Under the pieces are notes generated by a model. The model searched no databases. It was not told the origin of the DNA and saw only the letters and a list, made by a program, of their open reading frames with translations. Source: Arenibacter sp. ARW7G5Y1 (GTDB taxonomy: Bacteria > Bacteroidota > Bacteroidia > Flavobacteriales > Flavobacteriaceae). From it: a DNA stretch of 64,000 nt. Location: the NCBI RefSeq assembly GCF_003201775.1, contig NZ_QJJZ01000004.1:216643-280642 (forward strand), given 5' to 3'. Below, one piece after another: positions 1 to 64,000 of the stretch (position 1 is the stretch's first letter; each line of letters opens with the position of its first letter). The translations under genes were made by a program, and so were the position numbers.

Positions 1-931
1 AGGCAACAAATTCCTCTACATCTACCTTTTGTACATCGATTTCCGAAGACTTATTGTTAAAAAGCCCCATTTCACCTGGTTTTATGATACGCATTTTCGT
101 GTTTGAAGTTGAAGTTTTATCATTGGAAAGTCCTACGGAACCCTCAATGAGAACTGTATTCACCGTGCTATTTTCTGCATATCCGTTTACATTGAAACGG
201 GTACCCAGCACCTCGACCTTCAAGCCTCTTTGATAAACCTGAAATGGTCTTTCGGAATCTTTTGTCACCTCAAAAAAGGCCTCTCCATCTAGAAAAACCT
301 CTCTTGGGGCGTTAACGGCAAAGGCTATGGGGTAACGAATCTTACTTCCAGAGTTTATAGTTACAAAGGTCCCGTCTTCAAGAATGAGTTTAAACTTTTT
401 CCCCAAGGGCACGGAGATCTCGTTATATATAACAGATTGTTCGTTGAGGTCGACAATCTTATCGTTAAATTTTCTATAGTTAATAACTCCATGGTCCTTT
501 TTGGCAATTACTTGTCCTTTGTCATTGGTGATTACTTCGGATTCGGTTTCAGAAAGTATTTTTACAGTGCCATCTTCCAATTGAATAGTAATGGCATTTT
601 CTGGAATTTCCAAGTTAGTGGAGGAGTTGCCATTGTAGAACACTTTTAATACACTGGATAAACCAATTAGCAGCAAAATGGCGGCAGCTGCTTTTAAGAA
701 TACATGGTATTTCCTATTTTTGGGTTTGGCCAGTTTTTCCTGAATGTTGGCAAAACCACCTTCCACATCAAAGGAGGGTAGCTCACGGTTTAGCAGATAT
801 TGGTCTTTGGCAAATTCTTCAAATTCCTTCCTGTTGGCATCATTTTTTATTAGCGATTCCAATTCCCTAAGCTCACTTTTAGTAATGCTCCCAGAAAAAT
901 ATTTCCCAATGAGTTCCCTTAATTTTTCCAT
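1..931 (-). CDS. FecR-family anti-sigma factor (partial, runs off left edge)
   Basis: The reading frame is open from an ATG at 931 to the window edge, about 310 residues, so the C-terminus is missing. The N-terminus (MEKLRELIGKYFSGSITKSE) is the short helical cytoplasmic part that in this family holds the sigma factor. One membrane segment lies near residues 77-98 (AAAAILLLIGLSSVLKVF). The periplasmic FecR domain spans roughly residues 165-265 and contains the family pattern FLDGEAFFEV followed by EVLGTRFNVN. Known role: a transmembrane regulator that receives a signal from a SusC-type receptor and controls an ECF sigma factor. The likely partner is the divergent ECF gene beginning at 1120. 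In most Bacteroidota these two genes run in the same direction, so the head-to-head layout is somewhat unusual. Any SusC/SusD served by it would lie beyond the left edge. Confidence 0.92.
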   Translation of the reverse strand, partial: MEKLRELIGKYFSGSITKSELRELESLIKNDANRKEFEEFAKDQYLLNRELPSFDVEGGFANIQEKLAKPKNRKYHVFLKAAAAILLLIGLSSVLKVFYNGNSSTNLEIPENAITIQLEDGTVKILSETESEVITNDKGQVIAKKDHGVINYRKFNDKIVDLNEQSVIYNEISVPLGKKFKLILEDGTFVTINSGSKIRYPIAFAVNAPREVFLDGEAFFEVTKDSERPFQVYQRGLKVEVLGTRFNVNGYAENSTVNTVLIEGSVGLSNDKTSTSNTKMRIIKPGEMGLFNNKSSEIDVQKVDVEEFVA

Positions 932-1000
932 TTCTTAACCTTTCTTATTCATAAAACAACATAAATTTAAAAAACCCTTAACCATATAGTATATTTTTTT

Positions 1001-1075
1001 GCTAAATCGATTAACTTGTTCGCGATTTTATAAGTCAGCGATTATTCAAATATTTAATTAACAATCGATTATAAT
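1001..1075. promoter_or_regulatory. Divergent promoter region with LacI-type operator-like sites
   Basis: Between the divergent fecR and sigma genes there is GCTAAATCGATTAAC at 1001-1015 and a second AATCGATT core around 1063-1070. The first shares the 15 bases TTTGCTAAATCGATT with the site upstream of the GH92 gene (5806-5819 and flank). A CG-centred AT-rich palindrome is the usual form of a LacI-family operator, and a lacI gene is next to it. That this regulator binds here is an inference. Confidence 0.5.
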
Positions 1076-1119
1076 GATATTTGCCATTATTATTTTTTTT
1101 GATATAATCCCATTTATTG

Positions 1120-1671
1120 ATGGCTAAGGTGGAATTGGTGGATAAATTACGGGATGGAGACCATGATGCCTTTAAACAGGTTTTTCAAGAGCATTATGAG
1201 GCCCTTTGTTCCTTTTTGCTGACTATGGGACTTTTTGATAGGGCCATTGTGGAGGATATTGCCCAAGGTTGCTTTATTACACTTTGGGAAAAGCGCTCTT
1301 CATTACGTGGAGGTTCCAGTCTTAGGGCATTTTTATTTACCATGGGTTATCGCAGATTTCTAAATCGGATAAAAAAGGAAAAACGTCATGTTTCGGCCTT
1401 GGAGGAACTGAAGTATGTAAGTATGATTAAAAATATTGCTGAAGATGACGAGTTTCGGTCCAAAAGACATTTCCAACTTTGGAAGTTGATCGATGAACTT
1501 CCAGAAAGATGTAAACAAGTTTTATTGCTTCATAAGGTTCAGGGATTATCTTACGTGGAAATTGCAAATGAACTGGGTATTTCAATAAAGACAGTAGAAT
1601 CCCAGATGCGCATCGCCTATATAAAGATTCGGGCGGGTTTTCAGGGAGATGGTATGGAATCCAAAGAATAG
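1120..1671 (+). CDS. ECF RNA polymerase sigma factor (FecI-like, Bacteroidota type)
   Basis: A 183-residue sigma-70 family protein with region 2 at about residues 10-80 (EHYEALCSFLLTM, then IVEDIAQGCFITLWEK) and region 4 at about 125-175. Region 4 contains the helix-turn-helix YVEIANELGISIKTVESQM. It lacks sigma regions 1 and 3, as ECF factors do. I start it at the ATG at 1120; a TTG lies one codon upstream. It faces the FecR gene across about 190 bp and is followed 57 bp later by a LacI regulator on the same strand. It probably directs transcription of nutrient-uptake genes when released by FecR. The target genes are not identifiable from this window. Confidence 0.93.
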   Translation: MAKVELVDKLRDGDHDAFKQVFQEHYEALCSFLLTMGLFDRAIVEDIAQGCFITLWEKRSSLRGGSSLRAFLFTMGYRRFLNRIKKEKRHVSALEELKYVSMIKNIAEDDEFRSKRHFQLWKLIDELPERCKQVLLLHKVQGLSYVEIANELGISIKTVESQMRIAYIKIRAGFQGDGMESKE

Positions 1672-1728
1672 GAAATAACTAGTAACCATTATCCAGTATC
1701 ACCTAAAAGTGGGCCAAGAATCAACAAT

Positions 1729-2766
1729 ATGAAGAAAAAACGTTATTCCATAAAAGATATCGCACAAGAATTAAAGGTATCCAGAACAACCATATCTTTT
1801 ATTCTTAATGGAAAAGCCAAGGAAAAACGGATTAGTGAGGCACTAACCAAAAGGGTATTGGAATATGTGGAAAAGGTAGGGTACCAACCACATTCCATCG
1901 CAAGAAGTTTAAGGACGGGAAAAAGTAGGGTATTGGTTGTCATGGTCGAGGATATCTATTCCAAGCTGGCAAGGATAATTGAAGATGTTGCCTATAAAAA
2001 GGGGTATAGGGTGTTGTTCTGTAGTAATGACAACGATGACAAAAAATCCAGAGCTCTTTTAAAGCTATTCAGGGACAGGCAGGTGGATGGATATATTATT
2101 GTTCCGTCTCCGGGTGTTGAAAAGGAGATCAGGGCAATGGACCAAGAAGGGGTACCAGTTGTTTTGTTTGATCGATATTTTCCTGCCCTTAAGGTAAGTG
2201 CTGTTCTTGCGGCAAATAAACAGGCAACCTATGCGGCAACAAAACATCTAATTACAAATGGGTTTACCAAAATTATCTTCTTAACCATAGATTCTTTGCA
2301 GACACAAATGATGGCCCGCAAGAAAGGCTATTGCCTGGCATTGGAGGAACATGGGTTGGAACCGATAATCGTGGAAATTCCGACCAATGTGAAAAATAGT
2401 CTTGCGCAAAAGGACATATTAATGCAACTAATGAAAAAAACCAATGATTTTGATGCTATGTTTTTTGGCACCAACTATTTGGCCGTAAGTGCTTTGGAAC
2501 TTATGAAGGAAGAATTTCCGTCCTATTTAAATTCCAAAGGCTTTTTTACTTTTGATGACAGTATTCTTTTTAAATTGTTTTCTCCTTCAATTTCTGCCAT
2601 TTCACAACCTTTAAAGAAATTTGGGGAGCTTTTGATGGAGATGATCGTAGATAAAATTGAGTCGCCACAAGTGGATGATGAAACGGATTTTAAGATACAT
2701 ACCTTGGATTGTGATATAGAATACAGGGAAAGTTCAATGCCTTTAAAGGACCGTAGCGGAATTTAG
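1729..2766 (+). CDS. LacI-family transcriptional regulator
   Basis: A 345-residue protein. The N-terminal helix-turn-helix (YSIKDIAQELKVSRTTISFI) and hinge (about residues 1-60, ending SIARSLRTGKS) are typical of LacI. The periplasmic-binding-protein-like effector domain covers about 65-335. It probably senses a sugar and controls the nearby sigma/FecR genes, the GH92 gene, or both, because similar CG-centred palindromes occur at 1001-1015 and 5806-5819. The stop codon at 2764-2766 touches the point where homology of a decayed GH92 gene on the opposite strand ends. The last few residues may therefore have been created at a deletion junction. The ligand is unknown. Confidence 0.93.
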   Translation: MKKKRYSIKDIAQELKVSRTTISFILNGKAKEKRISEALTKRVLEYVEKVGYQPHSIARSLRTGKSRVLVVMVEDIYSKLARIIEDVAYKKGYRVLFCSNDNDDKKSRALLKLFRDRQVDGYIIVPSPGVEKEIRAMDQEGVPVVLFDRYFPALKVSAVLAANKQATYAATKHLITNGFTKIIFLTIDSLQTQMMARKKGYCLALEEHGLEPIIVEIPTNVKNSLAQKDILMQLMKKTNDFDAMFFGTNYLAVSALELMKEEFPSYLNSKGFFTFDDSILFKLFSPSISAISQPLKKFGELLMEMIVDKIESPQVDDETDFKIHTLDCDIEYRESSMPLKDRSGI

Positions 2767-3267
2767 GAAGGTGTAATGGTGAATTCCCACCCGGTTGCCA
2801 TTAGTTCGGCTTGGATCTGGTAATCGTCCTGCACAACGCTGTAATAAACGGCTTCGGCTATTTCACTGTGAAGTGGGAACCGTGAACGGTATCCGCTTTC
2901 AGAGTCGGCAGCGGTCCCAGGATTTAATTTTAGGGGTCCAGTTGTGGGCATGATCAATAAATTACCAGGTCCGAATGCCCAGTTCCGCTAAAATGGGTAT
3001 TACTAAAACCAACAATTGTCCTGTCCCCGTATTGACAACCGGCACAGTATTTATATACATCCGGACTTTATTGTACACTGCCATAAGGCACGGTGGCCCA
3101 GGGTAGGTATGGCCCATTTTGGCCATACCTATCATAGGGTCTACATATTGTACGTAATTGGTTTCAAAAGGAACTGTAACGGTCGTGTTCTTTTAGGAAA
3201 ATGAACTTAATGTAACTGCGCATATCCCTAAAATTGCATAAGGCCTATTTTTTATGGACTTGATCAT
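2763..3267 (-). pseudogene. Decayed GH92 alpha-mannosidase, N-terminal remnant
   Basis: Read from an ATG at 3267, the strand gives a lipoprotein-like signal (MIKSIKNRPYAILGICAVTL...SFS) and then a stop where the lipobox cysteine would be. Further on, recognisable GH92 N-terminal sequence is spread over three frames: YVDPMIGMAKMGHTYPG, then ATVPYGSVQ-stop-SPDVYKYCAGC, QYGDRTIVGFSNTHFSGTGH, LLIMPTTGPLKLNPGTA, YRSRFPLHSEIAEA, YYSVVQDDYQIQAEL and RVGIHHYTF. I count at least two in-frame stops and three frameshifts. Homology ends at the lacI stop codon, so the rest of the gene is deleted. The remnant is about 168 codons of a gene normally near 750 codons. It sits beside an intact GH92 in the same direction, but the two differ clearly in sequence. 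Confidence 0.85.
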
Positions 3268-3291
3268 TTGACTACAGTTTGTAGAAATTTT

Positions 3292-5586
3292 TTATTCGTT
3301 CGATAAGGAGTAGGGGTAGGCATCTTTGGTAGTTCCGCGCTGTTTATTGGGGGTGCTGTCCATCTCGATATCCAAAATGGCACCTTCCATAACCATGGAA
3401 TGAAGGAGGTAATTTTTGTTGTATTCCTTGTTATTGAGCTTTATATGTTTGATGTATTTATTGTCCTTACTGTTTTTTGGTGCGTGAATAATAAATTCCT
3501 TTCCATTCTGAAGGTAAATGGTGGTCTTTTTAAACAGTGGAGCACCCAATACATATTGGTCGGTGGCAGGTGTTACCGGGTAAAAACCCAATGCCGAGAA
3601 AACATACCAGGCCGAGGTTTGTCCGTTATCTTCATCACCGCAATAACCATCCGGGGATGGAAGGTACATCTTGTCCATAGTCTCCCTAACCCATTTTTGC
3701 GCTTTCCAGGGTTGGCCGGCATAGTTATAAAGGTATATCATATGTTGAATGGGCTGGTTCCCGTGGGCATATTGGCCCATGTTGGCTATTTGCATTTCGC
3801 GAATCTCGTGGATTACTCCACCGTAATAGCTATCATCGAATATTGGGGGAAGGGAGAAAACTTTATCCAGTTGGCCAATAAAGTCGCTTTCGCCGCCCAT
3901 AAGGTTTATTAAGCCTTGGATGTCATGGAACACGGACCAACTATAATGCCAACTGTTTCCTTCGGTAAAGGCATCGCCCCATTTGAATGGATTAAAGGGT
4001 TTCATAAATTCTCCATCTTGGTTCTTCCCCCTCATCAATTTGGTTTCGGGGTCAAATAATTTTTTATAGTTTAAACTACGCTCTTTATAGGTTTTAATTT
4101 CCTTTTTAGGTTTTTTTAGGGCTTTAGCCAATTGATATATGGCAAAATCGTCGTAGGCATACTCTAGTGTACGTGCCGCGTTTTCGTTAATTCCCACGTC
4201 ATAGGGTACGTACCCCAGTTTTTTGTAGTAAGGTGCTCCTGCACGGCCAACTGCCGTCATTGGGCCTTCGTTATTGGCACCATTAATCAAGGCGTCATAA
4301 AGGTTTTGGATATTGTAATCGAATTTTCCATCAGATTTAATGTAGGCATCGGCAACCACGGAAGCTGAATTGTTTCCTACCATAATATTCCTTAATCCTG
4401 GACTGGCCCATTCCGGTAACCAACCACTTTCATCATATGCATTGGAAAGACCGGCCTGTATTTTGGCGTTCAGTTCGGGATACATTAGGTTCAAGAAAGG
4501 AAATAATGCTCTAAAAGTATCCCAGAAGCCTGTATCGGTAAACATATATCCGCTTCTTACCTCTCCATTATATGGGCTATAATGTACAACGTTGCCATGC
4601 TTGTCGTATTCATAAAATTTTCGCGGAAACAATAAGGATCTATAGAGACAGGAATAAAAGGTTTTGAATTGTGCGGGTGTACCTCCCTCAACCTTTATAC
4701 GGCCAAGTTCGTCATTCCAGACCTTCTTGCCTTTTTCCTTCAGTGAGTCAAAATTATGATCGCCAATTTCGTTCAGGTTAAGTGCTGCTTGCTCAAAGCT
4801 GATGAAGGAAGAGGCTACCTTTGCATTGATCTGTTCGCCCTTTTGTGTTTTAAAACCAATAATTGCTCCGGTATGATTGGATTTTACTTCCAATGTATTG
4901 CTAAGAGTGCCATCGCTGAAAGTTTTTTTCAGTTCAAAAGGTTTGTCGAATTGAATAATAAAGTAATTTTTAAAATTATCAGGAACCCCTCCGCTATTAC
5001 GGGTGGTGTAGCCAATAACCTTATTTTCTTCCGGAATAATTTTTACAAAAGACCCACGGTCTAGGGCATCGATTACTATTGAAGCCTGATCAGTTTCAGG
5101 AAAGGTAAAACGGAACCGGGCCGCCCTTTCGGTTGGGGTTATTTCGGTTGTTACGTCATGGTCTGCCAGATAAACACTATAATAGTATGGCTTGGCAGTT
5201 TCCGTCTTGTGTGAAAACCAACTTTGACGCTCCTCTTCCGGGAACCTAATTTTGCCGGTAACCGGCATTATTGAAAACTGTCCATAATCGTTCATCCACG
5301 GTGAGGGTTGGTGGGTTTGTTTAAAGCCACGGATCTGGGTAGCATCATAGGTGTAGGCCCAACCGTTGCCCATTTCACCGGTCTGAGGGGTCCAGAAGTT
5401 CATGCCCCATGGCATTGCGATTGCAGGATAGACATTTCCATTGGATAAACGGTAATCGGAATCTGTTCCAATTAAGGGATCTGCCCACTCAGCTGGCTCG
5501 TCTATATGGTCGATCACCACTTCCTGAGCAATGGATGTGGTAAGGAGTACCGGGATAAGTAATAGGAGAGAGATTGGTTTTTTCAT
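3292..5586 (-). CDS. GH92 family exo-alpha-mannosidase, secreted
   Basis: A 764-residue glycoside hydrolase with a Sec signal peptide (residues 1-20, ending TTSIAQ). The N-terminal beta-sandwich starts at ADPLIGT and contains YYYSVYLADHDVTTEITPTE. The (alpha/alpha)6 catalytic domain carries the C-terminal family signature HGNQPIQHMIYLYNYAGQPW, then GDEDNGQTSAWYVFSALGF near residues 640-670. In GH92 the aspartate in the D-x-GQ-x-SAW motif is part of the catalytic, calcium-dependent machinery, and it is kept here. GH92 enzymes remove terminal alpha-mannose (alpha-1,2, -1,3, -1,4 or -1,6) from glycans; the linkage cannot be told from sequence. No SusC/SusD pair is adjacent within view. Two perfect 14-bp palindromes lie about 220-260 bp upstream and suggest LacI-type control. 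Confidence 0.93.
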   Translation of the reverse strand: MKKPISLLLLIPVLLTTSIAQEVVIDHIDEPAEWADPLIGTDSDYRLSNGNVYPAIAMPWGMNFWTPQTGEMGNGWAYTYDATQIRGFKQTHQPSPWMNDYGQFSIMPVTGKIRFPEEERQSWFSHKTETAKPYYYSVYLADHDVTTEITPTERAARFRFTFPETDQASIVIDALDRGSFVKIIPEENKVIGYTTRNSGGVPDNFKNYFIIQFDKPFELKKTFSDGTLSNTLEVKSNHTGAIIGFKTQKGEQINAKVASSFISFEQAALNLNEIGDHNFDSLKEKGKKVWNDELGRIKVEGGTPAQFKTFYSCLYRSLLFPRKFYEYDKHGNVVHYSPYNGEVRSGYMFTDTGFWDTFRALFPFLNLMYPELNAKIQAGLSNAYDESGWLPEWASPGLRNIMVGNNSASVVADAYIKSDGKFDYNIQNLYDALINGANNEGPMTAVGRAGAPYYKKLGYVPYDVGINENAARTLEYAYDDFAIYQLAKALKKPKKEIKTYKERSLNYKKLFDPETKLMRGKNQDGEFMKPFNPFKWGDAFTEGNSWHYSWSVFHDIQGLINLMGGESDFIGQLDKVFSLPPIFDDSYYGGVIHEIREMQIANMGQYAHGNQPIQHMIYLYNYAGQPWKAQKWVRETMDKMYLPSPDGYCGDEDNGQTSAWYVFSALGFYPVTPATDQYVLGAPLFKKTTIYLQNGKEFIIHAPKNSKDNKYIKHIKLNNKEYNKNYLLHSMVMEGAILDIEMDSTPNKQRGTTKDAYPYSLSNE

Positions 5587-6218
5587 ACTTTTTGTAGGGT
5601 AATTTGAGTTTAACTTAGTTTATAGGCAGGATGAAATCACCCACCTGGCAGTTGTATGGGTTCAACAATACTATTGCCGACCGATGTGAAAATTCATTTG
5701 CAACATTATATGTCTCTGAACGTCTGTAAGCAAAGCTTTTATGAGCACCGTTTTAATTCTGTAGGTGCTATTTAGGTCGTTTTGGGAATACAATAATACA
5801 AAATACTAAATCGATTTAGCAAATTTTTTTGAAACAATTGTTTCAATTGGTTGGTGTTGCACCTTACAGTAGGTTGTGGGAAAAGCGCATGAAAAAAAAT
5901 GGTTATAGGCCAATATTGAAATTGAAAACGGCTTCAATCTGTTTCGGATCTTGGATTGATTCCATTGATACTTTTACCTTGAATGAATAAATTTACAGCG
6001 AAATTCCGATGATAAAATTTATGTGGAGTTGTTGAGGACCTTAGGTTGGATCGATCCCGAAAGTTGTTTACCTAATATAAAAAGTTAGAGTTTATTATTT
6101 CAAGTGCGTGTACCGTTTATTTCGTGCATAGCCCAAATGCATAGCATTCATGAATATTGGAATAATTAATTAAAATATATATCGCAACCTCTCCAACAAG
6201 AAGGACAATACTGGGGCA
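5587..6218. other. Intergenic region upstream of GH92
   Basis: No convincing gene. It contains the GH92 promoter region and the two palindromes described separately. The stretch 5850-6218, which follows the FN3 lipoprotein gene, shows nothing I can recognise. Confidence 0.6.
5806..5844. promoter_or_regulatory. Paired operator-like palindromes upstream of GH92
   Basis: CTAAATCGATTTAG (5806-5819) and GAAACAATTGTTTC (5831-5844) are both perfect 14-bp palindromes, with centres 25 bp apart. The first has the CG-centred shape of LacI-family operators and extends on the minus strand to TTTGCTAAATCGATT, identical to a site between the sigma and fecR genes. The second may bind another regulator. Binding is inferred. 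Confidence 0.55.
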
Positions 6219-6875
6219 TCAAAACGTTACAGTAACCTTGGAGTCTGAATAATTTCCATTTTCATCAAATGTAACAATATTCAAATAATAGGTTGCACCC
6301 GTTTCTACACTGGCATTGAAAGATTGTTCAATGGTATTGTCCAGGAACAGGGCAGGAGGGTTTTCTTGGGAAAAATATACTTGATAATAGTCGATATCAT
6401 TATCTAGATCAACTCCTTCCCATGAAACATTTACAGTATTATTTTCATTTTCTGGTAACCTAATATCTGCAGGAAAAGGCACATGGTTTGAATCTGCCAG
6501 ACCTTCCGTGTAAAAACTGAAATCTTCACTTTTTTCGGAATGTCCAAAATCATCCGTAACGGTTACGTTCCATGTATAAAGGGTACCCGGTTCCAATTCA
6601 ATGGAAATAAAGGAATCAGTAGTGGTAAGTAAATTAGATTCCCCAGTTACTCCATCCGTATAGTTAATGTTGTAGCTTGTAATTTGGTCAACATCATTCC
6701 AATCAAATTCTACGGCAATCTTATTGGATTCCAACTTTGTTCCAAAACATTGTTTATTGTTTTCGGGGAGCAGTAAGCTAACCTTGCCTATACTGTTACT
6801 TGGTTCAAACTTGCCCTCACAAGCAAGAAATACCGATGTAAGGGCCATAAGATAAAATATATTCGACTTCTTCAT
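6219..6875 (-). CDS. Lipoprotein with two fibronectin type III-like domains
   Basis: A 218-residue protein with a lipoprotein signal (MKKSNIFYLMALTSVFLAC, cysteine at 19). It has two FN3-like beta-sandwich units, about residues 35-125 (LEPGTLYTWNVTVTDDFGHS) and 135-218 (VNVSWEGVDLDNDIDYYQVY). It follows the giant type IX-secreted protein by only 4 bp, so it is almost certainly cotranscribed and perhaps translationally coupled. No enzymatic motif is visible. It may be an accessory surface lipoprotein that binds or presents the large protein. That role is inferred from the operon only. Confidence 0.85.
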   Translation of the reverse strand: MKKSNIFYLMALTSVFLACEGKFEPSNSIGKVSLLLPENNKQCFGTKLESNKIAVEFDWNDVDQITSYNINYTDGVTGESNLLTTTDSFISIELEPGTLYTWNVTVTDDFGHSEKSEDFSFYTEGLADSNHVPFPADIRLPENENNTVNVSWEGVDLDNDIDYYQVYFSQENPPALFLDNTIEQSFNASVETGATYYLNIVTFDENGNYSDSKVTVTF

Positions 6876-6879
6876 AGCG

Positions 6880-9800
6880 CTACTCTTTGATAATTTTAAA
6901 CTCTATAATTTCTATTCCCGAAACAACTTTAAAAAGATAGATTCCTTTGGGTAAATCTGGCAGCTGTACCGTAATATCTCCGTTTTCGATTTCTTCATGT
7001 ATTGTCTTGACCAAACTACCTGATAGGGTGAAAACATTTATTTGGGCCTTGCCATCCCTTTCAAAACCACTAAAATTAAGAATGTCCTTTACAGGATTGG
7101 GAAATATCGATACGTTTCCAATAATAATAACGTCTTCAAAAATACCCTGACAATCAGATCCACCTGTAATGGAAACTAGGTTTTGACCTTTATTAATGGG
7201 TATTTCCAGAATTTTATTTGAAGTATTTTCAAATTGAAAACGATAAATATTGTCATTTACCAGGGCTTCATAATTCTTGCTTCCCTGAACAATAAAGCTT
7301 GCTTTTAAATTGGTGGCATCTATGGCATTCGCATCTACGCTAAGTCTTTCATAAGTGGAGACTACAATACCAAAACATTGCTCATAATCTGGAAGTTCAG
7401 GAACAGTCAGGCAAACTTGATAACTTCCCCTCGCTAGATTATTTTGCTCAAAGGCATTATCATAATTAGCGGATCCAACAACATTTCCATTCAAGCTCAC
7501 TGTAAATGTGTAATCCTCATTATCAATAGTGACTACAAAACTCCCGTTTTCTTCACCCTCACAAGTTTCACTTTGGACAATTACTTGAAGGGCTTCCTGA
7601 TCAAAGGAAGTAATTTCATAAAGGCAGCCATTTTCTGCTGGGGTTCCCGATACGTACGGGCAGTCATCATCAATATCCGGAACCCCATCATTATCATCGT
7701 CACTATCTGCATTGTCGCCAATTCCGTCATTATCATTATCTGAAGATTCACTGCTATCCCTAGGGAATACATCTTGGTCGTTATCAATGCCATCGCCGTC
7801 TATGTCAGGGTCGCACACATCCCCGAGACTATCATTATCCAAATTTGCCTGATCCGAATTGGAAGTGTTGGGGCAGTTGTCCACATCATTGGGAATACCA
7901 TCGTTGTCGTAATCGTTGTTCCCTTCACAGGCATCTCCAATTCCGTTGGCATCAGCATCTTCCTGATTTGGGTTTGCTACAGTAACACAGTTATCCGAGT
8001 TGTCACCTACACCATCTTGATCCGTGTCTGACCATTCCGAGGCATCCATAGGGAATGCATCATTTGTATTCGGGTAGCCATCACCATCAATATCCTCATC
8101 GCAAACATCGCCAAAAGCATCTCCATCCAAATTTGCCTGATCCGAATTGGAAGTGTTGGGGCAGTTGTCCACATCATTGGGAATACCATCGTTGTCGTAA
8201 TCGTTGTTCCCTTCACAGACATCGCCAATTCCGTTGGCGTCAGCATCCTCTTGATTTGGGTTTGCCACAGTAACACAGTTGTCCGAGTTGTCACCTACAC
8301 CATCTTGGTCCGTGTCTGACCATTCTGCGTGATCCATTGGGAATGCATCATTTGTATTCAGGTATCCATCACCATCAATATCCTCATCGCAAACATCGCC
8401 GAAAGCATCTCCATCTAAATTTGCCTGGTCCGTATTGGAAGTGTTGGGACAATTGTCTATAGAATCTATTACGCCATCGTTGTCGATATCCGTTCCATCA
8501 TCATCTATTATATTAACTCTAATGCGGACAACACCATTGATATCTGAATCTTTTAGGAAAACACCAGTTTCATTTTCCGAAATATCCACGTAATAATACT
8601 CTGCGTCTTCAATGGTATTGTCATTATTTATTCCAAGGGTAAGTAAAGGAAAACCACTAAAATCATAGGTAAGGTTTACAACCTCATTTACTGCGTAATA
8701 ATCAGATCCATCAGTAGGTGGGTCACCCCCAATTGCAGTGCCGTTTCCTGAAACAATTTGAAAGTCGTATCCTTCAAAATTTTGGTCCGTAGCACTTGGA
8801 TCGCTAATATCAAAGAGAACCGTTAATTCTTGCGAACTGTTCTCTTGAAAATTGTATTCGGTAGGGGTAATCATTTGGCCCCCTTCCAAAAGAGGTGTTA
8901 TTTCAAAGGGAGGGGGTGGTTGGTTGTCATCATTGTCATTTATAAAACCTGTGGCTTGATCATTGTCTATTACTAATCCCAATCCCTGATTGGTAGTAGT
9001 GATCGCGGTGATAAAGTTTTCTTGATTTTCAGGATCGGTATCATTTATCACTTCAACCTCAAAGGTTATGGATTCCTGGGCTGGTTGGATATAAAGGGTT
9101 TTGTCGACATTATTTTTGATGCCGTCAATAAAATCAGTCCCAAGCACGGCTGCATCTGTACCTATACCAGGCAAAAAATCTACTTCAAATTCAATATCGA
9201 AAGGCGTATCGTTCACAGCAGGATTCCCATTCCCGTCACTTAATAAAATGGAAAAACCGATATCCGCGCCTCCCTCCAATCCAATTTGGGTAGAGGATAA
9301 GGAAATGTGGTTGTCATTATCCAATATGGAAATTCCTGCAAATGGTGCTCCTGTGTTGGGGTCTAAATTATACCCTTCACCTTCGGTAATTTCTAGGTCT
9401 ATAAACTCTCCGTCCTCAAATAAATTATCGTCTATCGGTTCCACTGTCATTATAGAAGAGCCCTGACCATTAGCTATGAAGAAGGAATCTATTGAAGATC
9501 CATCAATTGTAAAATCCACACCTTCAATAGCATCCCCATTGTTCAGAAGTGAAATTGCCATATCCCGTCCACTTTCGTTAATTACACCGTTACCATTGTC
9601 ATCAAAAATGGATATGGTAAAATTACCGTTGGATCCATTTTCGGCAATATTTGGTCCGGCAGTAATATTTATCCTATAATCGTCTTCCAGAATGGTATAG
9701 GAGTAGATAAGGGAACCTTGGTCAAGGGAAGCGCCATCCGAGGCATTCACCAATTCTCTAGAATTGGAAAATGCTTCCAAAAAAACCACTTCATTACCCT

Positions 9801-11697
9801 CAAATTCACTATCACTTGAGATGTTGAGGCCAGGTACAAGAATTGAAGAAAAGGTGTCATAGATCCCGGCCGGTATTTGTACTTCCAAACTTGCACCACC
9901 GTCAAGATCATAGTCCGTTGCCGGATCTGCTATATTGTTACCTGCAAAGGAGCTGGTAAATAAAATTATACTGGTGGGCGTTGTTACTGTTCCTTCCAGT
10001 AACAGACGTGGAGTAGGGGTACCCGAGTCTTCCCAGTTAACCTCGTTGGGCAATATAAACGAAACAAGAACAGGGGGGTAAGTTGAACAATCTTCACTAT
10101 ATACAGTTTGGGAATCCTTGGACCAACCCGATGGTGATGTTCCTACTGTTGCTGCATCAACTTGTATACATGATAGTGTTGGGTAGTGCCCAGCAGTATT
10201 CAATTCTGTAATGGCAGCGTTATTTCCATTTTTTAAATTCAGTTCGTTTAAAGGAACTCCACCTAAACCTGAATTATAGGCCAGCCGAATTATTTCGATA
10301 TTGGGGGAAGTAGAAAAATCCAAGGTTTCAATTCCAGTATTTTCCCCTTCGAATGTAATGAGACTATTGGGTAAACCATTATTTATTGTGGTTAAATCCA
10401 AGGAGGAAAGGTTTGGATTGTTGCGAACACTAAGTGTTTCTATGTTCGAAAATTTGCTAATGTTCAACTCGGTTAGGGCATTGTCAACAACTGAGAGCCG
10501 TTCCACAGTACTTAATCCGTTACCAGAAGTAGTAATTTCCGTTAAGGATGGGTTGTTTTCAATTTCAATATTTAGTAATTCCGCATTATTGTTGCCCAAA
10601 TTAAATTCAGTGATAGCCGTATTTGTTAGTACAAGATTTTGTAATTCGGTCATCCCAGCTATGTGCTCACCCACGATCAGATCGTTTAAAGCTGAACAAT
10701 TTTCTATAGTTAAATTTGTAATACCCGACTGCCATATTTCTAATTTCTCAAGACTAGGTCTATTGCTTAGGTTATAATTGAACTGTGTTGCAGGGTCGTT
10801 ATCGTTGAAAATACTGGCATATATGGTCAAATCCCTTAAATTGGAATTTGCGGGAGGTAGCACCAGGTTTGTCAGGTCTAAACAATTCCTAATATCCAAT
10901 ATTTCCAAACTGTTGACCGTAGAAAAATCAAGGCTGGTCAATACTGTGTTGTCAATCCTTAGGTTTGCCATATTGCTATTGGTAAAAGTAGCAAACGTAG
11001 TGAGCGAGGGGGCGTTTTCGATTGTTAAATCAGAAATTATCGAATTACTGAAATCTACATAGCTTAAAAGGGGTTTGTTTATTAGGTCAAGTGCCTCTAA
11101 GTTCGAATTTAGGACCACTACAGTTGTGAGGTTATCGTTACTGCTTAATTCGATATCCGAAGTAAGGGTGTTAGTATCACCAAGTACAAAACTACTCAGC
11201 TTTGAATTTGCAGAAACATCTATTGAGGTCAATAGAGAACCGTATATGCTCAAAGACGATAATTCCAGATTTTGTGAAACATCAAGAGAGGTCAATTGTG
11301 TGGGGCCTACCCTTATCCTTTCCAAAGCATCCGCACCATTCACTACCAGAGAGGAAAGATTTGGAATATTGGTGTCAATTTCTTTCAGTAGTTTGTTTTG
11401 ACTAAAATCCAGTTGCACGAGGTTTAAACTTCCCCCATTAATATGTACTTCCTCCAAAAAAATGAAATTTTCAATACCCGATAAGGTTTGTATATCCAAA
11501 TTATTTAAATTAAATACCGTATTGGTGACCTTGGAAGCATCATCGAAACTAATGGCATTGTCTGGAAATGGGTTACTGTCAATGCCCTCTGCTATCAAAT
11601 ACGACTCAAAGGATGGATCTATTGGAAATGTCTGTGAAATAACAAATAAACTGTTAAGGCCTATAAGTAAAGTAAGTAGTTTTCTTTTCATAATCAT
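6880..11697 (-). CDS. Giant surface protein: LRR, Calx-beta, TSP3 repeats, type IX sorting domain
   Basis: A 1605-residue protein. Layout: signal peptide about 1-22 (MKRKLLTLLIGLNSLFVISQ); irregular leucine-rich repeats of the LxxLxLSxNxxL type to about 520; Calx-beta-like domains about 545-1010; calcium-binding thrombospondin type 3 repeats about 1065-1352 (DxDxDGxxDxxDNCP units); a beta-rich linker; and a C-terminal sorting domain about 1525-1605 (IFPNPVKDILNF ... LPKGIYLFKV). The last marks export by the type IX system. I choose the ATG at 11697. A strong ribosome site (AGGAGGTGA) lies 12 bases ahead and overlaps the stop of the upstream gene, which implies coupled translation. It is likely a calcium-stabilised adhesin or binding protein; the ligand is unknown. 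It is followed 4 bp later by an FN3 lipoprotein gene. Confidence 0.9.
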   Translation of the reverse strand: MIMKRKLLTLLIGLNSLFVISQTFPIDPSFESYLIAEGIDSNPFPDNAISFDDASKVTNTVFNLNNLDIQTLSGIENFIFLEEVHINGGSLNLVQLDFSQNKLLKEIDTNIPNLSSLVVNGADALERIRVGPTQLTSLDVSQNLELSSLSIYGSLLTSIDVSANSKLSSFVLGDTNTLTSDIELSSNDNLTTVVVLNSNLEALDLINKPLLSYVDFSNSIISDLTIENAPSLTTFATFTNSNMANLRIDNTVLTSLDFSTVNSLEILDIRNCLDLTNLVLPPANSNLRDLTIYASIFNDNDPATQFNYNLSNRPSLEKLEIWQSGITNLTIENCSALNDLIVGEHIAGMTELQNLVLTNTAITEFNLGNNNAELLNIEIENNPSLTEITTSGNGLSTVERLSVVDNALTELNISKFSNIETLSVRNNPNLSSLDLTTINNGLPNSLITFEGENTGIETLDFSTSPNIEIIRLAYNSGLGGVPLNELNLKNGNNAAITELNTAGHYPTLSCIQVDAATVGTSPSGWSKDSQTVYSEDCSTYPPVLVSFILPNEVNWEDSGTPTPRLLLEGTVTTPTSIILFTSSFAGNNIADPATDYDLDGGASLEVQIPAGIYDTFSSILVPGLNISSDSEFEGNEVVFLEAFSNSRELVNASDGASLDQGSLIYSYTILEDDYRINITAGPNIAENGSNGNFTISIFDDNGNGVINESGRDMAISLLNNGDAIEGVDFTIDGSSIDSFFIANGQGSSIMTVEPIDDNLFEDGEFIDLEITEGEGYNLDPNTGAPFAGISILDNDNHISLSSTQIGLEGGADIGFSILLSDGNGNPAVNDTPFDIEFEVDFLPGIGTDAAVLGTDFIDGIKNNVDKTLYIQPAQESITFEVEVINDTDPENQENFITAITTTNQGLGLVIDNDQATGFINDNDDNQPPPPFEITPLLEGGQMITPTEYNFQENSSQELTVLFDISDPSATDQNFEGYDFQIVSGNGTAIGGDPPTDGSDYYAVNEVVNLTYDFSGFPLLTLGINNDNTIEDAEYYYVDISENETGVFLKDSDINGVVRIRVNIIDDDGTDIDNDGVIDSIDNCPNTSNTDQANLDGDAFGDVCDEDIDGDGYLNTNDAFPMDHAEWSDTDQDGVGDNSDNCVTVANPNQEDADANGIGDVCEGNNDYDNDGIPNDVDNCPNTSNSDQANLDGDAFGDVCDEDIDGDGYPNTNDAFPMDASEWSDTDQDGVGDNSDNCVTVANPNQEDADANGIGDACEGNNDYDNDGIPNDVDNCPNTSNSDQANLDNDSLGDVCDPDIDGDGIDNDQDVFPRDSSESSDNDNDGIGDNADSDDDNDGVPDIDDDCPYVSGTPAENGCLYEITSFDQEALQVIVQSETCEGEENGSFVVTIDNEDYTFTVSLNGNVVGSANYDNAFEQNNLARGSYQVCLTVPELPDYEQCFGIVVSTYERLSVDANAIDATNLKASFIVQGSKNYEALVNDNIYRFQFENTSNKILEIPINKGQNLVSITGGSDCQGIFEDVIIIGNVSIFPNPVKDILNFSGFERDGKAQINVFTLSGSLVKTIHEEIENGDITVQLPDLPKGIYLFKVVSGIEIIEFKIIKE
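7800..8470 (-). repeat. 288-bp tandem repeat encoding TSP3 units
   Basis: The motif tttgcctgatccgaattgg recurs with its GATCCG-type core at 7851, 8139 and (diverged) 8427, exactly 288 bp apart, or 96 residues. The copies at about 7845-8130 and 8133-8420 are nearly identical at DNA level, which points to recent duplication or gene conversion inside the coding region. Confidence 0.85.
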
Positions 11698-11707
11698 TCT
11701 TTTTTTA

Positions 11708-13039
11708 TCACCTCCTATGACTAATTGGTATCTTAAATCCAACATAAACATTGACCATTTGTGGACTATCCGAAATTAGGTTTGATAATAAACTTCCCGA
11801 GCCCACAATAAGAGGGCCCAGTTTTAATCCTGCACCAATGGCCGTTTTACCCAATGGGCTATAACTTATGGGCAGATATGCACTAATTATTCTGGTCTCG
11901 AATCGCGGGGTAAACGTAATTAAGTTAAGTCGATTGTTATTGTAGGGTGCATTCTTCTTTACCACCGTTTGTGTTATATCCAAATTGGCGTAAACCAGGG
12001 GTAAGAGCTTATAATCTATATTGAGTCTTAAGGAGGTTGGTAAAGCAATTCTAACATCTCCCAAGGTACTTGTACTGGAGAAATTGTTGTCTAACGCATC
12101 AACAAAGTCATCCTCTACCTCATCCGCATCTACCGTTCCATTGATGTCGTATTTGGTAAACTCAACATCTTTATAGGTGATAGCTCCCAAATCCTGTAAT
12201 GACATACCTATTTTAACCCTATACTTATTTATGGCCCTTTGATTATCACGTGTATTTGAGGCCATGGATGAAGGTGTTCTATATTCATACACCACGCCTA
12301 GATCCATTCCATAACCGGGCGAATAATTTTTAATATAGTCTTTCGGATCTTGATCTTCGTCATAACTCATGAGATATGAAAAGTCCCCATTAAAATTTAT
12401 TTGATTGTCCGCTGCGGTATAACTTCCGGATAAATTATTGGACGATCCTTGGGCTATCCCACCGCCCAATAGATACTTTAAGGTTATTCCTCCTTTTAAA
12501 TAGTGATTGTAAAAGTCGTCAAATATAACCCTGCCATATGCAAGACCTATTTCTCCCCAACCATGGGTAGTGCCATCCAGGTTATCCTGGTCAACGCTAT
12601 AATCCTCAGTAGGGAAACCATCCAAAATACTTTCCAGGAATTCACCGTTAATGTTGTTGTAATTGTTTACCAATCTAGCCCTGGTCAGTATACCTACACT
12701 GTGTTTTTCGCTAAGGTTAAACATAAAGGAAGGCCCCATAACCTCTAAATTGGCAAGAACCTCGTTGTGGGAACTGGCAAAGGTGTTCAAATCCGTAAAA
12801 TCTGCCCCATCTGCCAATTGGGTTACATTATCAAATGAAAAACCTACATAGTCATTGGCCACGACTGTACTAAACGAGATGAAATTAACATCAATTTGCA
12901 CCCTGGAATCAGCGATGTTGGCGGGATTGGAGGTAACTCCATGGATTCCATTAAAGTTGTCCGTAATATACCCGGTGTAAGATTGACAAACTAAAGAGGA
13001 AGAAAAAAGAATGGAAAACAGGAAGTAAATATTCTTCAT
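11708..13039 (-). CDS. DUF5723-like outer-membrane beta-barrel protein
   Basis: A 443-residue protein starting at MKNIYFLFSILFSSSLVCQS (signal peptide). It continues with YTGYITDNFNGIHGVTSNPANIADSR, the pattern seen at the N-terminus of porin-like Bacteroidota barrel proteins in which the mature protein begins with an asparagine-proline loop. The rest is alternating beta strands with aromatic ends, ending GFKIPISHRR. An upstream in-frame codon exists, but the signal peptide fixes the start at 13039. Its last codons (AGG AGG TGA) double as the ribosome site of the giant type IX-secreted protein gene 10 bp downstream. It may anchor or help export that protein. The family assignment is from general pattern and the exact function is unknown. 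Confidence 0.78.
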   Translation of the reverse strand: MKNIYFLFSILFSSSLVCQSYTGYITDNFNGIHGVTSNPANIADSRVQIDVNFISFSTVVANDYVGFSFDNVTQLADGADFTDLNTFASSHNEVLANLEVMGPSFMFNLSEKHSVGILTRARLVNNYNNINGEFLESILDGFPTEDYSVDQDNLDGTTHGWGEIGLAYGRVIFDDFYNHYLKGGITLKYLLGGGIAQGSSNNLSGSYTAADNQINFNGDFSYLMSYDEDQDPKDYIKNYSPGYGMDLGVVYEYRTPSSMASNTRDNQRAINKYRVKIGMSLQDLGAITYKDVEFTKYDINGTVDADEVEDDFVDALDNNFSSTSTLGDVRIALPTSLRLNIDYKLLPLVYANLDITQTVVKKNAPYNNNRLNLITFTPRFETRIISAYLPISYSPLGKTAIGAGLKLGPLIVGSGSLLSNLISDSPQMVNVYVGFKIPISHRR

Positions 13040-13575
13040 TTGGTATGGTTTAGTAACAGCTGTTTTTGGTTTGGTTTTTTGTTCCATAAACAAGAATGAC
13101 TAAATCCAGATGAACCGAATGTACAATCCTTGGGCTATCGGAAGGATGTAAATTCCACATTGGTAATTGGGTAAAAATTTTGGGGGGAGAATAAATTATA
13201 GGAAAGTTAAAGTTTATCAGTAGACCTTAGCATTCCCTTGACAAATATAATGTCTTAAAAAGTATTGGGAAATACCTACTAGTGGGTATTTTTACGCCAA
13301 TACTGGATAAAGGGAGAATAGGATTGTACAGTTTATTTATTAACCGTATTTCTTACTCGGTAATCCCGATTTGAATGCTCCGACACTTGCCTGCCTTTGT
13401 CGTTTGGGCAGGGCTGTGACGGGGAGGTTTGCCCACACACTTTCTATTAATTGAAAAGGAACTGGGAAGCCGTTAATCGAAATAAAGATGTTATTTTGAC
13501 CAATCATTGGAATATAAAAAAAATAATTATTACATAAAGCGCTCCTATGCTGAGTTGTAATAAACCTTGAGAAAA
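13040..13575. other. Intergenic region with palindromic promoter motif
   Basis: No gene visible. The notable element is AAATACCTACTAGTGGGTAT followed by TTTT at 13270-13293, an inverted repeat (AAATACC ... GGTATTT). An 11-base half, AGTGGGTATTT, recurs in the promoter region of the gene starting at 15768. An imperfect G/C-rich hairpin (GCCTGCC ... GGGCAGG) lies near 13388-13412. Confidence 0.55.
13270..13293. promoter_or_regulatory. Inverted repeat, possible LuxR-type operator (copy 1)
   Basis: AAATACC and GGTATTT flank TACTAGTG. It is about 230 bp upstream of the operon beginning at 13039. See the related site at 15821-15844, next to the LuxR-family gene. Binding by that regulator is inferred. 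Confidence 0.4.
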
Positions 13576-15768
13576 TTATTGACGAACCAAGGATACACTA
13601 CCTACTGTATTAGGGTAATCCGATATACAGGGAACACTCGGTGTCATTTTTATAATCATGGAATACTCTCCTGAACGTACATAAGGGAAGAATTGGATCC
13701 TTGCGGTATGAATGTTTAATGAGATCTGTTGGGTCGATTGAAGGGGAGGTGAGTCAACATCGTCCGCACAGGCGTCTGAAATGTTACTTTCAACAATTAA
13801 ATTAATATTCAATCCATTTTTAAAATGATAACTGTTTTCAATATAAGTGCTCCCACCTTCCAATTCCAAATTAATTTTATTCTCTTCCGTATTGAAAGTA
13901 ATTAGTTCGTTCATAATAATTTGATCATTAGAGCTATTTATAAGCTGTAATTTCCAAACCCCCGAAAGATAGTTTTCAGCATTGCCTTTTAGGGATATTC
14001 TATTATTTTCTTGGTCTACATCATTTACCACAATAAATGAAGAAGTATATTCTTTTTCTTCCTTAGGAGTGAAGGTTACGTTGACCGTCTTTTTACTAAA
14101 GGGAGGAATACTGCCAGCTTTCCAGTCTACAGAGAAGCCCTCCAACATTTCAATATCGGTAACCGTTATCGGATCATTTAGGTTAGGGTTCTCAATTTCC
14201 ACAGGGAGGGTCTCGCTTTCACCAACAGCTACGTGCCCAAAATCCAAATCCCCGGATAAACGGATTTCCAATTTTTTTCCTTTCCCAAAAACTGGCCATT
14301 TATTGTTAGTGTCGTCAAGTGTGTTATCTACTACAACAAACCCATTGTATTCCTTATCATCGGTAGGTTCAAATACTACCTCTACTTCCTGTTTTTTTCC
14401 GGGAGCAATGGTTCCTTTGCTCCAACCATTGATACTGAACTTATCCGTAGGGAGACCTTCAAAACTTATGGCGTTAACTACCAGGTTATCATTTAGATTG
14501 GGGTTCTCAATATCAAAAAATTCGGAGTGCGGTTGGTTCATTGCAACCCCATTATAATTTAAAGAGCCGCTAAATTTTATCTTTGCACCATCTTCATTGG
14601 TGGCAATGGCGGTAATGGCCTTGGCATCAAAAGGGTCGTATTTGTCATTGCTGATTTTCAAGAAGGTATTGAAGGATCCGGCAGCATTTTTTGGAGCAAA
14701 TGCAACTTTAATTTCCTTGCTAAACGTTTCGCTCCCAGCGGCCCCCAGGGTGAAGGGCAAGGGAGTGTTTATTTGAAAATATTGCGCATTGCTATTTACG
14801 GATATAGCGGTAATGGTTATTGGGTCGGTACCCCTATTGAAAATATTTAATACTTCGGTTTTGGTGTCATTGATGTCTACTTCGCCAAAATTCAAGTTTC
14901 CAAGAATGGTTACTTCGGCTGAACGGCTTTGTAATTCTTCCAAGTCCTTTTGTAATTCTGCAGATATACGTTGCAGTTCCTCCAGTTTTGCCTGAATGCC
15001 TGCCGCCTCGGCCACCACGAAGGCAGTACAGCCAATAATACCGGTAGGGCAGGTTAATGCATCGATAAACCCATTTACTTTTTCCAAATCCAGGGCCATT
15101 GCTTGGCCTATTTCTGTATCAGTTGCCTCAAGTAGGCTCTGGGATAGTTCAAAGACCATTGGAGAGCATTTGAAGGCAGCAAGCAATCCCAAAGGAATGG
15201 CCCCTGTGCCTACTGAACCTACCGAGCCTACAGCGAACATAGCTAAACCTTCGGCACAACCAACAACGTCCACCACCAGTTCAATATTGGAGGCAATATC
15301 GCGAATTTCCTCTGTTGTAGTCTTTTTTATTACCTCTCTCTTATTTGTAATAAAATCATCAGTGGAAGAAACTATAAGGTTGGTAACAAAAGATGTCGCA
15401 CCATTTAGCTCTAGGGCCATGTCTACAACTTCGTTGTTCTCTTTAAAATTATAGAGGACCGTGAGTCCCTCATTGTTCCTTTTGGATTTAGGTAATCCAG
15501 TTTGTTCATCAAGCACAATATACTCTTCATAAGCACCGTCTTTGTAGAAAAAACCATCATAATCACCATCTTCGTCCAAATCGCGGACATATAGACGTGC
15601 ATTATTCTTATGTACAAAAGCAAAGGGGAATTGGGAGTTTCCCGTTTCAAAGATTAGTATGTTTTTTAAGGAGTTTTCTTGATCATCAAGCCTATCATCA
15701 ATTCCCGTATCAGGAATACAAGAAAAGATAATGCCAAAAATAACAAGAATGGCGCACAGCTTTTTCAT
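13576..15768 (-). CDS. Lipoprotein with three choice-of-anchor-D (ASPM/SPD-2/Hydin-like) repeats
   Basis: A 730-residue protein starting MKKLCAILVIFGIIFSC, a lipoprotein signal with cysteine at 17. Residues about 20-130 form an unidentified domain. A hydrophobic, glycine-rich segment (AEGLAMFAVGSVGSVGTGAI) is followed by a short coiled coil near 255-285 (LEELQRISAELQKDLEELQ). Three beta-sandwich repeats of the choice-of-anchor-D type cover about 290-600; each opens with a pattern like LNFGEVDIND or LDFGHVAVGE and contains V-x-F-x-P. A C-terminal lipocalin-like or beta domain ends the protein. I reject the upstream in-frame start because it lacks the signal peptide. Its role is probably at the cell surface; no catalytic motif is visible. 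The promoter region carries the LuxR-type motif copy 2. Confidence 0.83.
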   Translation of the reverse strand: MKKLCAILVIFGIIFSCIPDTGIDDRLDDQENSLKNILIFETGNSQFPFAFVHKNNARLYVRDLDEDGDYDGFFYKDGAYEEYIVLDEQTGLPKSKRNNEGLTVLYNFKENNEVVDMALELNGATSFVTNLIVSSTDDFITNKREVIKKTTTEEIRDIASNIELVVDVVGCAEGLAMFAVGSVGSVGTGAIPLGLLAAFKCSPMVFELSQSLLEATDTEIGQAMALDLEKVNGFIDALTCPTGIIGCTAFVVAEAAGIQAKLEELQRISAELQKDLEELQSRSAEVTILGNLNFGEVDINDTKTEVLNIFNRGTDPITITAISVNSNAQYFQINTPLPFTLGAAGSETFSKEIKVAFAPKNAAGSFNTFLKISNDKYDPFDAKAITAIATNEDGAKIKFSGSLNYNGVAMNQPHSEFFDIENPNLNDNLVVNAISFEGLPTDKFSINGWSKGTIAPGKKQEVEVVFEPTDDKEYNGFVVVDNTLDDTNNKWPVFGKGKKLEIRLSGDLDFGHVAVGESETLPVEIENPNLNDPITVTDIEMLEGFSVDWKAGSIPPFSKKTVNVTFTPKEEKEYTSSFIVVNDVDQENNRISLKGNAENYLSGVWKLQLINSSNDQIIMNELITFNTEENKINLELEGGSTYIENSYHFKNGLNINLIVESNISDACADDVDSPPLQSTQQISLNIHTARIQFFPYVRSGEYSMIIKMTPSVPCISDYPNTVGSVSLVRQ

Positions 15769-15820
15769 AATACAGAGAAGGTAACTTGGCCAGCAAGATA
15801 GACCATGTACGTACACAAAA

Positions 15821-15844
15821 AAATACCCACTCCAGGGTATATTT
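15821..15844. promoter_or_regulatory. Inverted repeat, possible LuxR-type operator (copy 2)
   Basis: AAATACCCACTCCAGGGTAT followed by ATTT lies 53-76 bp upstream of the lipoprotein gene starting at 15768, and just downstream of the LuxR gene. It shares AGTGGGTATTT (minus strand) with copy 1 at 13270-13293. Confidence 0.42.
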
Positions 15845-15866
15845 AGTGGGTCAATGGGAGTTTGCC

Positions 15867-16607
15867 CTATTCCAGAATACCATTTTTCTTACAAAACAGG
15901 AGTACATCATCAATAGAATGTGATTTAGCCTTTTTTAAGATGTTTTTCCGATGTGTTTGAACCGTATGTTTACTTATATGCAGATTTTGAGCAATTTGTT
16001 CTGAAGTGAAATCCTTATCCAACATCCTAATGACTTCTTTTTCCCTCTTGGTATAAAAGTCCTTATATAATTGGTAAACTACTTTTTTGAACTTCTTTAG
16101 GTCAAGTTCATTGGCTTGAAAATTCCATTCTACCCTGTCGCTGGTTTCCAAAAATGAGATGTCGGTCAACAATGAAAAATTACTTACCATTCTTCCTTTC
16201 ACATCACGTTCAAAAGCTGAGGATTGCCTTAATATTTTACAATAGTTTCCATCCTTCTTTAGGAACCGAAAAGACAGAAATAGATGAGCCTCTTCGTTCG
16301 AAGTTGGAATCTTTGTTACATGTTCCACAACGCCTTTTGTGATTTTTTTAACGATATCCCTATCGTCAGGATGGGTGTAGGCCACTAAATCTTCAGCATT
16401 GAATTCGGCCAACGTATAGCCAGTTAAACTTTCCAAATTTTTTTCGTAGATCATTCCTTTATCGGCCCAATGTGCCACATACAAACACTGTTTGTTGTTT
16501 AAGGGGAATTTTTTAAAAATTGAATAATCTTTAGGTATATATTTATAATTTTTGACAATATCTCGAATACCCTCTCTGAAGGCCTGCATCTCTATACGAT
16601 CTTTCAT
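15867..16607 (-). CDS. PAS domain-containing LuxR-family transcriptional regulator
   Basis: A 246-residue protein. A PAS fold covers about residues 35-150 (MIYEKNLESLTGYTLAEFNA ... HPDDR ... FRFLKKDGNYCKILRQ). A LuxR/FixJ-type helix-turn-helix sits at about 185-240 (TKREKEVIRMLDKDFTSEQI then AQNLHISKHTVQTHRKNILK). There is no phosphoacceptor receiver domain, so activity is probably set by a ligand or redox cue at the PAS domain, or by abundance. The start codon overlaps the stop of the alpha/beta hydrolase gene by 4 bp (ATGA), so the two are cotranscribed. Candidate targets are the flanking surface-protein genes that share an inverted repeat. Confidence 0.9.
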   Translation of the reverse strand: MKDRIEMQAFREGIRDIVKNYKYIPKDYSIFKKFPLNNKQCLYVAHWADKGMIYEKNLESLTGYTLAEFNAEDLVAYTHPDDRDIVKKITKGVVEHVTKIPTSNEEAHLFLSFRFLKKDGNYCKILRQSSAFERDVKGRMVSNFSLLTDISFLETSDRVEWNFQANELDLKKFKKVVYQLYKDFYTKREKEVIRMLDKDFTSEQIAQNLHISKHTVQTHRKNILKKAKSHSIDDVLLFCKKNGILE

Positions 16608-17395
16608 GATTGTTGAAGACTATTTGCGAATTCAAAAAGAATTTTGTTAAATGCAGCTGGATTTTCAAAATGGGGAGAATGGCCTGATTTTGACACACTG
16701 TGTATCCTGATGTTTTTGTCAATATCCATTACTATATTTTCCATGTATGATTTGTTTATAAGACCATCTAGCTCACCTAGTACAAAAGCAATTGGAAGTT
16801 TTGTCATGGTTAAGATGTCCACTTCATCCAAAAGCTCTCCTTTACCCACGGCTATACCCAAATCATTTCTGAATTTGCCATCGGATTGTCTTATCAAGGA
16901 CTTGATAAGGGTGTTGTCTTCAGCAGAACTTATGAAATTTGCCAAATCGTCAAGTTCCCCATTGTTCAAATTAGCTTGGAACAATAAAGCCATACGTTCG
17001 TCATTGTTAAAGGCCTCATCTATATTCAATGGTTTTTTTAACGGCGGGGTGCCACACAACAAAAGGCCAAGGCAGTTATTTAGTTTTGGTAAAGCTTCAA
17101 TGCAGAAATGCCCTCCCAAGGAATGCCCTACTAAAATATAGTCTTGTTCCTTATTGATTTTTTCCACCAACATCCCTGTAATTTTTGTGATGGAATAGTT
17201 CTTCATTCTTGGAGATTGACCATGCCCTGGTAAAACTATGGTAACCAGGTTAAAATGCCGCAGTTCGGTTGCATTGAGCTGGTGTTGCCAAATCGCTGGG
17301 CTTTGTGAATTGCCGTGGACAAAAATGAGCGTTAATTTAGAGTTATCTCTTGCCTTTTTGGTAAAGGTGCTTAACTTCATATTGGGGGAATTCAT
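16604..17395 (-). CDS. Alpha/beta-hydrolase fold protein
   Basis: A 263-residue serine hydrolase of unknown substrate. The oxyanion-hole motif is FVHGNSQSPAIW (about 26-37). The nucleophile elbow is GHSLGG (about residues 90-95), the acid is probably the aspartate in LGELDGL (about 212), and the histidine is in KSGHSPHFENP (about 240). The full triad is present, so it should be active. No signal peptide is visible, which places it in the cytoplasm. It overlaps the PAS-LuxR gene by 4 bp. The pairing may mean that the hydrolase product or substrate is sensed by the regulator, but that is a guess. Confidence 0.88.
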   Translation of the reverse strand: MNSPNMKLSTFTKKARDNSKLTLIFVHGNSQSPAIWQHQLNATELRHFNLVTIVLPGHGQSPRMKNYSITKITGMLVEKINKEQDYILVGHSLGGHFCIEALPKLNNCLGLLLCGTPPLKKPLNIDEAFNNDERMALLFQANLNNGELDDLANFISSAEDNTLIKSLIRQSDGKFRNDLGIAVGKGELLDEVDILTMTKLPIAFVLGELDGLINKSYMENIVMDIDKNIRIHSVSKSGHSPHFENPAAFNKILFEFANSLQQS

Positions 17396-17569
17396 TATGG
17401 CATGTGCGTTTAAAGATAGCGGAAATTTAACCTAAATAAACTGAAAGGGATCGGTTTACTCCTTGATCGTTCCTTAATATTCGATTAATTACGACATTGC
17501 AGTAATCGGCGGGCTGTGATCTGTTTATATCTTAGGGTTCTTATTACTAATATAAAAGGCTAAAATATA

Positions 17570-17612
17570 AAAGGTGGGATACCTAATTTATGGTACCCCA
17601 CCCTATAATACT
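17570..17612 (-). terminator. Probable terminator of the PorP/SprF gene
   Basis: GGTGGGATACC (from 17572) and GGTACCCCACC form an 11-bp stem with one mismatch around an AT-rich loop. On the minus strand it is followed by a short T-rich stretch. Confidence 0.5.
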
Positions 17613-17638
17613 TTTAAAAAAAAATGTGCTTTATTTAT

Positions 17639-18526
17639 CTATAATTTTAGTTTTAAGAGTAATTCATGGGTGCCATTGCTCAAATTGGCAATGGTATTCT
17701 CTGTAGCGGTTTCATATGCATATCCCAATTGTAGACTATTGCTGGCTTTAAAAATAAAGAAACCGCCAAACCCTTCATCCATACGATATGCCACTCCTGG
17801 CTCTATTTTTTCCCCGAGCATAAAGGCTGCGGTGAAGTCCATTGAAAGGGGGGAAGCATTTACATACCGCGCTAATATGGAAGGCTTGAAGGTAATGTTA
17901 TTGTTTAAAGGTATGTCGTAACCTGCCGTAGCATATACATGTATCTTATCTTCTCCTTGTTTTGCAATTCCATTGTCATTGTCCAAACGGTTTGGAGTGA
18001 GTATTCTGGGAACTGAAAGAGAGGCAAAAAATGATTTTCCTTTTAAATAGGCACCACTGCCTATATTGGGGGTAAAACTACCGCTGATATTCGTTAAGCT
18101 TGGGTCTGATTGAATGCTATAGGTTATAAGTCCATCCGTATTGACCTTATAGGAGTTTAACCCCGCTTTTATTCCCAAAAATAGATGTGTATTTTCATTC
18201 AGTTGCAAATGATAGGAGAAATCCAACGCTACCGAAGTTTGGTTTTCAATGAAGGTTCTATCATTGATGATAGAGATTCCCACTCCTAGATTCTTCCCAA
18301 TTGGAGTTCCAAAGAAAACGGTCTGGGTTTCCGGGCTGCCTTCTACACTTGCCCACTGGCTTCTGATGCCCACTCCAATATCGGTTACCCCATTAGATCC
18401 CGCAAAAGCAGGATTAATGAGGTTCATATTATATCGGTAGAAGGTAAAATTGGGGTCTTGCTGGGCCGTTAATGCACCAAAGGCAAGTAAGGTGGATAAG
18501 ACGAAATATATAGTTTTAAGTTTCAT
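17639..18526 (-). CDS. PorP/SprF-family type IX secretion outer-membrane protein
   Basis: A 295-residue barrel protein with a signal peptide (MKLKTIYFVLSTLLAFGALTAQ). The characteristic PorP/SprF start is QQDPNFTFYRYNMNLINPAFAGSNG, followed by IGVGIRSQW and repeated beta strands to the C-terminal LLLKLKL. In flavobacteria a PorP/SprF gene directly follows a giant adhesin whose C-terminal domain it helps to export or anchor (SprB/SprF is the model). Here the preceding gene (18562-21288) ends in exactly such a domain, separated by 35 bp, so the two form a matched pair. Confidence 0.93.
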   Translation of the reverse strand: MKLKTIYFVLSTLLAFGALTAQQDPNFTFYRYNMNLINPAFAGSNGVTDIGVGIRSQWASVEGSPETQTVFFGTPIGKNLGVGISIINDRTFIENQTSVALDFSYHLQLNENTHLFLGIKAGLNSYKVNTDGLITYSIQSDPSLTNISGSFTPNIGSGAYLKGKSFFASLSVPRILTPNRLDNDNGIAKQGEDKIHVYATAGYDIPLNNNITFKPSILARYVNASPLSMDFTAAFMLGEKIEPGVAYRMDEGFGGFFIFKASNSLQLGYAYETATENTIANLSNGTHELLLKLKL

Positions 18527-18561
18527 TTCAGTATTGAATTTTAATTGGTTAACGATTGGGT

Positions 18562-21288
18562 TTAATAATTAATGAACAACCAGCCCTGTATAGGTGCAGT
18601 ACCATTGCCCAGATCAATTGTATACATATATGATCCCGACGGTAGTTTGTTGCTGTTGGACCTATATGTGGCGTTCCAATCGTTCTTATAGCCCTTGCTG
18701 GCAAATACTTCATGTCCCCATCGGTTATAAACCTTAATAAGTGCATTGGCGTAATTCTCAATTCCCGGTATTATCCAGTAATCATTGATCCCATCACCAT
18801 TTGGTGTAAAGGCCTGGGCTGGTATTAGTGTGGGCTTGGCGTTGATTGGAAAGTAATCCTCCGCATCCGGTATCCCATCGTCATCATCATCGGTATCACA
18901 AGAATCGGCTATTGAATCTCCATCAGTATCCGTTCCTGTCAGGGTTAGTTGAGCAGTTTCAATAGTAGTGTTGCCACTGCTGTCCGTAGCCGTTAAAGTA
19001 AGGGTGTATTGTCCTATGTTGGCACAGTCAAAATTTGTACGGTCCATAACTAGGCTGGAGATACTACAATTATCATAACTTTCATCTATGAATTCTTCTG
19101 CAGCGATACTGATTAAACCGGTTTCATCCAAATTAATGGTCAAGTCTTTAACAACGACTATTGGTGCAATGTTATCCTCAACGATGACTACGGCTGTTGC
19201 GTGTGCTTCATTTCCGTTGGCATCGGTTGTTGTTAAGGTAACCGTATTTTCTCCAATATTTTCACAAGTAAAGTTTGTAGTATCTAAACTTATACTCGTA
19301 ATTCCGCAGTTATCCGTTGAATTATTATTTATTTGAGTAGGGGTAATTGCAGCCACCCCATTGGCATCTAATTGTACATTAATGTCTTGCGCAATTGCCG
19401 TTGGGGGGGTCACATCCATCAAGGTGATATTAAAGGTGGTCGTATTTGTATTTCCATTTCCATCCTCAGCAGCAAGTGTAATGGTCTGTGTTGTTGCGTG
19501 ACCGCTAAGTACAGTGCCGGATATCGGGGACTGGGTAATTGTTACTGTTCCACAATTGTCCGCGGCCGTTGTTAAGCCCGTGTAATCTGGAACGGTAAAA
19601 TTACAAGAGGCATCCAAATCTTCAAAGGTATCCTCCACGGCAGTTAACGATGGGGGAGTTACGTCCGCTAATGTTACCTCAAAGGTGGTCGTATTGGTAT
19701 TCCCGTTTCCATCCTCAGCAGTAAGTGTAATGGTCTGTGCCGTTCCGTGATCGCTAATTACAGTACCGGATATCGGGGATTGGGTAACCGTTACTGCTCC
19801 ACAATTTTCTGCGGCCGTTGTTAAGCCCGTGTAATCTGGAACGGTAAAATTACAAGAGGCATCCAAATCTTCAAAAGTATCCTCTACGGCGGTCAACGAT
19901 GGGGGAGTTACGTCCGCTAATGTTACCTCAAAGGTGGTCGTATTGGTATTCCCGTTTCCATCCTCAGCAGTAAGTGTAATGGTCTGTGCCGTTCCGTGAT
20001 CGCTAATTACAGTACCCGATATCGGGGATTGGGTAACTGTAACTGTTCCACAATTATCTGCGGCCGTTGTTAAGCCCGTATAATCTGGAATAGTAAAATT
20101 ACACTCGGCATCCAAATCTTGGTCTATATCCGCAACAGTGGTCAATGATGGGGCAATAAGATCATTAAAGGAGACATCAAAAGTTTGTGTCCCTATTTCA
20201 CCTAAACTGTCCTCTATTGAGACCGTAATAGTACTTGTTCCCGCTGCATCCAAAAGGGGCGTAATTGTCAAAGAGCGGGTATTACCTGTACCTGTAATTA
20301 CAATATCTGTATTATCTACCACACTTGTGTTTGATGAGGCTGCGGTAACTATAAACGTATTATCTCCAGGTAAGTTATCCGTAATAGTTAAAACTAATCC
20401 AGAGGCGGAACCATTAATACACTCAAATTGGTTTGCTATGGTGGAGCCTGAGGGTGTATCATTGGAGGTGGTTGTAAAGGAAACTTCATCACCGTAACCT
20501 GTTCCTATGGAGTTTGTGGCATATGCACGTACATAATAGGTGGAGCCACTGTTTAATCCGGTTAAATTGCTGCTAAAAGATCCCGTTCCTGTACCATTGG
20601 AAGTTTTTGAATCGGTTATTGTTGGTGATCCTGAAGTGTTCCAACAAATTCCCCTTTCAATAATAGCCTGTCCTCCATCATCAGTTATATTTCCGCCACT
20701 TACAGCTGTGGTAGAAGTAATGCCAGACATTGCTGTAGTTGTTACTGTTGGTCCCAATGATGCAAATACAGCATCAAAACACATTGTCATTAATAATCCT
20801 CCTCCACCTCCATTGTGTGAGAATGTAATAGTGGAGAAATTATTGGTTGAATGTACCTTTAATCGAGCCCCTTGAAGACCATCAACTGAAATTACATTAC
20901 CATTGATAATAGTAGCTTCGGGGCAATCTCCGTTTTCATGTGTTATAGTTAATGATCCACCGGTATCAGTAGTAATAGTAACAATTTCACCAGTGTTTCC
21001 AGCAACCATATTATAAACCATATTGTTTACAGGAGATGAAAAGGTATTGGTGAATGTGCTTGCGCTTGAACCAATATAGACACTGTTTGGTTTAGTTGTG
21101 ACCCCACAGATTTCCAAACTACTGGCGTAATTTTGGTATCCGCCGGTTCCTGAAGCGGTTATTGTCAATTCATTTTCAGTAAAAGGAAAATCATTATAGC
21201 CTTTTTCAGTTGTACAGGTTATTTGGCTTAATGCGCTTTGATAGCCTAAGCAGAATATCATTAACACTAGTAGAGTTATTTTTTTCAT
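18562..21288 (-). CDS. Gliding motility-associated C-terminal domain protein with HYR-type repeats
   Basis: A 908-residue secreted protein. Layout: signal peptide 1-22 (MKKITLLVLMIFCLGYQSALS); a CUB-like N-terminal domain to about 165; an FN3-like domain about 175-275; an Ig/cadherin-like domain about 285-370; three nearly identical 83-residue HYR-type repeats about 379-629; two more diverged HYR units to about 780; a short calcium-binding stretch (DTDGDSIADSCDTDDDDDG); and the gliding motility-associated (type B) C-terminal domain, AQAFTPNGDGINDYWIIPGI ... VYNRWGHEVF ... LPSGSYMYTID. This domain directs type IX export with a PorP/SprF partner, which is the next gene. The protein is a likely surface adhesin. 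I place the start at 21288 by the signal peptide. Confidence 0.92.
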   Translation of the reverse strand: MKKITLLVLMIFCLGYQSALSQITCTTEKGYNDFPFTENELTITASGTGGYQNYASSLEICGVTTKPNSVYIGSSASTFTNTFSSPVNNMVYNMVAGNTGEIVTITTDTGGSLTITHENGDCPEATIINGNVISVDGLQGARLKVHSTNNFSTITFSHNGGGGGLLMTMCFDAVFASLGPTVTTTAMSGITSTTAVSGGNITDDGGQAIIERGICWNTSGSPTITDSKTSNGTGTGSFSSNLTGLNSGSTYYVRAYATNSIGTGYGDEVSFTTTSNDTPSGSTIANQFECINGSASGLVLTITDNLPGDNTFIVTAASSNTSVVDNTDIVITGTGNTRSLTITPLLDAAGTSTITVSIEDSLGEIGTQTFDVSFNDLIAPSLTTVADIDQDLDAECNFTIPDYTGLTTAADNCGTVTVTQSPISGTVISDHGTAQTITLTAEDGNGNTNTTTFEVTLADVTPPSLTAVEDTFEDLDASCNFTVPDYTGLTTAAENCGAVTVTQSPISGTVISDHGTAQTITLTAEDGNGNTNTTTFEVTLADVTPPSLTAVEDTFEDLDASCNFTVPDYTGLTTAADNCGTVTITQSPISGTVLSGHATTQTITLAAEDGNGNTNTTTFNITLMDVTPPTAIAQDINVQLDANGVAAITPTQINNNSTDNCGITSISLDTTNFTCENIGENTVTLTTTDANGNEAHATAVVIVEDNIAPIVVVKDLTINLDETGLISIAAEEFIDESYDNCSISSLVMDRTNFDCANIGQYTLTLTATDSSGNTTIETAQLTLTGTDTDGDSIADSCDTDDDDDGIPDAEDYFPINAKPTLIPAQAFTPNGDGINDYWIIPGIENYANALIKVYNRWGHEVFASKGYKNDWNATYRSNSNKLPSGSYMYTIDLGNGTAPIQGWLFINY
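19432..20180 (-). repeat. 249-bp tandem repeat encoding HYR domains (three copies)
   Basis: AAAGGTGGTCGTATT begins at 19432, 19681 and 19930, exactly 249 bp apart (83 residues). The middle and distal copies are almost identical at DNA level. The spacing and the open frame show a coding repeat, not a CRISPR array. Confidence 0.88.
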
Positions 21289-22029
21289 ACGTTTATATTT
21301 ATTGTTTTTCCAATTGAATTTCACACCTTCTAATATCTTCATATTGAAAATTAAAGTAGACAGGCACTACCTTTTGTGGTTTGAAGGCAGCGTCCTAAAT
21401 CTTGAAAAGGCACTATGAACATGATATTGTTGAGGAATCCTTTATCAAGATTAAATTATCATCCTGTACCAACAATATTGGTTGCTCCAATCATGAAAAA
21501 AGGAGCCCTGTGATGGACTTAATTTGGGGTTTTTTAATTTTAAAAAATGGTTTTGTAGGGTTGTAATTTGGCAAGTTTTTGTTTGTAGTATTTTTCTTCA
21601 TATAGGTTTTTGTTTACAGCTTAACGGGGCGAGAATGTTTCTAGTATTTCCAATCTTCAATCGTCTTGATATATGTCAATTTTCCTACAGTTTTAAGTAA
21701 ATGAGCTGATAAAAATGCATTTTGTCGGTTTTTTTTGATTTTTTTCCTACACCGGAGGGCAAGATGGTTTTTGGCAAAAAAGTCTATGTAGATAAAGTTG
21801 TATCGTCTTTATAGGGGTGTTTTTTTGTTATTAAAAATATAAGCAACAAGAAAAATATTACATTTTAAGGCTGGTCATCCAATGGCCCTAAGGTGGGGCG
21901 CCTTCATAAAGGATAAATTATTTTAGGGGGAACAGTGGCGGGAATAAGGTCCATTAAGATGAAACGGAAGGGAACTTGGACAATACGTATTGGTTTCAAA
22001 AGTAAATGGGTACTATTGTAGTTTTCGGC
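21289..22029. other. Long AT-rich intergenic region
   Basis: About 740 bp between the gliding-type protein and the Crp-like gene. I find no open frame with a plausible start, no RNA I recognise, and no strong hairpin. It must include the promoter of the adhesin gene. Confidence 0.5.
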
Positions 22030-22620
22030 CTATTCGTTGAATAGCCTGGAAAGTGTTTCTGGACGCATTGCCAGAAAGGAAGCCAAATATTTTTTGGGAA
22101 TCCTTTGGGCCATTTTTGGGTCAGTATTTTTAAAGAAATAGGCTAGCCGTTTCTGAGCGCTGGGAATCCTGGTCATAAAAGCTCTGTTCTCGGCATGAAT
22201 ATAGTATTCCACCAGCATGATCCGGTTAATTTCCCGCATTTCCGGAAAGTTCTTCAAACAGTATTGATAATCCTGGTATTCCAAATATTCGCAATGTGTG
22301 ACTTCTAGACATTGGATATTTTCCCTGGCGGGTTCATTTTTAAAAAATCCTGTTATTGAAGTGAATATTTCACTATCAAAACTAATCCAGGTTGTAACAT
22401 CAATAGTATCGCTAACGCAATATCCCCTGACCAATCCTTTTTTTATAACATACAGTTTATTGCAAATTTCCCCTTCTTTATTAATGATTTCATTTTTAGC
22501 GTAAACCGTTCTCTTTATTTTGTTGGTCAAAAATGATTTTAGTTCAGCAGAAAGGGGAACTATTTCATTGAGATAAATTAGAATAAATAGATTTATATGA
22601 AGTCTGTTAGGTGAGGACAT
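22030..22620 (-). CDS. Crp/Fnr-family transcriptional regulator
   Basis: A 196-residue protein with a cyclic-nucleotide-binding-like beta roll at about residues 25-120 (YAKNEIINKEGEICNKLYVI, KKGLVRGYC) and a long helix. The C-terminal helix-turn-helix is near 165-196 (IPKKYLASFLAMRPETLSRL). It matches the abundant Bacteroidota type of Crp-like protein, which usually ends shortly after the recognition helix and lacks the canonical cAMP-binding residues. The target is unknown. It stands alone, with no cotranscribed gene. Confidence 0.88.
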   Translation of the reverse strand: MSSPNRLHINLFILIYLNEIVPLSAELKSFLTNKIKRTVYAKNEIINKEGEICNKLYVIKKGLVRGYCVSDTIDVTTWISFDSEIFTSITGFFKNEPARENIQCLEVTHCEYLEYQDYQYCLKNFPEMREINRIMLVEYYIHAENRAFMTRIPSAQKRLAYFFKNTDPKMAQRIPKKYLASFLAMRPETLSRLFNE

Positions 22621-22809
22621 TTTGACGAATACAGTTTACTTGGCAAAAATACCTAAAAAGTAAGTATTGGCCAATCTATTTAGGACGGTTCCAGTACCTA
22701 CCGCGGGAATACTTAATAAATGCGTTTTTAAGAGTCGGTTTTACATGCCCCCCCGAATAGGTGACTTTTTATTTGATATTATTTGGTTTTGAATGATATG
22801 GAATAAAAT

Positions 22810-22844
22810 AAAAACCCTGTAAATCATACGATTACAGGGTTTTT
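22810..22844. terminator. Bidirectional Rho-independent terminator
   Basis: A perfect 13-bp inverted repeat, AAAAACCCTGTAA and TTACAGGGTTTTT, with a 9-base loop. A and T tracts on both sides let it work in either direction. Confidence 0.75.
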
Positions 22845-22865
22845 GGTGTGAAATGATATCATTTC

Positions 22866-23007
22866 AGTGGAGCCGGAGACGTCCAAGTGTTAAGAAAATG
22901 TCCAGTGGACATTTTTAGCGCAGGAGCGAGCTGGCGTGTTGGCTTTCGAATCCCGTAGGCATAACGCAAAAAACCACCCGTAGGTGGTTTTTGAAGTGGA
23001 GCCGGAG
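22866..23007. repeat. Direct repeat of the tmRNA 3' end (13 bp), copies 129 bp apart
   Basis: AGTGGAGCCGGAG occurs at 22866-22878 and, as the true 3' acceptor end of tmRNA, at 22995-23007. Duplicated tmRNA ends are typical scars of site-specific integration. Here only about 116 bp lies between the copies, so any element would be lost or never complete. Confidence 0.5.
22968..22993 (-). terminator. tmRNA terminator
   Basis: AAAAACCACC-CGTA-GGTGGTTTTT (22969-22992) forms a 10-bp stem with a T run on the minus strand. It starts a few bases after the tmRNA 3' end. Confidence 0.8.
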
Positions 23008-23392
23008 GGATTCGAACCCTCGTCCAAACAAGCAATTACAATGCCTTCTACATGCTTAGTCCCTAATTAATTTTCGATGTGTACCTGACCAGGAACAGCC
23101 TAATACACACTTATCTTCTTAAGTTTTGGTGATAGTGCCGAAGCTTCACTACCCTTATGTTGACTTTGATGGTGCTTCTGAAAGGGACGCCGTCAACAAG
23201 GGCTTCCCAGAAACATCTCGCTTTCCCGCCTTGCGGGAACGAGGCTAAATCCTACTATGATTCGGATTAAGCGGCAAGAGCGTAATTATTTTCGCCAATT
23301 AAAAAGTGTGGAAAATGAGATTAACGAGCTGTAGCCCAGCGCTCGGCATGCTTACATTCCAATTGGTCTCGCTGTCAAAACCAGTCGGCCCC
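22997..23392 (-). ncRNA. ssrA: Transfer-messenger RNA (tmRNA)
   Basis: The 5' end GGGGCCGACTGGTTTTGACA (from 23392) pairs with the 3' end CGGCTCCA (ending 22997) to give a seven-pair acceptor stem with one G-U pair. The T arm is GGACGAGGGTTCGAATCCCT. The tag frame begins with GGC at 23296 and reads GENNYALAA followed by TAA at 23267-23269; YALAA is the normal tail recognised by ClpXP. The length of about 396 nt and several pseudoknot-forming segments fit the one-piece form. The 3' CCA is not encoded. It rescues stalled ribosomes together with SmpB. Confidence 0.96.
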
Positions 23393-23428
23393 TTCAATGA
23401 GATAGGCATGCTGTGCATGCCGTTATCG

Positions 23429-23452
23429 AACCTGCCTGCCGGCAGGCAGGTT
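23429..23452. repeat. 24-bp perfect palindrome (CCTGCCTGCC / GGCAGGCAGG)
   Basis: AACCTGCCTGCC is followed directly by its exact reverse complement, with no loop. A second hairpin (CCCGCC-ACC-GGCGGG) follows. This form is typical of short dispersed intergenic elements, not of a terminator. Confidence 0.7.
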
Positions 23453-23584
23453 GAATCCCGCCACCGGCGGGATCTTTTATCCAACCTGCCTAATCCTAGG
23501 ATAAAGCCAGGCTTGATTCCGCTATCCGCAGAAATGTTCTCTCATCTTTTTTTTCAATGAACTTTATTACCGTTACTTGGGCGT

Positions 23585-23735
23585 TCCCTTTTTTTTGATA
23601 CCTACAAGGTTTTGAAAACCTTGCAGGAAGAAAAAAAGGTCGGGCTTTCGGCTATATTTTTTTGATTTTTTCCCCGGACCCCTGTCCAGAGAAAATCAAA
23701 AAAGATGCCGCCTCTATCCCTAACGCGGTCGCCAA
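23585..23735. repeat. Structured dispersed-type intergenic element
   Basis: The order is GCGTTCCC, a palindrome CAAGGTTTTGAAAACCTTG, GGTCGGGCTTTCGGCTATAT, then an inverted pair TTTTTTGATTTT / AAAATCAAAAAA around CCGGACCCCTGTCC, ending GATGCCGCCTCTATCCCTAA. From memory this architecture recurs between genes in many Bacteroidota. I cannot confirm a second copy in this window. Confidence 0.45.
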
Positions 23736-23836
23736 AGGTACTCCAAAAACTATTCCAAAAAAAGTTTTGCTTGTCAACTTGTCATTTGTTACATTTACAA
23801 CTATTGAGTTTGTTTATGTTATAAATATAAATTTTT

Positions 23837-25042
23837 ATGAGATTTGGGATTATTAGGGAACGAAAAAATCCACCCGACCGCCGGGTGGTCCTAACACCGG
23901 ACACCTGTGTAAAGATCCTTAACGGATTCACGGGAGCAGAAATAATAGTAGAGCCTTCCCCTATAAGGGTCTTTAGTGATGAGGAGTATAGGTCAAAGGG
24001 ACTTCAAGTGGCATCGGAAATGGAAAAATGCGATGTGCTTATCGGTGTCAAAGAAGTGCCTATAGATCATTTGATTCCCCATAAACAATACTTCTTTTTT
24101 TCCCATACCATAAAAAAACAACCTTATAACAGACAATTGCTCAGGGCAGTTTTGGAAAAGAATATCCAACTGTATGACCATGAAGTAATTACCAATTCCA
24201 AAGGACAGCGTTTAGTGGCATTTGGCAGATATGCCGGTATAGTTGGTGCTTACAATGGTATTAGGGCATATGGACTTAAATTTGACCTGTATCGACTGCC
24301 AAAAGCGGAAACATTGGCAGACCAACAGGTTTTAATAAATGAACTGCGAAAACTGAAACTTCCCAACATTAAAATTCTCCTAACTGGTAGGGGAAGGGTC
24401 GGTAATGGTGCCAAGGAAATGCTCGATGCCATGAATATTAGGAAAGTCAGGGTTTCCGATTACCTCGGCAAAAACTTTGGTGAACCGGTATATTGTCAAA
24501 TAGATGCTTCGGAATACAATAAGCGCAAGGATGGAGTTAGAGGGAACAAGAGCGATTTCTTTGCGAACCCGGAAGAGTATAAATCCGATTTCTTTCGATT
24601 TGCCATGGTAACCGATTTTTATATCGCCGGACATTTTTACGGAGACGGTGCGCCATATCTTTTTACCCGGGAAGATGCCAGGCATCCCGATTTTGGAATA
24701 AAGGTCGTTGCTGATGTCAGCTGTGATATCAATGGCCCCGTGGCCACGACCATAAGGCCCAGTACCATAGCGGATCCAATTTATGGATACGATCCCGTTA
24801 CAGGGTCTGAGATCGACTTTAGGGATCCGAAGGCTATAGCAGTAATGGCGGTTGACAATTTGCCCTGTGAGTTGCCAAGGGATGCCAGTGTTGGATTTGG
24901 CCAGGCCTTTGTTAAAAATGTGATCCCTGCTTTTTTTAATGGGGACAAAGACGGAGTGTTGCAAAGGGCCAGAATGACAAAAAACGGGAAACTTACCAAA
25001 CGCTATGCCTATTTACAGGACTACATTGATGAAAAGGAATAG
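23837..25042 (+). CDS. NAD(P)-dependent oxidoreductase, alanine dehydrogenase / saccharopine dehydrogenase (LYS1) type
   Basis: A 401-residue protein. The N-terminal AlaDH/PNT-like domain (MRFGIIRERKNPPDRRVVLT then TPDTCVKI) is followed by a Rossmann fold with a GRGRVGNG nucleotide loop near residues 183-190. A C-terminal part has VVADVSCDINGPVATTIRPS and IADPIYGYDP, close to the saccharopine dehydrogenase (lysine-forming) / lysine-ketoglutarate reductase group. It probably carries out NAD(P)-linked oxidation or reduction of an amino acid or imino acid in the cytoplasm. Lysine or alanine is possible, but the substrate is not fixed by sequence. It stands alone after a repeat-rich spacer. Confidence 0.85.
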   Translation: MRFGIIRERKNPPDRRVVLTPDTCVKILNGFTGAEIIVEPSPIRVFSDEEYRSKGLQVASEMEKCDVLIGVKEVPIDHLIPHKQYFFFSHTIKKQPYNRQLLRAVLEKNIQLYDHEVITNSKGQRLVAFGRYAGIVGAYNGIRAYGLKFDLYRLPKAETLADQQVLINELRKLKLPNIKILLTGRGRVGNGAKEMLDAMNIRKVRVSDYLGKNFGEPVYCQIDASEYNKRKDGVRGNKSDFFANPEEYKSDFFRFAMVTDFYIAGHFYGDGAPYLFTREDARHPDFGIKVVADVSCDINGPVATTIRPSTIADPIYGYDPVTGSEIDFRDPKAIAVMAVDNLPCELPRDASVGFGQAFVKNVIPAFFNGDKDGVLQRARMTKNGKLTKRYAYLQDYIDEKE

Positions 25043-25301
25043 GCAACCCAATCTTTTTATATTATTCTTTTTGCTGAAATACTACGGATCAATTCCGTCG
25101 CCTTTGGTCTTGCGGGATTGAAACATAACGTTTGGAGATCTTCTTTTAATAAACAATATTCGGGGATTGAATGTCCATTCAACCAGGCAATGGCCATGGC
25201 TGTTTTGTAAGGATATAGTATGGACCATATCTTAAAATTTACATAAAGTCAGTGTACGGCTATCGTTTCTTTTTTAGATTTAGAATACTTGAAATGTAAT
25301 T

Positions 25302-25892
25302 ATGATTCGAAATCTGTTTGTTGCCATCGTATTGTTATCACTTTTTAGTGCCAATGCCCAATATGGAAGGGTGACTGAAAAAGGACCCACTTTTGGGTTG
25401 ATAAATTTGGAAAGACACCAATTTAAGTTCGACCTTTTTGCTCCAGGTTTTAGTTATGAATTGGGTTTGTTCAGAAATCAAAGTGTCTCAACAAGTTTGG
25501 GATTGGGAATTGCGACCTATCAAGAGGGTTATAATATTGGTTTGGCAATGAACAATCGGTATAGATATTACCATAATTTTGATAGACGAAATTCTTTGGG
25601 CAAGGATGTTAGTGGCAATTCGGGAAATTATATAGCTGTGGCACAGGCCATCTTTTTTTCACAATTGCGGGTAGCAACCGATATTTCCGGCCCAACTGAT
25701 TTTAATTTAGGTTTTTACGGATTTGTCTACGGAATTCAAAGAACCTACCCGAAGGGTTTTAACTTTACCGTGGAATTGGGAGGCGGTTATTATAAAGGTG
25801 ATGGTGTGCCTTCTGGTTATGGTCCTTTACTAGGGTTCAATTTTGGATGGGTGGCGACCAAGCGAAAGTCCAAAAAACCAACTTTTGATTAA
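25302..25892 (+). CDS. Secreted protein of unknown function, outer-membrane barrel-like
   Basis: A 196-residue protein with a clear signal peptide (MIRNLFVAIVLLSLFSANAQ). The remainder is alternating hydrophobic strands rich in glycine and aromatics (FSYELGLFRNQSVSTSLGLG, FTVELGGGYYKGDG, LLGFNFGWVAT). This suggests a small 8-stranded outer-membrane barrel. The tail KRKSKKPTFD is basic. I do not recognise the family. Spacers of about 260 and 110 bp flank it, so it is probably monocistronic. Confidence 0.7.
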   Translation: MIRNLFVAIVLLSLFSANAQYGRVTEKGPTFGLINLERHQFKFDLFAPGFSYELGLFRNQSVSTSLGLGIATYQEGYNIGLAMNNRYRYYHNFDRRNSLGKDVSGNSGNYIAVAQAIFFSQLRVATDISGPTDFNLGFYGFVYGIQRTYPKGFNFTVELGGGYYKGDGVPSGYGPLLGFNFGWVATKRKSKKPTFD

Positions 25893-26006
25893 AACCTTGA
25901 TATTCCTGGTAATTAGAGCATTATTAATGGCAAATTAAGGAAGGCTATGGGGTGAAAATAAATAATAATATATTCAATTGGTCAACAAAAGTAAATCGAG
26001 TTTATT

Positions 26007-26366
26007 GTGAATCCCGCAGAAGAACATATCCTTAATCAGTCAGAGCCTTACAGGGGTCTTCTACTGTACATTCAATCGTTTATTGAAAGTGCCATTCCGG
26101 AAGTGGAACTGAAATATAAATATAAAATCCCTTTTTACTACATCAATGGTAGGCCTTATTGTTATTTAAACCAAAGCAAGGATTATGTGGATCTTGGGTT
26201 TTGGAACGCCGCCCATTTAACGATGCACTTGGATCAATTGAACACAGAAGGACGAAAAATGATGAAATCACTACGTTACAGATCCCTCGAAGATATTGAT
26301 ATCACCATTTTAAGGGAAGTCTTGGAGGATGCCTATAGCGTTAAGGATAGAAAGTTTTGGAAATAA
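26007..26366 (+). CDS. DUF1801 (YdhG-like) domain protein
   Basis: A 119-residue cytoplasmic protein with the DUF1801 pattern: IQSFIESAIPEVELKYKYKI, PFYYINGRPYCYLNQSKDYV, DLGFWNAAHL. The only plausible start is a GTG at 26007, since the first ATG lies deep in the domain. The fold is known from structures but the biochemical role of the family is not established. Confidence 0.82.
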   Translation: MNPAEEHILNQSEPYRGLLLYIQSFIESAIPEVELKYKYKIPFYYINGRPYCYLNQSKDYVDLGFWNAAHLTMHLDQLNTEGRKMMKSLRYRSLEDIDITILREVLEDAYSVKDRKFWK

Positions 26367-26447
26367 AATCAACCAAAAAAACAACAATTGGTCGTGAGAT
26401 ATTTACACGAATTCCTCCTCATTTTGTCAAATTTAACTGACTACAGA

Positions 26448-28055
26448 CTATTCCTCTATCAATCCCTTGTCCTTGTATAGTTGAATGTACTGGTTGCCCA
26501 GTGAATCGGAATCCTTGTATTTTTTCCTTAGCTCAATTAGTTTCTCCTTCAATTCGGATACCACTTGGGCATAATCCGGGTCGTTAAATACATTGTGCAG
26601 TTCCTGGGGGTCTTTTTCGCGATCATAGAGTTCCCATACATCTACATCGTAATAAAAGTGTATTAATTTATACTCCTTGGTGGCAATACCATAGTGGCGT
26701 TTTACGGCATGTTCCGCTGGATATTCGTAATAGTGGTAGTATATGGCATCCCTATCCCATTTTTCCTTTTCCCCTTTCAGTAAAGGTACTAGGCTTTTTC
26801 CTTGCATGTCTTTGGGCGCTGTTACCCCGGCCACTTCCAAAAAGGTCTGTGCGAAATCCAAGTTTTGGACCATTTCATCCTCTGTAGTACCTGGAGTGAT
26901 TACATTTGGCCATTTAATAAGTAGCGGGGTTTTAAAGGATTCATTGTACATAAATCTTTTGTCGAACCAGCCGTGTTCCCCTAGGTAAAAGCCCTGATCG
27001 GAGGTGTACACCACCAAAGTGTTTTCGGTAAGTCCCTCATTGTCCAAATAGTCCAATACCCTACCCACATTTTCATCAACTGCGGCAATGGTCCCCAAAT
27101 AATCCTGCATATATCGCTGGTATTTCCAAACCATTAGGATAGAATCGTTCATATTGCCGTATTCCTTTTTAAACGCCTCATTTATGGGCCCGTATACTTT
27201 GTCCCATTCCGCTCTCTGTTCTGGGGTAAATCTATTTAGACCCCCAATGCCCAAATGTTCCTCAATATTTAATTCGTCCAGTACGGTATCCGTTATCTTT
27301 AGGTCATAACGCAATGTCATATGCTTTAGGATGTTCATTTCCGCAGGTCCTGCCGTAGTTTCACGTGTAGTGTAATTGTCGAACAAAGTAGCTGGTAAAG
27401 GATAGGTTTTTTTTGTAAATTCTTTGTAATGTCTTGGTGCCGGTATCCAGGACCTGTGCGGAGCCTTGTGCAAGTACATCAACATAAAGGGTTTTTGGGT
27501 ATCCCTGCGATTTTCTAACCAATCCAAGGTGAGGTCGGTGGTAATATCGGTAACATAACCCGTAATGGTGGTATCTCCAGTCGCTGTAATAAATTTTGGG
27601 TTATAATAACTTCCCTGTCCTGGTAGAATCTTAAATTCATCGAAGCCTTTAGGGTTATTTCCAAAATGAAGCTTCCCGAACATAGCGGTCTGGTATCCTG
27701 CTTTTTGTAATAATTGGGGAAAGGTAACATTGGTGGTGTCAAATGGGGTAATATTGTCAATCTTGCCATTGATGTGGCTATGTTTTCCGGTCAGGATTAC
27801 GGCACGCGATGGTGCACAAATGGAATTGGTAACGCTGGCATTGGTAAAGAGCATGCCTTCCTTGGCAATTCTGTCTATATTGGGAGTATTGATGAGCCTG
27901 TTGTCATAGGCGCTAATGGCCTGATAAGCATGGTCATCGGACATGATGAAAACTATGTTCGGTTTTTTTGAGATTTGTTCATTTGTTTCCTGCTTGCAGG
28001 AGGTAAGCAATAAAAAGAATATTCCAAAAATGAGATTAAAAAGTATGCGATTCAT
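26448..28055 (-). CDS. Type I sulfatase lipoprotein (S1 family)
   Basis: A 535-residue arylsulfatase-fold protein with a lipoprotein signal (MNRILFNLIFGIFFLLLTSC, cysteine 20). The metal-site DD is at 40-41 (PNIVFIMSDDHAYQ). The CxPSR site is ICAPSRAVILTGKH with cysteine 80, which must be converted to formylglycine. Metal and substrate residues occur later (VVYTSDQGFYLGEHGWFDKR). It would hydrolyse sulfate esters of sulfated (probably algal) carbohydrates at the cell surface or in the periplasm. The length is normal for the family, and the subfamily cannot be set by eye. No maturase (anSME) is in the window. It lies alone between a DUF1801 gene and kdsA. Confidence 0.93.
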   Translation of the reverse strand: MNRILFNLIFGIFFLLLTSCKQETNEQISKKPNIVFIMSDDHAYQAISAYDNRLINTPNIDRIAKEGMLFTNASVTNSICAPSRAVILTGKHSHINGKIDNITPFDTTNVTFPQLLQKAGYQTAMFGKLHFGNNPKGFDEFKILPGQGSYYNPKFITATGDTTITGYVTDITTDLTLDWLENRRDTQKPFMLMYLHKAPHRSWIPAPRHYKEFTKKTYPLPATLFDNYTTRETTAGPAEMNILKHMTLRYDLKITDTVLDELNIEEHLGIGGLNRFTPEQRAEWDKVYGPINEAFKKEYGNMNDSILMVWKYQRYMQDYLGTIAAVDENVGRVLDYLDNEGLTENTLVVYTSDQGFYLGEHGWFDKRFMYNESFKTPLLIKWPNVITPGTTEDEMVQNLDFAQTFLEVAGVTAPKDMQGKSLVPLLKGEKEKWDRDAIYYHYYEYPAEHAVKRHYGIATKEYKLIHFYYDVDVWELYDREKDPQELHNVFNDPDYAQVVSELKEKLIELRKKYKDSDSLGNQYIQLYKDKGLIEE

Positions 28056-28351
28056 TGGTGATGATTAAGGTGAAATTAAAAAATTTCTGTCAACGTTTAA
28101 TTGGACCTTCAAGGTGGATCCTTGGCAAATTTATGTTTTTCTCCCACAAACGCCAACAATATTCTTGAATAGAGAGTTAAAAAAATCATGACCGTTAGGA
28201 GTTGTGGTCTACTATGGATTGGGTAAATTTGGGTCGGCCTAAATGGAGTTTTTATTTTAATTTTGAATCATATGTTCAATGAAAATGCCGCATTGGTATG
28301 TACGGCATTCAAAAATAGGAGGTTTGTGGTTTTTACGTTTTTAATCCTAGT

Positions 28352-29170
28352 TTAGAAAGCATTTACCGTTTTGCGCAGTGCAACCAAATTGGACAATAAT
28401 TTTTCCAGATGATCCAAATGCAGCATATTGGCCCCATCGCTTTTGGCGTTTGCTGGATCAAAATGCGTCTCTATAAATATGCCATCCGCACCAGTGACTA
28501 TTCCTGCCCTGGCAATTGTCTCTATCATATCCGGTCTACCTCCGGTAACCCCTGACGACTGATTGGGCTGTTGTAGTGAATGGGTAACGTCCAATACTAC
28601 GGGTGCATACTGCTTCATCGTTGGGATACCGCGGAAATCCACAATCATATCCTGGTAGCCAAACATGGTTCCCCTGTCCGTAACCATAACCTGTTCGTTA
28701 TTGGAATCCAGGACTTTCTGTACCGCATGCTTCATACTCTCCGGACTCATAAACTGTCCCTTTTTTAAGTTCACTACTTTACCGGTTTCGGCCGCTGCCA
28801 CTACCAAATCTGTCTGGCGTACCAAAAAGGCCGGTATTTGTAGGACATCCACATATTCAGCGGCCATATGGGCATCGGAAATTTCATGAATGTCCGTAAT
28901 GGTAGGCACCTTAAAGCTTTCGGATACTTTTCTAAGGATTTTTAGGGCCTTTTCATCCCCGATCCCTGTAAAGGAGTCTACACGGCTGCGATTGGCCTTT
29001 TTAAAACTTCCCTTAAAAACGTAGGGGATATTAAGTTTATCGGTAATGGAAACCACTTTTTCCGCAATGCGCATTGCCATTTCCTCGCCTTCAATGGCGC
29101 AGGGGCCACAGAGCAGAAAAAAGTTGTTGCTTTTGGTGTATTTAAGTTGAGGTATATGTTCTAGATTCAT
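28352..29170 (-). CDS. kdsA: 2-dehydro-3-deoxyphosphooctonate aldolase (KDO-8-phosphate synthase)
   Basis: A 272-residue TIM-barrel enzyme that condenses phosphoenolpyruvate with arabinose-5-phosphate to give KDO-8-phosphate for lipopolysaccharide inner core. Family landmarks are FFLLCGPCAIEG, YVFKGSFKKANRSR, PTITDIHE, LQIPAFLVRQTDL, KKGQFMSPE, TDRGTMFGYQ, DVTHSLQQPN and FIETHFDP. Cytoplasmic and essential in most Gram-negatives. It is divergent from typA; a TATCTTTG -7 box lies at 29188-29195 on its strand. Confidence 0.97.
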   Translation of the reverse strand: MNLEHIPQLKYTKSNNFFLLCGPCAIEGEEMAMRIAEKVVSITDKLNIPYVFKGSFKKANRSRVDSFTGIGDEKALKILRKVSESFKVPTITDIHEISDAHMAAEYVDVLQIPAFLVRQTDLVVAAAETGKVVNLKKGQFMSPESMKHAVQKVLDSNNEQVMVTDRGTMFGYQDMIVDFRGIPTMKQYAPVVLDVTHSLQQPNQSSGVTGGRPDMIETIARAGIVTGADGIFIETHFDPANAKSDGANMLHLDHLEKLLSNLVALRKTVNAF

Positions 29171-29187
29171 TGCTCTTAATTTTAGTG

Positions 29188-29195
29188 CAAAGATA
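29188..29195 (-). promoter_or_regulatory. Probable kdsA promoter -7 element
   Basis: TATCTTTG on the minus strand, 18 bp ahead of the kdsA start, matches the Bacteroidota TAnnTTTG consensus. I see no clear -33 TTTG. Confidence 0.45.
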
Positions 29196-29264
29196 GTGGA
29201 ATTTGAATGTTATTGGTATTCTATAAAACTACTTCAATATCAATAAGATAAGAAAAATTAGGCT

Positions 29265-29298
29265 TTTGTAGTTGGCGTAAAAAAAATGAGTATCTTTG
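29265..29298 (+). promoter_or_regulatory. Probable typA promoter
   Basis: TTTG at 29265-29268 and TATCTTTG at 29291-29298 match the Bacteroidota -33/-7 elements with a 22-bp spacer. The leader that follows contains an inverted repeat, CCGCAT (29302-29307) and ATGCGG (29321-29326), ending 14 bp before the typA ATG. Confidence 0.6.
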
Positions 29299-29339
29299 CG
29301 CCCGCATTTAGGGTGCTTAGATGCGGTTAAAATCATATT

Positions 29340-31139
29340 ATGGGAGTTACAAAAAACATAGCTATTATAGCCCACGTTGACCACGGTAAAACCACCTTGG
29401 TAGACAAAATAATGTATCATTGTCAATTGTTTAGGGAGAATCAAAATACTGGTGACCTAATTCTAGATAATAATGACTTGGAACGAGAAAGGGGTATTAC
29501 CATTACCTCCAAGAACGTTTCCGTGGTTTACAAGGATACCAAGATCAATATTATAGATACCCCTGGTCACGCCGATTTTGGAGGTGAAGTAGAGCGTGTT
29601 CTAAACATGGCAGATGGTGTACTTTTGTTGGTGGATGCCTTCGAAGGTCCTATGCCCCAAACCCGATTTGTACTTCAAAAGGCTATAGATTTGGGTCTAA
29701 AGCCATGTGTTGTAATCAATAAGGTGGACAAGGAAAACTGTACTCCAGAGGAAGTGCATGAAAAGGTTTTTGATCTGATGTTTGAACTTGGTGCGGAAGA
29801 GTGGCAGTTGGATTTTCCTACGGTCTATGGTTCTGCAAAGAACAATTGGATGAGCGATGATTGGAAAAACCAAACAGAGAACATTGAGCCGCTATTGGAT
29901 ATGGTTATTGAGCATATTCCTACATTTGAGGCCAAAGAAGGTAATACCCAAATGTTGATTACTTCATTGGACTATTCTTCATTTACAGGAAGGATCGCCA
30001 TTGGAAGATTGCAAAGGGGTACCTTAAAGGAGAACCAACAGGTGTCCTTAATAAAAAGAGACGGATCTATTGTAAAATCCAAAATCAAGGAATTGTATAC
30101 CTTCGAAGGAATGGGCCGACTAAAGGTTCCAGAGGTGGCTACCGGAGACATTTGTGCTTTGGTAGGTATTGAAGGTTTCGAAATTGGAGATACAGTTGCC
30201 GATATTGAAAATCCCGAACAACTGAAAACGATTGCTATTGATGAGCCTACCATGAGTATGCTGTTTACCATCAACGATAGTCCATTTTTTGGAAAGGATG
30301 GTAAGTTTGTAACTTCCAGGCACATTAATGACCGTCTAAAAAGGGAATTGGAAAAGAATTTGGCCTTAAGGGTAAATGATACGGACAGTGCTGATAAGTT
30401 TTTGGTTTTTGGCCGTGGAGTATTGCATCTTTCTGTTTTGATAGAAACTATGAGAAGGGAAGGCTATGAATTGCAGATTGGTCAGCCACAGGTAATCATC
30501 AAGGAGATTGATGGTGTTAAATGTGAGCCAATTGAGCAATTGACCATAGATTTGCCGGAAGAAGTTTCTGGTAGGGCAGTGGAAATGGTATCAATCCGTA
30601 AAGGGGAAATGACCAGTATGGAAGCCAAAGGTAATCGAATGGTCTGTGAATTCTTAATTCCTTCAAGAGGTATTATAGGTCTAAGAAACCAATTGTTAAC
30701 GGCTACCGCGGGTGAGGCCATCATGGCGCACCGCTTTTTGGAATACCAACCTATGAAGGGGGATATTCCTCAAAGACAGAACGGTTCTTTGGTATCTATG
30801 GAAACAGGAAAATCCATTCCTTACTCTATAGATAAATTACAGGACAGAGGTAAGTTTTTTGTTGATCCGGGCGAGGATATCTACGAGGGTCAGGTAATTG
30901 GAGAAAACTCCAGAGGTGATGACATGACGGTGAACATTACCAAAACCAAAAAATTGTCGAACGTTCGTTCCTCAGGCGCAGATGACAAAGCTAAAATTGT
31001 TCCAGCGATTAAGTTTTCTTTGGAAGAAGCTTTGGAATATATCCAAAAAGACGAATATGTGGAGGTTACTCCAAAACATTTACGCCTTAGAAAGATTCAT
31101 TTAACAGAAAATGATCGTAAGCGAAATAAAATAGCATAA
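29340..31139 (+). CDS. typA: Ribosome-associated GTPase TypA/BipA
   Basis: A 599-residue translational GTPase of normal length. The P loop is AHVDHGKT (11-18), switch II is [16 protein letters not shown], and the guanine motif is [11 protein letters not shown]-like domains II and III follow, with the TypA-specific C-terminal domain ([32 protein letters not shown]). It binds the ribosome and assists 50S assembly and stress or cold adaptation. A promoter and a leader hairpin lie upstream and two T-rich hairpins downstream. Confidence 0.98.
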
Positions 31140-31444
31140 ATGGAAAAGGCCCTTTTTTAAGGCTTTTTTCGCTATATCATTTATACTATGAGCCACCTTT
31201 TTAGGTGGCTTTTTGGTTGCCGCAGTTTTTCCATCTCAATTTAATCTATCCAGGCTTGATCAAAAGGGTTGGGGAAATGGCCATTAAAAACTTTTTGATT
31301 ATCAAATCTCTAAAATTTTGGGCCTCATTTTTCTACTTTCTCAATTATTTTAACTAAGCCTATTTTTCTGCGCTTGGGTTGTGAATTTTAGCTAATTTAA
31401 AGTTGAATTACAACTCATTTCGGTCTAAATCAAATTAATAGAAT
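31140..31444. other. Intergenic region typA - SDR
   Basis: About 300 bp. Apart from the terminator it is AT-rich with no recognisable element, and it should include the promoter of the SDR-lipoprotein pair. Confidence 0.5.
31191..31215 (+). terminator. Terminator downstream of typA
   Basis: GCCACCT-TTTT-AGGTGGC followed by TTTTT. A weaker T-rich hairpin (AAGGCCC...) lies just after the stop, near 31145-31170. Confidence 0.75.
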
Positions 31445-32233
31445 ATGCAACTAGAAGGAAAAAATGTACTCATCACAGGTGGTACTAGAGGTATTGGAAA
31501 ATGTATGGTAAAGGAATTGGTGAAAGGTGGTGTTCGTCAAATTGCCGTCATAGCCCGGGACAAGCAAAATTTAAAACAGTTGTCGCAAGAATTTGAGGAC
31601 GTTAAGTTTATACGCATTGCTGGTGATGTGGCGGAAATTGAAGTTTTGAGGGAGGCTGTGGCACTTATAGAAGACAAATGGGGGCATCTGGATATCTTGA
31701 TCAACAATGCCGGTATTGTTTCTGCCGGTCCTTTGGAGGATATACAGGATGAAGACCTTTATGATCAAGTAGCGGTGAATATTACTGCTGTGTTTTTGCT
31801 TACTAAATATTGTATTCCGCTTTTAAAAGCGTCCAAAGAGGCTGCTATTCTAAATATATCTTCTGGTTTGGGGCTGATAGGTATGCCCTTTTATGCGGCC
31901 TACGGGAGTACTAAGGCAGCCGTACGCCAATTTTCGGACGCTATGAGAAGGGAGCTTGCTCCTTTTAATATAAGTGTTACCTGCTCTTTTCCAACTGCAA
32001 CGGATACGGATATGATGGAGAAATTTAAAGGGAGGGTGATGGATTCCCCGGAATTTGTGGCCCAACGCTCCATAGAAGGATTACTGAATAAAGAATTACA
32101 TGTAATTTTTGGTGGCCAGGAACGACTAAATGAAAATATCATGAATTTTGAGGCACCAGATGAATTTGATAAAAGGGTAGCGCAAAATTATGAGGATAGA
32201 AAAAAGGCCAGTTTGGGTCATAAAGCCGTTTAA
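31445..32233 (+). CDS. Short-chain dehydrogenase/reductase
   Basis: A 262-residue classical SDR. The cofactor loop is TGGTRGIG (11-18), the NNAG motif is in ILINNAGIVSAG, and the active site is ISSGLG ... YGSTKAAV (Ser, Tyr, Lys). The basic residue near the glycine loop suggests NADP(H). The substrate is unknown. It is 41 bp ahead of a lipoprotein gene on the same strand, so the two may be cotranscribed. Confidence 0.9.
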   Translation: MQLEGKNVLITGGTRGIGKCMVKELVKGGVRQIAVIARDKQNLKQLSQEFEDVKFIRIAGDVAEIEVLREAVALIEDKWGHLDILINNAGIVSAGPLEDIQDEDLYDQVAVNITAVFLLTKYCIPLLKASKEAAILNISSGLGLIGMPFYAAYGSTKAAVRQFSDAMRRELAPFNISVTCSFPTATDTDMMEKFKGRVMDSPEFVAQRSIEGLLNKELHVIFGGQERLNENIMNFEAPDEFDKRVAQNYEDRKKASLGHKAV

Positions 32234-32274
32234 TTCATACGGAAATATTAAAGAGTAAAATCCAATTATTCACT

Positions 32275-33183
32275 ATGAAGAATATCTTTGTTTACACAGT
32301 AATACTATTTGGTGTTATGTTCTCCTGTAAGGAGACTTCCCAACCTAAAAAGGAAGTTACCGGGGCCGAAGTGGGTAAGGAAACCAATCTTGGCTCCATA
32401 CCAATGTCATGGGTGAATAACAGGGTTGACAAGGCAAAAAAGAGACTTGATCGGTCCGAGGCGGGAAAGGTGGTTTGGGAGGCCATGGAAGCCATGGGAG
32501 GGCTAAAAAAATGGTATTCCAATGGCTATTTGTCCTTTAGATTCAATTATCAGCCTTTGGATGGTTCTGTGCCTCGCGATACCTACCAGACCATTGATAC
32601 CTGGAACAACAGAGCAAGGCATACCAGTACAACCGATAGTACGGCAATTTTTGGGTGGGATGGAAAAAATGCTTGGGTAAAGGCTAAGGACAGTACAGCT
32701 TTTAACTATAATTTGCGGTTTTGGGCATTAACTCCCCTCTACCTAGCGGCACAACCCCTAGTCCTGGATGGGGAAGGTGTTAATTTGGAATTGTTGCCAA
32801 AAACCAATTTCAAGGATGCACCACAGGATGTGGTTAAAGTTACCTTCGCTTCGGGAACAGGTGATGCTCCGGACGATTATTATATTTTGTATTTGGATGC
32901 CGAAACTCATTTGTTAACGGCACTTCGATACATAGTGTCTTACCCAGGATACTTTCCCAATGGTGGAAATAACCCGGAAAAAATTATGGATTTGGTAAGC
33001 AGAAAAACTGTTAATGGGATCAATTTGCCCCTAAAATTTGATACGTATTGGTCAACCGGGGACGGGCAACCTAAAGGAGAACCTATAACAACCATTGAAT
33101 TGAGCCATATCGAATTCCAAAATACCTTGGAGGAAGGTTTTTTTGAACGTCCCGAAGGGGGAAAGCTCTTGGAAGGTTTATGA
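32275..33183 (+). CDS. Lipoprotein of unknown function, LolA-like fold suspected
   Basis: A 302-residue protein with a lipoprotein signal (MKNIFVYTVILFGVMFSC). The body has the strand pattern of LolA/LppX-like half-barrels: YLSFRFNYQPLDGS, a tryptophan-rich middle (IFGWDGKNAWVKAKDS), YYILYLDAETHLLTALRY, then NGINLPLKFDTYW. Proteins of this general type in Bacteroidota are annotated only as DUF families. No catalytic residues are obvious. It follows the SDR gene by 41 bp. Confidence 0.75.
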   Translation: MKNIFVYTVILFGVMFSCKETSQPKKEVTGAEVGKETNLGSIPMSWVNNRVDKAKKRLDRSEAGKVVWEAMEAMGGLKKWYSNGYLSFRFNYQPLDGSVPRDTYQTIDTWNNRARHTSTTDSTAIFGWDGKNAWVKAKDSTAFNYNLRFWALTPLYLAAQPLVLDGEGVNLELLPKTNFKDAPQDVVKVTFASGTGDAPDDYYILYLDAETHLLTALRYIVSYPGYFPNGGNNPEKIMDLVSRKTVNGINLPLKFDTYWSTGDGQPKGEPITTIELSHIEFQNTLEEGFFERPEGGKLLEGL

Positions 33184-33304
33184 TAGATATAAGGGGATAT
33201 CTCCAAAATGGACAATACCCTTTTTTCTTGCCCATGCACTGAAATAACAATGTATTTTTAGGGGATCTATTTAGGTGGAAAATAGGCAGTTAAAACAGCT
33301 GCTT

Positions 33305-34057
33305 TTATTTTAGCACGCCCTTTTTGTTATAAGCCGCGGCCGCCGCGCCAATAATCCCGGCATGATTTTGCAGTTCTGCGGGTATTACAGGGGTTTCAAT
33401 ATTGATATAGTCCTTAAAATCGTTCCAGTCCTTGGAGGTGCCTCCCCCGAGGATTATTAGATCTGGAGATACGATCAATTCTACGAACTCCAAGAAAACA
33501 TTGAACCGCTTGCCCCATTTTTTGTAACTGAGTGATTCCCTTTCCTTGGCTGAAGCTGCGGCCCATAATTCAATTTTTTCATACTTTTTATAAGGAATCT
33601 GGCCCAATTCAAAATTTGGTATCAATTCCCCGTTGTAAAAGGCACCGCTACCTAATCCGGTTCCTATAGTGATCATCAGCACAAGGCCTTCCTTTCCCTG
33701 GCCTACACCAAAATTCATGGATGCGTATCCTGCGGCATCAGCATCGTTTACCACGGTCACTGGTAATCCCGTTACCTCACTGAACAGTTCATTTACATTT
33801 ACACCGGCCCACCTTTTATGAAGATTTCCAGGTGTTTTACAGATGCCTTTTTTAATGACGGTTGGAAATCCACAGCCTATAGGTCCGCTATAATCAAAAT
33901 GTTTTACAATTTTGGCAACTACTTCGGCCATAGGTTTTGGTTTTCTCGATTTCGGAGTGGGTATTCTAAACCGCTCCGATATCATTTCACCAGTTTCCAT
34001 ATTTACTAAGGCTCCTTTTATGCCCGAGCCACCGACATCAATTCCGAGGATTTCCAT
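33305..34057 (-). CDS. ppgK: ROK-family glucokinase, polyphosphate glucokinase type
   Basis: A 250-residue ROK kinase starting MEILGIDVGGSGIKGALVNM (phosphate loop GIDVGGSGIKG). It has PVTVVNDADAAGYAS with the catalytic aspartate, and the ATP or polyphosphate region ITIGTGLGSG. The cysteine-rich zinc motif of many ROK sugar kinases is missing. The short length and the TPGN...W segment resemble polyphosphate--glucose phosphotransferases, so polyphosphate may be the phosphoryl donor. It makes glucose-6-phosphate in the cytoplasm. I use the start at 34057 because the upstream extension (MFTNILILY) adds nothing conserved. Confidence 0.85.
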   Translation of the reverse strand: MEILGIDVGGSGIKGALVNMETGEMISERFRIPTPKSRKPKPMAEVVAKIVKHFDYSGPIGCGFPTVIKKGICKTPGNLHKRWAGVNVNELFSEVTGLPVTVVNDADAAGYASMNFGVGQGKEGLVLMITIGTGLGSGAFYNGELIPNFELGQIPYKKYEKIELWAAASAKERESLSYKKWGKRFNVFLEFVELIVSPDLIILGGGTSKDWNDFKDYINIETPVIPAELQNHAGIIGAAAAAYNKKGVLK

Positions 34058-34193
34058 GTATAATATTAATATATTTGTGAACAAAGTAACAAAAAACTTT
34101 CGGGAGTTGTGGTATGCACACTTCTTGGTCGGATTTTCGTGCTTTTAATAGGTCTATTTATGGGCGATAACCATTTGGGTTTATACTAATTCT

Positions 34194-35681
34194 TTAGTTT
34201 CCTATATACAGGCCGGTATTTCCCTTTTCCAAAACAGGCATAAGCTCCATAACAAGGTCTGGATTTAGGTCGGCAATATTTTTGGTTTCATAAGGGTCTG
34301 TGCTATGGTCGTAAAGTTCAATGGTAGGTTCGTCCTGTCTATAATATTTGGTTAATCTGTACCTGTCTGTCCGCAGGGAAATACCATTTCTAAAATAGCT
34401 GTATGCCACTCCATCTTCTTTGGATGATGCCTCATTTAAACTATCGATAAAGCTTTCGCCGTCTATTTCATGGGTCATACCAATATTGCACAGTTCCATT
34501 ATCGTTGGGTAGATGTCTACCGTCTCTACAATGGTTTTTACTTTGTTGGTTTGATGCCCTTTAAAAGGGGATTTGATGATCAAGGCACTTTTTAAGGCAT
34601 TTTCGAAAAGGGTATGTTTTCCCCAAACCCGTTGATCTCCCAAATGCCAACCATGGTCTCCCCATATCACGATAATCGTATTCTTGTCCAAGCCCATCAC
34701 TTTTAGCTCCTCCCAAATAAGGCCTATTTGGGCATCGATATAACTTATTGAGGCCAAGTAGGCATGCCTTAATTTTTTGGCGTATTCCTGGGAAACCGGT
34801 TGGGCTAGACTTGCCTTTTCCTCCCCTAGGGCATATTGGTTAAATTCGCCGCTTTCATGTAGGCTCTTTAAGCTTATGTTCTCCGGAACCCGAGGGTTGG
34901 GCGAAAGGGGTATTTGTTCCCTATCGTATAGGTCCCAATACTTTTTTGGGGCATTAAATGGTAAATGGGGTTTAAAAAAACCTACTCCCATAAAGAAAGG
35001 TTGCTTCTTATCTTTAAGCTCCCTAAGTTTTGAAATGGCCAACTTGGTGGTCAATCCATCCGGATATCCCTCATCATCTACTTCCCCCGCCTCATATGGT
35101 CTTACCTGTTTCTTTAGGCTTTGTCTATTTTCTCCGTCCGAATACCCGAAAAATGCATTCCAACCCGTTCCCCATTTTCCAGCATCAAATAATAGCTCGT
35201 TCCAGCTATGCGGCAATTCTTTTTTGGTGGAAACCGGTTCTTCATAACCGTAGACCAAACCATCTGCGGAGTGACTTATCTTCCCTATGCCAACGGTATG
35301 GTATCCATTCCTTTTAAGATGGTGGATAAAAGATTCTGGCACTTTATTTTCGGTTGCATTGGATATTTCCTTTTCAATGGCATTATTGCCCAAATGTAAA
35401 GGCTTACGGGGGCGCATACCGGTTAAAAGTGCATATCTCGATGCACCACAGGTTGGGACTTGGACAAAGTGGTTCGTAAAAATAGTTCCTTCAGAGGCCA
35501 GTGCATCCATATTGGGAGAATGGACAATGGGGTTGCCATATGCTCCTAATTCTGTTCGCAGGTCATCCACGGCAATAAACAACACATTGGGCGGTCTTTG
35601 CCCTTGCTTGCATTGTAGATTACTTCCCAGAAAAATTAGAAGAGGGAGTAGGATAAATAATCTTTTAAAACTGGTTGGCAT
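34194..35681 (-). CDS. Type I sulfatase lipoprotein, iduronate-2-sulfatase-like
   Basis: A 495-residue S1 sulfatase with a probable lipoprotein signal (cysteine 24, GSNLQC). The metal site is PNVLFIAVDDLRTELGAYGN (DD at 39-40). The maturation site is VPTCGASRYALLTG with cysteine 78. This is a CxASR variant of the CxPSR motif, still readable by formylglycine-generating enzymes in related subfamilies. Later conserved parts include VIWGDHGWHLGDQRVWGKHT. The overall pattern resembles iduronate-2-sulfatase-like marine sulfatases. The substrate is probably a sulfated algal polysaccharide or oligosaccharide. It is isolated from other carbohydrate genes. Confidence 0.92.
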   Translation of the reverse strand: MPTSFKRLFILLPLLIFLGSNLQCKQGQRPPNVLFIAVDDLRTELGAYGNPIVHSPNMDALASEGTIFTNHFVQVPTCGASRYALLTGMRPRKPLHLGNNAIEKEISNATENKVPESFIHHLKRNGYHTVGIGKISHSADGLVYGYEEPVSTKKELPHSWNELLFDAGKWGTGWNAFFGYSDGENRQSLKKQVRPYEAGEVDDEGYPDGLTTKLAISKLRELKDKKQPFFMGVGFFKPHLPFNAPKKYWDLYDREQIPLSPNPRVPENISLKSLHESGEFNQYALGEEKASLAQPVSQEYAKKLRHAYLASISYIDAQIGLIWEELKVMGLDKNTIIVIWGDHGWHLGDQRVWGKHTLFENALKSALIIKSPFKGHQTNKVKTIVETVDIYPTIMELCNIGMTHEIDGESFIDSLNEASSKEDGVAYSYFRNGISLRTDRYRLTKYYRQDEPTIELYDHSTDPYETKNIADLNPDLVMELMPVLEKGNTGLYIGN

Positions 35682-35736
35682 AGGTAGTTTACATTAATGG
35701 TGTTAAAATGACTTTAAATACTATGGCAATATATAA

Positions 35737-36552
35737 TTAAATCAATTGGCCGGTGTCTTTAAGCAAATCAAAGATAATTTTATCAACTTCGGATACCTTT
35801 TTCCTGTCCCTGTAGTTCAGCCAACATATTTCGCCTGCTTCGGGCTTAATGGCGATGGTTCCCGTATACTCGGCCGAATAATAGGTAGATCTCGCTAAAA
35901 TAAAGGGTTTGCTGTCATCGGCCCTTGCTTCAAAAATCCCCAAATGATCAAAGGAAGGGATTTCTAGAATTATTCCCAGCACATTTTTTATTACCCGGGT
36001 CAGTGTCATTGCATCGGACTCTTTCGGTATTCTTTCTCCTCCTGGAAGTGAATAGGTAGTCTTTCCTGTAGGTCTAATAGCCAGTAACTTCTGGTCTACA
36101 ATATGGATCCATGTTAATTGGTCTATGATTTCGTCCGAAGGTTCAATATAGTAATCAATGGAATTAAGGGAGTGGCCCTTATCTATAAGGTCCAATAGTC
36201 TATCTATGGCCGTTCCAAATTTAGTGAGGGTTCCCAATTTGTTGTTACGGCCAAGGGCGCTGGAAATAGTTTCGTCCCGATTGCCAAATTTGTAACCACC
36301 CTTTTTGACCCAGACGAGGTTTAAAAGATGCTGCATCCCAACATTGCCCAATTGGTCTATGGAAATGGCAATTTTAAGAAGGTATTCTCCCAGTCCTACA
36401 ATACCCTTTTTTAATAGTCCATGGAAAAGGCCATAAACAAAGCCAAGGGGGAAGGTGAGTACAAATAAAAATATGGAGATAAGGAATAGTAGTATCCCTA
36501 TCAAGGGATTCATTTTTTTGTCCGCCCTATAGACTTGTTTTTTTAAAATCAT
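35737..36552 (-). CDS. Membrane-anchored protein with Nudix-like domain lacking catalytic glutamates
   Basis: A 271-residue protein. Residues about 15-50 hold one or two membrane segments (IGILLFLISIFLFVLTFPLG). Residues 55-125 form a helical domain with DETISSALGRNNKLGTLTKF. The C-terminal half (about 140-265) has a Nudix-like fold: LAIRPTGKTTYSLPGGERIP, then TLTRVIKNVLGIILEIP. The Nudix box should end R-E-U-x-E-E-x-G-U, but here it reads RVIKNVLGI, so the metal-binding glutamates are absent. Hydrolase activity is therefore doubtful, and the domain may bind a nucleotide or serve structurally. It is not in an obvious operon. Confidence 0.72.
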   Translation of the reverse strand: MILKKQVYRADKKMNPLIGILLFLISIFLFVLTFPLGFVYGLFHGLLKKGIVGLGEYLLKIAISIDQLGNVGMQHLLNLVWVKKGGYKFGNRDETISSALGRNNKLGTLTKFGTAIDRLLDLIDKGHSLNSIDYYIEPSDEIIDQLTWIHIVDQKLLAIRPTGKTTYSLPGGERIPKESDAMTLTRVIKNVLGIILEIPSFDHLGIFEARADDSKPFILARSTYYSAEYTGTIAIKPEAGEICWLNYRDRKKVSEVDKIIFDLLKDTGQLI

Positions 36553-36836
36553 CGGTTGTAGTTGGTTGCTTAAAGGTATAAAATAATTTTAGCGGAGGGG
36601 AAGGGTTTTAAGACCGATAATGTAAATGTGTAAAATGAAATTGTGTCAATAATTAATAGTGTAGCTGCAATACTATCAAATAAATACTATATTTGAGAAA
36701 TTCAAAATTTGGGGCATGGCCAATTATTTGTTAATTAAAAAATGAGCAATACCCTTTTGATATTACTACCTCTAATTCCGTTATGTAAAATTTAAGCTTC
36801 TCCGTTAATCCAAATAATCTTTTTAAAATTTTATTG

Positions 36837-39800
36837 ATGAAAAATTACATTGCCCTTATCCTTGGTGTTTTTACATTGTTCCTTACTTCTTGTGATAGCA
36901 AGAAAAGGGAAGGCGAACCACGAATTTTGGTCTTTTCCAAGACCATGGGTTATAAGCATGCTTCCATACCCAGTGGATTGGAGGCAATTCAAAAGTTGGG
37001 AATGGACAACAAAATTGGTGTGGATACAACTAAAAATGCCGATATCTTTAATGATGACGACTTAAAAAAGTATTCGGCAATAGTATTTTTAAGTACCACG
37101 GGCAACATATTGGATGCTAAACAAGAAGCCGCCTTTGAAAGGTATATTCAGGCTGGTGGAGGTTTTGTGGGTGTACATGCCGCCACGGACACCGAATATG
37201 ATTGGAATTGGTATGGAAGATTGGTGGGTGCTTATTTTGCCAGTCATCCTGCAGGTACCCCTGAGGCCGATTTTATTATTAAGGACAATACTTTTGGGGC
37301 TACCAATATGTTTGCCGACTCCATCTGGCATCGAACCGATGAACTCTATAATTTTAAGAAAATAAATCCGGAGGTGAATGTTTTGATGACGGTAGATGAA
37401 AAGAGTTATGAAGGAGGTATTAATGGAGATCATCACCCCATGAGCTGGTATCATGAATATGACGGAGGCCGTGCCTTTTATACGGCCTTGGGCCATACCG
37501 AGGAAAGTTTTTCCGAGGAATTGTACTTAAAACATTTATTAGGGGGTATCCAATATGCCATAGGAAAGAATGAAATTTTGGATTATACCAAGGTAACCAC
37601 CCAAATTCCACCTGATTCCGATCGCTTTACCAAAGTTCCTCTGAAATATGGTGACTTTTTTGAGCCTACCGAAATGGCTATTTTGCCCAATAATGACATT
37701 TTGGTTTCCCAGAGACGGGGTGAAATAATGCTGTATAAAGCAGCTACCAAAGAATTGTCCCAAGTGGGGTTTTTGGATGTATATCATAAAACCCAAAATA
37801 CACCAAATGTAAATGCAGAGGAAGGGTTAATGGGGTTGCAAAAGGACCCCGATTTTGAGACCAATCATTGGATATATTTGTACTACAGCCCAACAGGGGA
37901 TAAGTGGGTGAACCGTTTGTCAAGATTTAAATTTGAGAACGATATTTTGGACACAACCACGGAGCAGATAATACTTGAAGTGGATAGTCAGCGTGAGATA
38001 TGTTGCCATACAGGGGGGTCAATTGCATTTGGACCGGATAATATGTTGTATTTATCTACAGGGGATAATTCCACACCTTTTAGTGAAAAAGGGGTGAAAT
38101 ACGTGAACAGTGGCTTTGCACCCTTAAACGATATCCCAGGAAAGGAACAGTACGATGCCCGTAGATCTTCAGGAAACACCAATGACCTGAGAGGGAAAAT
38201 ATTGCGAATTAAGGTAAATGAGGATGGTAGTTATAGTATCCCCGAAGGAAATTTATTTCCGGAAGGAACTGCCAAGACCAGGCCTGAAATATTTACCATG
38301 GGCCACAGAAATCCGTATAGAATATCTGTAGATCCCAAAAAGGGATATGTATATTGGGGAGATGTAGGGCCAGACGCCCGGGCAGATAGTTTGGACACCA
38401 GGGGGCCAAGGGGGTATGATGAAATGAATCAGGCTAGGGAGGCCGGAAATTTTGGTTGGCCATTCTTTATTGCGGATAATAAACCCTATCGTCAATATGA
38501 TTATGCTACGGGGGAGAGTGGAGATACTTTTGATCCCGAAAAACCCATAAACGACTCTAGAAACAATACGGGCCTTAGGGAACTTCCAAAAGCTATGCCT
38601 GCCTATGGTTTTTATCCATATGTAGCATCCCAAGAATTTCCCCAAACCGGTACCGGAGGTAGGAACGCTATGGCGGGTCCCGTGTATTATTCGGATCTCT
38701 ACAATGGGCCCAATGCACTGCCGGAATATTATGATGGAAAAGTATTGGTCTATGATTGGATACGTGGCTGGATGATGGCCGTTAGCCTGTTCCCTGATGG
38801 GGAATTCAATAAAATGGAGCCATTTGCAGACCAAATCAAAGTAAACAATCTTATAGATATGGAGGTTGGTCCTGATGGTAGGGTGTATCTATTGGAATAT
38901 GGTAGTGGTTGGTTTTCCAAAAATGATGATTCTGCATTGTCTTATATAGAATACAACGGGGGCAATAGACCACCGTTGATAGAGAATATTTCTGTGGATA
39001 AAACATCTGGAAAACTTCCTTTGACTATTACTGCAAAAGTAGAGGCAAGGGATAGGGAGCAGGATGAAATGACCTATGTGTGGCATTTCGGGAATGGTGA
39101 AACCAAGGAAACTACCACTCCCCATATTACCTATACCTATGATAATGTGGGGGACTATATTTTGTCCGCTACTGTTTTGGATAACAAGGAAGCTTCGGCC
39201 AAAAGTCAAGTTATTAATGTGGTGGCTGGAAATTCAAGGCCGGAAGTATCCATAGATATCAATGGGGGCAATTCATTATTTTTCGAGCCAGGGAGGCCTA
39301 TGAACTATAAGGTCACCGTTACCGATCCAGATGGTTCCGCAATAGATGAGGACAATATTTTTGTTTCCATAGATTATCTGGAAGGCATGGATGAAGCCTC
39401 ACTGTCATTGGGGCATCAAGAAGTCTCGGCGGTTGTTACCGGCAAGGCGTTAACAATGGCATTGGATTGTAAAACCTGCCACAAGGAAAAGGAAAAATCT
39501 GTTGGGCCTATGTACCGGGATATCGCTGAAAAGTACAAGAACGATAAAAAGGGATTAAGCTATCTGCAGTCTAAGATAATTTCGGGAGGTAGTGGCGTTT
39601 GGGGAGAAGTAACCATGCCTGCACATCCCAACCTTACCAAGGATGAATCTAGGCAGATAGGGCTCTATATCCAATCCCTTGCAAGTACGGCCGATAAAAA
39701 GAAATCCTTACCAGCTACGGGAAGCATAGTTCCAAACCCTACCAAGGGTGCAACTGTTATGGTAATTACGGCCAGTTATACAGATAATGGGGAAAACAAT

Positions 39801-39875
39801 GTTAAACCCTTGACGGGTTCTAAATCAGTGGTATTGCAATTGGATGCCAATGCCGACAACGCAGGGGCCAAGTAA
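36837..39875 (+). CDS. ThuA / sugar-dehydrogenase-like / PKD / cytochrome c multidomain lipoprotein
   Basis: A 1012-residue protein. Order: lipoprotein signal (cysteine 19, FLTSC); ThuA-like trehalose-utilisation domain about 28-250 (SKTMGYKHASIPSGLEAIQ, GGFVGVHAATDTEYDW, HHPMSWYHEY); GSDH-like beta-propeller about 265-700 (EMAILPNNDILVSQRRGEIM, MGHRNPYRI); PKD domain about 715-800 (YVWHFGNGETKETTTPHITY); cytochrome c domain about 860-965 with heme motif CKTCH near 878-882 and a likely axial Met in VTMPAHPNL. It probably oxidises a carbohydrate or polyol at the periplasmic face and passes electrons to its own heme. The fusion is seen in Bacteroidota and Planctomycetes; the substrate is unproven. 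An alternative TTG start is one codon upstream. Confidence 0.9.
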   Translation: MKNYIALILGVFTLFLTSCDSKKREGEPRILVFSKTMGYKHASIPSGLEAIQKLGMDNKIGVDTTKNADIFNDDDLKKYSAIVFLSTTGNILDAKQEAAFERYIQAGGGFVGVHAATDTEYDWNWYGRLVGAYFASHPAGTPEADFIIKDNTFGATNMFADSIWHRTDELYNFKKINPEVNVLMTVDEKSYEGGINGDHHPMSWYHEYDGGRAFYTALGHTEESFSEELYLKHLLGGIQYAIGKNEILDYTKVTTQIPPDSDRFTKVPLKYGDFFEPTEMAILPNNDILVSQRRGEIMLYKAATKELSQVGFLDVYHKTQNTPNVNAEEGLMGLQKDPDFETNHWIYLYYSPTGDKWVNRLSRFKFENDILDTTTEQIILEVDSQREICCHTGGSIAFGPDNMLYLSTGDNSTPFSEKGVKYVNSGFAPLNDIPGKEQYDARRSSGNTNDLRGKILRIKVNEDGSYSIPEGNLFPEGTAKTRPEIFTMGHRNPYRISVDPKKGYVYWGDVGPDARADSLDTRGPRGYDEMNQAREAGNFGWPFFIADNKPYRQYDYATGESGDTFDPEKPINDSRNNTGLRELPKAMPAYGFYPYVASQEFPQTGTGGRNAMAGPVYYSDLYNGPNALPEYYDGKVLVYDWIRGWMMAVSLFPDGEFNKMEPFADQIKVNNLIDMEVGPDGRVYLLEYGSGWFSKNDDSALSYIEYNGGNRPPLIENISVDKTSGKLPLTITAKVEARDREQDEMTYVWHFGNGETKETTTPHITYTYDNVGDYILSATVLDNKEASAKSQVINVVAGNSRPEVSIDINGGNSLFFEPGRPMNYKVTVTDPDGSAIDEDNIFVSIDYLEGMDEASLSLGHQEVSAVVTGKALTMALDCKTCHKEKEKSVGPMYRDIAEKYKNDKKGLSYLQSKIISGGSGVWGEVTMPAHPNLTKDESRQIGLYIQSLASTADKKKSLPATGSIVPNPTKGATVMVITASYTDNGENNVKPLTGSKSVVLQLDANADNAGAK

Positions 39876-40126
39876 AAATGGTTATAGACCTGTGGAACTT
39901 CCGGCTATTGTTGTAAAAAGAACCATTCCTATGGCTAAAGTTGGTTGATGGATGCTTTATAAGGAGGTGGTGTGTTTTGGGATCCGGTACAGGAAATTTA
40001 GGGACGCCTTATGCTTATTTTTACGGTTCCAGCCAAAGATTGTTCCCGGGTCCATAATAGGGGTAGCTACATTTTCTGGGTGGAACAGGAGTAGCTAATC
40101 TAAGATATTTGGTTTTCAGGGAATTT

Positions 40127-40888
40127 TTATTGGTTCATCCAGTTTTTAAATTCGGAGGCTTTTGCCTTGCTTACGATTACTTGTTCCGTATGGGGTGGGA
40201 TAACACCAATGATCAGCTTCCCGTTAAAATATTGTTTTATTCCGGCAATGGCATCCCTTTGCGCTATGAACTGTCTATTTAGTCGGTAAAAGTTAGACGG
40301 GTCGAGGTCGTTTTCAATATCCTCCAATTTCTGGTCAATAGTATGGGTCCGCCTGTCTTTTGTGACAGCCTTAACTATTCCGTTTTCAATGAATAGATAG
40401 GCAATTTTATCAGTTTTCAAAGGAATTAGTTCATCGCGATAATGCACTAAATACATGGATTTATAGGTCTTTTTTTGATCCTTCAATAGGCTTAGGAGTC
40501 CTTCCACTTGATTGGTGATAAGCCCCTTGCCCTTTAATTGCCCTTTGAACTGTTCCAAGCTAACTTCCAATTCATCCTCGTCTATTGGTTTTAACAAATA
40601 ATCAATGCTATTGAGTTTAAATGCCTGTAAGGCATATTGGTCATAGGCCGTGGTAAAGATAATTGGAGCATCAATTTTAACGGCATCAAAAATTTCAAAA
40701 GATAGTCCATCGGCTAGATGGATGTCCATAAAAACTAGGTCGGCTTCCTGGTTTTTGGTAAAATAATCAATAGCCGTTTTTACTGAATCCAAAACGGCCA
40801 ATATCTCAAGCTTATCTTGGAGGTTTTTAAGCATGTAGGCAAGATTTTCACTTGCAGCCAATTCATCTTCTACAATTACTATTTTCAT
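40127..40888 (-). CDS. LytTR-family response regulator
   Basis: A 253-residue protein. Receiver domain about 1-120: acidic pair EDE near 7-9, phosphoacceptor Asp55 in LVFMDIHLADG, and lysine near 100 in DYLLKPID. A LytTR DNA-binding domain about 145-250 (YLVHYRDELIPLKTDKIAYL, then LNRQFIAQRDAI). It overlaps the upstream histidine kinase gene by 4 bp, so the two form one transcriptional and translational unit. The target is unknown. Confidence 0.95.
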   Translation of the reverse strand: MKIVIVEDELAASENLAYMLKNLQDKLEILAVLDSVKTAIDYFTKNQEADLVFMDIHLADGLSFEIFDAVKIDAPIIFTTAYDQYALQAFKLNSIDYLLKPIDEDELEVSLEQFKGQLKGKGLITNQVEGLLSLLKDQKKTYKSMYLVHYRDELIPLKTDKIAYLFIENGIVKAVTKDRRTHTIDQKLEDIENDLDPSNFYRLNRQFIAQRDAIAGIKQYFNGKLIIGVIPPHTEQVIVSKAKASEFKNWMNQ

Positions 40889-41922
40889 GTCATTCTGTTC
40901 AAGGGTAGTTTTACTCTAAAAATATCACTCTGCTTGTCTATGATAATTTGTTGTTTACGTATCATATAATAGCGTTTGTACAGGTTTAGAAGCCCATTTC
41001 CCGTGCCTTCTGCCAGGGTGGAGCGAGGCCGTACCTTGTTTTCCACATAAATGCATTCATCTTGCGAATAGATGTTCACTTTTAGCGGGTGCGTTTCCGA
41101 AATTTCATTGTGCTTCACGGCGTTTTCTGCCAATAATTGTAAGGCCAATGGGGGAATTTTTCTGTCGAGATAGCTTTCGTCAATGGCAATATCAATTTGA
41201 AAACGGTTCCTGTATCTTGTTTTTATTAAGTAGGTATAGCTTTCCAAAAATTTAAGCTCCTCTTTTAAAGAGACCAGATCCCTATCCCCGCTTTGTAATA
41301 TATAGCGGTACATAAAGGAAAGTTTTTTAACAAACATAGTAGCCTCCTTATTGTCCCGAATAAGGGAATTGAGTGTATTAAGGGAATTGAAAAGAAAATG
41401 CGGGTTGATTTGATTCTTTAATGCAGAAAGTTCATTTTGAAGGTTCTGTTGTTTCAAATATTCATTTTCCAGAATATTTTGCCGCTGAATAATTTGAAGT
41501 CTTAAAATTCTGGATATAAATATTATGATAATGAGGACTACTATAAATATAAAAACCTGAAAATCCTCCTCCCTATTGGAAATGTCTTTGTCAACTAAAA
41601 ACGGATAAATAAAATCTAACAATAGAATTGTTGATACAAGGATTCCAATATTGCCCGAGAGCCTCAGTACCCATACAATTAAACGGTTCCTTTTGGGGAT
41701 ACGATAAATAAAATTGGTATTGAATTGCAGTGCAGACCATGAAAAAAGGAAGAAAAACCAGAATTTAAGATCAAGATCCACAAACAGTTCACTGGAGAAA
41801 ATCTCTTTATTAAAGCCGGTCGATCTGAAGAGGGATATGGTAAGCGGAAGGGTCACTAAAACAGCAATCAGGATGGCAATTTTTATTATTTCAAGCTGTT
41901 TTACCCGTTTTATAGTGTCCAT
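40885..41922 (-). CDS. LytS/YehU-type sensor histidine kinase
   Basis: A 345-residue membrane kinase. Four predicted membrane helices lie in about residues 12-145, followed by a helical linker. The His_kinase domain has LKNQINPHFLFNSLNTLNSL (phosphoacceptor His near 183), the N box LLAENAVKHNEI and the G box EGTGNGLLNLYKRYY. No separate sensor domain is present, so the signal is read in or near the membrane. It is coupled to the LytTR regulator by a 4-bp overlap. Confidence 0.94.
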   Translation of the reverse strand: MDTIKRVKQLEIIKIAILIAVLVTLPLTISLFRSTGFNKEIFSSELFVDLDLKFWFFFLFSWSALQFNTNFIYRIPKRNRLIVWVLRLSGNIGILVSTILLLDFIYPFLVDKDISNREEDFQVFIFIVVLIIIIFISRILRLQIIQRQNILENEYLKQQNLQNELSALKNQINPHFLFNSLNTLNSLIRDNKEATMFVKKLSFMYRYILQSGDRDLVSLKEELKFLESYTYLIKTRYRNRFQIDIAIDESYLDRKIPPLALQLLAENAVKHNEISETHPLKVNIYSQDECIYVENKVRPRSTLAEGTGNGLLNLYKRYYMIRKQQIIIDKQSDIFRVKLPLNRMT

Positions 41923-42008
41923 ATTAGCTAAGTTGTTTTAAATATACTTCATTACGTCTCCTTATCATAGTCCTCGAGATGGATTTTCTTATTCCCCCAA
42001 TTTAGTGT

Positions 42009-42040
42009 AAAAAAAAGCCCCTGAATAAAGTCAAGGGCTT
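42009..42040 (-). terminator. Terminator of the acidic repeat protein gene
   Basis: On the minus strand AAGCCCTTGA pairs with TCAGGGGCTT (10 pairs, one U-G) around a 6-base loop, followed by a run of T. Confidence 0.8.
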
Positions 42041-42066
42041 GTTGGTGATAAACTCATGTATCTTTG

Positions 42067-42549
42067 TTATTTGGCATAAGCGTCAAATCCCTTGGGTAGA
42101 TAGTTCATTACTTCAAAGCCAAGATCAATTTCTTCTTCAATCTCTTCTATGATAATATTGTTTAGGTTCAGCTCCATGCCTTGGTACGCATTGAAACCAA
42201 TTGGCAGGTATTGTGCAGGATCAAAGCCGAGAACAATTTCTTCTTCCATCTCCATAACAACAATTTTGGTAAGGTCAAATCCCATGCCCCTATATGCGTT
42301 GAAGTCTAATGGTAAGTAGGGAGTAGGGTCAAAATTGAGTACAATTTCTTCCTCTTCTTCAATAAGGTCAATATCCTCCAAGCTTAAATTTCTTACTTCT
42401 TCATCCATAAGCAATCCTTCGGCAAAGGGGTTATGGGATTCAATATAACAATTAATGTCATCTGAATTTAAACATTTGTCCTTCCCTGAAAATGAGAACA
42501 ATGAGAGGGATACTAACATGGTACTTAATAATAAAGCTATGTTTTTCAT
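42067..42549 (-). CDS. Secreted acidic protein with three YLPxxFNAY repeats
   Basis: A 160-residue protein with a Sec signal peptide (MKNIALLLSTMLVSLSLFSF). After a linker with one cysteine pair it has three copies of a unit of about 36 residues: EEEEIVLNFDPTPYLPLDFN, EEEIVLGFDPAQYLPIGFNA and EEEIDLGFEVMNYLPKGFDA. The consensus is (E)3-4-I-x-L-x-F-[DE]-x3-YLP-x2-F-[ND]-AY. It is strongly acidic. I do not know the family. It has its own promoter-like TATCTTTG box and its own terminator, and it lies upstream of the LytS/LytTR pair. Repeats this short could bind a polymer or cation or be cut into peptides; nothing proves either. Confidence 0.78.
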   Translation of the reverse strand: MKNIALLLSTMLVSLSLFSFSGKDKCLNSDDINCYIESHNPFAEGLLMDEEVRNLSLEDIDLIEEEEEIVLNFDPTPYLPLDFNAYRGMGFDLTKIVVMEMEEEIVLGFDPAQYLPIGFNAYQGMELNLNNIIIEEIEEEIDLGFEVMNYLPKGFDAYAK

Positions 42550-42595
42550 GATATGTAATTTTATGAATATTTGGATATGCATCTTATTTCAGGTG

Positions 42596-42603
42596 CAAAG
42601 ATA
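42596..42603 (-). promoter_or_regulatory. Probable promoter -7 element of the acidic repeat protein
   Basis: TATCTTTG on the minus strand, 47 bp ahead of the start codon, matches the Bacteroidota TAnnTTTG consensus. The -33 element is not clear. Confidence 0.45.
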
Positions 42604-42828
42604 ATGGGCGTATCCACTTTTTTTAGGTAGATACTAAGTGAAGTGGACTAAATGGGGGGTGAAACGGCTATGGGGTAAACTGAACCGAACCTGATTTGGT
42701 AAACAAAGTGATAATAATGGTGCCGTATGGCCCTTTCACAACAAGATCTGCCGGTAAACGGCCAGCTGTTTATGGTTGGTTTAACGTAGGAAATGGTGGG
42801 TCTGGACTAGGGTGTCTACCCATGATCG

Positions 42829-43512
42829 TTAAACGGCCCTTTGTATTACTTCAAAAACCTTGTTGCCATCACACTTCAAAGTTTTGGATGGATATTTAAG
42901 AATAAGGGCGTAGTCATGGGTGGCCATTAGGATGGTCCTTCCGGTCTTGTTGATATCCTGAAGAACCTTCATTACTTCCACACTGGTCTGTGGGTCAAGA
43001 TTCCCTGTAGGCTCGTCTGCCAGAATTAGGTCTGGATCATTCAGTAAAGCTCGGGCTATTGCGATACGTTGTTGTTCCCCGCCGGAAAGTTCATGGGGAA
43101 ATTTAAAACCTTTCGTTTTCATTCCCACCTTATCCAGGACATCTTCAATCTTGGCGTTCATTTCGCTCCGGTCTTTCCAGCCGGTAGCCTTTAGAACAAA
43201 AAGAAGATTGTTATTTACATTGCGATCCGGTAATAATTTAAAATCCTGAAAAACTACCCCTAATTTTCTTCTCAGATAAGGAATCTCCTTTTCCTTTAAG
43301 GTGGTTAGATCGAAATCTACAATATGGCCACTTCCTTGTTTTAATGGAAGATCGCCATATAAAGTTTTCATAAAGCTGCTCTTTCCGCTGCCTGTTTTTC
43401 CAATAAGGTACACGAATTCCCCTTTTTTGATTTCAAGGCTGATATCGTTCAATACCAAATTTTCTCCCTGAAATACCGCTACATCCTTCAGCTGCAATAT
43501 GCTTTCGCCCAT
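42829..43512 (-). CDS. ftsE: Cell division ATP-binding protein FtsE
   Basis: A 227-residue ABC ATPase: Walker [10 protein letters not shown] (38-46), Q loop [10 protein letters not shown], signature [15 protein letters not shown], Walker [13 protein letters not shown], and switch His in MATHDYAL. The [13 protein letters not shown] segment and length are typical of FtsE. With FtsX it forms a complex that activates peptidoglycan hydrolases during division. FtsX is not adjacent here, as is common in flavobacteria. It is divergent from the TPR gene. Confidence 0.9.
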
Positions 43513-43659
43513 AGTTTTTAATGTTGATATAAAAGTAATAAGTTCCTTTGGAATTAAGTCAAATCTTCTTGAAAAATCTTTTTCTTTATCATATACTTAG
43601 GGACAATATTTATCGTTATATAATTTAATTACGGTAATTCTTAACTTCTAGAGAACACT

Positions 43660-46600
43660 ATGCTAAGAAAAAAAACCGCTGTTATACTGTGTTTTGTTGG
43701 GTCTTTGTTTTACGTAAGTGCCCAAGAATCCGAAATCTATACTTTTGACCAAAAGGACTACCAGGAAGCTTTGGCCTTGTATAACAATAAACAGTATCAG
43801 GCAGCCCAGACTATCTTTGAAAAGGTAAAAAATAATACCAGGGATGAAGAGACCCAGGCCAATAGTGCGTATTATGCCGCTACTGCGGCAATTCGCCTGA
43901 ATCAGTTGGGGGCCGATAGGTTGATGGAGGACTTTGTGGAAAAGTATCCAACTTCAACCAAACGCAATTCTGCCTACCTCGATGTGGCCGATTATTATTT
44001 TGCAACCGGAAAGTATCCGTATGCCTTAAAATGGTATACCAAGGTAGATCAGAGTTCCATGTCCAGGAAGGATAAGGAGCGTTTCAATTTTAACAATGGA
44101 TATGCCTTGTTCTCCTCCAACAAGCCAAAAGAGGCGGAACGATACTTAAATCAGGTGACCACCTCTCCAACCTATGGTTCCCAAGCCAAGTATTACTTGG
44201 GGTATATTGCTTATCAGCAGGACGATTATGCCCAGGCCAATCAGCGTTTTGATCAGATTACCGACCAAGAATTGTTGGAAGAAAAGCTGTCCTATTATCA
44301 GGCGGATATGAACTTTAAATTGGGCAAGTTTGAAGAGGCTATTGCCTTGGCTAAAAAACAATTGCCCAAATCTGACCGAAATGAAGTTTCGGAGCTCAAT
44401 AAAATTATTGGTGAGAGTTATTTCAACCTAAAACAATATGCCAATGCCATACCCTATTTGGCCGAATACAAAGGGAAAAGAGGCAAGTGGAGCAATACCG
44501 ATTATTATCTATTGGGCTACTCCTATTACATGCAGGGAGATTATGCCAATGGAATACAGCAATTCAACAAAATAATTGACGGTAACAATGAAGTTTCCCA
44601 AAATGCCTATTATCATTTGGCGGAATGTTATCTAAAGCTGGACAAAAAACAAGAGGCCTTGAATGCCTTTAGAAATGCCTCCCAAATGGATTTCAATACA
44701 GAAATTCAAAAGGATGCCTATCTCAATTATGCGCGACTGAGCTATGAAATAGGGAATGCGTACGAACCTGTACCCCAAGTTTTGACAACATATTTGGAAA
44801 AATATCCCAATGATTCCCATAAAGCGGAGATGCAGGAACTTTTGGTGGACTCCTATATTACTTCCAAAAATTTTGCCGGTGCTATGGAGTTATTGGAGAA
44901 AAACAAAAATTTTGCCAGTAAGGCTACTTATCAAAAGGTGGCGTTTTACAGGGGAGTGGAATTGTTCTTGGAGTTGAATTATGAGGAAGCATCGGCAGTG
45001 TTCAAGAAATCCCTGGACAATGCGGAAGATCAATACTTCAAGGCCAGGTCTAGCTACTGGAAAGCGGAATCGGATTACAATATGAACCGCTTTGACGATG
45101 CCTTGGCCGGATATCTTCAATTCAAATCGATTCCCAGCGCCAAATCAACCCCTGAATTCAAGGATTTAAATTATAATTTGGCATACACCTATTTTAAACT
45201 GAGAAACTATACCAATGCCATTGCCGCGTTTTCCAGTTATGTGGAGACCAATAATGGCGATAGCGAAAAACTCAACGATGCATACCTACGCTTGGGGGAT
45301 AGTTATTTTGTAAGCAGTAAGTATTGGCCAGCTATAGAAACCTATAACAAGGCAATTGCGCGAAATAGTCCTTCCAGCGATTATGCTGCCTACCAAAAAG
45401 CATTGAGCTACGGGTTTGTGGACAGGAGTGCTACCAAAATAGAAGAGCTTTCCAATTTTGTGTCCAGGTATCCCAATTCGACCCTAAAGGACGATGCCTT
45501 GTTTGAACTGGCCAATTCCTATGTGAGGGCCAATAATACGGAAAGAGGCTTGCAGTTATACGATCAGCTTACCATGGATTATAAAGGTAGCTCTTTGGTG
45601 CCACAGGCCATGCTGCGTCAGGGATTGGTACATTATAATGCCAATCGCAATGAACAGGCTTTGGCCAAATTTAAAACGGTAGTTAGGGACCACCCCAACA
45701 CTCAGGAAGCGTTACAGGCCGTAACAACGGCCAAGCTGATATATGTAGACCTAGGTAGGGTGAATGAATATGCCCAATGGGTTAAAGGTCTCGATTTTGT
45801 TGAGGTTACCGATACAGAACTGGATAATGCTACATTTGAATCTGCGGACAAGCAATATATTGAAGGTAATCAAGATGCAGCCATAAGAGGGTATGAGGCC
45901 TATGTTAAACAATTTCCAAACGGATTGAATGCCTTAAAAGCCAATTTTAATTTGGCGCAATTATATTTTGGTAAAGGTCAGAAGGATAAAGCACTGCCCT
46001 ATTTTAAAAATGTGGCAGGCAAAGGGGCCAATGAATACGCTGAACAGGCACTTACAAGGGTATGTGAGATCTATGTGGGCAAAAATGATTATACGACAGC
46101 CATTCCTTTCTTGGAAGAACTGGAATCCAAGGCGGAAATTCAACAGAATATCACCTTTGCCCAGTCCAATTTGATGAAGGGTTATTATGAGCGGTCAGAC
46201 TACGCCAAGACAATTCAATATGCTACCAAGGTGTTGTCTAACACCAAGATCGATAACCGTATAAAAAGTGATGCGCAAATAATGATCGCAAGATCGGCTA
46301 TTCAGACCAAGGATGAGAACAGGGCAGAAAAGGCGTATTCGGAAGTGCTTAAGATTGCAACGGGAGATTTAGCTGCCGAGGCACTTTATTATGATGCTTA
46401 TTTTAAGAATAAGGCCCAAGATTACGAGGCTTCCAATGCTTCGGTACAAAAATTGGCCAAGGACTACGCAGGATATAAAGAGTGGAGTGCCAAAGGTTTG
46501 ATCATTATGGCCAAAAATTTCTATGCTTTGGGTGATGCCTTCCAAGCAACCTATATTTTGGATAGTGTTATTGCCAATTTCGGGGATTATCCGGAAATAG

Positions 46601-46683
46601 TGGCCCAAGCCAAACAGGAGTCATCCATTATTAAGGCAAAAGAAGCACAAAGTAATTCCTCTATCAATCCAGAGGGCAATTAA
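43660..46683 (+). CDS. Large tetratricopeptide-repeat protein
   Basis: A 1007-residue protein with a signal peptide (about 1-21, ending FYVSAQ) and TPR units along nearly its whole length (for example YQAAQTIFEKVKNNTRDEET, FEEAIALAKKQLPKSDRNEV, AYYHLAECYLKLDKKQEALN). The N-terminal part resembles YbgF/BamD-like TPR arrays. It is located in the periplasm or attached to the outer membrane, where it would act as a protein-binding scaffold. A gene for a plugless barrel follows 25 bp downstream, so the two probably work together at the outer membrane. The client is unknown. Confidence 0.9.
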   Translation: MLRKKTAVILCFVGSLFYVSAQESEIYTFDQKDYQEALALYNNKQYQAAQTIFEKVKNNTRDEETQANSAYYAATAAIRLNQLGADRLMEDFVEKYPTSTKRNSAYLDVADYYFATGKYPYALKWYTKVDQSSMSRKDKERFNFNNGYALFSSNKPKEAERYLNQVTTSPTYGSQAKYYLGYIAYQQDDYAQANQRFDQITDQELLEEKLSYYQADMNFKLGKFEEAIALAKKQLPKSDRNEVSELNKIIGESYFNLKQYANAIPYLAEYKGKRGKWSNTDYYLLGYSYYMQGDYANGIQQFNKIIDGNNEVSQNAYYHLAECYLKLDKKQEALNAFRNASQMDFNTEIQKDAYLNYARLSYEIGNAYEPVPQVLTTYLEKYPNDSHKAEMQELLVDSYITSKNFAGAMELLEKNKNFASKATYQKVAFYRGVELFLELNYEEASAVFKKSLDNAEDQYFKARSSYWKAESDYNMNRFDDALAGYLQFKSIPSAKSTPEFKDLNYNLAYTYFKLRNYTNAIAAFSSYVETNNGDSEKLNDAYLRLGDSYFVSSKYWPAIETYNKAIARNSPSSDYAAYQKALSYGFVDRSATKIEELSNFVSRYPNSTLKDDALFELANSYVRANNTERGLQLYDQLTMDYKGSSLVPQAMLRQGLVHYNANRNEQALAKFKTVVRDHPNTQEALQAVTTAKLIYVDLGRVNEYAQWVKGLDFVEVTDTELDNATFESADKQYIEGNQDAAIRGYEAYVKQFPNGLNALKANFNLAQLYFGKGQKDKALPYFKNVAGKGANEYAEQALTRVCEIYVGKNDYTTAIPFLEELESKAEIQQNITFAQSNLMKGYYERSDYAKTIQYATKVLSNTKIDNRIKSDAQIMIARSAIQTKDENRAEKAYSEVLKIATGDLAAEALYYDAYFKNKAQDYEASNASVQKLAKDYAGYKEWSAKGLIIMAKNFYALGDAFQATYILDSVIANFGDYPEIVAQAKQESSIIKAKEAQSNSSINPEGN

Positions 46684-46708
46684 AATTTCCTTGCAAAAAG
46701 AACACAAT

Positions 46709-48460
46709 ATGCACAAGCACATTAAATTATCCATATTTGCTATTCTAGGTTTTCTACAGATCGGTTTGGCACAGGACGATAAAAAGGATTTAGGTACGGA
46801 AACGGTGACCGTGGTAAAGGCATATTCCCCTACCATTTCGGACGCGTTTAAGGTGAAGTCGGTTCCTACTTTGAACGATTCCATTGTTTTACAAAAAAAA
46901 CCTATCAACTACAGTATATTTTCCGTACCTGTTGCCTCTACCTTTACTCCTTCCAAGGGCAAGGCTTCCGGGGTTGAAAAGCTCCCTCCGGAAAAAATAT
47001 ATAATTCCTATGCCTCCATAGGTTTGGGCAATTATAATAACGCCCTTGCGGATTTTTATACCAGTAGCGCCCTCAACAGGGATGAAAGATTGGATATAAG
47101 CCTAAACCACCACTCCTCTAGGGGGGAAATAGACGGAACCGCTTTGGATAACGTATTTTATAATACCAAATTGGACGCCAATTATACTAAAAGGGACAGG
47201 GATATAAGTTGGGGCGGCAATATAGGGGCACAACATCAACTATATAATTGGTACGGAATCCCCAATGGATATTATACAGAGGAACTAGTGAACGGTATAG
47301 AGGAAAAGCAGAACTATTTTAATGCATTTGCAGGTGGTTTTGTGGAATTGGAAGATTCCTTTTTTAAGAGTGCCAGTTTATTGTATAGACGTTTTTGGGA
47401 TGCTACGAAATCAGGTGAAAATAGGGCCGTACTAAAGCCTGCCTTTGAATTTCCATTGGGGGACGAGTTATTGACACTGAAGGCCAAGGTGGATTATGTA
47501 GGGGGTAAGTTTAAAAATGGCCAAGTGCGGAATGAATCCAATCTTCCCGGAATAGATTATTCGCACTTGCAAGTTGGTATAAATCCCAATATTAACATTT
47601 TGGGAGACGATCTTTCGCTTAACCTGGGCGTTAATTTAGTGTATGGGATGGATTTGGAGAACAGTGAAGGCAATTTTTATATCTATCCCACAATAACGGC
47701 TTCCTATCGTTTGTTGGATGAGGTAGCCATAGCTTATGGAGGGGTGGAAGGAGAATTGAAACAAAACTCGTTCTATGGATTTGTAGAAGAGAATCCATAT
47801 GTTTCCCCCACTTTGGACATGCAGCCTACGGACCAACAATATGATGCCTACATAGGCTTAAAAGGGCAGCTGTTACCCAATCTAAGTTATAATCTTAAAG
47901 GGTCTTATATGGCGGAAAATAGAAAACCTCTATTTTTGTTAAATCCTGAAAATACCTCTAGGACAGATGAAAAGGGGTATTATTATGGAAATAGTTTCCA
48001 AGTATTTTATGATGACGTAAAGACCTTAGGCATTTTTGGGGAGTTGAATGTAGATGTAAACCGGAATTTTAGCCTAGGGGTGAATGCCCAAGTGTATGAT
48101 TATGATACGGAAACCGATAACCCTGCCTGGAATCTACCGGGTTTAACCGCCTCTATGTTTATGGATTATCAGATAGGGGAGAAGTGGTTCATGGGTGCCA
48201 ATCTTTTTTATGTAGGGGAACGCGACGATCTTTATACCGTTGCCTCTCCCGGAACCTTGCCGGAAGACTTTGCAATGACTTCGGTTACCTTGGATAGCTA
48301 TTTTGATGCCAATGCGCATATTGGCTATCGCATAAATGGGCAATTGTCGGTTTTTGCAAAGGCAAATAATATAGCGAACCAGAACTATATGCGCTGGAAC
48401 AATTATCGGGTACAGGGATTCCAAGTGTTGGCCGGAGCCACGTACAAATTTGATCTTTAG
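46709..48460 (+). CDS. TonB-dependent receptor-like beta-barrel without plug domain
   Basis: A 583-residue outer-membrane protein. The signal peptide is MHKHIKLSIFAILGFLQIGLAQ. A short N-terminal stretch (LGTETVTVVKAYSPTISDAF) resembles a TonB-box or plug edge, but there is no complete plug and no carboxypeptidase-like domain. The rest is barrel strands ending NNYRVQGFQVLAGATYKFDL with a C-terminal hydrophobic residue, as in TonB-dependent receptors (usually 700-1000 residues). It is cotranscribed with the TPR protein. Without a plug it may act as a porin or a structural partner. I start at 46709; a TTG lies upstream but gives no signal peptide. Confidence 0.82.
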   Translation: MHKHIKLSIFAILGFLQIGLAQDDKKDLGTETVTVVKAYSPTISDAFKVKSVPTLNDSIVLQKKPINYSIFSVPVASTFTPSKGKASGVEKLPPEKIYNSYASIGLGNYNNALADFYTSSALNRDERLDISLNHHSSRGEIDGTALDNVFYNTKLDANYTKRDRDISWGGNIGAQHQLYNWYGIPNGYYTEELVNGIEEKQNYFNAFAGGFVELEDSFFKSASLLYRRFWDATKSGENRAVLKPAFEFPLGDELLTLKAKVDYVGGKFKNGQVRNESNLPGIDYSHLQVGINPNINILGDDLSLNLGVNLVYGMDLENSEGNFYIYPTITASYRLLDEVAIAYGGVEGELKQNSFYGFVEENPYVSPTLDMQPTDQQYDAYIGLKGQLLPNLSYNLKGSYMAENRKPLFLLNPENTSRTDEKGYYYGNSFQVFYDDVKTLGIFGELNVDVNRNFSLGVNAQVYDYDTETDNPAWNLPGLTASMFMDYQIGEKWFMGANLFYVGERDDLYTVASPGTLPEDFAMTSVTLDSYFDANAHIGYRINGQLSVFAKANNIANQNYMRWNNYRVQGFQVLAGATYKFDL

Positions 48461-48764
48461 GGCAAAAATGAATATCTAGCACAATAGGTTGGTCATAATC
48501 TTCCAAAAACCCCGTGGAATTTTATGGTCGCCAAATAGGTACCTTCTGCCTTTGGCTTTCTATTTGGAAGGCAAAAAGGCAGTAAGGTATTTTTGTTTGT
48601 AGTGGTGCCTGCCCCTTGTATTTTGTAAATTATAATTTATAAAGGTGTCCCGTTCGTAACGCTTACGGCACATTTAGTCACAGAATAGAAAAAAAGACTA
48701 GTTTTTGATGTTCGATAACTTTCTTTTGTTGTCTTGTTAAATATTAATTATAAAACTTTATAAG
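48461..48764. other. Intergenic region
   Basis: About 300 bp. An imperfect hairpin near 48542-48581 (CTGCCTTT ... AAAGGCAG) could terminate the TPR/barrel operon. Otherwise nothing recognisable. Confidence 0.45.
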
Positions 48765-49190
48765 ATGAAAAAAAATGTAAAACTGTTTTGTGCATGTATT
48801 TTATTTGTTTCCTGCAGCATGTCCCTTTTGGCAGTAAATCCAAGCAATAGTACCTTTTGTACCAGTAATGGTAACGAAGAATTTGAAATAGTGTATAAGT
48901 CCCCCATTGGTACATGGGATTATACCGTAGCTGATGTTCCTTATGAATATAGTGCCGGAGTGATGGTTATTACCAAGGACAAGGAGGGGTATAAGGTAGT
49001 TGTAAAAGTTAACTATAATACCTTGACGGCTTCCGAGGTAAAAGTGAATGGGAATAAAGTAAACTTTGCGGTTTTTATAGAGGGTAGTAAGGTTCAAGTT
49101 TCCTTGCAGGTAGAGGACGATGTTATAAAGGGCAATGCCAATTCTATGGAAGGCTCATTCACATTGAAAGGTAAAAGAAATAAATCCTAA
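48765..49190 (+). CDS. Small secreted protein of unknown function
   Basis: A 141-residue protein with a signal peptide (MKKNVKLFCACILFVSCSMS). The signal contains a lipobox-like FVSC, so it may be a lipoprotein. The mature part is an all-beta domain of about 100 residues (SPIGTWDYTVADVPYEYSAG, GSFTLKGKRNKS). The start IGTWDY and end GSFTLKGKR resemble short lipocalin-like domains in Bacteroidota. No catalytic residues are visible. A strong terminator follows. Confidence 0.7.
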   Translation: MKKNVKLFCACILFVSCSMSLLAVNPSNSTFCTSNGNEEFEIVYKSPIGTWDYTVADVPYEYSAGVMVITKDKEGYKVVVKVNYNTLTASEVKVNGNKVNFAVFIEGSKVQVSLQVEDDVIKGNANSMEGSFTLKGKRNKS

Positions 49191-49233
49191 AGGTCAAGTA
49201 AACAGGTCAGTTGTATATTTGTCATTTATTACA

Positions 49234-49262
49234 AACATCCCCTTTTATGGGGATGTTTTTTT
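49234..49262 (+). terminator. Rho-independent terminator
   Basis: ACATCCCC-TTTTAT-GGGGATGT followed by six T, just after the small secreted protein gene. Confidence 0.85.
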
Positions 49263-49341
49263 ATTTTTGATAAAATGTACTTAAACTTTTTGCACAGTGG
49301 GGATTCCTTTTGCAGGAAGTTTTGCATACAATTTGGTTGGT

Positions 49342-50427
49342 ATGGGGCACTTCATTGTAGGTTGTAGAAATTGGTTGTGGATTTTGTCCGTATTATGCCT
49401 TGGAGGGGCCATGTCCCAAAACCTTGTGGAAAATCCCAGTTTTGAATCTTTTTTGGATTGCCCGGATCATTTAGGGAACTTTGGGGAAGATCTAAAATAT
49501 TGGTCCGTACCCACTTTGGGAACCACGGATTATTTTAACTCCTGTAGCCTTGGCATGGGCATACCCAAGAATTTTATGGGAGAGCAAATGGCAAAATTTG
49601 GGGAGGGCTATTCAGGATTCTATATGTATGCCCCCGAAGATTATAGGGAATATATCCAGGGTGGGTTAAAGGAGCCCCTGAAGAAGGGGGTTACCTATAC
49701 CTTGTACTTTTATGTAAGCTTGGCCGAAAATTCGGATTATGTTGTTCGTGATTTCGATGTGTTATTATCCGCAAGGCCAATTGAGCTTACAATTAAAAAG
49801 GGACTTAGTAAATGGCAGCTTTCCAAAATTGAAGGTAATGAATTTACCCTGGTCGAAATTTTGGGCAACCAATTTATTTCTGATGATGCCAAGTGGACCA
49901 AGATATCCGCTACCTTCCTTGCCAATGGTGGTGAACAGTTTATAATTATCGGTAATTTTAAGAACAATGCCTCTACAAGGCGACAGCGATTGGCAAAGAA
50001 AAAAAATGTAAATGGGGCCTATTATTTCTTGGATATGGTATATGTTGGGGAAGGAATGCCGTCCTATGCCCTGGACGAGGTACATGTATTTGAGAATGTA
50101 CGTTTTAATTTCGATGAGTTTCAACTAGGGGAAAAAGGTGAGCAGGAAATAAAACGCGTTTACCATTATTTGCAATCCGATAGTACTTTGAACATTGTAA
50201 TAAATGGATATACAGACAAATTGGGTACCACTTCCTACAATAACACTCTTTCTGTTAAACGTGCAATGGCGGTAGCAAATAGATTGATCCAATTGGGTTT
50301 GGCCGTTCAAAGAATTACCTACAACGGTTTTGGAGCAGCGCAACCGTTAGGGAATAATGGGGATGAAGTGGGCAGGGCACGTAATAGAAGGGTGGAGTTT
50401 ATAATTTCAAAAACCCCTGAAAAGTAA
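49342..50427 (+). CDS. OmpA-family protein
   Basis: A 361-residue protein beginning MGHFIVGCRNWLWILSVLCL (signal peptide, cut near AMSQ). The N-terminal domain of about 220 residues starts NLVENPSFESFLDCPDHLGN, a galactose-binding/jelly-roll-like pattern. The C-terminal OmpA/MotB domain (about 255-355) has INGYTDKLGTTSYNNTLSVK and RARNRRVEF, the usual peptidoglycan-binding residues. It is likely attached to the outer face of peptidoglycan and linked to the envelope. A GTG 45 bp upstream is a less likely start. Confidence 0.88.
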   Translation: MGHFIVGCRNWLWILSVLCLGGAMSQNLVENPSFESFLDCPDHLGNFGEDLKYWSVPTLGTTDYFNSCSLGMGIPKNFMGEQMAKFGEGYSGFYMYAPEDYREYIQGGLKEPLKKGVTYTLYFYVSLAENSDYVVRDFDVLLSARPIELTIKKGLSKWQLSKIEGNEFTLVEILGNQFISDDAKWTKISATFLANGGEQFIIIGNFKNNASTRRQRLAKKKNVNGAYYFLDMVYVGEGMPSYALDEVHVFENVRFNFDEFQLGEKGEQEIKRVYHYLQSDSTLNIVINGYTDKLGTTSYNNTLSVKRAMAVANRLIQLGLAVQRITYNGFGAAQPLGNNGDEVGRARNRRVEFIISKTPEK

Positions 50428-50488
50428 GCTTTTAAAGGGGCAAGCGATTTTTTTTTACAGTGGTTGGTAAAATTGTTGGCTATAAATG

Positions 50489-50519
50489 ATTGTGGTTCAA
50501 ACTTTTGGAACTATATTTG
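50489..50519 (+). promoter_or_regulatory. Cold-shock gene promoter
   Basis: ATTG at 50489-50492 and TATATTTG at 50512-50519 are separated by 19 bp, a good fit to the Bacteroidota -33/-7 pattern. It lies 33 bp ahead of the csp start codon. Confidence 0.6.
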
Positions 50520-50552
50520 ATTCACAATAAGTAATTAATTTAAATTTTAGTA

Positions 50553-50744
50553 ATGAGTAGAGGAACAGTAAAATTTTTCAACGATGCCAAAGGATTTGGG
50601 TTCATCACAGAAGAAGGTTCTAACAAAGAACATTTTGTACACATCTCTGGTTTAATAGACGAAATTCGCGAAGGCGATGAAGTTGAGTTTGAACTAAAAG
50701 AAGGAAAAAAAGGATTAAACGCAGTAAACGTTAAAGTTATTTAA
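50553..50744 (+). CDS. cspA: Cold-shock domain protein
   Basis: A 63-residue single OB-fold protein. RNP1 is KGFGFI and RNP2 is HFVHI; it opens SRGTVKFFNDAKGFGFI and ends GLNAVNVKVI. It binds single-stranded RNA or DNA and acts as an RNA chaperone. The length and both RNA-binding motifs are complete. A T8 terminator follows 30 bp downstream, so it is a single-gene unit. Confidence 0.97.
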   Translation: MSRGTVKFFNDAKGFGFITEEGSNKEHFVHISGLIDEIREGDEVEFELKEGKKGLNAVNVKVI

Positions 50745-51149
50745 TATATACTTTTTTAATTTCCTAAGACCTAAGGCCTATCATTTGATAGGCTTTTTTT
50801 TGTTCGTGAGACCCGTATTTCAAAAGCCGCGGGCGCATTGGAATACGATAGTCGAACGAACCCCGCCAAAAGGCAGGGTCTTTTGTTCTAATATCCAGAT
50901 CGTTGGTTGGATTCCTTATAGGAAGCAAGTATTCGGTTAAGGTTTTAATACCAATTATTATGAAGTGAAGTTGTAAATTAACGTTTCCCCATGTGATAGG
51001 TGAAGTATTATTTTTGGACCATAGCTGGGCCAAGTTTTTATTCTCTATCTTGGTTTAAGAAACATTAATTGGTATTAGGGGTAAAGGAAAAGGCCAACCT
51101 AATATTAATGCCATTGGTTTCCATCCTTAACTTAAATTCTATAGTTCCT
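50745..51149. other. Intergenic region with hairpin repeat
   Basis: After the csp terminator there is another hairpin at about 50860-50881 (ACCCCGCC-AAAA-GGCAGGGT, fully paired with one wobble on the minus strand), similar in composition to the palindromes after tmRNA. No gene; a minus-strand frame here is rejected. Confidence 0.5.
50775..50801 (+). terminator. Terminator of the cold-shock gene
   Basis: GCCTATCA-TT-TGATAGGC followed by eight T. Confidence 0.9.
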
Positions 51150-51866
51150 ATGTTTGAATATTTGGATAAAATAAAATTGCTGATAGACAAAATGGCCATA
51201 GACCAGCAGGATCAATTGATCACTGCCTCAAAAATGGTAGCGGAGGTTATTAAGAACGATGGAATAATTCACACTATTGGTACAGGTCATTCCCAAATGA
51301 TAGGCATGGAAATGTTCGGTAGAGCGTCCAATCTGGCCAATGTAAATGCCATTATGGATGACATGGTACTTATGTCCAGTGGGGCAAGGAGATCGGCCGC
51401 AATGGAGCAAATAGGTGGTCTTGCCGAAATTCTTTGGAACAAATATCAATTTAACAAAGGAGATGTATTGATCGTTGTATCGAACTCCGGTAGAAATGCA
51501 TTGCCATTGGAAATGGCCATGAAGGCCAAGAAGGAAGGTTTAAGGACTATAGCGATCACTTCTTTGGAACAATCAGGAAAGTATGCTTCTAGGCATGAAA
51601 GTGGAAAGAAACTGTATCAGATTGCAGATTTGGTTATTGATAATTGTGTTCCGTCAGGGGACGGGGTTATTTCCATTAAAGATCTACTGATCGGTCCGGC
51701 TTCATCCGTACTTGGGATGATCATTGTAAACATAATTTCAACCGAAGCCATAAAGATTAATTTGGACAGGGGAGTGGATGTCGCTGTATTTCAAAGTCAG
51801 AACATAGATGAGGCGGACAACGAAGCACTTTATCAAAAATATGAATCCCGGGCAAAACATCTTTAG
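51150..51866 (+). CDS. SIS-domain phosphosugar-binding protein (COG4821 / UPF0309-like)
   Basis: A 238-residue protein. The N-terminal helices (MFEYLDKIKLLIDKMAIDQQ) precede a SIS domain: GIIHTIGTGHSQMIGMEMFG, VLIVVSNSGRNALPLEMAM, and TIAITSLEQSGKYASRHESG. SIS proteins bind phosphosugars and act as isomerases, etherases or regulators. I start at 51150; longer in-frame options lack homology to the family. It is convergent, 12 bp apart, with the Nramp-like gene, and next to a PFK-A-type kinase and a KDPG-type aldolase. An aldose-ketose isomerase acting before that kinase is a reasonable idea but not shown. Confidence 0.85.
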   Translation: MFEYLDKIKLLIDKMAIDQQDQLITASKMVAEVIKNDGIIHTIGTGHSQMIGMEMFGRASNLANVNAIMDDMVLMSSGARRSAAMEQIGGLAEILWNKYQFNKGDVLIVVSNSGRNALPLEMAMKAKKEGLRTIAITSLEQSGKYASRHESGKKLYQIADLVIDNCVPSGDGVISIKDLLIGPASSVLGMIIVNIISTEAIKINLDRGVDVAVFQSQNIDEADNEALYQKYESRAKHL

Positions 51867-51878
51867 TACCCATTTGGG

Positions 51879-53156
51879 TTATCTAAAGAAGTCCAAAAGA
51901 GCTACGATTCCATTGTAAGAAATGATAATTGAAAAAATTAAGGCGGCATATAATCCTATATTTAGGAATTTACTTGCTTTGTGTTGCCCCATCAGCTTTT
52001 TATTGTTGATCAGTAAAATAATTCCAAGTATTACCAAGGGCAGGACAAATACGTTAAATACCTGGGATAAAATCTGCATTTCTATAGGGTTGGCACCAAA
52101 AATGGGCACAATAAGTGCAAACAGACATGCAATGGCCGTAATTATCTTAAATTGTTTGGAAGTGGTATCCAATTCCCCGGATTGATAATCGGCCAAAAGA
52201 ATGGGAGCTATCAATAAACAGGGGAATATAGAAGATAATCCTGCACTTAAAGTTCCAAAGAAGAAAAGGGTCAAGGCGAATTTTCCGGCCACCGGTTCTA
52301 AGGTGTTCACCATATCCAAAACTTTGGTCACCGGCTGGCCTTGGTGAAACAAAGCTCCACTAGCTACGGCCATTACCGATGCACTAATTACAAAGACCAG
52401 ACAGGCGGCTATTATGGAATCTTTTTTTTGCTGCTTTAGATGATTGATATTCCAGCCTTTGCCCTTTACGAATAAAGGTCGCGATAAGAAAGTAGCGGCG
52501 GCCATGGTGGTGCCTACAAAGGCGGCCACCATCATTTTACCCCCTTCCACCTTTGGTATGGACGGTATTAACCCTTTAGCGACCTCTATAGGCAAGGGGT
52601 AGACCATAAAAAGTGAGATAAAAAAGGATAGTCCCATAATGGTGACGAAAATGACCAATATTTTTTCAAAGAAGGCATACTTTCCTACTAGGAGGAATCC
52701 ATACATGATTATAATGACCACAATGGCAATTAATAGAACAGACTCATATTGATAGCCCTTCAAATTGGGAAAATAGATAAGGAATATCTCAAATATAATG
52801 TTGGCTGAAATCCCTAGTATGCCCATAAGGGAATTCCATTGTCCAAATGAAATACCAATAATTATCATTAGGGCAATAAACTTCCCCCATCTTAGATGCT
52901 TTTTAAAAGCAAATAAGGCTGTTTCTCCCGTAACCAGGGCGTAATTACCATAGGAGAACATTAAGATTCCAGAGAAAATGCAACTCAGCATTAAAACCCA
53001 TAACAATTGCATACCGTAGGTACTTCCTGCAACGATCATGGAGGTTACACTTCCTGTGCCAATAGTGTACCCAATGGCAAATATGCCTGGGCCAAAGGCC
53101 AATACCAGAGCCAAAATCTTTTTTAGAATTGATTTTTTAGTGGTCCGGATTTCCAT
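51879..53156 (-). CDS. Nramp-fold transporter lacking the metal-binding motifs
   Basis: A 425-residue integral membrane protein with about 11 helices. It clearly follows the Nramp pattern: GPGIFAIGYTIGTGS, then GMQLLWVLMLSC and YALVTGETALFAFKK. In canonical Nramp, helix 1 has DPGN and helix 6 has MPH, which hold Mn/Fe. Here the aligned positions read GTGS (about residues 32-35) and AAA (within VGTTMAAATFLSRP), so the Asp, Asn, Met and His metal ligands are all gone. It starts 3 bp after the KDPG-type aldolase gene in one operon with a PFK homologue. Metal transport by the known mechanism is unlikely. A non-metal, perhaps carbohydrate-linked, substrate is suggested by context only. Confidence 0.85.
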   Translation of the reverse strand: MEIRTTKKSILKKILALVLAFGPGIFAIGYTIGTGSVTSMIVAGSTYGMQLLWVLMLSCIFSGILMFSYGNYALVTGETALFAFKKHLRWGKFIALMIIIGISFGQWNSLMGILGISANIIFEIFLIYFPNLKGYQYESVLLIAIVVIIIMYGFLLVGKYAFFEKILVIFVTIMGLSFFISLFMVYPLPIEVAKGLIPSIPKVEGGKMMVAAFVGTTMAAATFLSRPLFVKGKGWNINHLKQQKKDSIIAACLVFVISASVMAVASGALFHQGQPVTKVLDMVNTLEPVAGKFALTLFFFGTLSAGLSSIFPCLLIAPILLADYQSGELDTTSKQFKIITAIACLFALIVPIFGANPIEMQILSQVFNVFVLPLVILGIILLINNKKLMGQHKASKFLNIGLYAALIFSIIISYNGIVALLDFFR

Positions 53157-53159
53157 ATT

Positions 53160-53828
53160 TTATTTTCTTAGTTTTCTAATGGACACCAAAGTTTCTCGAA
53201 CGGTATATTCCAATCCTATAAAATCTTTGTTGTCTAATATTTCCTTACTGATAAGTTGGGAGCCCAGCCCTACACAGGTTACACCAGCATCGAACCACGC
53301 TTTTAAATTGGAAGCATCCGTAGTAACTCCTCCTGTGGGCATGATACTTGTCCAAGGTTGTGGGCCTTTTATAGCCTTTACAAAAGAGGGGCCATAGGTA
53401 GCGCCGGGAAACAATTTTACGATTTCGCAACCCAATTCCTCGGCCTTGTTAATTTCGGTAAGGGAACCACATCCAGGGGACCAAAGGACCTTTCTTCTAT
53501 TACAGGCAATCGCAATATCTTCCCTTAGGGACGGGGTTACAATAAAGTTAGCTCCCATTTTCATATATAGTGATGCCGCTGCAGCATCGGTTATGGAACC
53601 AACTCCCATCATCATTCCAGGAAGTTCTGTGATGGCAAATTTGTTAAGTGCCGAAAATACTTCGAAAGCGAAGTCGCCCCTAGCGGTAAATTCCATTAAT
53701 TTAGCGCCCCCGTCGTAGCAAGCTTGCAACACTTTTTTGCCAAGTGCTATATCTGGATTGTAGAATAAGGGGACCATTCCGGTTTCCTTCATTGCTGTTG
53801 CTACTTCTATTCTTGAATATTGTGCCAT
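53160..53828 (-). CDS. KDPG/KHG-type aldolase
   Basis: A 222-residue class I aldolase: Glu46 in KLMEFTARG, a GVGSITDAAAA turn, SPGCGSLTEI and Schiff-base Lys138 in EIVKLFPGATYGP, then IMPTGGVTTD. The catalytic Glu and Lys are present. Members cleave 2-keto-3-deoxy-6-phosphogluconate to pyruvate and glyceraldehyde-3-phosphate, or 4-hydroxy-2-oxoglutarate. FTARG replaces the more usual phosphate-side motif of E. coli Eda, so another 2-keto-3-deoxy acid is possible. Gaps of 6 bp to the PFK gene and 3 bp to the Nramp-like gene show a tight operon. Confidence 0.92.
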   Translation of the reverse strand: MAQYSRIEVATAMKETGMVPLFYNPDIALGKKVLQACYDGGAKLMEFTARGDFAFEVFSALNKFAITELPGMMMGVGSITDAAAASLYMKMGANFIVTPSLREDIAIACNRRKVLWSPGCGSLTEINKAEELGCEIVKLFPGATYGPSFVKAIKGPQPWTSIMPTGGVTTDASNLKAWFDAGVTCVGLGSQLISKEILDNKDFIGLEYTVRETLVSIRKLRK

Positions 53829-53834
53829 TCTTTG

Positions 53835-55058
53835 TTACCCTTTGTTTAATATTTTGTTGAAATCATAGTCCGATGGATTGTCCAAATAAGGACTTGCCCG
53901 TTCATAATCCTTTTCTTCCAAATAGTGTAGATTTTGAAAACAAAGTCGGATAAATTCGGAATCGATATCAACCAATCGCGGAGCTATTTTTCCATCTTTG
54001 TCCTGTAGGTCCGTCAAAAAAAGAGGTGATACCTCTCCCCTCGAATTGGCGGTAACAATGCATCCACTTAGGCCTTCATCGTATAATTTTTTGACTCCCA
54101 AACCCAACAGGGTGCATAGGGTTAGGTCAAATCCAATGGGTCGGCAACACCTGAGCTCGTAGCCTAGCTCAACGGGTCTACTTTTAATGTGTATATCCAG
54201 TTCTTTCAATTGCCGTTGCACCAGCATATTAAAAATATGGGACTTGCTAACATTGCCCAATTCAGGATGACCGTGGTCATCGTAGGTGAAATTTATACCA
54301 CAATGCTTGATTTCAGATTCTGGCATTATATGGAAAACACCTTCGCTAATGAGGGCTACACCATAATTTATATTTTCAATTTTTCTTTTGACCATCGAGG
54401 AGATAATCAGTCGGACTACCTTATCAAAGGTAATGCTGGTCTTGTTGAACATTTCAGGAATAACCATCATTGGAAAATGGCAGCTTGCCGCGATGCCTAG
54501 GGCCAAATGCCCTGCCGACCTTCCCATGGTGGACATTACAAACCAGTTTTCACTGGTACGTGCGTCTTCATAAGTAGTTGTGCCAATTCGCACTCCCTCG
54601 TCCTTTGCTGAATGAAAACCAAAAGTGGGATTCCTATCCGGTAAAGGCAGGTCATTGTCAATGGTCTTGGGAACATGAATGTTCGATATTGGAATGTTTT
54701 CTTTCTTTAAATAGCCCGTAATTCTATTGGCAGTTGAGGCAGTGTCGTCACCACCTATACTCACCAATAGTTTTACATTGTTTTTGGAAAAAAGGGTAGT
54801 GTTCAATTTTTCATTGCCAGGTTTGAACCTACTCATGATCAAAGTGGATCCACCTCGGCTAAAGATTCGATCTGCATGGGGGAAATCGAATTCTTTAATT
54901 TTGGGATGCTCTGAAAAGATTCCTTTAAAACCTTCATGTAGTCCAATTACCCTATATCCGTCTTTTAAAAAGATTTTGGCCACAGTGCCGATAACAGCAT
55001 TGATACCGGGCGCAGGACCTCCTCCGCATATGATTAATATGGATTTTTTTTTGGTCAT
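53835..55058 (-). CDS. Phosphofructokinase-A family kinase with PPi-type signatures
   Basis: A 407-residue PfkA-fold protein. It starts MTKKKSILIICGGGPAPGIN. The two diagnostic motifs are GGDDT (102-106; ATP enzymes have GGDGS) and PKTIDND (130-136; ATP enzymes have PGTIDND). The aspartate and lysine at these sites are the known hallmark of PPi-dependent enzymes. MGRSAGHLALG and ISEGVF are also present. A longer start at 55109 would add a cysteine-rich tail with no homology, so I reject it. It is the first gene of the operon with the KDPG-type aldolase and Nramp-like transporter. It could phosphorylate fructose-6-phosphate, another ketose phosphate, or even a keto-deoxy acid. Confidence 0.9.
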   Translation of the reverse strand: MTKKKSILIICGGGPAPGINAVIGTVAKIFLKDGYRVIGLHEGFKGIFSEHPKIKEFDFPHADRIFSRGGSTLIMSRFKPGNEKLNTTLFSKNNVKLLVSIGGDDTASTANRITGYLKKENIPISNIHVPKTIDNDLPLPDRNPTFGFHSAKDEGVRIGTTTYEDARTSENWFVMSTMGRSAGHLALGIAASCHFPMMVIPEMFNKTSITFDKVVRLIISSMVKRKIENINYGVALISEGVFHIMPESEIKHCGINFTYDDHGHPELGNVSKSHIFNMLVQRQLKELDIHIKSRPVELGYELRCCRPIGFDLTLCTLLGLGVKKLYDEGLSGCIVTANSRGEVSPLFLTDLQDKDGKIAPRLVDIDSEFIRLCFQNLHYLEEKDYERASPYLDNPSDYDFNKILNKG

Positions 55059-55369
55059 TTCGATCTTTTTTAGAACAGCGCTACAATTACAGGGACATTT
55101 TGACCCCATAATTTTTCAAAATTGAGACTACCCTTTTTAATGTGTATAATGATTAAGTGTTGGCCAAGTGCCCGCAAACTTTAATGACTTCAATTGGATT
55201 CCAGTAAAGAAAGAAGTCCCGCTGAAAGCCTGGTACAACCTTAAAACCACAACTGCCGTAGTGCCTTCTTAACTTTTTGAAAGTGTTCCGGCAGTTGCTT
55301 TAATTTCAACTCATAATCTATGAATAGTTATCATGGTATTTATAGACGATAAGCCTTGTTGCCGTTCCA
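55059..55369. other. Intergenic region upstream of PFK operon
   Basis: About 310 bp. No gene. I searched for the TTGGTNNACCAA box and found none; an imperfect TTGGCCAA-like core near 55162 is weak. Confidence 0.45.
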
Positions 55370-56134
55370 TTAAATACCTAAGCCCTGTCCTCCACCAATT
55401 TGGATGGTTTCGGCTGTAATGAAAGCGGCATCTTTACCAGCTAAAAATGAAATTACGGATGCTACCTCTTCAGGTTGTCCTAATCTTCCCAATAAAATAT
55501 TGTTTTTCCAAGAAGCAAAAACTTCGGGCTTGGTAGATTTAATTTCGGTATGGAAAGGAGTATCAATGGTTCCTGGTGATACCGCATTTACTCTAATTCC
55601 ATATTCGGCAAGGTCTTTGGCCAACGCCCTGGTAATGGCATGAACACCTGCTTTGGATGTTCCATAAATCCCTGCTCCGGGTCCACCGGCATTCCAACCC
55701 GCAATGGATGTATAATTAATGATGGTAGGTAGATCTCCTTTTTTTAGATAAGGTATGGCAGCTCTTGAAGCAAAGAATACAGAATCCAAGTTCAAGGCCA
55801 TTACAAATCTGTAAAAATCCGTTGTCATTTCTTCAAACCTGGACCTACCTCCGAGTCCACCTGCATTGTTCACTAGGACATCAATTTTACCGTATTTCTT
55901 ACCAATTTTATTAATGTTGGCTGTTACTTCGTCTTCCTTTGTAACATCAAATCCGTAATACTCGGCAGTGATACCTTCTGCCGTAAGCTCTTTAATTCTT
56001 TTGGCCCCTCCTTCATCATCTATACCGTTCAATACTACTGTGTATCCGTCCTTGCCCAATCTTTTTGCTACTTCGAAACCAATGCCCCCTGTGGCTCCGG
56101 TTATTACTGCTACTTTTCCCTTTGAATTACTCAT
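55370..56134 (-). CDS. Short-chain dehydrogenase/reductase (uronate-type candidate)
   Basis: A 254-residue classical SDR: TGATGGIG cofactor loop (13-20), VLVNNAGGLGG, and active site NYTSIAG ... YGTSKAGV. It ends ETIQIGGGQGLGI. It lies 29 bp after the MFS transporter gene on the same strand, so it is probably cotranscribed. In alginate loci of marine flavobacteria, an SDR reduces the unsaturated uronate DEH to 2-keto-3-deoxygluconate. That role fits this neighbourhood but cannot be proved from sequence. Confidence 0.88.
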   Translation of the reverse strand: MSNSKGKVAVITGATGGIGFEVAKRLGKDGYTVVLNGIDDEGGAKRIKELTAEGITAEYYGFDVTKEDEVTANINKIGKKYGKIDVLVNNAGGLGGRSRFEEMTTDFYRFVMALNLDSVFFASRAAIPYLKKGDLPTIINYTSIAGWNAGGPGAGIYGTSKAGVHAITRALAKDLAEYGIRVNAVSPGTIDTPFHTEIKSTKPEVFASWKNNILLGRLGQPEEVASVISFLAGKDAAFITAETIQIGGGQGLGI

Positions 56135-56163
56135 ATTCCAATTTTTATATTATTAATTTTAAT

Positions 56164-57447
56164 TTATTCTACTGACTTTATATTATTTGCGAAATAATAG
56201 ATAGATCCTACTCCAAGAGGTACAAAAATGGCTATGGCCACAAAAATGGGGGTATATGAAACTTTCGCGATAACTGGCACCAAAAAGTTCATGACAATAA
56301 CTGAAAACACGCCTACCATACCACCTAAACCGGCCAATGACCCTACAGATTTACCGCTAAAAAAGTCGCTGGGCAGGGTTTGGATATTTCCAATGGCAAA
56401 TTGAAATCCGAACAAGACAATAAATACGATCGCAACAAATTTTTCAGGCGTATCCGCAAATAAAATGGTTGCAATAAGGCCTAGGGCCATAATGACCCCG
56501 CCTATGAAAATGGTAGTTTTCCTACCTTTATCAATTGAATTTGTTCTGGAAATTATAACTCCAGAAACGTAGCCGCCTGCAATACTCCCTATGGCCGCAC
56601 CTACATAAGGAACCCAAGCGAACATTCCAACCTCTTTTACATTAAAGCCATACACGTCAAATAGATATATGGGCATCCAACCTACGAATAGCCACCAGAT
56701 AGGTTCCAGGAAAAATCTACTTGCAACGATGGCCCAGGATTCTTTATAGGAAAGTATCTCTTTAAGACTTAATCCTTTTTGATCCTCAGTAGCATTTTGA
56801 TCGGCCAAACTTTGTCCTTCGGAAATATATTTTTGTTCTTCCTCTGTTATCCAAGGATGTTTTTTAGGTCCTGCCTTATTAATTATAAGCCAAGGAATAA
56901 TCCATAAAAGCCCAATGGCCCCCACTATTATAAAGGTAACTTCCCAACCATAGGCCACAAATAGGAGGGCTATTAGGGGTGGGGCTATAACCGATCCAAT
57001 GGAGGCACCGGCATTGAACAACCCTTGGGCAATGGCACGTTCTTTTATGGGAAACCATTCTGCATTACTTTTTACGGCACCAGGCCAGTTTCCTGCTTCT
57101 GACAATCCTAAAGTAGTTCTGAAAAAGGCCAATGATAAAAACCCTCTCACCGTGGAGTGCAATAAGGTGGATAGACTCCAAATACCTATGCTGATTACAT
57201 ATCCAATTCTGGTACCTACCTTATCGAACAGTTTGCCCGAAAATAATTGCCCCAAGGCATAAGCTACCATAAAAATGTTGAGGATGTAGCTATAGTGATC
57301 TTTGGTCAGGCCCAAGGAGTGGGATATGGAACCTTCAACATTTTCATTGCCCCACATAATGGACAAAGCACTTCTGTCTATATAATTAATAACAGTTGCT
57401 AAAAAGATAAGACCGATAATGAACCAACGTAATCCTTTAATTTTCAT
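56164..57447 (-). CDS. MFS transporter, anion:cation symporter family (hexuronate-like)
   Basis: A 427-residue 12-helix major facilitator. It shows ACS-family features: INYIDRSALSIMWGNENVEG, the loop GKLFDKVGTRIGY, RTTLGLSEAGNWPGAVKSNA, EWFPIKERAIAQGLFNAGAS. The helix-4 segment with EAGNWPG is typical of ExuT/GudP-like transporters of hexuronates and sugar acids. It imports a uronate or similar acid by proton symport. It is followed by the SDR and preceded by the GntR/FCD regulator 232 bp away. Confidence 0.92.
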   Translation of the reverse strand: MKIKGLRWFIIGLIFLATVINYIDRSALSIMWGNENVEGSISHSLGLTKDHYSYILNIFMVAYALGQLFSGKLFDKVGTRIGYVISIGIWSLSTLLHSTVRGFLSLAFFRTTLGLSEAGNWPGAVKSNAEWFPIKERAIAQGLFNAGASIGSVIAPPLIALLFVAYGWEVTFIIVGAIGLLWIIPWLIINKAGPKKHPWITEEEQKYISEGQSLADQNATEDQKGLSLKEILSYKESWAIVASRFFLEPIWWLFVGWMPIYLFDVYGFNVKEVGMFAWVPYVGAAIGSIAGGYVSGVIISRTNSIDKGRKTTIFIGGVIMALGLIATILFADTPEKFVAIVFIVLFGFQFAIGNIQTLPSDFFSGKSVGSLAGLGGMVGVFSVIVMNFLVPVIAKVSYTPIFVAIAIFVPLGVGSIYYFANNIKSVE

Positions 57448-57679
57448 AGTATTTTGCTTTGTTATTATTGTTGCTATCTTATTTATAGGCCATAGAAGGT
57501 AAGCGGACGATATATCCGTGCTTTTTAATACTTGAATTAAAGCCGAAAATTTTGGGCGTATTTAATTGGAATTTTATATAACGCCTTCTTTTAGGGTATT
57601 GTTCTAAGTATTGGTTCCCTTCAGATTATTTTATAAAAAGTGATAAAAGTGTGCGATTTTACCACTTCTCAAGTTTAAA

Positions 57680-58387
57680 TTAGTTTTTAATATTATAACA
57701 ATATTGATAGAGCATTTTAAAATGTACTTTCATTTTTTCCTTGGCCAATTGGGGGTCCTGCTTCTTTATGGCCTCATATATATCCCTATGTTCTTGTATA
57801 CCGATAAATGCAATATTCTTATCACATACATGATATTTGGTGAAATTGGTAATGATTTCCGGAGTTATGGTCAACATAAATGTGTTGATGGTACTGTTGC
57901 CACATGCCTTGGCAATTGCCAAGTGGAACAACAGATCTTCCTGTACGGCATTTTCCCCATTTTCCACCTTGGCAGAGTAGGCGTCCAAAGCCTCTTCAAT
58001 TTGTTTTAAATCTTCATCGGTCCTCCTCAATGAGGCCAGCTTAACTGTCTTTAACTCCAATAATATCCTTGTTTCCACCAAAGATTTGAAATCTGCTTTT
58101 TCCAGTCTCAAAATATCGGTGATCATACCATTCATTGCCACGGGGCCAATATCGGCAATAAACGTACCGCTCTGTGGCTTTGATATTAGCAGTCCGTAAA
58201 ATTCCAAGGTCTGTATAGCCTCCCTTACATTGCTTCTGCTCACTTCAAATTTTTCAGAAAGCTTTCTTTCCGAGGGCAACTTGTCTCCTGGTTCCAAGTT
58301 TTTATAATTAATAAAATCCCGGATTTTGGATATAATATCTTTCTGTATTACGTCGTTTTCGTTTTTAGGGAGAATGTCTATTTTCAT
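57680..58387 (-). CDS. GntR-family regulator with FCD domain (FadR/UxuR type)
   Basis: A 235-residue protein starting MKIDILPKNENDVIQKDI. The winged helix is at about 12-75 (DKLPSERKLSEKFEVSRSNV, REAIQTLEFYGLL). The all-helical FCD ligand domain is at about 85-230, with the metal-binding histidines in FHLAIAKACGN and EHRDIYEAI. FCD members bind sugar acids; UxuR and ExuR recognise TTGGT-ACCAA palindromes. Two such boxes in tandem lie 22-46 bp ahead of the start (58409-58433), which implies autoregulation. The same boxes lie before susC. I prefer the start at 58387 because the longer form would overlap the boxes. Confidence 0.92.
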   Translation of the reverse strand: MKIDILPKNENDVIQKDIISKIRDFINYKNLEPGDKLPSERKLSEKFEVSRSNVREAIQTLEFYGLLISKPQSGTFIADIGPVAMNGMITDILRLEKADFKSLVETRILLELKTVKLASLRRTDEDLKQIEEALDAYSAKVENGENAVQEDLLFHLAIAKACGNSTINTFMLTITPEIITNFTKYHVCDKNIAFIGIQEHRDIYEAIKKQDPQLAKEKMKVHFKMLYQYCYNIKN

Positions 58388-58408
58388 TTCTATTTTATAA
58401 GTTCTAAA

Positions 58409-58433
58409 TTGGTTAACCAAATTGGTTGATCAA
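58409..58433. promoter_or_regulatory. Tandem TTGGTNNACCAA boxes before the gntR gene
   Basis: TTGGTTAACCAA (58409-58420, perfect palindrome) and TTGGTTGATCAA (58422-58433, imperfect), period 13 bp. Same design as at 63436-63473. Confidence 0.75.
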
Positions 58434-58594
58434 AATTACACAAAAACAACAGCCGAAAGAAATTTTAAAAATTACGATTCCAAAATATGGGTTTATTTAT
58501 TTCAGTTTTAAGAAATTTACCGGCCAGACCTTAAGCTGGTAAATTCCAATTAAAAAACCAACCGTAATACTTGTTTTTATTATCCTACTTATTT

Positions 58595-59929
58595 TTAGTA
58601 ACCTTCATTTTGTGTTATAACCCCATCGCTTGCAAGAATTTCCGAGTTTGGTATAGGAAACACATTATAGTCACTGCTGATCGTTTCTCCCATTTCTATA
58701 TTTACGGTACCCGTTCTCACCAAATCGAACCATCTATGTCCTTCAAGGGCCAACTCCACTCTTCTTTCGTCTGCTATTGCCTGTCTAACGTCGGCTTGCG
58801 AGCTTACGGTTCCGGTTAAACTATTTAAACCTGCCCTCGTGCGTATTGGATCCAATAATGGAAGTACAGTTGTTGCAGCAACGTTATTTTCGTTCAGTGC
58901 CTCAGCGTACATTAGAATTACATCGGACAATCTAAGGTCTATATAGTCTTGATCCAGGGCCCCGGTATATTTATTACTACCATTCATATTTTCCGTGTCA
59001 ATGGTAAGCGCCTTTCTTAAATCCGTACCTCCACCGGCGGCACTACTGGCGTCAAAGGCGTCAATTAAGCGAGGATCCAAGGGCGTGAGCGATTTTGTAT
59101 CGGCCCCGCTAAACCATCCTACAAAGGTGGTGGCAGATCCGTATGCGTTTGGAACCGAGGTTGATAATGGGGTAGCAAAAATGATTTCTGAATTACCATC
59201 CACTACCACGTTGGCAAAGTTGCTTTCCAAAGTAATCCCTGCAGCCGCTGCACTATTAACAACAGCTCCAAGCGTTGTTGCAGCTTCGGTAAAATTACCT
59301 CTATATAGGTATACTTTTCCGAGAAAAGCCTGAGCTGCTATTTTGGATGCGCGCCCACTGGTCAATCCAGAGTTATCCAATCCAGCTATAGCGTCTTGAA
59401 AGTCGGGAATGATTACATTATTGTACACATCTGCAGCTGGTTGCCTTGTTAAAATGGACAAATCGGATGGACTGGGGGCAGGGGATAAATTGACGGTGAC
59501 ATCACCAAAAACCATTACCAATTTGAAGTAGGACAAGGCCCTAAGAAATTTTGCCTCGGCTATCTCAGTGGCATCAGTTGAATTATCAATGACATTGTTG
59601 GTACTTAAGATCGCCTTGTATAAATTGCTATAGAAAGGTCTAAAGAATTGCTCTACCAAATCCAAACCACCCAAATCTGCATTGTATGTGTCAAATGCCG
59701 TATACGGGCTTTCCAGCATCAACATATTGTCGGCCCTGAAGTCGCCCATCACCCCTAGTGGTGTTGAACCACCGGATTGATAGTAATACGCTGCATTTAA
59801 AACGGGTCCAAATTCCTCCAAAGCACTGGATTCAAGTAATAAGGGCGGCGTTTGGTCCAAATCGTTGTCACAGGCTGTTATCAACAACACGGACACTATT
59901 GCTAGATATATAGTTTTCATTTTTTTCAT
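58595..59929 (-). CDS. susD: SusD/RagB-family glycan-binding lipoprotein
   Basis: A 444-residue lipoprotein (signal ending LLITAC, cysteine 20) with SusD-like helices and TPR-like units: YKAILSTNNVIDNSTDATEI, AKFLRALSYFKLVMVFGDV, GRASKIAAQAFLGKVYLYRG. The C-terminal family motif is RRVELALEGHRWFDLVRTG. It binds glycan at the cell surface and forms the lid of the SusC transporter. The gene starts 10 bp after susC. The ligand is not determinable, but linked genes point to uronate-containing glycans. Confidence 0.95.
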   Translation of the reverse strand: MKKMKTIYLAIVSVLLITACDNDLDQTPPLLLESSALEEFGPVLNAAYYYQSGGSTPLGVMGDFRADNMLMLESPYTAFDTYNADLGGLDLVEQFFRPFYSNLYKAILSTNNVIDNSTDATEIAEAKFLRALSYFKLVMVFGDVTVNLSPAPSPSDLSILTRQPAADVYNNVIIPDFQDAIAGLDNSGLTSGRASKIAAQAFLGKVYLYRGNFTEAATTLGAVVNSAAAAGITLESNFANVVVDGNSEIIFATPLSTSVPNAYGSATTFVGWFSGADTKSLTPLDPRLIDAFDASSAAGGGTDLRKALTIDTENMNGSNKYTGALDQDYIDLRLSDVILMYAEALNENNVAATTVLPLLDPIRTRAGLNSLTGTVSSQADVRQAIADERRVELALEGHRWFDLVRTGTVNIEMGETISSDYNVFPIPNSEILASDGVITQNEGY

Positions 59930-59939
59930 GATTTCTTAA

Positions 59940-62900
59940 TTAAAAATTTACATTTATACCCAAGGTAAAACTTCTTACTATAGGGCTTGCACCTTCCTGG
60001 TATCCGTAGGTGGTTGGACCCGCATAACCGGAATTTTCAATCTCTACACCTTCAGGGTTGAACGAGGTATAATTATCTGCCATTATATACAACAAATTGG
60101 TAGCTGCCAGGTAAATTCTCATAGAACTTAAGCCTATTTTATCGGTTAAATCCGAATTAAGGGTATATCCTAAAGTAAGGTTTCTCAAGGCTGCAAACGA
60201 GGCATCTTGGATCCCTGAACCATGTGCATTCCTGGTCTCCTGATAAAACTTGCCACTGGCATCGGCAATACCGTCATCATTGGCATCAAAACTGGATTTT
60301 AATCTCCCGCCAAATTGTGATTTCCAGTAAATTGGATCGATATTGTAAAGTTCTGCTCCCTGTGACCCTTGGAATTGGAAGGAGAAATCAAAATTCCTGA
60401 TGTTCATTGAACTTGAAAGTCCCCAATAAAAATCAGGTGTTGCGGATCCCAACTTTACATAATCTTCCTCATAGGTAATTTCACCATCACCGTTTTGGTC
60501 TACAACATACCATTCCCCGCTACCGTATCCAACGCCTCTGGAGGGATCTGACATATGTATCGTTTCAACCTCACCAGTTACTTCATACCCCCACATTTCA
60601 CCAATTTCACCTCCTACATAGTTTCTAAACTCTGGACCTCTACCACTTGGACCACCGTAAATTTGCCTGGGCAGTTCGGTCAGTTCCCCTAGACTGGTAA
60701 TTTCCGATTTGGCAGTTGATACATTGGCATTGATATTCCAAGAGAAGTTTTCATTGGAAACTATTTTTGTATTAAGTTCAATTTCCAAACCGGAACTGGT
60801 TACATCACCACGATTAAGTTTTATGGCAGGAGTTCCAAGAACTTCTGAAACACTTTGATTGATCAACATATCTTTTACATCAGAGGTATAATAGTCTACA
60901 CTCAATCTGATACGGTTATTTATAAACCCTGTATCAAGACCATAGTTGGTCTCTTTATTGGTTTGCCACGTTAAATCCGGGTTTGCGATATCCTCAGGAA
61001 TTAGAAAACCTGTGCCATAAGCGGTGGGTGAGGTACCCAAAATGCTTAATGAATTATATGAACCCAAGAATGAAGCTGTTCCCAAAGAACCAGTACTAAA
61101 CCTCAGTTTAAATAGGCTAAACGTATCACGATCTCCGAAGAAAGATTCATTGTGAATATTCCAGCCTAAGGATAGTGCTGGGAAAACTGCGTATTTTTCA
61201 TTGGCTCCAAATCGTGAATCACCGTCCCTCCTAATGGATGCCGAGAGTAGATAACGATCATCAAATGCATAGGCTATTCTTCCAAAAAATCCATTTCTTG
61301 ATTGGGTTTCATCAATCTCATTGGTTATAACATCTGCAGGGTCGAAAAAATCATAATTTAAAGGCAGGCCAAATGGTACATTTGTTCCATTGTTTACAAT
61401 TCCCTTGTAATAGGTATTTACAAACTCCATTCCAGCAACGGCAGAGATGTCGTGCTTCTCTGCAAGTACTTTTGCATAACTCAGGGTAGTTGTACTTAAT
61501 ACGGTGGATTTTTTAATATTGGATATGTCCAACTCTGTTTGATTGGAACGTTGTTGACCATCCGATAATATTCCATGGTATTCGTAGGTCTGTGTGTCTT
61601 CCAGATCTGCTCCAAAAACTGTTTTTATATTCAGCCCATTTATAATTTCATATTGCAAATAAGAACTTACATTTCCAAAATAGGTCTTTTTCCATCTTCT
61701 GGAATTGTCAAACTTAGCGGCAACACCTGCATCTCCTGTTCCTCCAATACCGTTTTGATTTCGGCCGTATTGCCAATCGTGGACTACATCACCGGGTTGC
61801 AGGTCATAGATACTTGTAGGGTCCAGACCGATACCTCTATAATCCTGGTCAAACGATCTACCTATGTTATTTCCAGTAAATCCAGAATCGAATAAGGCCT
61901 GTCTATTACGATCCAATTGCTGAACGAAATCAATTGAGGCTTGCGTATGGTATATAGGACTAATGCTATATGATCTTAAAAGATCCCTCATTTCCCAAGG
62001 AACAATATCTTGTTTTCCATAATAACCATTCATGCTCAACCCGGCCTTTAACTTGGAACCCAAGTTGGCATCTAGGTTCATACGTCCGTTATACCTTTCA
62101 TAGCCTTGCCCTTTTACGATACCATCGGTTTTTAAGTAACCAATTGAAGCAAAGGCCTTTAGGTTTTCGGACCCGCCGCTCACACTGAAATCATGATTGG
62201 TTGTACTACCATTTTTGAAAAGCCAGTCTTCTATACTTACCACATCGGGCGCATTGGCGTATGCATCCAGTCTGTAAGCCAATAACCCTGGGTCGGTTTC
62301 GGAAAGATCATAAGCACTGGTCTGTAACTCTTTGGCCCATTCTCCTGCTGTCTTAAGCATTTCGATGTCCTTCACATACTTGCTTGAGGTACTTGCATAG
62401 GAATTATAACTAAAATTAACTTTGCCCGATTTTCCTTTTTTGGTAGTTACCAGAATAACACCGTTGGCACCTAAAGAACCATAAATAGCGGCAGAAGCTG
62501 CATCTTTTAATACCTCTAGACTTTCTATATCGTTGGGGTTAACGGTGGCCAAATTGCCTGAAATTGGATAACCATCCACAACAATTAGTGGTCCCGAATC
62601 ACCGGAAACAGAAGAGGCCGCCCTTATTTGGATTTTTGGATCCGCACCAGGTTCTCCACTTTGATTTTGAATCCTCACTCCAGATAACTTACCTGCCAAA
62701 GCATCATCCACACGGGCAACTTGAACAGCAGCAACTTCATCTCCACCTACTTTTGCCACCGCTCCGGTTAGGTGCGATTTTTTAATGGTACCATATCCAA
62801 CTACCACTACCTCATCAAGTTGACTTGCGTCTTCTTGCAGGGTGATATTTAATTGTTCTTGATTTGTAATAGTTATGGATTGGGTAACATATCCCAAAGA

Positions 62901-63122
62901 TGAAAATTGTAATACGTCCCCATTTTTTATCATAATTTGATAATTTCCATCAAAGTCGGTTGCCGTTCCAGTGGTAGTATTGGCAATAATTACGTTCACT
63001 CCGGGCACTGGGACCATGGCAGCATCGGTTACCGTTCCGGACAGCGTACGACCATCTTGGGCGAACAGTGCAATATTGAATAACAATACTACTGTTAGAA
63101 TTAAATTAGTTTTGAATTTCAT
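59940..63122 (-). CDS. susC: SusC/RagA-family TonB-dependent transporter
   Basis: A 1060-residue outer-membrane protein: signal peptide 1-22 (MKFKTNLILTVVLLFNIALF), carboxypeptidase-like regulatory domain about 26-105 (LSGTVTDAAMVPVPGVNVII), TonB box region DEVVVVGYGTIKKSHLTGAV, plug about 118-235, and barrel ending SPIVRSFTLGINVNF. It is full length for SusC. It imports oligosaccharides captured with SusD, powered by TonB. Upstream, three tandem FCD-type operator boxes and a TATATTTG promoter element lie about 315-355 bp from the start. The leader contains two hairpins or an opposing small RNA. Confidence 0.96.
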   Translation of the reverse strand: MKFKTNLILTVVLLFNIALFAQDGRTLSGTVTDAAMVPVPGVNVIIANTTTGTATDFDGNYQIMIKNGDVLQFSSLGYVTQSITITNQEQLNITLQEDASQLDEVVVVGYGTIKKSHLTGAVAKVGGDEVAAVQVARVDDALAGKLSGVRIQNQSGEPGADPKIQIRAASSVSGDSGPLIVVDGYPISGNLATVNPNDIESLEVLKDAASAAIYGSLGANGVILVTTKKGKSGKVNFSYNSYASTSSKYVKDIEMLKTAGEWAKELQTSAYDLSETDPGLLAYRLDAYANAPDVVSIEDWLFKNGSTTNHDFSVSGGSENLKAFASIGYLKTDGIVKGQGYERYNGRMNLDANLGSKLKAGLSMNGYYGKQDIVPWEMRDLLRSYSISPIYHTQASIDFVQQLDRNRQALFDSGFTGNNIGRSFDQDYRGIGLDPTSIYDLQPGDVVHDWQYGRNQNGIGGTGDAGVAAKFDNSRRWKKTYFGNVSSYLQYEIINGLNIKTVFGADLEDTQTYEYHGILSDGQQRSNQTELDISNIKKSTVLSTTTLSYAKVLAEKHDISAVAGMEFVNTYYKGIVNNGTNVPFGLPLNYDFFDPADVITNEIDETQSRNGFFGRIAYAFDDRYLLSASIRRDGDSRFGANEKYAVFPALSLGWNIHNESFFGDRDTFSLFKLRFSTGSLGTASFLGSYNSLSILGTSPTAYGTGFLIPEDIANPDLTWQTNKETNYGLDTGFINNRIRLSVDYYTSDVKDMLINQSVSEVLGTPAIKLNRGDVTSSGLEIELNTKIVSNENFSWNINANVSTAKSEITSLGELTELPRQIYGGPSGRGPEFRNYVGGEIGEMWGYEVTGEVETIHMSDPSRGVGYGSGEWYVVDQNGDGEITYEEDYVKLGSATPDFYWGLSSSMNIRNFDFSFQFQGSQGAELYNIDPIYWKSQFGGRLKSSFDANDDGIADASGKFYQETRNAHGSGIQDASFAALRNLTLGYTLNSDLTDKIGLSSMRIYLAATNLLYIMADNYTSFNPEGVEIENSGYAGPTTYGYQEGASPIVRSFTLGINVNF

Positions 63123-63262
63123 TAGTGATTTAATTAAGTTAGTAACAAGTGATTAAAAATGGCTCATTGTCCATTGGTTCCTAATTATGTGATTTTTTCA
63201 CATTAAGTCCTTCAACTTACTTAAACACATTACTGCACTAATATTAAATGAAATTGTTTAGT

Positions 63263-63370
63263 TTTGCAGTAGATATGCTTATAGTAATATTTGCATGTTT
63301 GGGTATTACTTCCCTTCAGAACGAAGTAATCTTTTTACAAAAGGATGGGTGTGCGCCCGTCCTTTTTTTT
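63263..63370 (+). ncRNA. Candidate small RNA divergent from susC
   Basis: TTTG at 63263-63266 and AATATTTG at 63286-63293 with a 19-bp spacer match the Bacteroidota promoter with one mismatch. A transcript starting near 63300 would fold ATTACTTC (63305-63312) with GAAGTAAT (63323-63330). It would end at a terminator AAAGGATGGG ... CCCGTCCTTT plus a T run (63340-63370). The length would be about 70 nt. No plus-strand gene lies upstream that would need this terminator. Alternatively, both hairpins belong to the long susC leader read the other way, where the second stem has a C-A mismatch. Confidence 0.45.
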
Positions 63371-63435
63371 GTCTAATCCTTTAATCTGTTTTTTAAGTGT
63401 TTTTCTATAAGCATGTTCCTATCGTTATTGGTTTT

Positions 63436-63473
63436 TTGGTAAACCAAACTGGTAAACCAAATTGGTTTACCAA
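63436..63473. promoter_or_regulatory. Triple TTGGTNNACCAA operator array before susC
   Basis: TTGGTAAACCAA (63436-63447), CTGGTAAACCAA (63449-63460) and TTGGTTTACCAA (63462-63473), each offset by 13 bp. The half-sites match those before the GntR/FCD gene and the UxuR/ExuR-type consensus. The array touches the TATATTTG box at 63471-63478 on the minus strand, which fits repression of susC. Confidence 0.8.
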
Positions 63474-63478
63474 ATATA
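63471..63478 (-). promoter_or_regulatory. Probable susC promoter -7 element
   Basis: TATATTTG on the minus strand. If used, the susC leader is about 340 nt. The -33 element is weak. It overlaps the last operator box by three bases. Confidence 0.45.
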
Positions 63479-63585
63479 TGTTATTTAATTGTTAATTAAA
63501 AATTTAATTACAATTTTAGAGTGTTAAAATTTTATATCTGCTAATTGTAGGTTGTAAAAATTGGCAATTTCGTAATTGGTCTCTT

Positions 63586-64000
63586 TTAAGAAAAGGCGAG
63601 TCCACCGTTAATATCGATGTTGGCCCCTGTAATAAAGGAAGTTTCTGAAGATGCAAGGCAAGCCACGGTATTGGCAATTTCCTCTGCCGATCCTTCCCTT
63701 CGAAGTGGGGTCATTCCTGCTACTTTCTCCCTTACGTCATCGGTAGTGAAGGTATCATGAAAGGTGGTGGCGATCATACCGGGACAAAGAGCATTTACCC
63801 GAATGTTTTTCGGGCCTACCTCTTTGGCCAGTCCCCTTGTAAAGGTCATGATGGCCCCTTTGGAGGTTGCATAGGCTATGGATCCTCCGCCTCCGCCATC
63901 CCTACCGGCCTGGGAGGCTATATTTACGATGGAGGCCCCAGATTTCATATGGGGCAACACTGCTTGTGTTACCAAGAAGGTAGAATTAAGATTTAACTTA
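63586..64000 (-). CDS. Short-chain dehydrogenase/reductase (partial, runs off right edge)
   Basis: The open frame continues to the window edge (138 residues visible), so the N-terminus with the cofactor loop is missing. Visible parts are [20 protein letters not shown], the active site IVNIASQAG and [20 protein letters not shown], then [19 protein letters not shown], ending [15 protein letters not shown]. This is a typical SDR C-terminal half. It is the second SDR in the island and probably acts on a sugar acid intermediate. The TTG at 63975 is internal, not the real start. Confidence 0.9.

Follow-up and report, generated by a model that had tools for sequence, protein, structure and literature searches.

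The protein encoded at 51879..53156 on the minus strand (425 aa, ATG start) is predicted to be an inner-membrane secondary carrier with the Nramp (LeuT) fold, and its context and residues indicate that it probably transports an alginate-derived sugar acid, namely DEH, KDG, or an aldonate. The gene lies in a 64,000-nucleotide stretch of the 5.73-Mb genome of Arenibacter sp. ARW7G5Y1, the whole of which is called the window here. Since the metal-binding residues of canonical Nramp are absent and alginate or sugar-acid genes are the neighbours of most relatives, sugar acids are probably carried instead of a metal.

Membership of the protein in the Nramp family in the wide sense (PF01566) was attributed to both the profile score and the Nramp/LeuT fold. 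The Pfam Nramp profile matched with 220.6 bits against a gathering score of 29.8, covering positions 1-356 of its 357, and the predicted structure showed the Nramp fold with a pLDDT of 81.7. The GPG, YG-x2-LLW, and VTG elements read in the sequence at first were all present. The NCBIfam model 'Nramp family divalent metal transporter' scored 79.4 bits, above its cut-off of 50, so automatic annotation would call the protein a divalent metal transporter, as had been foreseen. The nearest named relatives found were from Arenibacter, with an identity of up to 95%, and the identity to canonical Nramp/MntH (DraNramp and BfraNramp) was 18-22%. The same genome encodes five Nramp-family proteins above the Pfam cut-off, with DPGN/MPH read in none of them; a sixth match was weak and by reading resembled a sodium:solute symporter.

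The residues at the metal-site positions were compared in a MAFFT alignment of the clade of the query with three solved metal carriers, DraNramp, BfraNramp, and EleNRMT, in which 61 of the 121 aligned rows belonged to the clade (two of the 61 being copies of others). The replacement of DPGN by GTGS and of MPH by AAA, as proposed in the first-pass annotation, was confirmed: GTGS (residues 33-36) aligned on DPGN of helix 1, and AAA (residues 219-221) on M230-P231-H232 of helix 6. GTGS was present in 60 of the 61 clade rows, the remaining row having a gap at the site, and the three helix-6 columns contained Ala in 61 rows, Ala in 52 and Ser in 9, and Ala in 56 and Pro in 5, respectively. This GTGS/AAA pattern is beyond chance. 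In contrast to canonical Nramp/MntH, which has DPGN on helix 1 and Met-Pro-His on helix 6, the clade has neither motif, with Gly for Asp (in all 60 readable rows), Ser for Asn, and Ala for Met at the ligand positions. In helix 3, Leu occupied the D131 column of DraNramp in 61/61 rows, and no acid was found within FGQWNSLMGILG of the commonest clade rows, where a MAFFT gap at E134 makes the column unsure. The column of the second helix-6 His (His237 of DraNramp), which is outside of the DPGN/MPH metal ligands, contained Arg in 61/61 clade rows (Arg226 of the query). The same Arg was found in the relatives of the GH20 (15/15), NagA/B (10/10), and UxuA (6/6) types, and His in those of the PxpT type (20/20). 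With a base nearby and without the Asp, Met, and His ligands, the site would be better suited to an anion than to a divalent cation.

According to the available portion of PMC8806188, EleNRMT retains Asp55 and Glu133, and the signature of the NRMT Mg carriers is DxxG-TxxA/T. Unlike these carriers, the query lacked the helix-1 Asp and, as far as the unsure helix-3 column shows, the helix-3 Glu, and only the helix-6 Thr and Ala of the signature were present. The query fits the 'Nramp-related' G-motif groups described in the available part of PMC12873925, in which Gly replaces the helix-1 Asp, since it has Gly at this position and lacks the canonical motifs; apart from the NRMT-like and G-motif 3/MntG groups, that part calls the G-motif groups entirely uncharacterised. 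In the rooted tree given in the same part, the Nramp-related proteins are paraphyletic and branch off outside the clade of canonical metal transporters. The metal-binding motifs had been described as erased at first, a term that is probably wrong, because this placement implies that DPGN and MPH were probably never there in the clade, rather than lost.

The Nramp operon is part of an alginate utilisation locus that extends beyond the window. As the first reading had stated, a KHG/KDPG aldolase gene (53160..53828, minus strand; PRK07114 equivalog, 362 bits, cut-off 275) precedes the transporter gene by 3 bp, ending at 53160 before the ATG at 53156, and the same operon includes a phosphofructokinase (PFK) homologue (53835..55109, minus strand). 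The ORF of the latter ends 6 bp before the aldolase ORF. The PFK homologue is probably PPi-dependent; it contains GGDDT, which we take to be of the PPi type, and PKTIDND, and its best match was NF041103 (334.3 bits, under the cut-off of 550). Further genes on the minus strand encode an SDR oxidoreductase (55370..56134; at least 81% identity in the clade loci having it), a D-galactonate/hexuronate-like MFS transporter (56164..57447; TIGR00893, 262.7 bits, under the cut-off of 395), a GntR/FCD regulator (57680..58420; profile match), a SusD-like outer-membrane lipoprotein (58595..59929; Pfam), a SusC-like TonB-dependent receptor with TonB plug and carboxypeptidase-regulatory-like domains (59940..63122), and a second SDR, truncated where the window ends (63586..63999). 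The first of these SDRs is a probable DEH reductase, a role suggested by papers on alginate loci, and we assume the name DehR for it. Beyond the window end, the remainder of the second SDR, a KdgF-like cupin, a protein of 684 residues with a pair of PL7 domains, and a PL6-type protein of 785 residues are all encoded in the same direction, giving the order PL6-type, tandem PL7, KdgF-like cupin, SDR, SusC, SusD, GntR, MFS, SDR, PFK, aldolase, and Nramp in this genome. Several names used here are our assumptions from Pfam matches: KdgF-like from Cupin_2 only, PL6 from Chondroitinas_B, PL17 from Hepar_II_III_C and Alginate_lyase, gluconokinase from SKI, and NagA/NagB-like from Amidohydro_1 and Glucosamine_iso, the latter of which also includes 6-phosphogluconolactonase. 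A relative of KDG kinase (59% identity) is encoded elsewhere in the genome, and a SIS-domain protein (51069-51866, plus strand) is convergent with the Nramp operon. The definition behind one membership test on the locus proteins was taken from the available part of PMC12323373.

Clade loci were collected by a scan of genome contigs (35 loci), from 199 genomes of the family with one per genus (24 carriers, identity at least 59%), from a phylum sample of 395 genomes (four more, 54-82% identity), and from 369 genomes of the Gilvimarinus class (that of Gilvimarinus and two with the UxuA sister type). Each of the 61 clade loci was compared by BLAST with marker proteins drawn from the same neighbourhoods, and 59 distinct loci, nine of them from Arenibacter, were left once copies were removed. 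An alginate or sugar-acid marker was present within 8 kb in 52 of the 59 distinct loci, a count that includes the DehR-type SDR, uses markers drawn from the same loci, and comes from related genera; with the SDR set aside, the tally was 50/61. The link to sugar genes across genomes, on which the first-pass annotation had staked its proposal beforehand, was thus present, and the proposed subfamily with GTGS/AAA, whose members mostly adjoin sugar-acid genes and are probably mis-annotated, was recovered as a defined clade. Seven loci (L047, L061, L067, L070, L088, L126, and L143) had no marker within 8 kb.

The composition of the loci varied. An alginate lyase or KdgF-like gene was found in 24, an aldolase in 28, KDG kinase in 23, MFS in 29, and a gluconokinase-like/6-phosphogluconate dehydrogenase (6PGD) gene in 14 of the 59 loci, and the immediate upstream gene was the aldolase in 26 and the gluconokinase-like/6PGD gene in 10. 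Of the other neighbours named in the first reading, PFK was detected in just 14/59 loci, and the link to the SIS gene was not conserved, as this convergent gene was found, among the loci scored, in the nine Arenibacter loci and no others. Sugar-acid genes also recurred with the divergent members: L124 had 2-keto-3-deoxy-galactonokinase, KDPG-family aldolase, and SMP-30/gluconolactonase-family genes nearby, and L064 and L066 had an MR_MLE (dehydratase superfamily) gene nearby. The Gilvimarinus locus contained a PL6-type lyase, SDR, Nramp, a small kinase, and PL7. The gluconokinase-like/6PGD gene was located near Nramp in the alginate loci L089, L091, L140, L142, and L175-L180; it was fused in most of these loci and was not detected in L174. 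In Maribacter algarum (L051, 6695-9269), two Nramp-related genes in tandem follow the aldolase; one has 36% identity to the sister type, and the other is 82% identical to the query.

PL7 lyases were encoded in 23 of the 24 carriers and in 26 of the 175 other genomes (Fisher p 1.6e-15 over the 199 genomes, one per genus, with kinship left in), G011 being the carrier without PL7. In 19 of the 24 carriers, PL7 was located within 15 kb of the Nramp gene on the same contig. About half of the PL7-bearing genomes (26/49) had no clade Nramp, and 15 of the 20 PL7 loci fetched, which came from 20 of these 26 genomes, contained the same MFS. Since many PL7 loci thus have the MFS without Nramp, the latter is not required for alginate use.

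Loci of another Nramp type served as the control, and sugar-acid or alginate markers were found in 0/20 of them. The ORFs that follow this gene had the sizes and order of pxpA, pxpB, and pxpC in 19 of the 20 loci (the exception being L152), and Pfam gave LamB_YcsF in 5/5 loci tested, with CT_C_D and CT_A_B matched in a single locus; with these pxpABC-like neighbours, the control type is likely the counterpart of PxpT/YcsG. None of LamB_YcsF, CT_C_D, and CT_A_B was found among the eight query-locus proteins scanned. The PxpT/YcsG (MntG) type, one member of which is encoded in the Arenibacter genome, resembles the clade in having the Nramp fold, no DPGN/MPH, and an operon for carboxylate use. 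The type in the genomes studied differs in its GPGT, VPY, and His, as against GTGS, AAA, and Arg, and it keeps the helix-3 acid in the rows shown, unlike the commonest rows of the query clade. The published claims on this nearest characterised type already disagree: in the available parts of the sources, PxpT of C. glutamicum is needed for growth on 5-oxoproline, its authors leaving metal transport possible (PMC13274462), whereas YcsG of B. subtilis, a non-canonical Nramp, is reported as a Mn importer (PMC10448178).

The tree was built from 85 of the 121 aligned rows; it is unrooted with long branches, and its deeper order is left unclaimed. The query clade formed one group (support 100/100), a branch with support 98/100 set the GTGS proteins (58 rows) apart from the rest, and the PxpT-type group was separate from the query clade (support 100/98), with B. 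subtilis YcsG itself outside the tree. In the GTGS sister clade, UxuA (mannonate dehydratase) was beside the Nramp gene in 4/6 loci (L181, L182, L184, and L185), two of which also had UxaC (glucuronate isomerase). NagA/NagB-like genes were beside another GTGS group in 9/10 loci of that type; its loci include L073, L078-L080, L082, L083, L187, and L188, and L073 is from the Arenibacter genome itself. GH20 genes adjoined Nramp in all four GH20-labelled loci scanned, one of them also with GH2; this group, labelled by best BLAST hit, was not one clade in the tree. The two groups with NagA/NagB-like or GH20 genes suggest neutral or amino sugars as substrates, and Arg226 is therefore no proof of an acid substrate.

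A relative from E. coli (38% identity, GTGS and Arg by reading, outside the tree) was found in 546/5,426 genomes, between qorA and dnaB together with CoA-transferase, enoyl-CoA hydratase, and FAD oxidoreductase genes and an adjoining LacI. Two of its copies are at L243 7025-8254 (NZ_AP018784.2) and L242 6001-7238 (CP054241.1), the latter frameshifted, and 8/8 E. coli entries among the matches listed have the RefSeq name 'Nramp family divalent metal transporter'. We put forward tentatively, and with slightly more doubt than belief, that the whole GTGS branch (alginate, mannonate, NagA/NagB-like, GH20, and E. coli CoA-transferase types) and the 5-oxoproline type carry organic substrates, mostly anions, and that metal transport by canonical Nramp would have arisen later, from a fold that at first carried small organic molecules, as other LeuT-fold families do.

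In the mechanism that we propose, SusCD would import alginate oligomers, and the lyases and KdgF would yield DEH. The Nramp carrier would take the monomer across the inner membrane, beside or in place of the MFS carrier, with KDG, the reduction product of DEH, as a further candidate substrate. The SDR, KDG kinase (from the relative elsewhere in the genome or, in related bacteria, from an adjacent PfkB gene), and KDPG aldolase would then lead to pyruvate and glyceraldehyde phosphate, and the PPi-PFK may act in the return path to hexose. The anion may be held by the conserved Arg226, the Gln-Trp-Asn-Ser stretch of helix 3, and Thr216/Thr217, with a proton or sodium as the putative coupling ion. 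Points against a sugar-acid carrier are the MFS carrier already present in the window operon, the seven clade loci that have no marker, and the Mn import reported for YcsG; the need for PxpT in growth on 5-oxoproline is a precedent in its favour. Because of this MFS carrier and the alginate loci with MFS only, the acid carried by Nramp may be a different one, for instance KDG or an aldonate, which the gluconokinase-like/6PGD neighbours fit.

Other roles of the protein were weighed against the transport of a sugar acid. Alginate binds Ca and Mg, and kinases need Mg, so a carrier of a divalent cation (Mg, Mn, or Ca) that provides metal, or clears it, while alginate is being used, taking the hydrated ion as EleNRMT does, is conceivable, but we consider it unlikely. 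EleNRMT keeps the helix-1 Asp and helix-3 Glu, whereas the clade has Gly at the former in every readable row and no helix-3 acid in its commonest rows, and an invariant Arg is added near the site; moreover, the need for metal leaves unexplained why the neighbours vary by pathway (KDG, gluconate-type, galactonate-type, and mannonate).

Instead of a uronate-derived acid, the substrate could also be a different compound made by the locus, for example a neutral or amino sugar or a side product that is exported. DEH may already be served by the MFS, and NagA/NagB-like, GH20, and GH2 genes are beside other GTGS groups, but sugar acids are the shared theme of the clade, in which NagA/NagB matches were found in 0/61 loci, and such a substrate is improbable. 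The PL7-bearing genomes without the clade Nramp would agree with a gene that is retained in the operon by chance and has no role in alginate use. However, the site residues and gene order are conserved across genera, and Nramp is found again in loci of different make-up and in Gilvimarinus, which makes such a hitch-hiker very improbable. The transport of an alginate-derived sugar acid is thus the reading that we prefer.

Non-canonical Nramp relatives have been described before, and a report of the sugar-acid reading was not found in the open-licence literature searched. The available part of PMC6431674 labels a gene of the alginolytic systems of Alteromonas sp. 76-1 'Nramp, metal-ion transporter'; this is an Nramp gene in an alginate locus as here, labelled as a metal carrier there, with the likeness taken from the figure legend. 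The main text of the papers on alginate loci of Maribacter, Flagellimonas, and gut bacteria does not contain the word 'Nramp'.

Genes of this kind receive the name of divalent metal transporters from the family profile. If the clade carries sugar acids, an unrecognised uptake route would exist in alginate-degrading marine bacteria. The clade is a cleaner case than the PxpT/YcsG type with its conflicting claims, and with it the question of the origin of Nramp, whether the metal or the organic substrate came first, becomes testable.
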